From the NCBI GenBank assembly GCA_949840935.1, contig CATKXX010000005.1:1-64000 (forward strand): DNA of 64,000 nt, written 5' to 3'. The notes under the pieces were generated by a model. That model ran no database searches. It was not told the DNA's origin and saw nothing but the letters and a program-made list of their open reading frames with translations. The first letter of the stretch is position 1. Each line of letters opens with the position of its first letter. Positions 1 to 64,000 of the stretch are shown here, piece after piece. This DNA is from an uncultured Acetatifactor sp. GTDB lineage: Bacteria; Bacillota; Clostridia; Lachnospirales; Lachnospiraceae. The position numbers and the translations under genes were made by a program.

Positions 1-53
1 AAGCACCAAAACGGAAGAAGTAAAAAAATAGTACAAATCGTTTCCAAGGGAGA

Positions 54-108
54 AACGGCCACAGCCCGCAAAATCACTGGGGTTGTAGCCGTTTTTTCTT
101 TTCACAAG
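54..108 (+). terminator. Rho-independent terminator
   Basis: Hairpin AACGGCCACA...TTGTAGCCGTT followed by a T run. Confidence 0.6.
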
Positions 109-202
109 TGTCAAACTCGGGATTGTAACAGCTTTTTCATTTTTCGCAAGCCGTCTTCCGCGACTTTCTCATAGCATACGTCCGTTATTCACCCTGCCCC
201 TG

Positions 203-1282
203 TCATCCGCAGTCTTCCATCCTTCCTTCTTCATTCAACGCTTTTTCCTCCAGGGCTTCTTTCTGCATCTTATTCAGATACAGAAGTGAAAAAAATACAA
301 TAGCCAAAATAGTCACTCCCGATTTAACCTGACTTGCTATATCCCCTGTCCTGTCCCATTTATAAAAATTATAAGCACAATTGAAAATGATGAAAGCACA
401 GAATCCGGAAAAAGCGACGATCGGATACTCCTTACGGTTCTTTTTCGTCTTACGTACTGCAAACTTCAGAAGAAACGACGCTACGATCAGGGCCGTAATG
501 GTATTCAAACACAGCAGAACCGGTTCGTGCTTTCCAATCTTTGCATAAATCGGCGCTGCGCCACAGGAAAACAGGAACAGTGCGGAAGCGAACAGTGTCC
601 ACGATGGAAACACCCGCTTGGCTGTGTAATCGTCATCGTTATCCTTGCTGAACGGCTGTTTATCCATCAGCCTGAACAGGAAAACCCCTACAGCAACAGC
701 TCCGAAGGAAACTATGACAAACAAGTACAGGCTGTTTATATAATTGGCGTATCTCCAACTGTCATCTGCTGCGTAATTCACCGCATTCAGATAGCAGCAC
801 CAGAAAAAGCCCCTGATAACAATATTGAAAAACTCCTTCCTTGACTGTAATAATGTACAGGCAAACTGCTCATAGCCCAATCCTGATATATGAGCAATCA
901 TGGAACATACAATAAAAGCCCCCAGCACGTTGGGAAGTACATTCACAAAAAATACGGAGGGAATATCCCCTGCCCCGCTGAAACGGATCTCTTTTACCAG
1001 AATCCCGCAGATCACAGGCAGTAATGCAAACCCAACAAAAAACAAATATTTATAACTATTTTTAATCCTGAACATTCTGACTATGGCGTTACCCCAGTGT
1101 ATATATTTGTCAACCGCCACTATGATATCAATCAAAGCCGTTATAAGAATGTAAATTACCGTAATAATTATATTCTGCGTTATGACTGCACACAAAACAG
1201 AACAAAACGCACTTTCACAAATGACCGCTATCTTCCATAGCACTTCCTTATCTTCCCATATGTTTGTCAAAAATTTGTCCAT
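203..1282 (-). CDS. Multi-pass membrane protein of unknown function
   Basis: 359 aa ORF with many hydrophobic segments; no family recognised. Confidence 0.6.
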   Translation of the reverse strand: MDKFLTNIWEDKEVLWKIAVICESAFCSVLCAVITQNIIITVIYILITALIDIIVAVDKYIHWGNAIVRMFRIKNSYKYLFFVGFALLPVICGILVKEIRFSGAGDIPSVFFVNVLPNVLGAFIVCSMIAHISGLGYEQFACTLLQSRKEFFNIVIRGFFWCCYLNAVNYAADDSWRYANYINSLYLFVIVSFGAVAVGVFLFRLMDKQPFSKDNDDDYTAKRVFPSWTLFASALFLFSCGAAPIYAKIGKHEPVLLCLNTITALIVASFLLKFAVRKTKKNRKEYPIVAFSGFCAFIIFNCAYNFYKWDRTGDIASQVKSGVTILAIVFFSLLYLNKMQKEALEEKALNEEGRMEDCG

Positions 1283-1567
1283 GGCAGCTTACCTCCCGCA
1301 AACAACGGATCGTTACATTGTTATTAATTAATTCTTATCATTTACGCCAATTACTGTTTTAATATTCGCATGGCATATTTCACGATAATATTATCATATT
1401 AACCCTATGTAATCAATTGGTATTTGCCTGCGGCGTACCTGTTTGTTCGCCTATTTGTTCGCGGTATACGAAAAAGCAGGATACCTTTTCTGATATCCTG
1501 CCGCTCCGCGTCTGGCGTGCTGCGCATATATCGATTCTTTTGTTTCCATGTCAAATAAAATCGAACA

Positions 1568-2647
1568 CTATAATTGTTTGAGGCAGGCCTGGACTTCAGC
1601 ACATACGGCGCGGTCATTTTCAAACACCTTCGCAAACAGGCGTTTCAGCGTTTCCTGTGTTTCCTGCTGCATGATCAACTCTGCAGATCGGGGGGTGATA
1701 TCATATCCTGTCCCGGGGCCAACGCCAAGAGCGCCCCATATCTGCCATCCGATGCCATGTGTTTCCTCATTTCCGTCCTTAATATACCGTTCATAAAATA
1801 CATCCTTCAGCCGATTATGTATTTCTTTATCCGTACAAATATTACACAGCAGGCTATCGGCTCCGGCAAAGCCTTCCGCGGCGTGCCACCTTGCTTCAAT
1901 CGGCACGCCGTTGATGCTGTTCATCATTCCGGCAATATCCATGGCGTTTTCTGCCGTCACATGGTCAAGGGTATCCATGATCACGCTTTCAAGCGCCGTA
2001 TTCTCCTCATAGGACAGGGCGGCTGCGATCCGTTCCAGGAATTCCCTGCAGGACATATCAGGCGCGGTATTACCGGTGATGACAATGGCGTCGCGCAGCA
2101 CGGAATGCCATTGATCGGACAAAGCATGAAACTGCGAATCCAAGCCATATATGGTGTCCTCGTCATAGCCCACCGCAAGAATCCACTCCATTTCGTTTTC
2201 CAACCGCAGCAGGGTCGGGAACCCATTATCCAAAGAGCTTTTCATTGCGGAAAGTACTTCTTCCCGCGCGCTTGTCCCATCAAAACGAAGCCAGGAAAAT
2301 CCCGCAAACCTCGCCTGCGCATCTACAAATTCGTCATCCCAGCGCCATCCTTTGGAAAATCCCGGCAGGGTATGCGGATCCACAGAATCATCCCAGGGAT
2401 AATCGAAACCGAACGCTAATGTGGATGCGGTCAAAAGACAATGGTAAATGGAGCCTTGATGGTTTTCCAACGGATGATCGCCGCAGGGGCGGCAATGGAC
2501 GCAATAGCGGCGGTTCTGCGTACACCAGTATGGCGTTTCTTCCGTGTATCCGCGGGCAATGACCAGCGCGGAAGCAAGAGCCGCAGTGAAGTTGTCCGAT
2601 TCCGCTCCCACCGGAAAGGGTACCTGATTTTCTAATATTTTTTTCAT
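1568..2647 (-). CDS. BtrH/C39-like (papain-fold-like) hypothetical protein
   Basis: 359 aa; 4-nt ATGA overlap with the upstream ORF; resembles proteins found next to AraC regulators in Clostridia. Confidence 0.5.
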   Translation of the reverse strand: MKKILENQVPFPVGAESDNFTAALASALVIARGYTEETPYWCTQNRRYCVHCRPCGDHPLENHQGSIYHCLLTASTLAFGFDYPWDDSVDPHTLPGFSKGWRWDDEFVDAQARFAGFSWLRFDGTSAREEVLSAMKSSLDNGFPTLLRLENEMEWILAVGYDEDTIYGLDSQFHALSDQWHSVLRDAIVITGNTAPDMSCREFLERIAAALSYEENTALESVIMDTLDHVTAENAMDIAGMMNSINGVPIEARWHAAEGFAGADSLLCNICTDKEIHNRLKDVFYERYIKDGNEETHGIGWQIWGALGVGPGTGYDITPRSAELIMQQETQETLKRLFAKVFENDRAVCAEVQACLKQL

Positions 2648-3699
2648 TTGTTATCCTCCAATATTTCACTGATATAACCATATGCCCGCTGGTCGTGCAC
2701 CTTCATCCGCTCAATCAGCCCTGCAAACAGGCGGCGGTTTTCTGCTCTGGCCAGCTGGCGCGTCTGGGCCTCTCCCCGCTCCCAGCCTCCCAAGACGGGG
2801 ATCATCTCTTTCCAGATGATTTCCGTTATCCCCTCCAATTCCCCAGCGGCGGCATTCAGACCGGGGGCCATTGCAGGGTACTGCCGGGCCAGCCTGCGCA
2901 GATACTCTGCCGCTTGGCCGCGCCCATCGGAGAGGCAGTCCATGGCGTCACCGTGACACATCATGCGCTCCACCAACAGGGGAAAGATGGCATCAGCCGG
3001 AAAGTCCCGGTCACACAACAGGGCGTCCTTCCAGGCGTCATAAGCCAGGATGCCTTTGGCATAGGTTCCGCACATACGCCCTTCCAGAGCCTCCGCCGCG
3101 TTTTGAAGCGCTTCTGCGGGAGTGAGGGGAGAAAGGCTTTCCGTGCCAGTGGCGATCAGGGCGGTTGTACAGGGATTCTCCCACCAGTCCCCGGTGATAA
3201 AATATCCGTTTTTCTCGAACCGGACGCCTGCCTGGTATTCCGGATACTCCTGAAACACATTCCAGCCCATCAGTACATTGCCGCCGTCCTGATATCCGGT
3301 TATAACGCAGGCCTCCGGCGGGCCTATGATGCCCAGGGCGATGACCGGGTTCCCCGCGTCGATCTCCCTGCAGATGAAATCCATAAAATCTTCCTTATTC
3401 GTCTGCGGCGTGCGGCCCATTAACTTAAACTCCCGCTCCATGGCCCTCATGCCGCTGCGGAACACTTTTGTGAAATCGTCAAAAGTAAGGGCGGCATCCA
3501 CATTGCCGCCGTCCCAACAGGCGGTATTCCAGGCAAGCCGGAAAGCCGCACCGCTCTCGGCCATGGCCCGGGTGTAGTCAACGCATAACCCCAGGTACTT
3601 TGCGCAGGAATGGACGCACATGGGAAAGGGGGTGCATCCGTCCTGGCCATAAGCTACTTTCGGGACGCCGTATAAAATTGCACTGTCTCGTTTTTCCAT
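2644..3699 (-). CDS. BtrH/C39-like (papain-fold-like) hypothetical protein
   Basis: 351 aa; N-terminal motif DGCTPFPMCVHSCAKYLG typical of BtrH-like N-terminal domains. Confidence 0.55.
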   Translation of the reverse strand: MEKRDSAILYGVPKVAYGQDGCTPFPMCVHSCAKYLGLCVDYTRAMAESGAAFRLAWNTACWDGGNVDAALTFDDFTKVFRSGMRAMEREFKLMGRTPQTNKEDFMDFICREIDAGNPVIALGIIGPPEACVITGYQDGGNVLMGWNVFQEYPEYQAGVRFEKNGYFITGDWWENPCTTALIATGTESLSPLTPAEALQNAAEALEGRMCGTYAKGILAYDAWKDALLCDRDFPADAIFPLLVERMMCHGDAMDCLSDGRGQAAEYLRRLARQYPAMAPGLNAAAGELEGITEIIWKEMIPVLGGWERGEAQTRQLARAENRRLFAGLIERMKVHDQRAYGYISEILEDNK

Positions 3700-3740
3700 T
3701 GGGTTTCCTCAACTTTCTTAACTCAGCTTTCTTTTCTCAA

Positions 3741-4172
3741 TCAGCCTGTCTCTGCCGCACGGCTGTCCCTGTCCTCCTCCCGCTTTTTCGGAAGCGCCGC
3801 ACCGTACACGCCCGCGCAGAGCCGCACCCGGGAAAGCGCAGTGGCCTCGGCCCGGAACTGATTTGGCGTGTAACCGGTATGCCTCCGGAAAGCCCGGGAG
3901 AATACGCTCCTGCCGGAAAATCCGTATTGCACGGCAATGTCAAGGATTGTCCTGTCCGTATCCAAAAGCTCCCGGGCGGCATTGGCAATCCTGCGCTCCT
4001 GTACATACCGTGACAGCGGCTTCCCGGTGCGCTTTCGGAACAAATCCCGGATATGCGCCAGGGAAAACCCGGTCTGGCGCACAAGCTCATCCATAAGGAT
4101 TTCCTCCTGCACACGGCTTTCCACAAAGGTACACACAGACCAGATCAGAATAGAGTGATCCATAAATTTCAT
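3741..4172 (-). CDS. AraC-family helix-turn-helix regulator, DNA-binding domain only
   Basis: Double HTH ending in FSRAFRRHTGYTPNQFR, characteristic of the AraC C-terminus. Confidence 0.85.
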   Translation of the reverse strand: MKFMDHSILIWSVCTFVESRVQEEILMDELVRQTGFSLAHIRDLFRKRTGKPLSRYVQERRIANAARELLDTDRTILDIAVQYGFSGRSVFSRAFRRHTGYTPNQFRAEATALSRVRLCAGVYGAALPKKREEDRDSRAAETG

Positions 4173-4219
4173 TCACCTCCCTGCCGGTATTGCTTCAAGG
4201 CAGATTCAGTATAACACGG

Positions 4220-4678
4220 TCACCGGATTGCTGCGCGACAATTTTGAGGAATTTGATTCCGCCATTCCCCGGCCCTCTTTTCATTGGCATTCAGATAATC
4301 TCGCACATTCACATAATCGTTCCACGCCTTCTGTCCCCAGATCACCGCATGGATATGGTGCGTCCGCGTATTCTTTTCCATATCCCCACAGACATACAGA
4401 TGCTGATTTGGCTGATCCTGCATACGATATATGATTCCTCTTTCCCTCAGGGTGATATTATGCTTTAATATTTTATCAAAACTGCTCACACCTACAACGA
4501 TATCCACAATGGGCTTTGCGCAAATACCTTTTATGGAAGTACTCCCGATATGCTGGGCATCGACCATATCCTCCCCCAAAACGCTTTTCAATATGGCAAT
4601 GATCTCCCTCGCCGACTCCTCCCACTCAATCCTGTGCGGTTCCAGCGCGACAGTCCCCCTTAATAATCCCTTTGGCAT
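4220..4678 (-). pseudogene. GrpB-family protein, probable 3' frameshift
   Basis: HIGSTSIKGICAKPIVDIVVGV core is typical of GrpB; the C-terminus switches to EWRNQIPQNCRAAIR* while an adjacent frame reads IKFLKIVAQQSGDRVI, closer to the expected family tail. Confidence 0.6.
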
Positions 4679-4679
4679 A

Positions 4680-5423
4680 TTATTTTCCCATCTCCTGCAA
4701 TCGTTTTTCCTGATATAGCTGCTCCCTGTATGCAGAATCCGTAATGGCACGGCGGATATCATCCTCTCTTTTCTCGGCGGAAAGAATCTGCAACAGCTTT
4801 GCAAACCGGACTTCACCCTCACGAATACCCTCTTTTATTCCTTCTTTTATTCCTTCTGCTATCCCTTTTTTTCTGCCTTCCTCGATACCGTCATTCTTTC
4901 CACTGTGGTAGGCCTGTTCCCTTTCGCTTTTCAGGTGCCTTTCCTCGTCATACTCAAATATGCTCATCGCAATCGCCTCCGCACGATTTTCTGAAAGGAA
5001 TTCTTGCAGAATCCCATTTCGGATACAGTGATCCACCGCATGTTCCACCGCCTCCGAAAGCGACATTTCCCTTACAAATTTTCTTACCAGCTCCACATAT
5101 TCCGCATATTCCCTCAGCACACAACATGCTTCCATCAGACTGGGATTGTTTCCCGGATTAATATTGTACACTGTCACCACCAATTCCAATTCCGGGGTTT
5201 CCTGCTTCTTCTGAAAGGCATCTGATAACTTTAAAAGCTGCTTCTCCGCCTGATAATCCGACCCATTATAAAAAACAACGAAACGCGGTGTGGGAATACC
5301 GACCAGGGCTGACCCATACAAATTCTGATCCCTGGTCCTGCGTTCCAAAACCCTCGCCACATAAAACAGATCCCGCAGGGGCATATTCGGATTGGCAGTG
5401 GACTGATGCTCATAAAGCATCAA
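4680..5423 (-). pseudogene. Rpn/PD-(D/E)XK nuclease-family transposase-like protein, N-terminally truncated
   Basis: LMLYEHQSTANPNMPLRDLFYVARVLERR...FVVFYNG is the core of this family; an in-frame TAA lies just upstream of FFVFDFQLMLYEHQS and the usual N-terminus is absent. Confidence 0.65.
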
Positions 5424-5684
5424 CTGGAAATCAAATACAAAAAATTATCACGCCCTCCTGTCCGACGGCCGTTCCCCGGGATACAGCTTAACAGCCCTCA
5501 AGCCAGCACAGGGAATGATCCGCATTGCAGGCGGATTGTTTCAGATTCTCCTGCTTATTTGATTTATAGTGTTGGAATCAAAGCATGGATTTTCTGAAAC
5601 CTGTGATAAATAAGATAAAACTGATTTACATCAAAGAAAATATGCTTTTACATATCATAACACAGAACAATGGACATTGTAAAC

Positions 5685-5822
5685 ACTTTTTTGGGATGTG
5701 CGTCACACTTTGTGGGATGCAAGCCCCGATTTGGGAGGCGTAGTGGAGCTACGTTGACCAAATTGGGGCACCGCAGGCCGCGAAGTGGGGCGTGTAGACC
5801 GAGGAAACGATTGTTACATGCC
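5685..5822. repeat. Dispersed palindromic repeat, copy A (MITE-like, with internal hairpin insertion)
   Basis: GTGCGTCACACTTTGTGGGATGCAAGCCCCGA...CGAAGTGGGGCGTGTAGACCG matches the reverse complement of copy C at 23328-23432. Confidence 0.7.
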
Positions 5823-6607
5823 CGTCATACTGAAAAAGAAATAGCACCGTGTATAACGGTGCCATCTCTCCATACGCACAAATTCAATCCTATAAATGCA
5901 GGTTATGAATTTGTTTTTGCAACTAGCCAAGTTGCAATCCAGATCGTTAGATCAGGAAATTCCTGTATGTATGTAAACCATTTGTTCATTATTAAGTATA
6001 GCAATTCTACTGCTATTGTCAAGCAAATGTTTTCTCTACTTACTTCCGTTATACCCTGGCGCATATGTGAACATAGGATTTGTATTATTGTTGTGTGTAG
6101 TAGAAAATGGCTAATTCTCTACCGCAACCTCAAATTCACTTTCATAAGTAGATACTCGCATCTGTAGTACTATGTTACATTATTTCCTTTTGTTGTCTCT
6201 GTAGACTGTATATATAAGTCCTAAGACTGCAACACAGGCAGAAACGATTGAACATATGGTTTCCATCTAAGAAATTCCTTATCTACCTATGTCACCACTG
6301 ATAAGAATATCGTAACATGATATGAAATTACATGGTAGAGAGAACGTTTGTTTCTATAAATATAGTTTTTATTATAGTATTCTTACTTATAATAGTTTTA
6401 CATGTCGAGTTTGAAACAGTTGGAAGGAATAGGACAGTACTGTTGATGGCTGGAATCATACGTGCAAGAAACTCTCCTTTCTTGCGTTTTTGTTTATGTT
6501 CTAATCGAACATGTGTCTGATTACCTTTTTGATTACCTTTTGATTACCCAACAAAAGAGAGACACCAGAAACCCGCTAAAATCAAGGCTTTGGCATCTCT
6601 CATTCTA

Positions 6608-6682
6608 TCGGAGTGGCGGGATTCGAACTCGCGACCTCCGCCTCCCTAAGACGGCGCTCTAACCAAGCTGAGCCACACCCCG
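6608..6682 (-). tRNA. tRNA-Pro (AGG anticodon)
   Basis: Cloverleaf by eye: acceptor CGGGGTG/CACTCCG, D-arm GCTCAGCTTGGTTAGAGC, anticodon arm CCGTC-TTAGGGA-GGCGG, T-arm GCGAG-TTCGAAT-CCCGC (one A.C mismatch); no encoded CCA. Confidence 0.85.
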
Positions 6683-6798
6683 TGAACAGTTAAAAGTATA
6701 CTACGTTGTTCGGGTAAATGCAAGTACTTTTTACAATTTACACAAAATTGCACAAATTATAAAAAACATGTAATTTGTACATACAATTATCCGCCCTG

Positions 6799-8076
6799 TC
6801 ACTTTCTTCCCTGTCCGTTGTCTGCACGGGATTTCTTCTGACCGTCGGCCGGCCTCTTGTCCCTTCTGTCCGGGCCGTTCCCATCGGACGCTCCGCCTGT
6901 GTGTCCGGCGTCCCCGGGCTCTGTCAGGGGAAAATATTTTCCCTTCTCCGCATTCCGCCGGTTGACGCTCTCCCGGATCAGCGCGTAAATCGTGGAAAGC
7001 AGCGGGATGAAAAACAGCATACCCGACACCCCGAACAGGCTGCCGCCAAGGCTTACCGCCATCAACACCCATATGGAGGGAAGCCCTACGGAATTGCCCA
7101 CCACCTTGGGATAGATCAGGTTTCCCTCGATCTGCTGGATGATCAGGAACATAATGACAAACCACATGGCCAGCAGAGGATTGTCAATCAGGATCAGAAA
7201 AGCCCCCACTATGCAGCCAATAAAAGCCCCTACGATGGGAATCAGCGCCGTAAAGGCGATGAGCACACCGATCATCAGCGCATAAGGCATCCTGAACAGG
7301 GTCATGAATATGACGAACAGAGTCCCCAGAATCACCGCCTCCAGACACTGGCCCGTGATAAAGCTGCTGAAATTCTTATGAAGCATGGAACACACCTTCA
7401 ACAGATAGCTTCCCGCCTTTTCCGGCAGGTACGCGGAAATGATCCTGACGCACTGGTTCCCCAGCTTTTCCTTCTGTGACAAAATATAGAGCGCAAAGAT
7501 AAAAGCGATCACACTGTTGACAATCCCACCGATAATACCGCTGGCCACACTGACCGTGGAAGTCAACATGTCTCCCGCGCCGTTTTTCAGGAAGTCGAAA
7601 ACCGTATCCGCCAGGGAATCCCAGTTAATCTCTATGGCCTCCAATTCTTCCACCTTCTCTGCCAGCTCGGGATAATTTACCGCCAGGTTTTCCAGCTCCA
7701 GGGTCACTCTGTCCACAAAAGCCGGAATCTTCCTGCCAACCTCCGCCGCCGTGGCCGTCACCTGAGGCACCACCGTGCCGATGACAATGGTAATGACCAG
7801 GAACACCGATATAATGGACAAGACCATGCTTACAGGACGTTTCAGCTTGGATGCCGCTTTCCCGTTCCACCTTTTCAGCACTTTGTTCTCAAATGCCTTC
7901 ATGGGCAGATTCAGCACAAACGCAATCACGCCGCCGTATAAAAACGGCCTGGCAATCTGAAATGCAAACCCAAGCCCTGCGAAGACCTGGTCGCTGTATA
8001 TGATCCCAAGGATCAGCGCAGCCGCCAGAACCATCAGCCATTTAATCTGTTTCATTTTTTCCTTACTAAAACCCAT
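6799..8076 (-). CDS. AI-2E family transporter (PerM/YtvI-like)
   Basis: Multi-pass protein with IGVLIAFTALIPIVGAFIGCIVGAF and GLPSIWVLMAVSLGGSLFG motifs. Confidence 0.8.
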   Translation of the reverse strand: MGFSKEKMKQIKWLMVLAAALILGIIYSDQVFAGLGFAFQIARPFLYGGVIAFVLNLPMKAFENKVLKRWNGKAASKLKRPVSMVLSIISVFLVITIVIGTVVPQVTATAAEVGRKIPAFVDRVTLELENLAVNYPELAEKVEELEAIEINWDSLADTVFDFLKNGAGDMLTSTVSVASGIIGGIVNSVIAFIFALYILSQKEKLGNQCVRIISAYLPEKAGSYLLKVCSMLHKNFSSFITGQCLEAVILGTLFVIFMTLFRMPYALMIGVLIAFTALIPIVGAFIGCIVGAFLILIDNPLLAMWFVIMFLIIQQIEGNLIYPKVVGNSVGLPSIWVLMAVSLGGSLFGVSGMLFFIPLLSTIYALIRESVNRRNAEKGKYFPLTEPGDAGHTGGASDGNGPDRRDKRPADGQKKSRADNGQGRK

Positions 8077-8124
8077 ATCGTAATCCTCTTTCTCCTGAAA
8101 CAAGCAGACAGCCTGTGTCTCCTC

Positions 8125-9177
8125 TCAATCGTCCCCGGCCTGCAAATCCTCAATCGCCCGGATCAGGGCCTCCACGTTTTCCTCCTTCGTGGCCCAGCTG
8201 GTACAGAACCGCACGCAGCTGTGGGTCTCGTCCACCCGCCTGTCATAGGAATACACAAAGCTTTCGCCCAGCCTTTCCAAATCACGGTCGGGCATCTCCA
8301 CGAAAATCTGGTTAGTGTGGTTAGGCGCCAGAAAGGGATATCCCCTCCTGCCCATCGCTTCACGGATCCTCTCCGCATAAGCGTTGGCCCGGGCCGCAAT
8401 CCTGAAGTAGAGCCCGTCGGTAAAGAGCGTATCAAACTGGATTCCCAACAGCCGCCCCTTTGCCAGCAGGCCGCCCTTCTGTTTCATAATATAACGGAAA
8501 TCCTTCTTCAAAAACTCGCTGCTGATGACCACCGCTTCCCCGAACAGGGCTCCCACCTTTGTCCCGCCGATATAGAATACATCCGTATATTCCGCCAGCA
8601 GGGGAAGCGTCAGGTCATTGTCTGACGCGGTCAGGCCATACCCCAGCCTGGCCCCGTCCAGAAAAAGGTACAGGCCGTACTCCCGGCACACCTCATGCAG
8701 AGCTTTTAACTCATCCGCATGGTAAACAGTCCCCAGCTCCGTGGGGCTGGATATGTAGACCATTCCCGGCTGCACCATATGATCCCTGCCCAGCGAATCA
8801 TGTTCCTCACACACCCTGCGCACCTGCTTTGCCGTAATTTTCCCGTCCTCGCCGGGCAGCGCCAGCACCTTGTGTCCGCAGGACTCCACGGCCCCTGTCT
8901 CATGGACATTGATATGTCCCGTGTCAGCGCAAATCACCCCTTGATGGGCGCGGAGGGCGGCATCGATGACGGTAAGGTTTGCCTGGGTTCCTCCCACCAT
9001 GAAATGAACCGCCAGCGTCTCGTCCCCGCAGGCCCTGCGAATCTTATCCGCCGCCTGCTCACAGTAAACGTCCTCCCCATAGCCCGGGGTCTGTTCCAGA
9101 TTGGAAGCGGCAAGGCGCTCCAGAATCTCCGGGTGGGCGCCCTCCGCGTAATCACATTGAAAATAAATTTTATGCAT
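8125..9177 (-). CDS. ltaE: Low-specificity L-threonine aldolase / beta-eliminating lyase
   Basis: PLP fold type I protein with FLDGARLGYGL and FYIGGTKVGALFGEAVV. Confidence 0.8.
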   Translation of the reverse strand: MHKIYFQCDYAEGAHPEILERLAASNLEQTPGYGEDVYCEQAADKIRRACGDETLAVHFMVGGTQANLTVIDAALRAHQGVICADTGHINVHETGAVESCGHKVLALPGEDGKITAKQVRRVCEEHDSLGRDHMVQPGMVYISSPTELGTVYHADELKALHEVCREYGLYLFLDGARLGYGLTASDNDLTLPLLAEYTDVFYIGGTKVGALFGEAVVISSEFLKKDFRYIMKQKGGLLAKGRLLGIQFDTLFTDGLYFRIAARANAYAERIREAMGRRGYPFLAPNHTNQIFVEMPDRDLERLGESFVYSYDRRVDETHSCVRFCTSWATKEENVEALIRAIEDLQAGDD

Positions 9178-10975
9178 CCTTTTCCTCCAAAAGCGCCACC
9201 AGATACTCCCAGACGCGTCTGGTGGAAGAAATGCTCAAGGTTTCCTCCGTGGTGTGGATGGCCGTCATCTGCGGCCCCATGGAGACGCAGTCCAGATCCC
9301 GGATCTTGCTTCCCAGGATGCCGCATTCCAGCCCCGCGTGGATGGCTTCCACCTTTGGCTTCACACCGTACATTCTCTCATACAGGGCCACCATCTTATC
9401 CCTGAGGGGCGAATCTTTCCGGTAGGCCCAGCCCGGATAATCCCCGGTGACCTCATTGCCGCCCCCTGCCAGCCCCGTCACTGCATGGAGCTTATCGATC
9501 AAAGCATGTTTCGCGCTCTCCAGGCTGCTTCGCACGGAAAATTCCGCCAGCAGGACGGCCTTCCGGCGCCCGGTTCCGGAATCGGATCCCTTCACCTGGC
9601 ACAATTCCGGTTCCGGCCCGGATACCGCTTCCTTCACCTGGCAATTCTCCGGTTCCGGCCCGGATACCGCTTCCTTCACCTGGCACAATCCCGGCGCAGT
9701 CCCGGATACAGCAGTCCGGCCTGGGGCTGCACTCCCTTTCCCGGAAGCCTCCCGCAAAGCAGATGCCTTCTTCACATCCAGCTCCAAAATCCCCAGATTC
9801 AACGAGGTTTCCACCAGTCCCGGCATATCCGCGCTCATGGCCTGAACCCCGTTTGGCAGCGCCGTCAGAAAGTCCGCCGCCCTGACGGTATCCGCCGCGC
9901 TGACACAGGAATACGCCTTCTCCAAAGAGGCGCTGCCATTCTGGCAATCCCCCATCCCGGATGCACCTTCATCCAGGCCATTTCCGGCCTCCGCCGCAAT
10001 ACCGTTCCGGGTGCCGCCTGCCCGGGCAGCATCAGGAAGGCACGCTTCTCCCTCCACAGCCTCCGCCCTGATATAAAAACCGGGATCCTTTGTGGCAAGC
10101 TCGGCCCTGATCTCCCTCTCTACTTCACTCAAAAGCTCCGTAAATGCCGCCCTGTCCTTTTCCTCCACCAATATAATCCCCGTGGTCTCCCGGGGGATGG
10201 CGTTGTCCGCCAGCCCGCCTTTGACCTCGCAGAGCCGTACCGGAAGCTGCCGGGACAGACGCTTTAACAATCTCCCGAACAGACAGTTGGAATTGCCCCT
10301 CTCCTTGTGGATTTCCCCGCCGGAATGGCCTCCCAGAAGCCCTCCCACCGTCACCCGGAAAGCCGCGCCCCCGCCCTGCTCCACTTCCAGGGGCTGCCTG
10401 CATTTCACTCTGGCGCCGCCTGCGCAGCTGGTAAGGAAAATCCCCTCGTCCTCGGAATCCAGATTGATCATACGGCTTCCGGTCAGCATGGAAAGATCAA
10501 TGGCCCTGGCGCCGTCCATGCCCACTTCCTCGTCCACCGTGATGACCACCTCCAGCCTGGGATGCCGAATCGTCCGGGAATCCAGCAGTGCCAGGGAATA
10601 GGCCACCGCTATGCCGTCGTCGCCGCCCAGGCTGGTGCCCTCCGCATAGACCTCATCCCCCTTCACCGCCACGCGAAGCCCCTCCGTCTTCATGTCAATG
10701 TCACAGTCCGGCTTCTTCACCGCCACCATGTCCATATGTCCCTGCAGGATCACAGCAGGCTCCTTCTCATAGCCGGGAGCCGCCTCTTTGATAATGATCA
10801 CATTTTTCCATTCATCCTGAATACAAAAAAGATTTCTTTCCTTCGCGAATTTCACCAGATAATCGCTGATCTGCCCCACGTTTCCCGATCCGTGAGGAAT
10901 CCCTGCTATCTCCTCAAAAAAAGTAAACACGCTTTTCGGCTCCAAATCAGATAACACACCCATACCGATAACCAT
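9170..10975 (-). CDS. pepD: Aminoacyl-histidine dipeptidase (beta-Ala-His dipeptidase) with repeat-containing insertion
   Basis: M20 peptidase motifs ILQGHMDMVAVK, GTSLGGDDGIAVAY, TVDEEVGMDGA, HAGLECG; about 100 aa of extra low-complexity sequence. Confidence 0.85.
   Translation of the reverse strand: MVIGMGVLSDLEPKSVFTFFEEIAGIPHGSGNVGQISDYLVKFAKERNLFCIQDEWKNVIIIKEAAPGYEKEPAVILQGHMDMVAVKKPDCDIDMKTEGLRVAVKGDEVYAEGTSLGGDDGIAVAYSLALLDSRTIRHPRLEVVITVDEEVGMDGARAIDLSMLTGSRMINLDSEDEGIFLTSCAGGARVKCRQPLEVEQGGGAAFRVTVGGLLGGHSGGEIHKERGNSNCLFGRLLKRLSRQLPVRLCEVKGGLADNAIPRETTGIILVEEKDRAAFTELLSEVEREIRAELATKDPGFYIRAEAVEGEACLPDAARAGGTRNGIAAEAGNGLDEGASGMGDCQNGSASLEKAYSCVSAADTVRAADFLTALPNGVQAMSADMPGLVETSLNLGILELDVKKASALREASGKGSAAPGRTAVSGTAPGLCQVKEAVSGPEPENCQVKEAVSGPEPELCQVKGSDSGTGRRKAVLLAEFSVRSSLESAKHALIDKLHAVTGLAGGGNEVTGDYPGWAYRKDSPLRDKMVALYERMYGVKPKVEAIHAGLECGILGSKIRDLDCVSMGPQMTAIHTTEETLSISSTRRVWEYLVALLEEKDA
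9586..9700. repeat. 45-bp in-frame tandem repeat inside pepD
   Basis: Encodes (C/N)CQVKEAVSGPEPE repeated, flanked by a partial copy CQVKGSDSG. Confidence 0.8.
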
Positions 10976-11183
10976 ACCTTTCCGCAGCCTGCGGGCTTAT
11001 GCCGCAGACTTAAAATTTTAAAATAAGGCCTCCTTACCCATTTCGCAAGTCCAATATCCATGCCAACATGGCTGTTTCCCTCATTGCCCGCGGGAACAAG
11101 CCGCCTATGATCCGCCTTTTCAGGCAATACTGTTATTTTACCCTTTTTCCACCCTGCTGTACATAGGGCTATTTATAAAATTT

Positions 11184-12035
11184 TTATGACGCCCCGGCGG
11201 TGAAAACCGCTTTCTCCAGAATTTCTTCCCGGAGGGCTTCAAATTCCGCCATGGTGATTTTTTCATCCCCGCAGGAGAAATCGCTGTTTTCGTCATACCT
11301 GTCGTCGGGAGAGCTCCAATACTCCGCACTCAGCACAAATCCGTCCACGATATTCCCGCCGCCGTCATACTTCTCCAGCCAGTAAACCTGACGTCCGGCA
11401 TGAGTGGTATCGCAGTGCACGATCCAGAATGCCTGCTCATAAACTGTATAAAACAGGACTCCCGCCGTCCCCTCCCCACAAGCCAGCACATGGACTGCCC
11501 CGTCCCGGGCATCCAGATAAATCCCTCCATAGGGCCCATTCAGAATCTGTTCCTTCTCGCCGTCGTTATCCAGGTCAGCCCTTCCACCGACAGAATGGCT
11601 GAAATAATCTTCCTCGTCAAACGTCAGATCGGATATCATGAATGCGCTTCCCCCGCCGTCATTTACCGCCGGGATCTCACCGGCCAGAAACGCATCCAGC
11701 AACTCGGACGGCCGGGAGCCTGCATCTGCTGATGCGGGTTTCTCATGATCCGGTTCAGGAGGGCTGCTTTCCAGGTCAGCTCGCACACTCGCTGGGCCAG
11801 GACTTCTGTTTTCAGTCCCGAAAGCAGCGCTTTCCATTTCAGCCCTCACACCCGCAGGGTCAGGACTTCCGTTTCCAGACCCGAAAGCAGCGCTTTCCAT
11901 TTCAGCCCTCACACCCGCAGGGTCAGGACTACCGTTTTCAGCCCCGTAAGCAGCGCTTCCGTCCTCTCTCCCGCACCCGGCTGTCAAAACCGCTGCAGCA
12001 AGCAAAAATGCATTTACAAAACATTTTCTTTTCAA
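11184..12035 (-). CDS. Lipoprotein of unknown function with 21-aa tandem repeats
   Basis: Signal peptide with lipobox LTAGC, then repeated NGSPDPAGVRAEMESAAFG. Confidence 0.7.
   Translation of the reverse strand: MKRKCFVNAFLLAAAVLTAGCGREDGSAAYGAENGSPDPAGVRAEMESAAFGSGNGSPDPAGVRAEMESAAFGTENRSPGPASVRADLESSPPEPDHEKPASADAGSRPSELLDAFLAGEIPAVNDGGGSAFMISDLTFDEEDYFSHSVGGRADLDNDGEKEQILNGPYGGIYLDARDGAVHVLACGEGTAGVLFYTVYEQAFWIVHCDTTHAGRQVYWLEKYDGGGNIVDGFVLSAEYWSSPDDRYDENSDFSCGDEKITMAEFEALREEILEKAVFTAGAS
11770..11955. repeat. 63-bp in-frame tandem repeat (about 3 copies)
   Basis: TTTCAGCCCTCACACCCGCAGGGTCAGGACT... recurs nearly unchanged. Confidence 0.8.
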
Positions 12036-12300
12036 TCAAGTCTCCTCCCAAGTCCCCCTCCGTCCTTCCGGCAGGCCGCCTTTCCCCACACAAGTCTTAC
12101 CTCACTGTCCGTCCATCCTTTCTAAGGATTACAGGCATTTTCCATATAACACAGTATACAGGATTTACCATCTTTTCGCAACCAGCGAAGCCCTGATAAA
12201 ATCTGGTCAGTCCGGCAAATTCATTTTGTACATTGCAAATTTCAGGCGGCTGTTTTAAAATCAATGGTAAGAATTTCTTTATTGTACGAGGAGGGACACA

Positions 12301-12804
12301 ATGATCGAATTCAGGAAATTTACGGATTTTCCAAGAGGGACCCTGTACGACATCCTGCAGGACGCCTATTCTTACGACCCCCGGAACCGCAGGATATGGG
12401 ACGAAAACTGGCGCGAATCGGATGACTTTTTCTATGACAATCCCGATATCGCCGACCGTTATGGCCTGGTGACCTGCATGGAAGGTACCCCCATCGGCTT
12501 TGTCACTTGGGATCCCCGGCACAGGCCGGACTATGTGGAGATCGGCCATAACGGGATCAGGGAATCTTATAAAAGAAGGGGCTACGGACACCTGCAGCTG
12601 GAAGAAGCCCTTCGCAGGATCCGGGAATACAAGGGCCTTCAAAGGATCATTGTCTGTACAAACGCCAATCTGGCCGCCCCCAGGAATTACGAGAGCGTGG
12701 GCTTCCGGTTATACGACAGAAAGCCCAACCACACGGAGAGCTCATTTACAGGAGACTACCTGTATTACGAGATCATCCTTAAAAAACAGGAGGTATCCCA
12801 TTGA
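12301..12804 (+). CDS. GNAT family N-acetyltransferase
   Basis: YVEIGHNGIRESYKRRGYGHLQLEEAL acetyl-CoA binding motif; GAGGAGG upstream. Confidence 0.85.
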   Translation: MIEFRKFTDFPRGTLYDILQDAYSYDPRNRRIWDENWRESDDFFYDNPDIADRYGLVTCMEGTPIGFVTWDPRHRPDYVEIGHNGIRESYKRRGYGHLQLEEALRRIREYKGLQRIIVCTNANLAAPRNYESVGFRLYDRKPNHTESSFTGDYLYYEIILKKQEVSH

Positions 12805-13559
12805 ACCAGACGAACGAGAGAAAAAATCCATGGGCAATCAGCGCCGCCACCATCCAGTGCCAGCATTGCGGCAGCGTTTTCACCACACAGAGGATCAACA
12901 GCTTTGACATCCTTCTGTGGCCGGAGGGGAGGCAGGTTTTGGATGCCGGAGATTTCTTCCACCCTGTCTGCCCCCAGTGCGGCGCCCCGGCGGATCTGGG
13001 TTATCCCAGCCGCTATTTTGACAGGGAGCTGGGCATCGCCGCCGTACTGGTTCCGGGCATCGAAAATCAGGATACGGAGGAGCTTCTCGCCCAAATGAAC
13101 CGCTATGCGGCCAGCCTTGCCTTAGACCATATGGAGCACCGGGCAGTGGGCAGCTTTTATTCCATGGCGGAGCAGATGCGCATCCACGAACACCGCCTGA
13201 ACGACAAGGCCATCCAGCTCTTAAAACCCCTTATGATCGGCGGCCTGCAGTCCCGGGGCTTTGAGGTGTGGAACGGCTTCTTTATGGGAGTGGCACATCC
13301 CGAAAAGCCGGGGCAGATGGAGGACACCGTATACTTTTCCACAGAGGGAGACACCGAAGCCGCTTTTGCCGAAGACGTCCTTCAGTTTCACATCTACCTG
13401 ACAAACGGCCAGGTCATCCCCCAGGGAATCAATGAGACCGCCTACCGGCTCTGCAGGAAGCTTCTGGAAGACCGAGGGCTGGCGGAGGACGACGGGCTGT
13501 TCCATCTCTACGACCTGTCCTGGGCCATCCAATTTCACAACGACCTGCAGCGGGCATGA
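12801..13559 (+). CDS. CpXC domain protein
   Basis: ATIQCQHCGSVFTTQ...HPVCPQCGAP double CxxC; ATGA overlap with the upstream GNAT. Confidence 0.65.
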   Translation: MNQTNERKNPWAISAATIQCQHCGSVFTTQRINSFDILLWPEGRQVLDAGDFFHPVCPQCGAPADLGYPSRYFDRELGIAAVLVPGIENQDTEELLAQMNRYAASLALDHMEHRAVGSFYSMAEQMRIHEHRLNDKAIQLLKPLMIGGLQSRGFEVWNGFFMGVAHPEKPGQMEDTVYFSTEGDTEAAFAEDVLQFHIYLTNGQVIPQGINETAYRLCRKLLEDRGLAEDDGLFHLYDLSWAIQFHNDLQRA

Positions 13560-13678
13560 TAATCCATCCGTGTGCGCGGTTTTGAGGTTTTATCCTGTGT
13601 CGTCAGGGCAGATTCAGATGCCGCTTACGCGGCGGAATGAAAAGATGTTATGTGTGAAGCGAAAGGAATGGATATAAT

Positions 13679-15232
13679 ATGAAATCAGAAATCATACAAA
13701 AAGCGGAAAGTCTATATCATACCGGAAACATACAGGAAGCGCTTCAATATTACGCCTCCTGCCTCTGGCGGGGGGAGGAGGACAGCCCGGAGCTTCTGTC
13801 CCGGTGGCTTGGCGACAGGGATTTGACAGACAAAGCCGGGGAACATGCCGTCTGCGCCTTTATCGCATCCGTCCTGTTTACCATAGACCGATGTGAGGAA
13901 AACCTGCGGCAGCATCTGTGGGCCCTGTGCCACGATACCTTTGACCGCATGGCCCTGTGCGAGGACAGGCAGGACACCACGGACAGATACGTTGCGGAAT
14001 GCAACCTCTACCGCCATGAGAAGGAACCGGAAAAGGCTCTGGAGGTCATCTTAAAGGGCCTTGAGCGCGGCGGCACCACTTCCAGGTACACCTTCGCCGG
14101 GCTGACGTACCTTGACCTGGGACAGGAGGAGGAAGCGGAAAAATATATTGCCCTGGGATTTCAGTCAGACCCGCAAAACGCCTCCGCATACAACGATCTG
14201 GGAGATTATTATTTTAACAAAAGACGCTGGCAGAAAGCCGGGGAATGCTATTATAAGGTGCTGGAGGCCGGGGATTACAACGACTGCGGCTGGGCGGAGC
14301 CTTCCTGGATCTTCTGCCGCTATATGGAGGCTGCCGACCCCTGCGAGAGGGAACGGCTCCTGCTCTGCGCCGCCGCGGATGTCCAAAATGAACGCGCCAA
14401 AGAGCTGTGTCAGAGGGCCGCTTGGGAAGCCCTGACGCCCAATGTGGACTACCTGGGATGCAGCACGGAGAGTATCATCAACGCCCTGCGCAGTATGCGG
14501 GAAAGGGGCTCCTCCTCCGGCGTCGTCCGCTGTGCCGTGACCTGTCAGGAATCCGCCAGCAGCATCAACGCCGTGAACCTGGCAATCGGACAGATATGCG
14601 GGGAGCCTTCCTCCTTTGAATTGTCCTCGGGCAAGGCCCAGGATCCGCCCCTTGACCAAACCTGGGATGAGGAGGGGCTTATCCTCTGGGATTACTCCGA
14701 CATCAACGCCCCTGTGCCTGTGGTTGCAAAACCCTCCGGGGAAGTCAGCCGCCTTGTGGGGGAACTGGCCGCCATGGATTTTTCCCTGAAAACATGGTAT
14801 GAAACGGCGGCGGGATATGCCGCACAGCTTTCCGGCGCGCAGCGGGAGGAGTTGTACGGCGTCATGGTCTTCCCTCCACAGCAAAGGGATGACAGGATCC
14901 TTGCCGAAGACTGGCTGTTCCGGGTGCAGTATGCGGCAGTATGCATCCTGGCGCGCATTTCCCTCCATGAGCTGGATCGGATCTGCAAGGGGCAGTTGGA
15001 CTGGCCCATCATTCCCGCCTTCACGCTGGCCGCATGGCTTGCCTCACAGGACACCTCCCTGGCCCCATGGGCGGAGGGGCTTCTGGATATCATACAGCAG
15101 CGTATTTCCCGGACGAATTACTGCTTTTTCCAGTACGCCTATATCTGCGCCGCCTACCTGCTGCCGGGTAAGAGCGGGGAATATTACAGGGATATGTGGC
15201 AGTGCAGACAGTCGCTTTTGGAGAGGGACTAG
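13679..15232 (+). CDS. TPR-like repeat protein
   Basis: Repeated TPR-like helices, e.g. ALQYYASCLWRG, SAYNDLGDYYFNKRRWQKAGECYYKVLEAG. Confidence 0.65.
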   Translation: MKSEIIQKAESLYHTGNIQEALQYYASCLWRGEEDSPELLSRWLGDRDLTDKAGEHAVCAFIASVLFTIDRCEENLRQHLWALCHDTFDRMALCEDRQDTTDRYVAECNLYRHEKEPEKALEVILKGLERGGTTSRYTFAGLTYLDLGQEEEAEKYIALGFQSDPQNASAYNDLGDYYFNKRRWQKAGECYYKVLEAGDYNDCGWAEPSWIFCRYMEAADPCERERLLLCAAADVQNERAKELCQRAAWEALTPNVDYLGCSTESIINALRSMRERGSSSGVVRCAVTCQESASSINAVNLAIGQICGEPSSFELSSGKAQDPPLDQTWDEEGLILWDYSDINAPVPVVAKPSGEVSRLVGELAAMDFSLKTWYETAAGYAAQLSGAQREELYGVMVFPPQQRDDRILAEDWLFRVQYAAVCILARISLHELDRICKGQLDWPIIPAFTLAAWLASQDTSLAPWAEGLLDIIQQRISRTNYCFFQYAYICAAYLLPGKSGEYYRDMWQCRQSLLERD

Positions 15233-15257
15233 TTTTTTCCGTTGCGCGGCGTTCTTT

Positions 15258-16361
15258 CTACCGCCCCGTCCCCATCATTCTCCCCAGCTGCTCCACAATC
15301 CCGGCGCTGCCGTTTACGGAGATTTCCCCTACCTTCTCGCATATTTTCTCCAGATACTCGAGCTCCTTCAGCTTATAGAGCGTCTGGTTTTCGTCCATGA
15401 GCTTTGCCGTGTTGAGAAGGGAGCGGGTGGAAGCCACCTCCTCCCTTCTGGCGATCACGTTTGCCTGGGCCGCTTTCTCCGCCACAAGGACGGAATTCAT
15501 GATCTCCCGGATCTCGCCGGGCAGAATGATATCCTTGATTCCGGCGGTGAGGAAGCTCACGCAGAACATATCCTCCCTCGCCTTAAGTGCCTGGAAAATT
15601 TCCCCGGAAATCCGCTCCTTCGCCTCCAACAGCTCATCCAGCTTATAATTGCCCACGATTTCCCGGATGGCCAGCTGTACCGCTGGATAAAGCTGTCCCT
15701 TGAGGTCGGAAATCTTAGACACAAATTCCACGGCGTCCCGCACCCTGTACATGCAGACAGCGTTCAGCCGGATGCCAATCTTATCCCTGGTCAGGATTTC
15801 CTGCCCCACGATATCCAGCTCCCTCTGTTTCATGTCGATGACACAGAAACGGATCCCATGGTTGTGATTCCAGAACCGGTACACTCCCATGGGAAAAGAG
15901 GACTGCATCACATTGTCATAGTAGGCCAGCCCGACCTCACCCTCTCCCACCGACATTTCTGTGTAAAGATTTTTCGGAACCAGGGTAAGCATCTGTTTCG
16001 TAATCTCCTCGCCGATCAGGGTATTTTCCATAGAAATCACCTTCATCTCGTATTTGTCAAATACGTTCCAGAAGACATAATCCTTCCGGGTGGCAAAGGA
16101 CGTCAGCTTCCCGTTCATATAGAGGAAGCCGATGCAGCCGTCCGGTATTTCCATATGTACGGTGGCTTCCCGAAACGCGGGATCCCTGGAAAGCACCTGG
16201 TAAGGGACTTCCAGGTAATCCATCTCGCCCAGCATCTCCTCCACCGCTACCGTGTAGCCCGCCATTTTGGAAAAATGCCAGGTTCCCGCAGTGATCATCT
16301 TCTGGAAAACACCGTTTTTTAACACAAAACCCGCCTGATTATCTCTGATGATATATTTCAA
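15258..16361 (-). CDS. Slipin / SPFH (band 7) family protein
   Basis: LKYIIRDNQAGFVLKNGVF...LDIVGQEILTRDKIGIRLNAVCMYRV...LEAKERISGEIFQ; TTG start 6 nt after GAGGAGGTG. Confidence 0.8.
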   Translation of the reverse strand: MKYIIRDNQAGFVLKNGVFQKMITAGTWHFSKMAGYTVAVEEMLGEMDYLEVPYQVLSRDPAFREATVHMEIPDGCIGFLYMNGKLTSFATRKDYVFWNVFDKYEMKVISMENTLIGEEITKQMLTLVPKNLYTEMSVGEGEVGLAYYDNVMQSSFPMGVYRFWNHNHGIRFCVIDMKQRELDIVGQEILTRDKIGIRLNAVCMYRVRDAVEFVSKISDLKGQLYPAVQLAIREIVGNYKLDELLEAKERISGEIFQALKAREDMFCVSFLTAGIKDIILPGEIREIMNSVLVAEKAAQANVIARREEVASTRSLLNTAKLMDENQTLYKLKELEYLEKICEKVGEISVNGSAGIVEQLGRMMGTGR

Positions 16362-16425
16362 TTGAAACACCTCCTCGTTGTTATTTTGTACATCCCGCCA
16401 GCCGCAAAACAGCATCTTTCCTCCC

Positions 16426-16490
16426 AGAGCGTGTTTGAAAATGCTGTCCCTGGGACGTGCAGACCGGGGGAATGATTTTTCAAACATGTT
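16426..16490. repeat. Dispersed palindromic repeat, copy B (MITE-like)
   Basis: AGAGCGTGTTTGAAAATGCT ... AATGATTTTTCAAACATGTT inverted ends; internal CGTGCAGACCGGGGGAATG shared with copy C. Confidence 0.7.
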
Positions 16491-16610
16491 ACCGCCTGAC
16501 GCGGAAGGCCTGTTCAGCAGGCTGTGGGGAGGAAGGGCAGGCTGCAGCCAATATCGCCGCCGTCCCATACCATAATCTGTTACACAAACCCGCCGCAGGG
16601 ACATTGTCCG

Positions 16611-16737
16611 GGCGTTTCCGCCTTACTCAGTCCCGCCAGGCGCGGCCTTTCCGGCGTTTCCGCCTTACTCGTCCCGCAGGGCGCGGCCTTTCCGGCACTT
16701 TCCGGCCTTACTCAGTCCCGCAATGCGCGGTCTGTTT
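16611..16737. repeat. 42-bp GC-rich tandem repeat, 3 copies
   Basis: GGCGTTTCCGCCTTACTCAGTCCCGCCAGGCGCGGCCTTTCC repeated at 16611, 16653 and (diverged) 16694. Confidence 0.85.
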
Positions 16738-16879
16738 CGCAGATTCGGTTTATGGATTACGGCAAACGTTTTACTACAGCCTGTTGTTCCTCCTTTCAGC
16801 CTGCGGTATCCCAGGCCCCCGGCAGCAGGGCGGACAGGCATTCCGCTTTCGCTCATGCCTGAAATCGGGACAAGACGTT

Positions 16880-17085
16880 TTTTGAGCGGATTCGAACCGC
16901 AGACTTTACAGGTCTTACCAATACATTGTGCACTCTGCCACTGAGCTACCGCTTACGCGGGAGGGATTTGAACCCTCGCATCACAATTCCTGCCTGACCT
17001 TCCGTCAGGCCCTGTGAAATATTTATGGGATACCGGACAGCACGCTGCCGGCACCGCCGGGCAGGGAGTATCTCCCAATACCCGC
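16880..17085 (-). ncRNA. tRNA-like RNA resembling the bacterial Y RNA (YrlA) tRNA-mimic module
   Basis: Minus strand ATTGTG-ATGC-[GAGGG TTCAAAT CCCTC]-[CCGC GTAA GCGG]-TA-[GCTC AGTGGCA GAGT]-G-CACAAT forms a circularly permuted tRNA; flanked by further hairpins, a second T-arm-like hairpin and an anticodon-arm-like hairpin. Confidence 0.75.
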
Positions 17086-17102
17086 GCTCAATAAATTATT
17101 TC

Positions 17103-26487: not shown

Positions 26488-27117
26488 ATGAACAAAATAA
26501 ACCGTGAAGACATGTTGGAGCTGACCAGGCGCATGACCCTGAAACGCAACTGCTTTGACCGGATTGCGGGAGCCTATCTGGACGAGGAGGGATATGTAGA
26601 CGGTACCTTCAACCGGCATTTTCAAAAGCTCACCGCCGCTCAGCAGCAGGCCAATCTGAATATGGCGAAAGCAATCCCCTTTTCGGATACCAATGTGCAG
26701 CTGCGGGAATATCTTATCCCGGAAGCAGACAGGAAGCAGGGCAGCCTGTGGCAGCTCCTCATGGCACTAAACGAGTGTGAATTGAAAAATGACGCCATGC
26801 TGGATGTGTTTTACGAGGAATTTGCAGGCCGATACCAGGCGGGCGGCAGCTACGCCGTTACCTTTTTCCACGGCAGCTATGACGTACCCTTAAAGGCCAG
26901 CGACCGGGAAAGCCTGTGGGATTCGGAGGAGGTCTACCGGTTCCTGATCTGTGCGTTCTGCCCGGTAAGCGGGGACTACGAACCGGGAAAGCCTGATTGC
27001 GGCTTCCTTTTCCCCGCCTTCAAGGACAGAAGCGGCGACATACACAGGATTGATATTTTTCGTGGGGACGGCTGCTTTACTTCCGGTGAGAACTGGGAGA
27101 GAATTCTGTTTCATTAA
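26488..27117 (+). CDS. DUF4317-like hypothetical protein
   Basis: MNKINREDMLELTRRMTLKRNCFDRIAGAYLDEEGYVDGTFN; RBS GGGAGG upstream. Confidence 0.6.
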   Translation: MNKINREDMLELTRRMTLKRNCFDRIAGAYLDEEGYVDGTFNRHFQKLTAAQQQANLNMAKAIPFSDTNVQLREYLIPEADRKQGSLWQLLMALNECELKNDAMLDVFYEEFAGRYQAGGSYAVTFFHGSYDVPLKASDRESLWDSEEVYRFLICAFCPVSGDYEPGKPDCGFLFPAFKDRSGDIHRIDIFRGDGCFTSGENWERILFH

Positions 27118-30100
27118 TTTCCCACCAGCTCCTCCCAGAGCGTCTCAAAGGGCCGCGGTTTCACCGGCTTTTCTCCCGCATATTCCGCCATTTTACCTGT
27201 GATAACGTCAGGCTGGGACAGGTTCACCAGCAGCAGCTCCAGGGCGTTTCGCAGCGGCATCACGCTCTCATGAATCAGGTAAGCAGGAATGACCCGTCCC
27301 TGAAAAGTGTCTTTAGGGTAATTCTTTCCCTCCACATCCATATATGTCCCGGTATCCGCCACATGATATTCCGCAGTATGCTTTTCCTCCTGCAGCCAGG
27401 CCATCAGGAATCGTCCGCCCTCCTGAAGCAGGACAATATGTTTTCTGCGCCCTTCTTCCCTTCCCCAGGACAGACGCAGCCTGCTGAAACCGCCTTTTAA
27501 AAAGCGGTGCATCAGCTGCTGCAGCTTGAATCCGTCCGCCGGCCCAATCTCCAGTTTTTCCATACCGCCCTGTCCGTCCACCCACGCGGCAGACACAGGA
27601 TAGGAGAAAAAATAAAACGGGGCGTCCTGACGGTTGTGGGCGCGCTCCATGGGAAAATCAGCCAGAAGCTGCTTATCCAGATTATACTTGGAGCGCCCAC
27701 AGGACACATTGACGGCGTAGTCCCAGATGCCGCCCGCCATAAATTGCACATTGTTAGGCCAGCTGACCTGCCGGAAAATCACATCCAGCCGCCTGCGGAT
27801 ACTGGAAAAGCTTCTGTGTATCACCTGGCGAAACAACCTGCCCCGACGAAATGAGACAAATTCCAGATTCTCCCTGACTTTTCCGTACAGCTCCGGCTTT
27901 TCCAGAAGGGCATAGGATTTCGCCCGGAAATCGTCAAAGTAGAGGCAGGCATATCTGCTGCCCTCCTTTAAGAACACCAGGGAACGCCGGGTATCATAGT
28001 CCTGCTCCTGCCCCATTGGCGCCGCGATATTCCAGGACAACTCCAGCCGTTCCAGCCTGTCACTGGCAAACCCGGCCAGCAATTCCTCCAGCCGCTCCCT
28101 GGTGACCGGCCCTGGCATCTCCGTATTCCTTTCTTCAACAGAAGCCCCTCCCAGCAATTCTACAGGCCTGCTCCAAAGAAACGGTATATCCCGGTCTCCG
28201 CGAAGAGCACTGAAATCCGGCATGGAGTACACCGCATCCGGAAGATTCACCAGCAGATCCACGGGAATCCGGGGCGGCACCAGGGTTTCTTCCAGCATCT
28301 GCCGCGCCAGGGCTATGGCGTTTCCTGCATCCTCCACACCGTCACATTGTCCGCCCCGGAGCATTTGCCTCCCTATGGGAAGCTGCTCGAACAGCCGCAG
28401 CACCCGGCTTCTCTCAATCCATTCACAGCCGTAAAGGTGCTCCGTATCCTCAGCAAACACCTCGAAGGGAAGCAGGCTCTCCGGCGGCAGGGGGCGGATT
28501 TCCAGTGGTTCTTCCTCCTCCCAGTCCATTCCCAGCCCCGCCTCTCCCGGCAGAGGCAGACTGCATACCCGCCCTGCAAGACAGGCGGCGATGACCTCCC
28601 TGCCGTCCTCCGGCGCGGCAGTATCCGCCAGGCGTTTCCGGATTTCCTCTTTCACCGTACTATAATGGTCATACGCAGTCACAGTGACCGGCAGACAGAA
28701 GAAAAAGGTATCCATATCCTCCACTTCTGCCACACGCTCCCACTCCAGGCAGGGACGATACACCGGTTCCCGGTTCAACATAAATTCCATATACCGCAGA
28801 TGAAAGCAAACCTCAAGTGTATCCCTGCCAAGAATACAGGTGACCGCCTTGGGAAAAATCTCCCCTTCCGTTGTTTCCAAAAATGCCCTGCTCCACTCCG
28901 GCAGATACGGCAGCTCACGATTCAGATACTCCGACAACTCCCGCCCTGATTCCGGATCCCTCGCCTGATAAAAACCCGTGTTTAACCAGTGGCGGAAAAA
29001 GGGATTTCTTTTCAGGCTCACCACACCCTCCCCGGCCCCGGTCTCCCGATCCTTTTGCAGCCGGTCGGCAAGCTTCTGCAATTTCAGCATTTCCTTCGCC
29101 CTGCCAACGACCCTCCCGGCGCAGGGGGCCGCTTCATGCTCCGTATAAAACGTGATCACCCTTTGCAGATAGTAATCGCACCTGTCCTCGTTCACCCAGG
29201 TGTGAAGCATTTCCTCCTCCACGAAACGGCGGTCCAGCAGCGCGCGCTGAAAGTCCTCCCGGGCAAAAAAGATATCTGTCTTCCGAATATCCTCCGCATC
29301 GGCCCCGGCATTTTCACCGTGAAGCTTACAGGTACCGACGGCATATTTCAGGAAGTCCTCCCGCAACTTTCCATAGTTTTCACGCTGTTGTCCGGCCAAT
29401 TCCGGCAGCCTGTCCAGAATTATTTCCCGCAGGGAACCGTAAAGAAGCTTTGCCCGCCCCATGACCGCGGTTTCCAGCTCCAGCTTCCGCCATGTGATGC
29501 GGTACAATTCCTCCGGAAGGCCTTCCCTGCGGAAAAAATGCGTTATCAGCCGCAGCCCGGCAGGGTGGCGCTCATAGTCCATATCTCCCCGCTGCTGACA
29601 TTTGTCAGTGATATATCCCGCGGCGTAACGGCCAATGATCTCGCTGAATTCCCCAATCTCCCGCTCGCTCCAGACATCCTCCTCTGCCATGGACACCAGA
29701 CGACGGTACTCTGAGAAGCTTTGAGATACCGCCCATTCATTGCCCCGCGGCTTCTTCGGCACAGGCCCCTTTGTGGCAATCTCAAAGACAGACTCCTGTC
29801 CGTCAAACCGCGCCCCCGCAGAAACCTGAAATTGAAACTCCGTCCGCCCGCTTCCATCAGGATTCTGATAAACTGCCCGATGAACCGTAAACTGATAAGC
29901 AGTGCACAGCCAAATCAGGAATTCCCGGTTCACCGGACACTCCCCTTCCAGCCGGAGGATCTGCTCCAACAGCAGTTCCGTAAATCCCGGCTCCCATGCC
30001 ACATCCAGAAATGCATCGGAAGTAAAGTAGTCCAGCCATTTCTTCTGGTCTTTTCTCTGTTTCCCGGTGTAGAGCTTTAAGAATCCCTGGATGGCCTCGT

Positions 30101-30530
30101 GGTCCGCATATGAATTGGATTCTATCTCATATTTCGGTCTGTGATCCAGAGTCCAGCCCTCTTCTTCCTGATTTGCGCCAGCCGCTTCCCCTGTGTCCGG
30201 GTATCCGGCTTCTGACCTTACGATATCCTCGCCGCCCGCTCCCGTTTCCCCGATATCCGGGCTGCCCGCTCCCGCTTCCCCGATATCCGGGCCGCCCGCT
30301 CCCGCTTCCCCGATATCCGGGCTGCCCGCTCCCGTTTCCCCGATATCCGGGCTGCCTTCCGCTGCTTCCTCCACAAAATCCAGCGCCGCCTGATAGGCCT
30401 TCCTCAATTTCAAAAATCCTTCCGGATTCTCTTCCGGATGGCAGGTTCTGGCCTTCTGCGCATATGCGCGCCTGACAGCCGAAACATCCCGCGTCGGTTT
30501 CAACCCCAAAATACTCCAAATACTGTCCAA
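27114..30530 (-). CDS. Giant J-domain-like protein (DjlC-like N-terminus, HPE motif)
   Basis: WSILGLKPTRDVSAVRRAYAQKARTCHPEENPEGFLKLRKAYQAAL; C-terminal region paralogous to 30547-33087. Confidence 0.75.
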   Translation of the reverse strand: MDSIWSILGLKPTRDVSAVRRAYAQKARTCHPEENPEGFLKLRKAYQAALDFVEEAAEGSPDIGETGAGSPDIGEAGAGGPDIGEAGAGSPDIGETGAGGEDIVRSEAGYPDTGEAAGANQEEEGWTLDHRPKYEIESNSYADHEAIQGFLKLYTGKQRKDQKKWLDYFTSDAFLDVAWEPGFTELLLEQILRLEGECPVNREFLIWLCTAYQFTVHRAVYQNPDGSGRTEFQFQVSAGARFDGQESVFEIATKGPVPKKPRGNEWAVSQSFSEYRRLVSMAEEDVWSEREIGEFSEIIGRYAAGYITDKCQQRGDMDYERHPAGLRLITHFFRREGLPEELYRITWRKLELETAVMGRAKLLYGSLREIILDRLPELAGQQRENYGKLREDFLKYAVGTCKLHGENAGADAEDIRKTDIFFAREDFQRALLDRRFVEEEMLHTWVNEDRCDYYLQRVITFYTEHEAAPCAGRVVGRAKEMLKLQKLADRLQKDRETGAGEGVVSLKRNPFFRHWLNTGFYQARDPESGRELSEYLNRELPYLPEWSRAFLETTEGEIFPKAVTCILGRDTLEVCFHLRYMEFMLNREPVYRPCLEWERVAEVEDMDTFFFCLPVTVTAYDHYSTVKEEIRKRLADTAAPEDGREVIAACLAGRVCSLPLPGEAGLGMDWEEEEPLEIRPLPPESLLPFEVFAEDTEHLYGCEWIERSRVLRLFEQLPIGRQMLRGGQCDGVEDAGNAIALARQMLEETLVPPRIPVDLLVNLPDAVYSMPDFSALRGDRDIPFLWSRPVELLGGASVEERNTEMPGPVTRERLEELLAGFASDRLERLELSWNIAAPMGQEQDYDTRRSLVFLKEGSRYACLYFDDFRAKSYALLEKPELYGKVRENLEFVSFRRGRLFRQVIHRSFSSIRRRLDVIFRQVSWPNNVQFMAGGIWDYAVNVSCGRSKYNLDKQLLADFPMERAHNRQDAPFYFFSYPVSAAWVDGQGGMEKLEIGPADGFKLQQLMHRFLKGGFSRLRLSWGREEGRRKHIVLLQEGGRFLMAWLQEEKHTAEYHVADTGTYMDVEGKNYPKDTFQGRVIPAYLIHESVMPLRNALELLLVNLSQPDVITGKMAEYAGEKPVKPRPFETLWEELVGN
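30178..30360. repeat. 30-bp in-frame tandem repeat
   Basis: Encodes GSPDIGE(T/A)GA repeated 4-6 times; CCCGCTCCCGCTTCCCCGATATCCGGG units on + strand. Confidence 0.85.
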
Positions 30531-30546
30531 TGCTTTTCCTCCTCTG

Positions 30547-33087
30547 CTATGCCCGGGCCTCCGTCATTTCCCTCCGGATCCGGCCATAAGGGACATCTAT
30601 GAGAACAAACTCTCCGGGGCGGTCTGTGACCGGTTCGATACAGGCCATGTCATCCAACATTAAATCCAGACAATTCCGAATACGATCCAAATCCCGGTGA
30701 ACCGGGCTTGCCGGGTACATACGTCCCATAAACATACCGGGCTCAGCCGATGTGTAAAACCCTGCCTGCTCCCTGTCATCCCGTAACCAGGCCATCATAA
30801 ACCGGCCATCCTCCTGCAATAAGACAATATGCCTTTGAGCCGGGCCGCCCTTCTGAGCCTCCAAATCCCAGCTCAACCGCACCTTCGCCAGCTTTCGTCC
30901 AAAAAACTGTGCCAGCGCAGCTGCCGCCAGATCATAATTCCCCGGCCTGAGTGATGTCAAAAACCTCTCTCCCGCCAGGGACACACTCTCCACCAGAACC
31001 GGCTGTCGGCTGAACACAAATTTGGCTGAAACACGAGTGCCTGCACGGCTGACCGGAATTTTTGCCAGCTTCTGCATTGCCATCCTCTTTTTAAAAGAAC
31101 CGTTCTGCCGTTTGGTAAAGCTGGACCACAGCCAGATTTCCCCCATTCTGCTCTGAATACGTCCCCGGCCTATCTGCACAAAGACCTGATTCAGATTCCG
31201 CAGGATGGATTCAGGTTTCTCATGAATATTGTAGCCGGCAAGCTTTCCCATCCCAAAAATACGGTATTCCACAGCCTCAGAATCCACCGTCCGATACACC
31301 TCCGGCTGAGACAGCAGGGCATACCATGTATCATTATCCTTTTCAAAGCAAAAGCATGCGTATTGATCCTTATCGCGAACCAGCGCCAGGACAGCCTGGC
31401 CGAAGTCCAGCTCCAGCCGCTCCAGCCCACCCACGGCAAAACGGTCAAACAATTCGGATAAATTCTCCCTTGTCAACGGCTGCTCATTTTCTTCACCCTC
31501 TCCTGCCTGTTCTGAAGCTGTCAAAAGCTGCATACAAGTCTGATTCCCGGCAGCCGACAGCCGGATATAAACCAGCTCTGAGCCAGTCAGGGGCTGAGCA
31601 TAAACCCGTTTCGGGAGCATCGGCAATAAGGACAAATCAGGCTTTTCAGGGAAGGCATTCTCCGCCTCCTCGTTTCTTTTCGCCTCCTCCTTCCTTTTCT
31701 CCTCCTTCCTTTCTCTCTCCTTTGCCCGATTCGCCAGCTCCTGTTCTGCCCGTTTCACCACCTGATCCCAGCCGGGAATATCCCGGTTATCCCTGTAAAA
31801 TTCCGACAAATAGTGAACAACGCCCTCAGGGGTCAGGCTGTTAAGCCAGTCAGAACAGGTTAAGAGCTGTTCCTCCACAAACCGGCGGCTGTGCAGAGCT
31901 TTTCGCAGATCATCCCGATGAAACAATCCGGCCAATTCCTCCTCCGCCCGATCCGGTTCCGCCTGAATGCGGATAAAGCAGGCTGCGCGCTCCCTGTTCA
32001 GCCGGAAAAAATTTTCCAATTCATCCTCTTCAACATCTGGAATCCGTTTTATCACCCATTCACGCAAGGAACCGTAAAAAATCTTCGCCCGGCCCCTGAC
32101 CGCATTCTTTAAATCAAATTTCTGCCACATATAACGGTAAATTTCTTCCGGCAGATCGTCTCTCTGAAAAAAATGAGCAAACACCCGCAGCCCGGCAGGG
32201 TGCCGTTGATAATCCGGCGCCACCCCCGGGTCACAATGTTCCCTGATATACGCCTGAATATACCGGCCCGCAATCCATTTGAATTCTTCCATGGCCTGTC
32301 CGTTCCAGCTGCCGCCCGCCGCCATCCTGACCAGATGACGATAATCCTTAAAGCTCTCCAAAACAGAAAGCTCGTCTCCCCCCGGCCTCTTAGGCGAAGG
32401 GCCTTTCGCTGCAATACAAAGAACAGAATCCATCCCTTCAAAATCTGCCTGCGGGTTCACCCTTCTCTGCCGTTCCCGGTCGAAACAGACTTCCCCTTTT
32501 TCAAAAAGCTGATAAGCAATTCCCAACCACAGCATAAACTCCCTGCCAGGCGGGAATTCCTGCTCCAGCTCCGCCGTTTTCTCCTGTAGCAGCGCCGTAA
32601 AGTGCCTGTCCCAGCCTGCGTCCAAAAATGTGTCGGAAGTGAAATAATCCATCCACGCTTTTGAATTCCTGCGCTGCTTTCCGGTATAAAGCTCCGTGAA
32701 TTTCCGAATAGCCTCTCCACCGCGATAAGGATTTTCTTCCATCCCGGCTGGCTCATCCCGGACAAGCCAGCCAGTTTCCCTGTCCTGCAGGGGAGTTTCA
32801 TGATCGGGCAATCTTTCTGAATGATCCTGACTGATTGTCTTGCCGGATATTTCTTCCGGCTGTCCAGATTCTATTTCCGTTTCTTCCTGTTCCCATGTCA
32901 ATCCTGACAGGCTGTCATTCCCCCGTCTGGCATAATCCATTGCCGCCTGATAGGCTTCCCTTAACTTCAAAAAGCCATCCGGATTATCTTCAGGATGACA
33001 GGTTCTGGTCTTCTGGGCATATGCGCGCCTGATTGCGGCAGAATCCCGTGTCGGCTCCAATCCTAAAATTTCCCAATATCCATTCAC
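30547..33087 (-). CDS. Large J-domain-like protein, paralog of the downstream gene
   Basis: WEILGLEPTRDSAAIRRAYAQKTRTCHPEDNPDGFLKLREAYQAAM; shared C-terminal KVRLSWD...HIVLLQEDGRFMMAWL. Confidence 0.75.
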   Translation of the reverse strand: MNGYWEILGLEPTRDSAAIRRAYAQKTRTCHPEDNPDGFLKLREAYQAAMDYARRGNDSLSGLTWEQEETEIESGQPEEISGKTISQDHSERLPDHETPLQDRETGWLVRDEPAGMEENPYRGGEAIRKFTELYTGKQRRNSKAWMDYFTSDTFLDAGWDRHFTALLQEKTAELEQEFPPGREFMLWLGIAYQLFEKGEVCFDRERQRRVNPQADFEGMDSVLCIAAKGPSPKRPGGDELSVLESFKDYRHLVRMAAGGSWNGQAMEEFKWIAGRYIQAYIREHCDPGVAPDYQRHPAGLRVFAHFFQRDDLPEEIYRYMWQKFDLKNAVRGRAKIFYGSLREWVIKRIPDVEEDELENFFRLNRERAACFIRIQAEPDRAEEELAGLFHRDDLRKALHSRRFVEEQLLTCSDWLNSLTPEGVVHYLSEFYRDNRDIPGWDQVVKRAEQELANRAKERERKEEKRKEEAKRNEEAENAFPEKPDLSLLPMLPKRVYAQPLTGSELVYIRLSAAGNQTCMQLLTASEQAGEGEENEQPLTRENLSELFDRFAVGGLERLELDFGQAVLALVRDKDQYACFCFEKDNDTWYALLSQPEVYRTVDSEAVEYRIFGMGKLAGYNIHEKPESILRNLNQVFVQIGRGRIQSRMGEIWLWSSFTKRQNGSFKKRMAMQKLAKIPVSRAGTRVSAKFVFSRQPVLVESVSLAGERFLTSLRPGNYDLAAAALAQFFGRKLAKVRLSWDLEAQKGGPAQRHIVLLQEDGRFMMAWLRDDREQAGFYTSAEPGMFMGRMYPASPVHRDLDRIRNCLDLMLDDMACIEPVTDRPGEFVLIDVPYGRIRREMTEARA

Positions 33088-33122
33088 ATTCCAATCCTCG
33101 CAGCTTCATTCATAAATCCATT

Positions 33123-33683
33123 TCACAAGACCCGCAGCAAGTCATACACTCTCTCCCGCGAAATCCGTTCCCGGTCGGCATATGCCAGAATATCCTTCAA
33201 CATTTCTTCCACATACCGCTCCGGCTCCTCCTTCGTAATGCCGACAACCCACTTAAACTTTTTGTATTCCTTTGGAAATTTATCAGGAAATCCCCGGATG
33301 AATTCCGCCGCCGGAATATCCACAGTCATGACTTTTCCTGCCCCGGCAGAAATCATCACTTCCTCCATCGCTTTCTTTTCCACAGGCGTCATTCCTTTTG
33401 GCACACATACGGCCATCGGATGTTTAAAAAGCGGCTTTTTCCCAAGCGCTTTTGTAAGCAAAAGAGAAAATAATCCCGCCGCCACTGTAAAATCTTCAAT
33501 CTTTCCCTGCCGCAGAGGAGACATCACCTCTATAGCGTCTGTGTTTGTTCCCTCCAGCCGTTCCGCTTCCGTTCCAAATGCCACAATTTTTCCATCGGTT
33601 TTCTGAAAAGCCATGACAGATTTTTCTTTCAATACAATCCCTTTTTCCTGCACATAAATGATGATGTCCGCCGGTTCATACAT
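33123..33683 (-). CDS. Half-length MreB/actin-like protein
   Basis: IIIYVQEKGIVLKEKSVMAFQKTDGKIVAFGTEAERLEGTNTDAIEVMSPLRQGKIEDFTVA...KHPMAVCVPKGMTPVEKKAMEEVMISAGAGKV aligns by eye to the first half of MreB. Confidence 0.7.
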   Translation of the reverse strand: MYEPADIIIYVQEKGIVLKEKSVMAFQKTDGKIVAFGTEAERLEGTNTDAIEVMSPLRQGKIEDFTVAAGLFSLLLTKALGKKPLFKHPMAVCVPKGMTPVEKKAMEEVMISAGAGKVMTVDIPAAEFIRGFPDKFPKEYKKFKWVVGITKEEPERYVEEMLKDILAYADRERISRERVYDLLRVL

Positions 33684-33861
33684 GATTCCGCCCCTTCCCC
33701 TGTAGTACAGACAATCGCTATCTCAGAGACCTGCTCAGCTGGCATCTTTCAAATATTTTTTGCCGCTTCTTCTGTCAGGTCAAACTTCTCACAGATTTGT
33801 TTCATGATAACTTCACTCGATATTTGCACTCTGAACCAATTCCTGTGGAAAGAAGGCAATC

Positions 33862-34710
33862 TCATTCCGCAATCTTTTGCAAAATACGGTTTATCCTTTC
33901 CGTGCAATCCGCTATCCTGGACTCCGGTTTACGCCACGAGTCGGATAAAGGGAAATATACCCCATCCTTCGCGCCTGCGCCCAGATCCCAGCTCCCGCAC
34001 TCGTCCTGATTGGAGACAAGCCACTCCACGACAAAGCCCAGTTTTTCCCGGGCCTGCCGATAACCGTACAGGGTTTCCACTGCCGCCAGATAGCGGCTTG
34101 TATTTTTGGACGCAAATGTTTCGGGCAATTCACTGAGACATTTCTCATAAATATAATAAATGCCTCCCTGTCTTGTAAGGTAGTAATCCAGCAACAGCCC
34201 CTCTGTCCCGGGGGATAAAACTCCCTGTAACAAAACCGCATGATAAAACATTCCAAAGCCGGTCTCAAACGCGCTTTTGGGTTTTCTGCCAAACTGCAGC
34301 GCAAACGCTTCCCTGTCGGCCTCTATATTGTACTGCCCGCCGGAAAATGCCTTTTCGGCAATAAATGCCCATTGCTTCGCCACAGCAAGGGCAATTTCGT
34401 TTTCCGGGTCAAAGAGCCTGATCCAGGCGGAAAGCATCAGTTTTTCAAACAAAGGCCAATCATGTGTTTTTTCAGAATAATCATCAATCTTCTTCCGGCC
34501 GCTGACACACAGGCACATCCGTTCCAAAGCGGCGCGGATTGGTTCGTCTTCCTTCGTAAACCCTAAAATCCGCAGCCTCCGTATGGCCTGCTCTGTCGTA
34601 ATCGCTTTATTACCCACAGGCCGGCTCAATGTGTGGAAATTCCCCCACAAGCCCTCCTCATTTCTACAGTCAAGAATCTGTTTCGCCCATTTACCGTTTT
34701 TATGAGTCAT
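33862..34710 (-). CDS. Prenyltransferase/squalene-cyclase-like repeat hypothetical protein
   Basis: MTHKNGKWAKQILDCRNEEGLWGNFHTL and WLVSNQDECGSWDLG alpha-toroid-like repeats. Confidence 0.45.
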   Translation of the reverse strand: MTHKNGKWAKQILDCRNEEGLWGNFHTLSRPVGNKAITTEQAIRRLRILGFTKEDEPIRAALERMCLCVSGRKKIDDYSEKTHDWPLFEKLMLSAWIRLFDPENEIALAVAKQWAFIAEKAFSGGQYNIEADREAFALQFGRKPKSAFETGFGMFYHAVLLQGVLSPGTEGLLLDYYLTRQGGIYYIYEKCLSELPETFASKNTSRYLAAVETLYGYRQAREKLGFVVEWLVSNQDECGSWDLGAGAKDGVYFPLSDSWRKPESRIADCTERINRILQKIAE

Positions 34711-34729
34711 GTCAGTATCTTTCTCCTGA

Positions 34730-35350
34730 TTATACCGATTTCGGATACAGCTTCTTTCGTATCTCCTGCAAATCGTTCCTTTCAAACTTTATTGCCTGCG
34801 CATTTTCAACGCTTATAGCCATATAAGATGTCCCAAAATCAAGGCCCTCTTTCAATGTCAACAGCGACATTATCACTGTGCCGTGGGTCAAAACAAGAAC
34901 ATCCCTGCCCGAGTCGATATCTTCCTTCGCTTCTTCCATGATCCGTTCAAGTGCTGCAAACAGCCTTTCAAGCAAATCCTGATAGGATTCTCCGCCGGGC
35001 GCTTTGTGATAACGTTTATCGGATTCCCACTTTTCCAATTCTTCAGGATACAGGGCTCCAATTTCATCCCAGGTATGCCCTTCAAATACTCCAAAATTCA
35101 TTTCTTCCAGACCGGAGATTACCTTCACCGACACATGATACCTTGAACCGGCTATCCCGGCTGTTTCCAACGCCCTTTTCTGGCTGCTGCTGTAAATCCG
35201 GCAGAGATCCACCTTCTCCCTTTCCAGATTCCCACACAGAATCTCCGCCTGCTCTTTCCCTTTCACATTCAGGGGAATATCCGTTGTACCCTGTACCCGT
35301 CTCTCTCTATTCCAGTCCGTTTCCCCATGCCTCGCCAGCAAAATACTCAT
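34730..35350 (-). CDS. Histidine phosphatase family protein
   Basis: MSILLARHGETDWNRERRVQG...PLNVKGKEQA, LVLTHGTVI. Confidence 0.9.
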   Translation of the reverse strand: MSILLARHGETDWNRERRVQGTTDIPLNVKGKEQAEILCGNLEREKVDLCRIYSSSQKRALETAGIAGSRYHVSVKVISGLEEMNFGVFEGHTWDEIGALYPEELEKWESDKRYHKAPGGESYQDLLERLFAALERIMEEAKEDIDSGRDVLVLTHGTVIMSLLTLKEGLDFGTSYMAISVENAQAIKFERNDLQEIRKKLYPKSV

Positions 35351-35409
35351 TTTATCCCTGCCCCTCATGATTCCGTTCCACAGAATCTCAAGCCTGTGCG
35401 GAAAATGTT

Positions 35410-35973
35410 TTAATTCAGGACTTCCATCACATTTTCAAATTTTTCCCGATAGTAGTCCGCACTGTCTGCCGATAATTTACGAAAGCTTCTCATCAATTTG
35501 TTTTTTACAAACTCCCTGCCTTCCTCCATACCCATCCTCTTTTCCACAAACGCGAGATAGAGCAGTCCAGGCACATTGTCGAAATGCGAGATTGCGTCCG
35601 CGTCCGCCACGCACAATTCTTCCATACTGCGTCTTTCACAGTGGACGCTGCCCCTGTGATTTTTTATGCACTCCTGCACCAGGGCAGTTTTCTTATCATC
35701 ATAGTTATATTCTTTCAAAATTTCGCGGGCCATTTCCGCCCCATAAATATGGTGCTGTTCATATAAGCTGTAATCCGTGACTGAAGCGATATCGTGCAGC
35801 CAGGCCGCGATCATGGTCACTTCCCTGTCCGCCCCGTATTTTTCTGCAAGGATTTCCGCATTTTTCACCACAGCTTCAATATGATAGTAGCATCCCATCC
35901 CAAATTTGTTTGTTTCCTTCAGGCATCTGCCATATACTTCCTTTTGCAGCCCTTCTAAAATGTCTTCCCGCAT
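35410..35973 (-). CDS. HD domain-containing phosphohydrolase
   Basis: MIAAWLHDIASVTDY and preceding histidine (CYYHIEAVVKNAEIL). Confidence 0.8.
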   Translation of the reverse strand: MREDILEGLQKEVYGRCLKETNKFGMGCYYHIEAVVKNAEILAEKYGADREVTMIAAWLHDIASVTDYSLYEQHHIYGAEMAREILKEYNYDDKKTALVQECIKNHRGSVHCERRSMEELCVADADAISHFDNVPGLLYLAFVEKRMGMEEGREFVKNKLMRSFRKLSADSADYYREKFENVMEVLN

Positions 35974-36086
35974 ATTTTCACTTACTCCGCTGTCAGGATC
36001 TTATCAAAGCCAATCCTGCAATGTCCATAACCGTACCTGCATGCTGCCTCCGGCAAAAGAGCCTTCTCGATAAAAGCACATGTTTC

Positions 36087-37463
36087 TCATACCTTGTCAG
36101 AGCCTTGCTTTCTGCCATACCCGGTAATCACCGATACTGCCAGTATCACCAGCATACAGAGGGAATAAAAATTCACAAAGGGAATCGCCCCGGGTGCCAC
36201 TGCAAATCCCTCCCCAAACTGGGCGGACTGCTGGGCAGGAATCACACAGTGCACCGTCCAGGGCGCCAGGAAGCAGAACACGCATCCGGTACAATCCAGC
36301 AGGTTCGCGCGGCGGTACCGGTTTACACCCGCCTTTTCCCCAATCTCATTTACAAGGTCGCCCAGCGCCACGATTGCGACGGAAATGACCCCCGTCACCA
36401 TGCTGAGTATTCCGGCAGATAACACAATAGCGGTCTCCGCACTGCGCTCGCTTTTTGCAAAACGGGCCAGAAACACTCCCACATCCTCAAACAGGCCGCT
36501 GCGCTCCACCACCCCAAGCAGGGCAAACACCGCGATCAGCATGGCCACCGTGCCCGCCGTCCCCGTAATAGCTTCTATGATAACCCCGGACACGGCAAAG
36601 CCGCCGGGAAAGGAAATCAGTCCCTCCAACGTATATATGCCAAAGAGCAGCCCCACGACAATCCCCGCCAGAATCCCCCAGGACAGGGCAGTGATCAGGT
36701 GCTTCCGCATCAGACAAAGCAGGATGATCACCGCAGGCACCGCCAGCATGACCAGGCTGGCCGGATTTGCCGCGCCCTCCGCCGCCGGGACTGCCGCGCC
36801 GCCGTCCATGGTTTTGGAAAACAGCAGAAACAGAACCAACGCTCCCGCCGCCGCAGGCAGGCTGTAACGCATCCTGGTCTTTACCACAATTCCCAAATCT
36901 GCATGCTGGGTGGCGGAGGAAGCGATAGTGGTGTCCGAGATAGGCCCCAGGTTATCCCCAAACGCCGCTCCCGACACAATGGCCCCGATCATAAATTCCG
37001 GGGCCGCCCCCGTCATCACGCCCACCGGGAACAAGATTGGGATCACCACAAAATAAGTCCCCACCGATGTCCCCGTGGCAAACGCCAACAGGCAGGTGAT
37101 GAGAAAGGAGGCCGCCACAAAGAGCTTACCGGTAAAGCCTGCGGCCACCACATATGCCGCAATAGTCTGCACCGCCCCGCTTGCCGAAATCAGCTTACCT
37201 GAGACTGCCGCCAGCATCACCGCCATCACGATCACACCAAACATGGGCTTGCTCAGACCATAGACCAGAGCTTCCCCATAGGCCTTTTCATCCTTTACAA
37301 AAAGGACTCCCGTCACCAGCGCCGCGAAAAAAGCCAGCACATATCCGTTTACATTGGACTGGCTGAACGCCGCCCACAGGATCATGGCCGCCGCGACAAT
37401 GAGCGGCGCCAGCTTTCCAAGCTTTCCAAAACGGAATTCAATCCTTTGTCCCTTCTGTTCCAT
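36087..37463 (-). CDS. NhaC-family Na+/H+ antiporter
   Basis: Multi-pass; GAAFGDNLGPISDTTIASSATQHADL is diagnostic. Confidence 0.85.
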   Translation of the reverse strand: MEQKGQRIEFRFGKLGKLAPLIVAAAMILWAAFSQSNVNGYVLAFFAALVTGVLFVKDEKAYGEALVYGLSKPMFGVIVMAVMLAAVSGKLISASGAVQTIAAYVVAAGFTGKLFVAASFLITCLLAFATGTSVGTYFVVIPILFPVGVMTGAAPEFMIGAIVSGAAFGDNLGPISDTTIASSATQHADLGIVVKTRMRYSLPAAAGALVLFLLFSKTMDGGAAVPAAEGAANPASLVMLAVPAVIILLCLMRKHLITALSWGILAGIVVGLLFGIYTLEGLISFPGGFAVSGVIIEAITGTAGTVAMLIAVFALLGVVERSGLFEDVGVFLARFAKSERSAETAIVLSAGILSMVTGVISVAIVALGDLVNEIGEKAGVNRYRRANLLDCTGCVFCFLAPWTVHCVIPAQQSAQFGEGFAVAPGAIPFVNFYSLCMLVILAVSVITGYGRKQGSDKV

Positions 37464-37502
37464 TCCTTCTCTCCTCTTTCATCGGAAATGCCCGATCTCT
37501 CT

Positions 37503-38171
37503 TTACAGACAAAAGTGCTCTGCCAAAGCCGACAGCATTTCTTCCCGGGTATCATTGTCAAAATCTGACCGGGTATAGGTAAAAAAGCCTGTATGCGCCC
37601 AGTCAGTCTCCAATGCAGGATGATACAATGCCCAGGAATTGAAATTCCGCAGTGTGGCTTCCGGATCCGGACAAAGCTGAATCTGCTCCATTATAAACTT
37701 TTTGTCCGAATCTTCCCGGTCAAAAAAACGCGTCGCATGAATATCCGGCGGATCACAGAGTAAAATAGCAACACGATTATAAGATGATATCTCCTTTAAC
37801 ACATCCGGAGGAATGTTGGTATCCACGATGACCTTTTTCCCGTTTGCCGCCAGCCTGATCAACTCCAAAATTTCAATTTCCATACATTCCATGGAAACCT
37901 GGTTCATCCAATTCCAATGCTCCTCCGGAGTCATATTGAGCCATTCCTGCCAGCCGCTCATAGTGTCAAAATAGCACAGCCCGGGCTGCTTCCACCGTGA
38001 GAGCTTCTCCTTTGGAAAAACATCATGGTAATTTTCCCCACAGTGAATCATATCATACCGCTCCGCCAGCATCCTGACCATTGTGGATTTCCCCGCATAG
38101 CTGTGTCCGTTTATAAAGTAAACATTTTGCAGATAATGCCGAATCAGATTATCGCTTAACTGTATTTTCAT
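37503..38171 (-). CDS. P-loop ATP-binding/kinase-like protein
   Basis: VYFINGHSYAGKSTMVRMLAE Walker A. Confidence 0.65.
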   Translation of the reverse strand: MKIQLSDNLIRHYLQNVYFINGHSYAGKSTMVRMLAERYDMIHCGENYHDVFPKEKLSRWKQPGLCYFDTMSGWQEWLNMTPEEHWNWMNQVSMECMEIEILELIRLAANGKKVIVDTNIPPDVLKEISSYNRVAILLCDPPDIHATRFFDREDSDKKFIMEQIQLCPDPEATLRNFNSWALYHPALETDWAHTGFFTYTRSDFDNDTREEMLSALAEHFCL

Positions 38172-38471
38172 TATTAACCTCTTTTCTGCGCTGTTCGGAT
38201 ATTCTTTGTTTTGGTTTATGCTTCTTACTGCATTTTATCATACTTCACATCGATAAGCCATCCTGTTTTTTGAATCCCGGTTACATAGCTCGACCAAATA
38301 TCCGTGATTCTTTCCATTTCATCGTCATCTTATTTTATATAATCATTCAATTCATTCTTATGTCCCAGGTAAACTGCCTGATAGTTTCTATTCCTCCTGC
38401 CGAAAATTCCCACTGCTTCCTCCAAAAACTTTGTTCAACTCCCATTTTCTGCATAAGAATCGCCCACGGAA

Positions 38472-39416
38472 TCATAACACAAGTTGTTCCCACATTTCAT
38501 ATGCCTTTTCCCAGGTAGAAACCGAAAAAGGCCGCCGCATATCTCCTGTCCGTGCAGCATATTCTTCTGCAAATCTTAAAAAGAAAAATAGATGTTCTCT
38601 CCTTGTTTTCAATTCCCTGGCAATCACTTTGCTCCAGACATTTGCCTGGGCATATTGATCACTTTGCCGCAGATTTTCAATGTATTCATCTACATCAAAC
38701 GGAACACGTCTTTCCTCTACAACGATATTATTCCTATCCGAAAAGTCAAGAACGGTATAAGGAATGCCCGCATCTATACAGTCCAAAGGCAATCCGCAGG
38801 AACCGGGATTGATCAAAATTTTTTTGCCGTCATCTGTTCTATAATTCCATTGAATATGTGAGTGGCCAAAAATGTATATCCCATTTTCCAATTCACCCAA
38901 AATCCCTTGAAACTGCTGATTCTCATCGAGGTACCTATAGATATCAGCATGAAAGATTTCCTGTGTGATCTTTTTGTCCTTATACCTCACGGCAACCTTC
39001 GCAGTCGTCCATTCCCTGTGTTCACAATCCGCAATAAACGCCTCGGATGAATGCGCTATATGCAATGTGATACCGCGAAATACAAGCTTCATCTGTTCCG
39101 GTAATGACAGTAAATAATTCATATTTTCAGGGCTCATTTTCCGATAGCAATAATAAGAGATCTGCATCTGCCCGTCAGTCCAGGTGCTCTGGTCTTTACC
39201 GACCAGTCTTTCCAGATAACTTTCTTCATTCCCACGTATACTGTATTTTTTATTCAGATTTCTGATTCTGGAGATACACTGATCCGGATACGGATTACTA
39301 AGGCAGTAATCGCCGGCAAAAATATAATTGTCAATATTGTTTTTTTCAACATCTGCAATTATGGCATTTAATGCCGGTAGATTACCATGTATATCCGAAA
39401 CAATTGCAAATTTCAT
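38472..39416 (-). CDS. Metallophosphoesterase
   Basis: MKFAIVSDIHGNLPALNAI, FAGDYCLSNPYP, IFGHSHIQW. Confidence 0.85.
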   Translation of the reverse strand: MKFAIVSDIHGNLPALNAIIADVEKNNIDNYIFAGDYCLSNPYPDQCISRIRNLNKKYSIRGNEESYLERLVGKDQSTWTDGQMQISYYCYRKMSPENMNYLLSLPEQMKLVFRGITLHIAHSSEAFIADCEHREWTTAKVAVRYKDKKITQEIFHADIYRYLDENQQFQGILGELENGIYIFGHSHIQWNYRTDDGKKILINPGSCGLPLDCIDAGIPYTVLDFSDRNNIVVEERRVPFDVDEYIENLRQSDQYAQANVWSKVIARELKTRREHLFFFLRFAEEYAARTGDMRRPFSVSTWEKAYEMWEQLVL

Positions 39417-39424
39417 AAAACTCC

Positions 39425-39928
39425 TCATTTCTGCGGCAGACATCTGTTTTCCTGCCTGTCAATGGACATGATGTAAATCTGGCATGGATTCTGCGCATCC
39501 CACAAGGTTGGAAAAACCTCTAATTCCTGAAACCCAAGCGAGCGATAGAATCTGTTAGTGTCATCATAAATATCGTATCTGCCCATCTGGACGGTCTTTA
39601 CCTGCATGAAAGAATATCCCATCTCCCTGGCTTTTTCCCTTGCCTCTTCAAAGAGCTTTCGGCCAATGCCCTGTCTGTGATATTCCTTCAGCACGCCCAT
39701 TACTGCCATTTCAACAGTATGCCGGCCGGTTTCTTTCAGATAAAGGAATCCCACAGGCTTATCATCATCAAATGCGCAGAAGAAGGGCTTCCCGCTGCTG
39801 TCTGAAATGTATTCCTCTACGGCTTCCGGAATGCCGAACCAATCCGGAAGCTGTTCCAAGATACACTTTGTAATGTTCTCTTTCATTTCATCGCAGTTAA
39901 TATGCTTTATTAACACAATATCCTCCAT
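39425..39928 (-). CDS. GNAT family N-acetyltransferase
   Basis: MGVLKEYHRQGIGRKLFEEAREKARE. Confidence 0.85.
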   Translation of the reverse strand: MEDIVLIKHINCDEMKENITKCILEQLPDWFGIPEAVEEYISDSSGKPFFCAFDDDKPVGFLYLKETGRHTVEMAVMGVLKEYHRQGIGRKLFEEAREKAREMGYSFMQVKTVQMGRYDIYDDTNRFYRSLGFQELEVFPTLWDAQNPCQIYIMSIDRQENRCLPQK

Positions 39929-39998
39929 CCTTTTCTTTTACATAGTTGCCCATGCCCCAGCATTGCCATTCTGTCCCTTGCACATCCTCTCCTGGCGA

Positions 39999-40058
39999 AG
40001 ACCTGTCTGGCGTCTTTCCTGCACAGCGGAGACCTGTCTGGCGTCTTTCCTGCACAGC
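39999..40058. repeat. About 30-bp tandem repeat, 2 copies, intergenic
   Basis: AGACCTGTCTGGCGTCTTTCCTGCACAGC repeated back to back. Confidence 0.85.
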
Positions 40059-40131
40059 CAGATCTCCTCTGTACAGTTACCACATAAGCTTTCTTGGCTG
40101 CAGAAGGCATACCCTCGGTTTTATCTTCCGT

Positions 40132-40737
40132 CTATTTCGTCAAAACCTTCCTGCAATACTTATAAGCCCCGCACTCCGGGCATTTCAGCTTACGCTTCAT
40201 GATGGTATGGGGCCCCATGATGTAATCCTTCATCTCAGGAACAAAACGCTTTTTACAATCGGGACATTCATACGCCCCCGCCTCCCTGTCCAGTATGCAG
40301 GCAATGACGATGCCCGACACGATCACAACAGAACCAATGGCGATCAGCGTTACCCGAATCCAGGTATCCATCTGTATCGCACCCGAAATAACAAACAAAG
40401 GCGTTGCGGCTATGATAACAAGCATTGCAACCGCTGCCGACATTATGATTTTTTTCCTGCTCTCCTGCGCTTCTTTTACCAAATTCACCATATTCTCCTC
40501 CGCTTTCCTACAATAATCTTCCTCAGAAACCCTTTCCCCGGACAAAAGTTCGTTTACAGTGATGTCAAGCTCACTGCACAGCGGCAAAAGCAATGATACC
40601 TCCGGGAAACCGTTTCCGCGTTCCCATTTTGAGACTGTCTTGTCGCTTATGCCCAATTTTTCAGAAAGCTGTTTTTGCGTATATCCTTTTTGCTTTCTTT
40701 CCTTTGCAATGAACTGTCCAATTAAAATCTGATCCAT
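40132..40737 (-). CDS. XRE-family HTH protein with transmembrane segments and C-terminal zinc ribbon
   Basis: FIAKERKQKGYTQKQLSEKLGISDKTVSKWERGNGFPEV; two hydrophobic segments; YECPDCKKRF and LKCPECGAYKYC. Confidence 0.8.
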   Translation of the reverse strand: MDQILIGQFIAKERKQKGYTQKQLSEKLGISDKTVSKWERGNGFPEVSLLLPLCSELDITVNELLSGERVSEEDYCRKAEENMVNLVKEAQESRKKIIMSAAVAMLVIIAATPLFVISGAIQMDTWIRVTLIAIGSVVIVSGIVIACILDREAGAYECPDCKKRFVPEMKDYIMGPHTIMKRKLKCPECGAYKYCRKVLTK

Positions 40738-40827
40738 CCGGCTCTCCTCCTTTCTGAGTTGATTATCCCCCGGCGTCATTTTTTTTCACACCCACGGGGC
40801 GTAGAGAACGGTGAATTTATCGGGATT

Positions 40828-41460
40828 CTACGATTCGTAGACTTGCCCGGCCCGAATGCCTATGTCTTGCATATAGTGCCGAAGCTCCTTTACGTCGCCA
40901 TAATACACGCAGCCCGTCATACCCTGGTTCCGCGCCGCCTCCACATTGGCCGGTGAATCGTCCACGAAAAAGCACTCTCCGGGATTCAGTGAAAAAGTAC
41001 GGAAAAAGTCCAGATATGCCTCCGGTTCCGGCTTCAGCAGCCCATGCTCGCAGGAGATCCAGATTCCCTTCATATACCGGATCGATCCGATAGATTGGCT
41101 GAATACCCGGAAACGATGCGAAGTATTGGACATCAGATACAGGTCATATCCGCTCCGTGACAGCTCCTCCACCAGTTTTTCCATCGGCGGGTTGGGCGGC
41201 TGCACCATGCGGTACTCTGCAATAAACCGCCTCACCGTGTCATGCAGGTGTCCCGGCATCCTTCTGCATATGGAAGCCGCCGCTTCTTCGTCCGTCATCG
41301 TCCCTCTGTCCATCCGCAGCCACTCCACGGATGCGCAGAGGTGGTTCCTGATCCATTTGAAGTCCTCCTCATTATCTACATATCCGCGGATATACTCGTC
41401 GGCATTGTATATTGTGAGCACATTTCCCATATCAAAAACGATATTTTTAATCACTGCCAT
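40828..41460 (-). CDS. HAD superfamily hydrolase
   Basis: IKNIVFDMGNVLTIY, LYLMSNTS, GECFFVDDSPANVEAARNQGM; start taken at MAVIKN. Confidence 0.85.
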   Translation of the reverse strand: MAVIKNIVFDMGNVLTIYNADEYIRGYVDNEEDFKWIRNHLCASVEWLRMDRGTMTDEEAAASICRRMPGHLHDTVRRFIAEYRMVQPPNPPMEKLVEELSRSGYDLYLMSNTSHRFRVFSQSIGSIRYMKGIWISCEHGLLKPEPEAYLDFFRTFSLNPGECFFVDDSPANVEAARNQGMTGCVYYGDVKELRHYMQDIGIRAGQVYES

Positions 41461-43432
41461 ATTCCTCTCCGTCTTCTTTCCGGTAATTTCCCTGATATTC
41501 TTTTCGATACTCTTTTTTGTAATCTTTTCGATATTCTTCCTGGCCTTCCTTCGGATACTCTTCCTGGTCTTCTTCCTGATGTTCTCCCTGATATTCCCCT
41601 TGATATTCTTTCTGATATTCTTCTGGGTCTTCTTCCTGATATTCTTCTGGGTCTTCTTCCTGATATTCTGCCTGATATTCTTCTGGATCTTCTCCTGTGT
41701 CATCTTCCTGGTATTCGTCGTCATACCAGAACCCGTCCGCCAGAGGATCCTCCTCTGTCCAGGCTTCCAGCCAGTCCAGCCGCTCCCTGACCCATTTATA
41801 ATTGCGCTCCCGGTCGATAAGGCTCCCCTGTTCCATCAATTGTTTCCAAAAACTAAGAAGCCCTGCGGCCATCTCCCGCCGCCGTCCGATGGTCTGCTCG
41901 TAGAGCCGCAGGCCCCGCTCTAGCAGAAGCTGCTCCTTCTGGGATCCCTGGGCCGCCAGCTGTATTTCCCGGATGCGCTCCATGGCACCCGCCCGCTCCG
42001 CCTCCGAAAGGCGCAGATTGGAATTGAGCAGCAGCGTATCCCGGTAATCGCCGCCGCTGCTCTTGGCGCTGACGTGAAGGATGCCGTCGATATCATATGT
42101 AAATGTGACCAGGGCGGACTGCTCCCCCGCCAGCCCCGGCGGCACCTGAACCTCCAATTCCCCCAGCTTCAGGTTCTCCGAGGCATAGTAACCCTCTCCC
42201 TGATAAATTTCAAACCGCAGTGCATTCTGATAGTCGTGCAGAGTGTGGAAACGCTCCTGATGGCTGGCCGGCAGCATACTGCTGCGGGGAATCAGGACAG
42301 CCATATGGGGCTTCCTGTCCCCGGCATGGCTGAATGTGGCCACCCCCAGGGAAAAGGGACAGACATCCGTCATCACCAGATCCTGAAGCTCCTCTGCCCT
42401 CTCCCGGATTCCCGCGCACAGCCCCACACCCAGGGCCACCACCTCGTCGGGATTGGCCTCCGCAGGAGGACGGCGGCCGAACACTTCCTCCAGGAAATCA
42501 ACGAACACTGTAAGCCGGGAAGAACCGCCCACCAGCACTACCTCCTTAATACGGCCTCCCCGCCCCCTGTCCCTCATGGCCCGGGTGATCACCTCCCGCA
42601 CTCTCCGAAACAGCGGCTCGCACAATTGGCGCAAAATGACATTGGTAAGGACAAGGCTGTATTTTTCCTCCCCTTTCTGAATGGAAATAACAGTCTCCGG
42701 CATATGGGACAGGGCCATTTTCGCCGCCTCCGCCTGACGGTAGAGGGACGCCCGCAGAGACGGTTCCATCCGGTCTTCCGCAAGGCCGTTCTCCTTACAG
42801 AAATGAGCCGCTATAACCCGGTCAACATCGTCGCCTCCCAGCCGGTTATCCCCGGCGATAGCGGTAATCTCGATAATATTTTCAAAACAGTCCACAATAC
42901 TCACGTCCAGGGTGCCGCCGCCAAAGTCCACTACCATCATCTGGTGATCGCCGTTTTGGGCGCTGTAACGATGGTAAAGCGCTGCGGCGGAGGGCTCGTT
43001 GATCAGCCTCTTTACCGTCAGCCCTGCCATCTGGGCCGCAAGCTTTGTGGCGCAGCGCTGATCATCGTTGAAGTAGGCGGGAACACTGATAACTGCCTCC
43101 TCCACCGGCTCCCCCAGATACCGACGGGCATCCTCCATCAGCTGGCGCAGCACCAGGGCGGAGAGTTCTTCTGGCCTGTACTGCCTTTTTCCCAGTGTAA
43201 GCTTCTTCTCCGTCCCCATCCAGATTTTAAAGGATGCAGCTGTGGATTCCGGGTGAGTGATCAGCCGCTCCTTTGCCGCCGCGCCCACCAGGACAGACCC
43301 GTCCTCCATCACACTCACCGCACTGCTTGTTTTAAATTCCCCCAGCTCGTTGGGAATCAATTCTGCCCTGCCGTCCCGGTAGATACAGGCCAGGCTGTTG
43401 GTGGTTCCCAGATCAATCCCAATGACAGCCAT
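41447..43432 (-). CDS. Hsp70 family chaperone, HscC-like, with acidic repeat tail
   Basis: MAVIGIDLGTTNSLACIYRDGRAELIPNELGEF, ISVPAYFNDDQR, LINEPSAAALYHRY; C-terminal EEYQEEDPEEYQ repeats. Confidence 0.85.
   Translation of the reverse strand: MAVIGIDLGTTNSLACIYRDGRAELIPNELGEFKTSSAVSVMEDGSVLVGAAAKERLITHPESTAASFKIWMGTEKKLTLGKRQYRPEELSALVLRQLMEDARRYLGEPVEEAVISVPAYFNDDQRCATKLAAQMAGLTVKRLINEPSAAALYHRYSAQNGDHQMMVVDFGGGTLDVSIVDCFENIIEITAIAGDNRLGGDDVDRVIAAHFCKENGLAEDRMEPSLRASLYRQAEAAKMALSHMPETVISIQKGEEKYSLVLTNVILRQLCEPLFRRVREVITRAMRDRGRGGRIKEVVLVGGSSRLTVFVDFLEEVFGRRPPAEANPDEVVALGVGLCAGIRERAEELQDLVMTDVCPFSLGVATFSHAGDRKPHMAVLIPRSSMLPASHQERFHTLHDYQNALRFEIYQGEGYYASENLKLGELEVQVPPGLAGEQSALVTFTYDIDGILHVSAKSSGGDYRDTLLLNSNLRLSEAERAGAMERIREIQLAAQGSQKEQLLLERGLRLYEQTIGRRREMAAGLLSFWKQLMEQGSLIDRERNYKWVRERLDWLEAWTEEDPLADGFWYDDEYQEDDTGEDPEEYQAEYQEEDPEEYQEEDPEEYQKEYQGEYQGEHQEEDQEEYPKEGQEEYRKDYKKEYRKEYQGNYRKEDGEEYGSD
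41462..41715. repeat. Short in-frame tandem repeats in the Hsp70 3' end
   Basis: Units of GATATTCTTCTGGGTCTTCTTCCT type encoding (E)EYQEEDPE / EYQ(G/K)EYQ. Confidence 0.8.
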
Positions 43433-43476
43433 TATAGTCCTCCCTTCTGAATTTCCCTGTCTGCTTCGATTATGAT

Positions 43477-44274
43477 TCAGTCCATATACAGCTTATTGTT
43501 TCGGAATAATTCGCAGTATTCCATCTGCCAGTTGTAAAAAGAATTATTTTCATCTTCCGCCCAGAGCGCTTTCACATCCTCATCCAGAGAATCATCCGCC
43601 TGAACAATTTCGGGAATCGTATGTCCGTAAAAGAGAACCCGCCTTTCCCACACATCGCATATCTGACCCGGATATGTAAAGCCCGATGCTCCCTTATCGA
43701 AAAGAGATGATATATGGGAAATCGTTTCCCTGTGACCGCCGCTTTCCAGCAGCCGGCCTGTCTGTGCACTCAAATGCCCGAAACCACATATCACTAAAAC
43801 TTTCTGTTTCTCATAAAGTATCCGTTTTTCCATAATGTTTTCATGTATGTGGTCATCCCGCTCGTTTGTGGTCGAGTTTGCCTTAAAATCGTTATCTATT
43901 ACCCAATGATCGATCATTTCCACAGGGATACCATTGTCCATGCAGTAACAGTATGCCACACACATATCTATCGGTCCGTCCACAACGCCATATTCCGCAA
44001 AGCTGTTTTCCCTCGCCTCAATAAACACCACATCCGGTTTTATATTGCTTATGGCATTTATCATTTCTTCCATCGAATAATTTGCATATCGCCTGAAATG
44101 CTCCGTATGGAATGTTCCCATAAGATAAATCTCCTGCCCGTCCGTCATTAACACCTTTTTAACCGTAAAATTCTTGAGATTTACATACAAAATTACAGCG
44201 GTTATTACTACTATGGCCAGAATGCCTGAAACGATCTTTACCGCCTTTTTAACCCGTTTTTTCACCTGTAACAC
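43477..44274 (-). CDS. TraB/GumN-like membrane-anchored protein
   Basis: EIYLMGTFHTEHF...MEEMINAISNIKPDVVFIEARENSF...VLVICGFGHL. Confidence 0.5.
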   Translation of the reverse strand: MLQVKKRVKKAVKIVSGILAIVVITAVILYVNLKNFTVKKVLMTDGQEIYLMGTFHTEHFRRYANYSMEEMINAISNIKPDVVFIEARENSFAEYGVVDGPIDMCVAYCYCMDNGIPVEMIDHWVIDNDFKANSTTNERDDHIHENIMEKRILYEKQKVLVICGFGHLSAQTGRLLESGGHRETISHISSLFDKGASGFTYPGQICDVWERRVLFYGHTIPEIVQADDSLDEDVKALWAEDENNSFYNWQMEYCELFRNNKLYMD

Positions 44275-44442
44275 GCCTCCTCAAAAGATATCCGCGGAAT
44301 TGATCGGCGGGATCATCCGACTCCATCATCATACCACAAACGCACACACAATTCCATAAATTATCCTTACGATGCGGCATAATAAAATTTATCTGGATTT
44401 TTGTGACCTTTCTGTTTTTATACTCATCTAATTGTTGTAAAA

Positions 44443-44458
44443 TGAAACGGCCGTTTCA
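44443..44458. promoter_or_regulatory. 16-bp perfect palindrome upstream of ECF sigma gene
   Basis: TGAAACGGCCGTTTCA. Confidence 0.5.
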
Positions 44459-44506
44459 GGAAAATGAGCAGAAAGCCCATTATCAAATTATAAGGAACAG
44501 GAAAAT

Positions 44507-44992
44507 ATGAACAAGGAACAGTTTACGGCACAGGTGCTTGATGCTGAAAAAAGCCTGTATCACATAGCGAGGTCTTATTTAAAAAATGACGAAGACTGCG
44601 CTGATGCGATGCAAAATGCCATATTACATGCTTTTGAAAAATTACATACCTTACGGGATGAGACGTATTTCAGGACATGGCTTACCAGAATACTAATCAA
44701 TGAGTGTAAACAGATCATTCGTTCCAGAAGAGAGCAGATCCCTTACGAGGAGTACTATGAAGAAGCCCAGACAATGACGGAGCAGAGAGAATATCCCGAA
44801 GTGTTTGAAGCAGTCATGGAACTGGAAAATAACTACAGAGCCCCATTCGTACTGTTTTATGTAGAAGGATTTTCCATGAAAGAAATCTGCCAGATCTTAA
44901 AGCTGTCACAGAGTACGGTAAAAATGAGGCTGTACCGGGGCAGGAAATTCTTAAAATCAAAATTGGAGGGAGTATACGGATATGAAAGATAA
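44507..44992 (+). CDS. ECF-type sigma-70 factor
   Basis: Region 2 LYHIARSYLKNDEDCADAMQNAILHAFEKL and region 4 APFVLFYVEGFSMKEICQILKLSQSTVKMRLYRGRK. Confidence 0.9.
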   Translation: MNKEQFTAQVLDAEKSLYHIARSYLKNDEDCADAMQNAILHAFEKLHTLRDETYFRTWLTRILINECKQIIRSRREQIPYEEYYEEAQTMTEQREYPEVFEAVMELENNYRAPFVLFYVEGFSMKEICQILKLSQSTVKMRLYRGRKFLKSKLEGVYGYER

Positions 44993-46007
44993 AAAATGGA
45001 ACGACGCATTCCCCGAGGTACCGGAGCATGTGCATCAGGCTGTATTAAGTACTCTTGCCGGACTGGATGACGGAAAGGTCAAAAGGGTGAGAAAGATGAA
45101 AAAGAGTAAAATGATAATCCTGGCAGCGGCAATGGCTGCCGTACTGGGAATGACTGTGAGCGCGTCGGAGATTTTCAAATGGAATCACAAAGCCGAGGAA
45201 GTCTTTCATGCGGATGAAGATCAGCAGACAGCGCTGGTAATGGGACAGATTGCCCGGGAAGAATACCAGACAGTAACGGACAACGGCCTTACCATACAGG
45301 CGATACAGACCATTCAGGATAACAACTGTTTTTACGCGCTGTTTGAGATATCGGCGGAGGATAAATCGATACAGATCACTCCCGACTACAGCATGGACTT
45401 CCTGATGGACTGCCAGGGGGAAGAAAATCCCTTCAGCATGTTAAGCTGGGATTTTGTGGACGAAGGCAGGCAGGCTGTCTCCAACAGCAGATACTTTGAA
45501 ATAACGGGAACGAAAATGAATCCCGGAAGTGAAGATCTGAATATGGACATTACATTTACTTCGCTGAATGGGCCCGGGGAAAAGGCAATGGAGGGTGAAC
45601 ACCTTCTGGAAGGAAGCTGGGAATTTGAAATCAATCTGCATACAACGGAGCCTGTATGTTATGAGCTTGACAGGGAGTGTCAGATTGCAGGCTGTCAGGT
45701 CACAGTCAACAGAGTAGAACTAACGCCCATCAGCATAAAACTGATCTGTGAGGAAGAAGATGTCAGACAGCTGGAGGTAAAAGAAGGAATCAGCCTGGAG
45801 CAGGCGGACAGCCTCAGTGCCCTGTACGTCAACGGAATCCGTTATCAGGACGGTACGGTTGTAGAAGAAATGGGATATCAGGAGCTTGAAGCCGGGTACT
45901 CGGACGGGAAATATACGAAAACGGCTCGGCTCTCCGGCGTAATCGATGTGGAAAAGGTCAGTGCACTCCTGGTAGGCGACAACATGGATGAAATAAATAT
46001 CCGGTAG
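44982..46007 (+). CDS. DUF4179-like anti-sigma factor
   Basis: Overlaps the sigma gene; single TM segment MIILAAAMAAVLGMTVSASEIFKW followed by extracytoplasmic domain. Confidence 0.75.
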   Translation: MKDKKWNDAFPEVPEHVHQAVLSTLAGLDDGKVKRVRKMKKSKMIILAAAMAAVLGMTVSASEIFKWNHKAEEVFHADEDQQTALVMGQIAREEYQTVTDNGLTIQAIQTIQDNNCFYALFEISAEDKSIQITPDYSMDFLMDCQGEENPFSMLSWDFVDEGRQAVSNSRYFEITGTKMNPGSEDLNMDITFTSLNGPGEKAMEGEHLLEGSWEFEINLHTTEPVCYELDRECQIAGCQVTVNRVELTPISIKLICEEEDVRQLEVKEGISLEQADSLSALYVNGIRYQDGTVVEEMGYQELEAGYSDGKYTKTARLSGVIDVEKVSALLVGDNMDEINIR

Positions 46008-46104
46008 CATGCAATTGAAACAATAACAAGCTTTCTTCTACCACTTTGTTATGGTATAATGCACTCAAGAATCCATCCGCCAAAGCAGGAACGAGGAAAT
46101 ACAC

Positions 46105-47160
46105 ATGGAATTATTTTCGGAAATATACAGCTGTTACTACCAGGTACTGCGGCATCTTCTCTGCAGCCAGGGCGCCCTGTCCATCCAGGACATCCGCAGC
46201 CGGATCTGCGGCGAGGGCTTTGAGGAAAGCCTGCTCTCCATTATACCCAAACTGGAAGACGGCACATGGAATCTGTTTGAAAAGGAGGGGAAGCTGTACC
46301 GTTCCAGGCTTTCCTCCGCTTTCACCACCCCCGTTTCCAGCCTGGAGAAATCCTATCTCAAGGCCCTGCTGTCAGACCCCCGCATAGGGTTGTTTATAAG
46401 CGTGGAACAGCGGGAGCAGCTGTATTGTATGCTGGAAGACACCGCCCCTCTCTGGAAGCCGGAACATTTCTGCTATTTTGACCGTTTTTCCGACAGCGAC
46501 CCCTATGAGGACGAAAACTACCAACGCATCTTCCGCACCCTGCTTCAGGCGCAGAAGGAGAGCCGCTTCGTGGATATCGACTATACCTCGCCGGGGGGAA
46601 ACCGCGTCCATCACCATTACTTCCCCGCCCGCCTGGAATACTCGGTAAAGAACGATAAATTCCGCCTCCTGGCCCTGAAGCCAGTCTCCCAGACGGTAAA
46701 ACTGCAGACTCAGGGCGATTTCAGGACAGCAGGCCCTGATACGGCGGATTCAAATACCGCCCGCGGTTCCCGGCCGGAGGCAAAAATGCGGCTGGAAATC
46801 CTGAATATCTCCCGCATCCAGAGCGTGCAGCCCATGGAAAAGGTTCTCGCCCTCTCCCCTGACCTGAATGAGGTGATCCGGCGCTCTTACTACAGGGAAC
46901 CTCTGCGGCTGCGCATTGTCAACAGGCGCAACGCCCTTGAACGGGCAATGCTCCACTTTGCAAACTATGAAAAGAACACCACAAAAATAGACGAGGACAC
47001 CTACGAGTGCCTCATCTATTATAATCAAAACATGGAGACGGAGCTCTTGATCGAAGTCATGTCCTTCGGCCCCATGCTCACCGTGCTTGGAAATGAAAGG
47101 TTCCTGAACAATCTGCGGGCAAGGCTGCAGCGGCAGATGGCGCTTACGCCTCCCCTGTAA
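46105..47160 (+). CDS. WYL domain-containing transcriptional regulator
   Basis: FVDIDYTSPGGNRVHHHYFPARLEYSVKNDKFRLLAL WYL segment. Confidence 0.75.
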   Translation: MELFSEIYSCYYQVLRHLLCSQGALSIQDIRSRICGEGFEESLLSIIPKLEDGTWNLFEKEGKLYRSRLSSAFTTPVSSLEKSYLKALLSDPRIGLFISVEQREQLYCMLEDTAPLWKPEHFCYFDRFSDSDPYEDENYQRIFRTLLQAQKESRFVDIDYTSPGGNRVHHHYFPARLEYSVKNDKFRLLALKPVSQTVKLQTQGDFRTAGPDTADSNTARGSRPEAKMRLEILNISRIQSVQPMEKVLALSPDLNEVIRRSYYREPLRLRIVNRRNALERAMLHFANYEKNTTKIDEDTYECLIYYNQNMETELLIEVMSFGPMLTVLGNERFLNNLRARLQRQMALTPPL

Positions 47161-47224
47161 ATATTTGCCGGAAGCGCGATCACAAAGAATGCCTTTCTGC
47201 GTATACAGGCGGCGGTTGATCCTG

Positions 47225-48670
47225 CTATTCCTTTTTACCTGCAGGTAACTTCGCCGGCTCATCCAGCAGCCCGCCCTCTCTGTCAAACCGCGAGCCATGG
47301 CAAGGGCAGTCCCAGCTGTCCTCGTCAGGGTTCCACTCCATACGGCATCCCATATGGGAACACCTGGCCCAGCACTTCTCCGCTGTCCCCTCCCGTCTCT
47401 TTCGTGGAAACAGCCATCCCTTCACCAGCCCCTTTACACTCTCCGCCATATCCGTGGCAAAGCTTCCCGCCGCCGCTTTTACATGGCATCTCTGGGGCGT
47501 GAACACCCTTTCATATTCGTTTTCCTTTCCCGCCGCCAGGTCGGCCAGAAGCAGGGAAGCCGCCATGGCGGAAGTCATGCCCCATTTCTTATAGCCGGTG
47601 GCCACATACCAGTCCCTGCCTCCGGGGGAAATCCCCTTTCGCCCTCCTGTCAGGCCCTGTCCGCTTTCTCCCTGCCGGAAACGCTCCTGATCCCTGCACA
47701 GGCAGGAATACCTTCCCACAAAAGGTATCCCGTCGTGGGGCATACAGTCCTGGGCCGACCAGCGGCTGACCACACGGCAGTCCTTATAATATCTGTAAGC
47801 CGCTTCCTCAAGCCCCGCATAAGCGCCGCCCTGGGTATTTTTCCCGGTTCTGTGGGAATTTCCCCCCAGGAGGAGCAGCTCTCCCGCGCTGCGGAAGGAC
47901 AGCCCGCCGGGATCTATGCTGTAATACATGCCCTCCAGCCTGCCGCAGCCGGCCAGCGCCAGCACATAGCTTCGCTCCTGATGCTGCCTGGCAAAGTACA
48001 TCCCCGGAAAATTAACAATCGGGTAATGGGTGGCGAAGATTACCTTCTTTGCCCGCACCTCCCCTCCGTCAAAGCGGACGCAATTCCCGTGCACTTTTTT
48101 CACTGGAGTGTTCTCATAGATTTCCAGATCCCCGATTATGGCGCGGATAAATTTCAGCGGATGAAACTGCCCCTGCCCGCCGAACCGAACCGCTCCCTTT
48201 ACCGGAAAAGGAAGCTCGCTGACCGCCGCCATCCTGGCAGGAAGACCCAGCGCCGACGCAGCCGCCTCCTCCTGCCTCAGTATTTCCGCATCCTCCGTGG
48301 AATAGAGATAGGAGGGCAGGCGTCGGAAATCGCAGTCTATCCCCTGCTCCTCCACAATGCTCTGATAAGCGTCGATTGCTTCCTGATTGGCCCTGGCATA
48401 AAGCCGCGCCTGCTCAAAGCCGATATCGTTGATCAGCTTATGGTAAAAAAGACCGTGCTGGCTGGTAATCTTGGCCGTAGTCCGCCCGGTCTGCCCTCCG
48501 GCGATCCTTCCCGCCTCCAGCACTGCCACCTGCTTTCCCAGACGCTGCAGATGATATGCCGTCAGAATCCCTGTCATTCCCGCCCCGATCACTACAATTT
48601 CCCGCTCCAGAAAGCCTTCCGCCCTTTTTCTCCCCGGTATTTCCACCGTTTCCCGCCAGATTGATTCCAT
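47225..48670 (-). CDS. FAD-dependent oxidoreductase fused to C-terminal Rieske [2Fe-2S] domain
   Basis: EIVVIGAGMTGILTAYHLQRLGKQVAVLEAGRIAGGQTGRTTAK; CSHMGCRM...CPCHGSRFD Rieske motif. Confidence 0.9.
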   Translation of the reverse strand: MESIWRETVEIPGRKRAEGFLEREIVVIGAGMTGILTAYHLQRLGKQVAVLEAGRIAGGQTGRTTAKITSQHGLFYHKLINDIGFEQARLYARANQEAIDAYQSIVEEQGIDCDFRRLPSYLYSTEDAEILRQEEAAASALGLPARMAAVSELPFPVKGAVRFGGQGQFHPLKFIRAIIGDLEIYENTPVKKVHGNCVRFDGGEVRAKKVIFATHYPIVNFPGMYFARQHQERSYVLALAGCGRLEGMYYSIDPGGLSFRSAGELLLLGGNSHRTGKNTQGGAYAGLEEAAYRYYKDCRVVSRWSAQDCMPHDGIPFVGRYSCLCRDQERFRQGESGQGLTGGRKGISPGGRDWYVATGYKKWGMTSAMAASLLLADLAAGKENEYERVFTPQRCHVKAAAGSFATDMAESVKGLVKGWLFPRKRREGTAEKCWARCSHMGCRMEWNPDEDSWDCPCHGSRFDREGGLLDEPAKLPAGKKE

Positions 48671-48816
48671 GCCTGCCACTCCATTCTTCTCCATTATAAA
48701 ACAAGTATTGACGAAAACAGCCCAGGATAAACACTTCATCCGGCCTGACCTGCCCTTGAATTCCCGGCAGCAGGATATTATACTGATATTGACAGGAAAA
48801 GAAAGGGGATACACTT

Positions 48817-49566
48817 ATGACCAATGAAATATTGAAATCTCTGTATGAGAGAAAATCTGTCCGCGTATTTACCGGGGAAAAAATAGCAGGCGAGGACAAG
48901 GACAGCATTTTGCAGGCAGCGCTGCAGGCCCCATCCGCAGGCTGTCAATTATTGTACACCATTCTCGATATCACGGACGAAAGTAAAAGAGAACGGCTTG
49001 CTGTTTTGTGCGATAACCAGCCCTTTATGGCAAAAGCGGACATGATGCTTGTATTTTGTGCGGACTGCCGGAAATGGCTTTCCTTTTACAGGGAAGCGGG
49101 ACTGGAACCGCGTACTCCCGGTGCAGGCGACCTGCTGCTGGCTGTGGAAGACGCGCTGATCGCAGCACAAAATGCCGTGACAGCGGCGGAAAGCCTGGGA
49201 ATCGGCTCCTGTTATATCGGGGATGTCATGGAAAATGCGGAAGAAATGAGGGCTCTCTTACAGCTCCCCTCATACGTGTATCCCGCGTGCCTGCTGGTTT
49301 TCGGGTATCCGACGAAACAACAGAAGGAGCGGAAAAAGCCGGAACGATTCCGGATTTCAGATATCGTCTGTGAAAACAGTTACCAGGATAAAAGCGGCGC
49401 ACAGATCCGGGAAATGTTTTCGGGGAGGACAGACGGAAAGAGTTATAACGAATGGATGGAAGCCTTCTGGAAGAGAAAATATGAGTCAGAGTTTTCCAGA
49501 GAGATGAACCGTTCGATGGAAATATATCTGCAGGATTTCCTGGAGCCCCACCCGGCCAGGAATTAG
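48817..49566 (+). CDS. Nitroreductase family protein
   Basis: YERKSVRVFTGEKI, AALQAPSAGCQ, ESLGIGSCYIGDVMEN. Confidence 0.9.
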   Translation: MTNEILKSLYERKSVRVFTGEKIAGEDKDSILQAALQAPSAGCQLLYTILDITDESKRERLAVLCDNQPFMAKADMMLVFCADCRKWLSFYREAGLEPRTPGAGDLLLAVEDALIAAQNAVTAAESLGIGSCYIGDVMENAEEMRALLQLPSYVYPACLLVFGYPTKQQKERKKPERFRISDIVCENSYQDKSGAQIREMFSGRTDGKSYNEWMEAFWKRKYESEFSREMNRSMEIYLQDFLEPHPARN

Positions 49567-49577
49567 GGCAATGACGT

Positions 49578-49621
49578 AAGACAGCGGTAAACCTGTTACA
49601 GATTTACCGCTGTCTCTTTAC
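49578..49621 (+). terminator. Rho-independent terminator
   Basis: GACAGCGGTAAACCTGTTACAGATTTACCGCTGTCTCTTT. Confidence 0.7.
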
Positions 49622-49669
49622 CATTATATCAATCCTTACCGACAGAAAAATACCGTACCCAGGGCATCC

Positions 49670-50812
49670 CTATACTGTCTGATGCTTTCCGATGTATACC
49701 GGGAAGGAATCCGTACCCTTCATAGACTTGCCTGCAGACACCGTAACATTCTTATCCATGATGAGGTATTCAATGTCCGCTCCTGCCTCAATCACAGAGT
49801 CCTGCATCAGGATACAATTCTTAACCTTAGCACCCTTTGCCACCTTGACGCCACGGAACAGCACGCTGTCTTCCACTTCTCCCTCGATCACGCAGCCGTC
49901 GGCAACCATAACATTCTGTACTTTAGCGCCTTCGATATATCTGGTGGGGTTGTCGTCACGAATCTTGGTGTAAATCTGCTGCCCGGAGAACAGTGCATCC
50001 AGGTTATGGTCATCCAGAAGCTTCATATTCTCCTCAAAGTAACTCTTCATATCGCAGATACGCGCCACATACCCGCCGTATTTATAAGCATAGATATTCA
50101 GCTTATTTAACTGCGGCATGAGCACGTCACGCTCAAAGAATACCTGTCCGCGCACCGAAGCCGTATTGATCAAATCGATCAGCAGCTCACGCTCCAGCAC
50201 AAACATATTCATGGAGAAATTCTGAATTCCCGTCTTCTTGGAATTCACATAAATCTGTGTGATCCGTCCGTCTTCAATATTCAGCGTATAATAATATGCC
50301 AGACCGTTATCCTCGTTCTTCATCATGCTTTCCGGCAGCTCCTGCTCATTGTAAGCCACCGTAACATCCGCGCCGCTTGCAATATGGGCCTCGATCATGG
50401 CATTAAAGTCAAAATTCACCACGATATTGGTATCCGTCATCACCACGTATTTTTCCTTCTGGCTTCTGAGGAAACCAAGGATGCTTGCCACTGCCCCCAC
50501 GCGTCCCACATAGGGCTTCACACCCTTTTCCACAAAGGGAGGGAAGATATGTAAACCGCCGTTCTTACGCACCAGATCCCATTCACGTCCGGAGCCCAGA
50601 TGATCCATCAGGGAATGGTAATTATTGTTCACCATAACGGCAATATTGTCAATGTCACAGTGAGCCATGCTCGACAGGATAAAATCGATCAGGCGGTAAC
50701 GGCTGGCAAAGGGGATGGACGCCATCAAACGCACATTTACCAGATCAGGGACCAACGCGTCATAGCTGTTGGGAAATACGATACCAAGTGCACTTGTGTT
50801 TGAATTCAGCAT
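49670..50812 (-). CDS. glgD: Glucose-1-phosphate adenylyltransferase subunit GlgD
   Basis: [29 protein letters not shown]; lacks the GGQGSRL motif; follows glgC. Confidence 0.9.
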
Positions 50813-52014
50813 TCTTCTTCACCGCCTTCCACGTTCTTCCTCACCATTGCCTTGGGGCCGACCTTCGCGTTATCGCCAATGGTAACGCCCTCGCCGATGG
50901 TGGCAACACCGTTTTCCTCCTCTGTAGGCATTGCGCCCACTACCGCATTCTCACCGATGGTAACATTCTCCGCTACGATACAGTGCTTCACCACAGCCCC
51001 GGACTTGATCACCGTGCCGCCCATGACTACCGCGTCCTCTACCACCGCTCCTTCTTCTACCTTTACGCCTGCAAAGAGAATGGAGTGCTTTACCGCGCCC
51101 TTGACGCGGCAGCCGTCCGTGATCATGGAATTCTCCACTACAGCCCCGGCGCTGATCTTGTGCCCGGTCATACCGCTGTTGCGGCTGTAAATCTTCCAGT
51201 CCTCGTCAAAGAGGTTGATCCCGCTGTGCTCCGGATCCAGGATTTCCATGTTAGCTTCCCACAGGGAAGATATGGTTCCCACATCCTTCCAGTAGCCGTC
51301 AAAGTGATATGCGTACATCCTGCGGTTGTCCCTCAGGAGATTGGGGATAATGTTGTTGCCAAAATCATTCTCGGAATTCGGATCCGCCTCGTCCTCCTCC
51401 AGATATTTCTTCAGAATATCCCAGTTAAAGATATAGATACCCATGGATGCCAGATTGGACTTGGGGTTCTTGGGCTTCTCCTGGAATTCCGTGATCCTGT
51501 CGTCCCCATCAGCCACCATCAGGCCAAAACGTGATGCCTCCTCCCAGGGAACCTCCATCACAGCCACGGAGAATTCGGCGTTCTTCTCCTTGTGGAATTT
51601 CAGGAAATCACTGTAATCCTGCTTACAGATCTGGTCGCCCGAAAGGATGATGACATACTCAGGATCATACGTCTCGATAAAGGATATGTTCTGATAGATT
51701 GCGTTCGCTGTACCCTTATACCAGTCGGAACCGCTGGCCTTCTGGTAGGGCGGAAGGACTTGCACCCCCCCATAGAGACGATCCAGATCCCAGGGCTGCC
51801 CATTTCCTATGTATTCGTTCAGCACCAGGGGCTGGTACTGGGTAAGGATACCCACCGTGTCAATCCCGGAATTGACACAGTTAGACAGCGGGAAGTCGAT
51901 AATACGGTATTTCCCGCCAAACGGAACTGCCGGCTTCGCAAGCTTCTCGGTCAGCGCATACAGTCGGGAACCCTGTCCGCCGGCCAGAAGCATTGCTATC
52001 ATTTCTTTTGCCAT
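50806..52014 (-). CDS. glgC: Glucose-1-phosphate adenylyltransferase GlgC
   Basis: [58 protein letters not shown]. Confidence 0.95.
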
Positions 52015-52145
52015 AGTATACCCTCCTAGATAATATTCTCGAATTAGATTATACCATAAAATACCTATTGTTGTATAGGCAATCCTGCAAAAAATCTGAC
52101 AATTAAACCGCAATAATCCGCATCCCGGAACAGGAAAAAAAAGCC

Positions 52146-52175
52146 TTGACAGCCTCCCGTATCCTCGTCTATATT
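52146..52175 (+). promoter_or_regulatory. Candidate sigma-A promoter
   Basis: TTGACA, 18-nt spacer, TATATT. Confidence 0.65.
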
Positions 52176-52430
52176 ATTATTATATTTGTTTCAGGAAGAA
52201 ACAACGCATTTAGGAAAATGCATTATCCATACAACAAGCAATTGTAATGCCATGACAATCTAAAAACCCGCGGGAATAATGCCGGTATAGCAATATATCG
52301 GGGCCGCAGACATGCCACGAAGGCTTTTGCCCTCTGAAGAGGGTTGTTTTCGGGGCTTATTTTTTTGGAAAGGTTCCCGGAAGAGCGGAGGAAGATTGAA
52401 AATTTGAGCAGTGCAGAAATGAGGTTAAAT

Positions 52431-53018
52431 ATGAATAACGCTAAAATGTCACCTGTTGTAAAATGTGCCGTCACCGCCGCCTGCATGGCGCTCTGTGTGG
52501 TTCTGCCCATAGCACTCCACGCCATTCCCAACGCGGGGACGCTGCTCTCTCCCATGCACCTGCCAGTGCTCCTCTGCGGCATGATCTGCGGATGGCCCCA
52601 CGGCCTTATCTGCGGGCTTGCGGGGCCTGCGCTTTCCTGCTTCATCACAAGTATGCCAGGCATCGGATACCTGCCCACCATGATGATAGAGCTGGCCGTC
52701 TACGGCCTGGTCACGGGACTGATGACTGAGCTGGTACACACCGGAAGGCAGCTGGCCGATATCTATATCAGCCTGCTCACCGCCATGCTCTCAGGGCGCA
52801 TCCTCACAGGTATTGTAAGGGCGCTGATCTTTTCCGCGGGAAGCTACTCCTGGAAGGCCTGGGCCACAGGCTACTTTGTTTCCAGCTTCCCGGGGATTGT
52901 CATACAGCTCATCCTGGTTCCCGCGCTGTACCTGGCGCTGCAGAGGGCACAGCTGGTTCCCTTCCGATACGGAGAAAGAGCAGCACGCCGTACTTCCCTG
53001 GGTTCCCAGGGACAATAA
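52431..53018 (+). CDS. ECF transporter S component family protein
   Basis: Small multi-pass protein with HAIPNAGTLLSPMHLPVLLCGMICGW...GLICGLAGPALSCFITSMP pattern. Confidence 0.7.
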   Translation: MNNAKMSPVVKCAVTAACMALCVVLPIALHAIPNAGTLLSPMHLPVLLCGMICGWPHGLICGLAGPALSCFITSMPGIGYLPTMMIELAVYGLVTGLMTELVHTGRQLADIYISLLTAMLSGRILTGIVRALIFSAGSYSWKAWATGYFVSSFPGIVIQLILVPALYLALQRAQLVPFRYGERAARRTSLGSQGQ

Positions 53019-53113
53019 CCCCGGGACGGTACGCCCTGGATTCCCAGGAACCGTAAACCCGGGGACGACTCCTCCCTGGGTTCCCAGAATTCATAAACCC
53101 GGAGCGGCAGCCC
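52996..53113. repeat. About 39-bp tandem repeat, 3 copies
   Basis: CCCTGGGTTCCCAGGGACAATAACCCCGGGACGGTACG and two diverged copies. Confidence 0.85.
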
Positions 53114-53123
53114 CTCCCCGGGT

Positions 53124-53771
53124 TTACTGAAAGATTTCCCTTATCTTTTCCACCAGCCCTTCCGCCAGCTGTCTGTGCCCCTCTCCTGTCAGGTGCATAT
53201 AGTCAATATCATTGGGCCCAGCCGCCACAAGCCGGTTCGCGTCAACATAGTAACATCCGGTGAGCTCCGCAATCTTCCGGAATTCTTCCGCCAGCCCCGC
53301 CGATTTCTCCGCACAGCCCCGCCCCATGGTGGCGCCTACCTCCGTATCCTCGTACCGGGCGTCAATATTCTGCGGTACGACGATCAGAATGGAGGCCTTC
53401 CCGTCCCGCCAGCAGTCCGCGGTGGCGGCGGCTTTGGCTATAAGGCGCTTCAGTCCCAGCGCAATACAGGCCGCCGAGGAACCAAATCTCTCCTTCGTAT
53501 CGTTCGTCCCCAGCATGATGACCAGCAGGTCTACCGGCTCATGGCTCATAAGACAGGGGTAAATATATGCAAGGCCGTTCAACCCCTCATGGATCGGGTC
53601 TTCAAAGCAGGTGGTACGCCCGCTTAACCCCTCCTCCAGCACAAGATAATCTTCCCCCAGCTTTTCCTGAAGCAGGCAGGGCCACCTCTGGGCTTCGTCA
53701 AACCGGCCTCCTGTCTCCGCACAGTAGCCATGGGTATTAGAGTCTCCAAAGCATACGATATGTTTCTTCAT
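53124..53771 (-). CDS. SGNH/GDSL hydrolase
   Basis: KHIVCFGDSNTHGYCAE, VIMLGTNDTKERF, DYMHLTGEGHRQLA. Confidence 0.9.
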   Translation of the reverse strand: MKKHIVCFGDSNTHGYCAETGGRFDEAQRWPCLLQEKLGEDYLVLEEGLSGRTTCFEDPIHEGLNGLAYIYPCLMSHEPVDLLVIMLGTNDTKERFGSSAACIALGLKRLIAKAAATADCWRDGKASILIVVPQNIDARYEDTEVGATMGRGCAEKSAGLAEEFRKIAELTGCYYVDANRLVAAGPNDIDYMHLTGEGHRQLAEGLVEKIREIFQ

Positions 53772-53868
53772 CTTTTCTCACGCTCCGTTATACGTCCAAC
53801 AGCCTCCCGGAGCTTCACCGGCCGTTGCGGCCGGGATTCCGGGAAGCTGTATTAACATGGATGTCTTA

Positions 53869-54570
53869 TTACGATCTGTTCTCCACAGCCTTTATAAAGC
53901 GCTGCGCAATCTCCAGGGGCCTTGTGATCGCGCCGCCCACCACTACCGCATGTGCGCCCGCATTCAGCATTTCCACCGCCTGTTCCGGGCTGTGGACTCT
54001 CCCCTCACCGATCACAGGGATATCCACGGTCTCCGACAGCCTCTTTACCAGCTCATAATCCGGGCCGTCCGTCCTGGGCGTCCAGGGAGTGTAGCCGCTC
54101 ATGGTAGTCCCCACAATATCCATCCCCAGCTTCCACGCGTTGACGCCTTCCTCATAGGTAGAGATATCCGCCATCAGAATAGCTTCCGGGTATTTCTCCC
54201 GAACTTCTGTGATATATTCACTGATGCTCCTGCCGTCTCCGCGCTTATGGTCAGTGCAGTCCAGGGCGATGACATCCGCCCCCGCCTCCACAAGCTCATC
54301 CACCTCCTTCATGGTAGGCGTGATATAGCTCTCGAAGCCGTCATACTGTATCTTGACCAACCCGATCACGGGAAGCCCCGTTTCCTCCTTGATCGCGATC
54401 ACATCCCGGATACTGCTGGTGCGGATGGCCGGTGTCCCCGCCTGCTTCGCCGCCCGGGCCATGAGATACATAATGGACTTTTCCTCCACATACAGGGGCT
54501 CGCCCTTTACTGCCTGGCAGGATACGATCACTTTTCCTTTGATGATATCAAACAATTCCTCTTTCTTCAA
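53869..54570 (-). CDS. nanE: N-acetylmannosamine-6-phosphate 2-epimerase
   Basis: IKGKVIVSCQAVKGEPLY, VIALDCTDHKRGDGRS, GRVHSPEQAVEMLNAGAHAVVVGGAITRP. Confidence 0.92.
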   Translation of the reverse strand: MKKEELFDIIKGKVIVSCQAVKGEPLYVEEKSIMYLMARAAKQAGTPAIRTSSIRDVIAIKEETGLPVIGLVKIQYDGFESYITPTMKEVDELVEAGADVIALDCTDHKRGDGRSISEYITEVREKYPEAILMADISTYEEGVNAWKLGMDIVGTTMSGYTPWTPRTDGPDYELVKRLSETVDIPVIGEGRVHSPEQAVEMLNAGAHAVVVGGAITRPLEIAQRFIKAVENRS

Positions 54571-54571
54571 C

Positions 54572-55498
54572 TCACTGTCCTCCTGCGAAAAGTTCCATGG
54601 CCTTATCCACCATGTCCGCACACTTTTTCACCTGCTCCATATCCCCGGGAACCAGTGCAGGCAGAGGCTTGCGCACGCTTCCGATATCCAGGCCCTCCCG
54701 GATACGAAGGATCTCCTTGATCACGGCATACAGATTGCCGTGACATGCGCACATGGCATAGATGATCTCATTGGCGGCGTACTGTATTTTCTGCGCCTCG
54801 TCCACCTTCCCCGCATCCATCAGCTCCTTAATCTTCAGGTAAAGCTCCGGCATAACGCCGTATGTCCCGCCGATTCCGCCGTCAGCCCCGATAGCAAGCC
54901 CTGACACCAGCTGCTCATCCGGCCCGTTCAGCACCACAAACCCCTCTCCGCCCTCGGCCTTGAACATCTGGATGTCCTGAGTGGGCATGGAGCTGTTCTT
55001 CACCGCGATGACCCTGGGATTCTTTTTCATCTCCTTAAATAACGGCATGGTCAATGCGACTCCCGCCAGCTGGGGGATATTATAAATGATGAAATCCGTA
55101 TCCGGAGCCGCGTCGGAAATATCATTCCAGTATTCTGCGATCGCATACTCCGGCAGGTGAAAATAAATGGGAGGAATGGCCGCAATGGCATCCACCCCAA
55201 GGCTCTGCGCATGAGCCGCAAGCTCCCTGCTCTCCGCCGTATTATTGCAGGCCACATGGGCGATCACCGTCAGCTTATCCTTCGCCACACGCATTACATG
55301 CTCCAGCGTGCGCTTCCTGTCCTCCACCGTCTGGTAAATACATTCCCCGGAGGAGCCGCCCACATAGACGCCCTTTACACCCTTTTCCACCATATACCGG
55401 GCCAGCATTTCCACGCGTTCCCCGTCTACCTCTCCCTTGTCGTCATAACATGCATAAAATGCCGGAATGATTCCCTGATATTTCCTGATATCTCCCAT
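54572..55498 (-). CDS. nanA: N-acetylneuraminate lyase (DapA superfamily)
   Basis: GIIPAFYACYDDKGEVD, GVKGVYVGGSSGECIYQT, FIIYNIPQLAGV, VIAVKNSSM. Confidence 0.85.
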   Translation of the reverse strand: MGDIRKYQGIIPAFYACYDDKGEVDGERVEMLARYMVEKGVKGVYVGGSSGECIYQTVEDRKRTLEHVMRVAKDKLTVIAHVACNNTAESRELAAHAQSLGVDAIAAIPPIYFHLPEYAIAEYWNDISDAAPDTDFIIYNIPQLAGVALTMPLFKEMKKNPRVIAVKNSSMPTQDIQMFKAEGGEGFVVLNGPDEQLVSGLAIGADGGIGGTYGVMPELYLKIKELMDAGKVDEAQKIQYAANEIIYAMCACHGNLYAVIKEILRIREGLDIGSVRKPLPALVPGDMEQVKKCADMVDKAMELFAGGQ

Positions 55499-55550
55499 AC
55501 CTGCAGACCTCCTTTCCAGTCTTTGTTCTCGTCCCCCACATTGTCGCCCG

Positions 55551-56003
55551 CTACCCGACGTATACTTTTATGACCGCCTTCTTCACCGGGGCAGGGCTCT
55601 TTTCCATCAGCTTCAGCTTGTGGGCATCCTCCGGCAGCACCACCAGGGCCTTACCCGGAACGAGCCGGATATAATGCTCCACAGGCCCTTCCACCTCGTA
55701 CAGATCCGCTCCTTCGTCAAAGGTCTTCACCGACACCCTGGTCATATCCGAGACGCCCACCAGCTCCTCTCCCTCCACGGCCATATGAATATCCGCATAT
55801 TTGGCGTGGGCTTCAAAGAATGCCCCTTCCTCCGCAATCGTTTCATACTCCAGCACATTCAGGTAGACCTTTTTGCCGTCTATCTCATAATGGCCGACAT
55901 CCAGGTCTGCCAGGGAATGCGCCGCCAGATAATCGAACGCCTTATCCAGATACTCTCCCATACCGCGATAATGACAGATATTACTGATCTCCGTATAGAT
56001 CAA
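55551..56003 (-). CDS. YhcH/YjgK/YiaL family protein
   Basis: GHYEIDGKKVYLNVLEYET...FEAHAKYADIHMAVEGEE. Confidence 0.9.
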   Translation of the reverse strand: MIYTEISNICHYRGMGEYLDKAFDYLAAHSLADLDVGHYEIDGKKVYLNVLEYETIAEEGAFFEAHAKYADIHMAVEGEELVGVSDMTRVSVKTFDEGADLYEVEGPVEHYIRLVPGKALVVLPEDAHKLKLMEKSPAPVKKAVIKVYVG

Positions 56004-56035
56004 TTTCCCACCTCCTTTTGCCGTTCTACTTCTGT

Positions 56036-64000: not shown

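Follow-up and report, generated by a model that had tools for sequence, protein, structure and literature searches.

Bacterial SPFH/Band-7 modules in RtcB systems reportedly go with a "novel tRNA-like molecule" (Burroughs and Aravind 2016, in NAR), and this RNA is said to be treated there as the counterpart of Ro60 with its Y RNA. The locus analysed here has the same make-up, an SPFH/Band-7 gene, an RtcB system and a cognate tRNA-like RNA; the present analysis established the permuted layout of the RNA, the common 5' and 3' elements and the alternation between permuted and canonical order, all of which could already be part of that study. YrlA RNAs are often encoded in rtcB operons (PMC8394870, PMC7790460), and a review describes the tRNA-like domain of YrlA as a ligand of PNPase and a substrate of tRNA-modifying enzymes (PMC8394870). 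The slipin PaFlo8 of the Pseudomonas aeruginosa rtc locus is a further parallel, being an SPFH gene among rtc genes, but the passage describing it mentions no RNA at the locus (PMC13086221); related Pseudomonas loci, P. aeruginosa not among them, carry canonical-order mini-tRNAs upstream of slipin. Circular permutation itself, with the 3' half placed before the 5' half, is reported for algal and archaeal tRNA genes (PMC3978253). Unlike those genes, the element described here has a 4-bp mini acceptor closed by a tetraloop and neither CCA nor a discriminator base, and no mature tRNA would be expected from it.

The window, the whole 64,000-nucleotide stretch of DNA that was analysed, contains a real and conserved non-coding RNA that mimics the core of a tRNA in circularly permuted order. 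The RNA is roughly 280 nt long (about 17083-16804, minus strand) and lies between rtcB and a slipin-like gene; both genes are on the minus strand, so the RNA follows rtcB and precedes slipin in the direction of transcription. Its 5' end is occupied by a double hairpin, after which come a covarying hairpin and the permuted module; an anticodon-arm-like hairpin follows, then a second T-arm with neither a second acceptor nor a second D-arm, and finally a conserved 3' GGGATACCG. The features, all on the minus strand, are as follows.

17103..18335, minus: rtcB, 3'-phosphate RNA ligase (PF01139, E 3e-107), adjacent also in the homologs of the genus
17030..17083, minus: conserved 5' double hairpin, H1 (17083-17059) followed by P2, GCGGTGCC...GGTAT (10-member genus alignment, covariation)
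17026..17035, minus: 5' strand of a possible long-range helix P1, CGGTATCCCA, complementary to 16813-16804
16992..17010, minus: hairpin GCCTGAC-ggaag-GTCAGGC directly 5' of the module (covariation, helix 1)
16925..16987, minus: circularly permuted tRNA-like module (sequence, sub-threshold Rfam YrlA match, 10 homologs with covariation)
16987-16982 and 16930-16925, minus: outer stem of the module, ATTGTG/CACAAT
16977-16961, minus: T-arm of the module, GAGGG-TTCAAAT-CCCTC
16960-16949, minus: GUAA-capped 4-bp mini acceptor, CCGC-GTAA-GCGG
Between mini acceptor and D-arm, minus: U8-A9 (TA)
16946-16932, minus: D-arm of the module, GCTC-AGTGGCA-GAGT
16901..16915, minus: anticodon-arm-like hairpin AGAC-CTGTAAA-GTCT (covariation, helix 6)
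16886..16900, minus: second T-arm GCGG-TTCGAAT-CCGC (compensatory change GCGG/CCGC to GTGG/CCAC in homolog G173)
16804..16813, minus: conserved 3' element TGGGATACCG, 3' strand of the possible P1, found upstream of slipin in many lineages
15258..16361, minus: slipin-like SPFH/Band-7 gene (PF01145), downstream and in the same direction

The original prediction covered the permuted module only, which is the middle part of this longer RNA; the second T-arm, the anticodon-like hairpin, the 5' double hairpin, the 3' GGGATACCG and the operon context had been missed. A GC-rich tandem repeat of about 41 bp in 2.8 copies (16611-16730) occupies part of the interval from the RNA to slipin.

Every letter and every pairing claimed for the module was found at 16925-16987 on the minus strand. 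Neither ARAGORN nor Rfam at gathering level called a tRNA there, and an ordinary or permuted tRNA gene was rejected as an identity, the module having neither a 7-bp acceptor nor a complete cloverleaf; the absence of an aminoacylatable end, as originally proposed, is supported, the organisation being YrlA-like with no acceptor end. Folding of the 64-nt module alone was modestly better than that of shuffled sequences (z -1.9), and folding of the surrounding 226 nt gave z -3.45, with none of 200 shuffles as good. Conservation shows that the module did not arise by chance. A covariance model built from the five first matches and searched over 138 genomes of the genus found the RNA in 10 of them, at 107-150 bits, and in the alignment of these 10 genomes 98.2% of pair cells were standard, compared with 23-48% when partners were slid. 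Most genus matches below about 45 bits were disregarded, the loci checked (L031 and beyond) being mostly tandem tRNAs. One such weak match (L033) looks tRNA-derived; at about 1400-1800 this locus contains tRNA-like sequences, repeated units and long insertions near the anticodon, called neither tRNA nor slipin-linked RNA. No match was obtained when viral contigs were searched with the exact motif of the genus.

Changes on both sides of a pair occurred at 9 of 33 pairs, with a covariation score reached by no shuffle. Support extends to the outer stem, the T-arm, the mini acceptor, the hairpin preceding the module (both-side changes in three of its six pairs), the anticodon-like hairpin and the second T-arm, whereas variation in the D-arm was one-sided only. 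Of the outer stem, the 6 bp claimed are present in the window but are conserved over only 4-5 bp in the homologs. The GNRA cap is GTAA or GCAA in all 10 genomes, all of which also keep U8-A9, the D-arm and the T-arm. Decayed tRNA genes, or the remnant of a tRNA array, might produce tRNA-like arms without an ARAGORN call, yet such an origin is refuted by the compensatory changes, and the conserved GNRA cap and an operon position kept across phyla likewise speak against it; we regard it as vanishingly improbable.

Slipin/SPFH and RtcB are the constant partners of the RNA. rtcB adjoins the RNA in 10 of 10 carriers, a close slipin is present in all of them, and in nine it lies within the same fetched locus, RNA and slipin being on separate contigs in the remaining genome (G130). 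Only one further genome of the genus encodes a member of this slipin subfamily (G154, 41% identity), and it has a tRNA-like RNA, a divergent one, upstream of that gene. From a second rtcB-RNA-slipin copy in one carrier (L020, G036:C83, 15381-15435) the whole permuted module has been lost with the stretch around it; the flanking elements are kept, as are the anticodon-like hairpin and the second T-arm, and its slipin looks intact, so the permuted module is not always needed. Next to slipin in the window is a convergent TPR-repeat gene (13679-15232), relatives of which occur in the fetched loci of G038, G130 and G132.

The module shares with YrlA the T-arm, the capped mini acceptor, U8-A9 and the D-arm in permuted order, together with the lack of an aminoacylatable end. 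Rfam YrlA (RF02553) aligned over 17001-16906 with 28.4 bits (E 4e-4), below its cut-off of 69, and scored 27-37 bits on the homologs; no Rfam family covers the RNA at gathering threshold. The outer stem implied by the Rfam alignment, AAGGTC/GACCT, was rejected, its bases belonging to separate covarying hairpins, and the hairpin at 16992..17010 sits in the flank where YrlA would have its Ro60-binding strand. Motifs of YrlA loci such as GAATGC...AACTACA / TTGTCG are absent from the slipin-linked RNA, which in turn has an extra T-arm, an anticodon-like hairpin and conserved 5' and 3' elements that set it apart from YrlA.

No Ro60 was found in the genome of the window, which is only 64% complete, and a true YrlA-family Y RNA with an overlooked Ro60 might therefore be considered, given the same permuted organisation and the sub-threshold YrlA matches. 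Among 34 genomes identified with a Y-RNA-like pattern, TROVE was positive in only 14; this domain alone being an imperfect test, a Ro60 protein from the same genus was added as a query. With both, Ro60 was found in none of the 10 carriers, several of which are at least 90% complete. It is absent from all 11 slipin genomes (the 10 carriers and G154) and present in four genomes of the genus that do not have this slipin (L051-L054); in this genus Ro60 and slipin were never found together. About 0.8-0.9 kb upstream of Ro60 in one of the four (G026) lies a sequence that weakly matches the module, and the genus may thus hold both systems, in different members. With the Ro60-binding flanks absent as well, an overlooked Ro60 is a very unlikely explanation. 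The proposed YrlA-type organisation therefore stands for the permuted module, on the Rfam alignment and covariation, whereas a plain Y RNA was rejected on the score, the missing Ro60-binding stem and the missing Ro60; the partner gene here is slipin.

Slipin-linked tRNA mimics form a widespread class that has been little studied, and the RNA is one of them. GTDB genomes were searched with a pattern that combines T-arm, GNRA-capped mini acceptor and D-arm. The search yielded 65 loci, of which, by tblastn, 35 had rtcB, 15 had slipin downstream in the same direction and two had both. The 15 slipin loci, none with a Ro60 match, span Bacteroidota, Spirochaetales, a deltaproteobacterium and Clostridiales Family XIII. 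As these loci had been selected by their RNA, slipins were also selected by protein alone, and each of the 18 readable cases had a related RNA just upstream, on the same strand. tRNA-like arms or the 5' and 3' elements were found upstream in nine of nine evaluable loci from other clostridial families (one of them, L142, with the elements and no T-arm; L146 and L152 fall outside the nine readable loci) and in nine of nine from the class of Bacteroidota that was sampled. T-arms occurred in 35 of 37 slipin-upstream regions, a set that includes 11 regions found through the RNA pattern and one paralogous copy, compared with 2.65 in shuffles. The model of the genus RNA matched sequences in Clostridiales Family XIII (62 bits), Flavobacterium (42) and Cryomorphaceae (41). 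Across these slipin-bearing lineages the 3' GATACCG and the 5' motif GCGGTGCC...GGTATGCCG recur, the latter thus appearing in other families and phyla, and rtcB is found near slipin-linked RNA also in other clostridial families, Bacteroidota and Pseudomonas.

The tRNA-like part of these RNAs takes two forms. Bacteroidota and some Clostridia have at least one permuted module, often several in tandem, with T-arm, capped mini acceptor and D-arm inside an anticodon-type stem. tRNA-like arms were present in only four of nine Pseudomonas slipin loci, and these four (L166, L170, L171, L172) have two tandem mini-cloverleaves in canonical order upstream of slipin, with acceptors of about 5 bp and a tetraloop on the anticodon arm. 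The occurrence of the same tRNA core in canonical and in permuted order suggests that the shape of the elbow itself is what matters; in our reading of the sequences, the elbow would be the shared part and both functional ends of the tRNA would be dispensable.

Many of the Bacteroidota and Clostridia members end with a 7-nt CUNNNAA loop, carried on a good stem and with varied anticodons, which raises the idea of a decoy or sensor for anticodon nucleases: toxins would cut the anticodon-like loops and RtcB would reseal them, protecting tRNAs or reporting damage. A loop of the type searched for was present in 29 of the 37 regions (9.3 in shuffles), the RNA is linked to a tRNA ligase, and YrlA has been suggested as a possible competitive inhibitor of an anticodon nuclease (PMC7790460). 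However, YrlA was not cleaved by the nuclease studied there, and the Pseudomonas anticodon arm is capped by a tetraloop. In the window the hairpin has a 7-nt loop with GUA at the anticodon position, but within the genus loops of 7 nt occur beside shorter ones of about 3-5 nt, and the genus matches of the loop search fall over the 5' element and not over this hairpin. A decoy or sensor function appears improbable to us.

The RNA lies upstream of and co-oriented with the SPFH/Band-7 gene in the window, in the homologs and in the other lineages, and always directly upstream of slipin, as a cis-regulatory leader would. Such a 5' UTR might control slipin by switching between P2 and P1, with tRNA damage or a tRNA-binding protein as a conceivable signal. 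The 3' GGGATACCG, about 215-420 nt beyond the 5' double hairpin, is complementary to GGTATCCC, and P1 and P2 compete for the same GGTAT bases and are hence mutually exclusive. P1 is conserved with wobble changes only and no covariation; for this reason, and because of its competition with P2, the long-range helix is considered tentative. Against a leader stand the approximately 440 nt between the 3' element and the slipin start in the window, a distance that varies among members. Neither a terminator nor a sequestered ribosome site was identified. A leader would need neither multiple tRNA-like modules nor canonical mini-cloverleaves, and the analogous YrlA acts in trans. We therefore consider cis regulation of slipin possible but rather unlikely.

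In the reading that we favour, with a probability of about 0.6, the RNA serves an SPFH/Band-7 scaffold as its partner molecule in an RtcB system for RNA repair; sequence, covariation-supported structure, operon context, co-occurrence with slipin and the absence of Ro60 are what the analysis shows. The protein, probably starting at a TTG codon at 16361 as judged from homologs, has no transmembrane segment, and its predicted structure (pLDDT 84, pTM 0.56) consists of three N-terminal beta repeats, an SPFH domain and a long helix. From this model a ring or cage is plausible, and a soluble slipin would be expected to form one. We infer that the RNA is a separate, stable molecule bound by slipin, with the 5' double hairpin and the 3' GGGATACCG probably forming the part that is held. 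The permuted module would present a tRNA elbow, with T-loop and D-loop and stacked T and acceptor helices, without an aminoacylatable end, and the RNA may tether tRNA-handling enzymes or broken tRNAs to slipin, next to RtcB, in the way that YrlA links Ro60 to PNPase.

Foldseek matches of the slipin model included stomatin, HflK/C, QmcA, prohibitin and major vault protein, the last over 416-432 aligned columns (E 6e-9 to 4e-8, TM about 0.42). The eukaryotic vault, with major vault protein, the TROVE protein TEP1 and vault RNA, likewise combines a scaffold with a small RNA, a likeness that for slipin is structural only, at the level of the predicted model; Pfam detected no vault repeat in slipin. 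A vault-like bacterial ribonucleoprotein, in which a soluble SPFH protein with vault-type repeats would cage the tRNA-mimic RNA as a compartment for RNA repair, is a speculative extension that we hold to be unlikely. If true, a vault-like particle would stand beside the Ro60/Y RNA ring as a different solution, with a mimic that keeps the tRNA elbow while its connectivity is circularly permuted between lineages.

For the family as a whole, the tRNA-mimic idea of Y RNAs proves to be independent of Ro60, as in several phyla another scaffold, slipin, goes with a tRNA-like RNA of its own, and the slipin-RNA pair would offer a simple way into the role of SPFH scaffolds in RNA repair.
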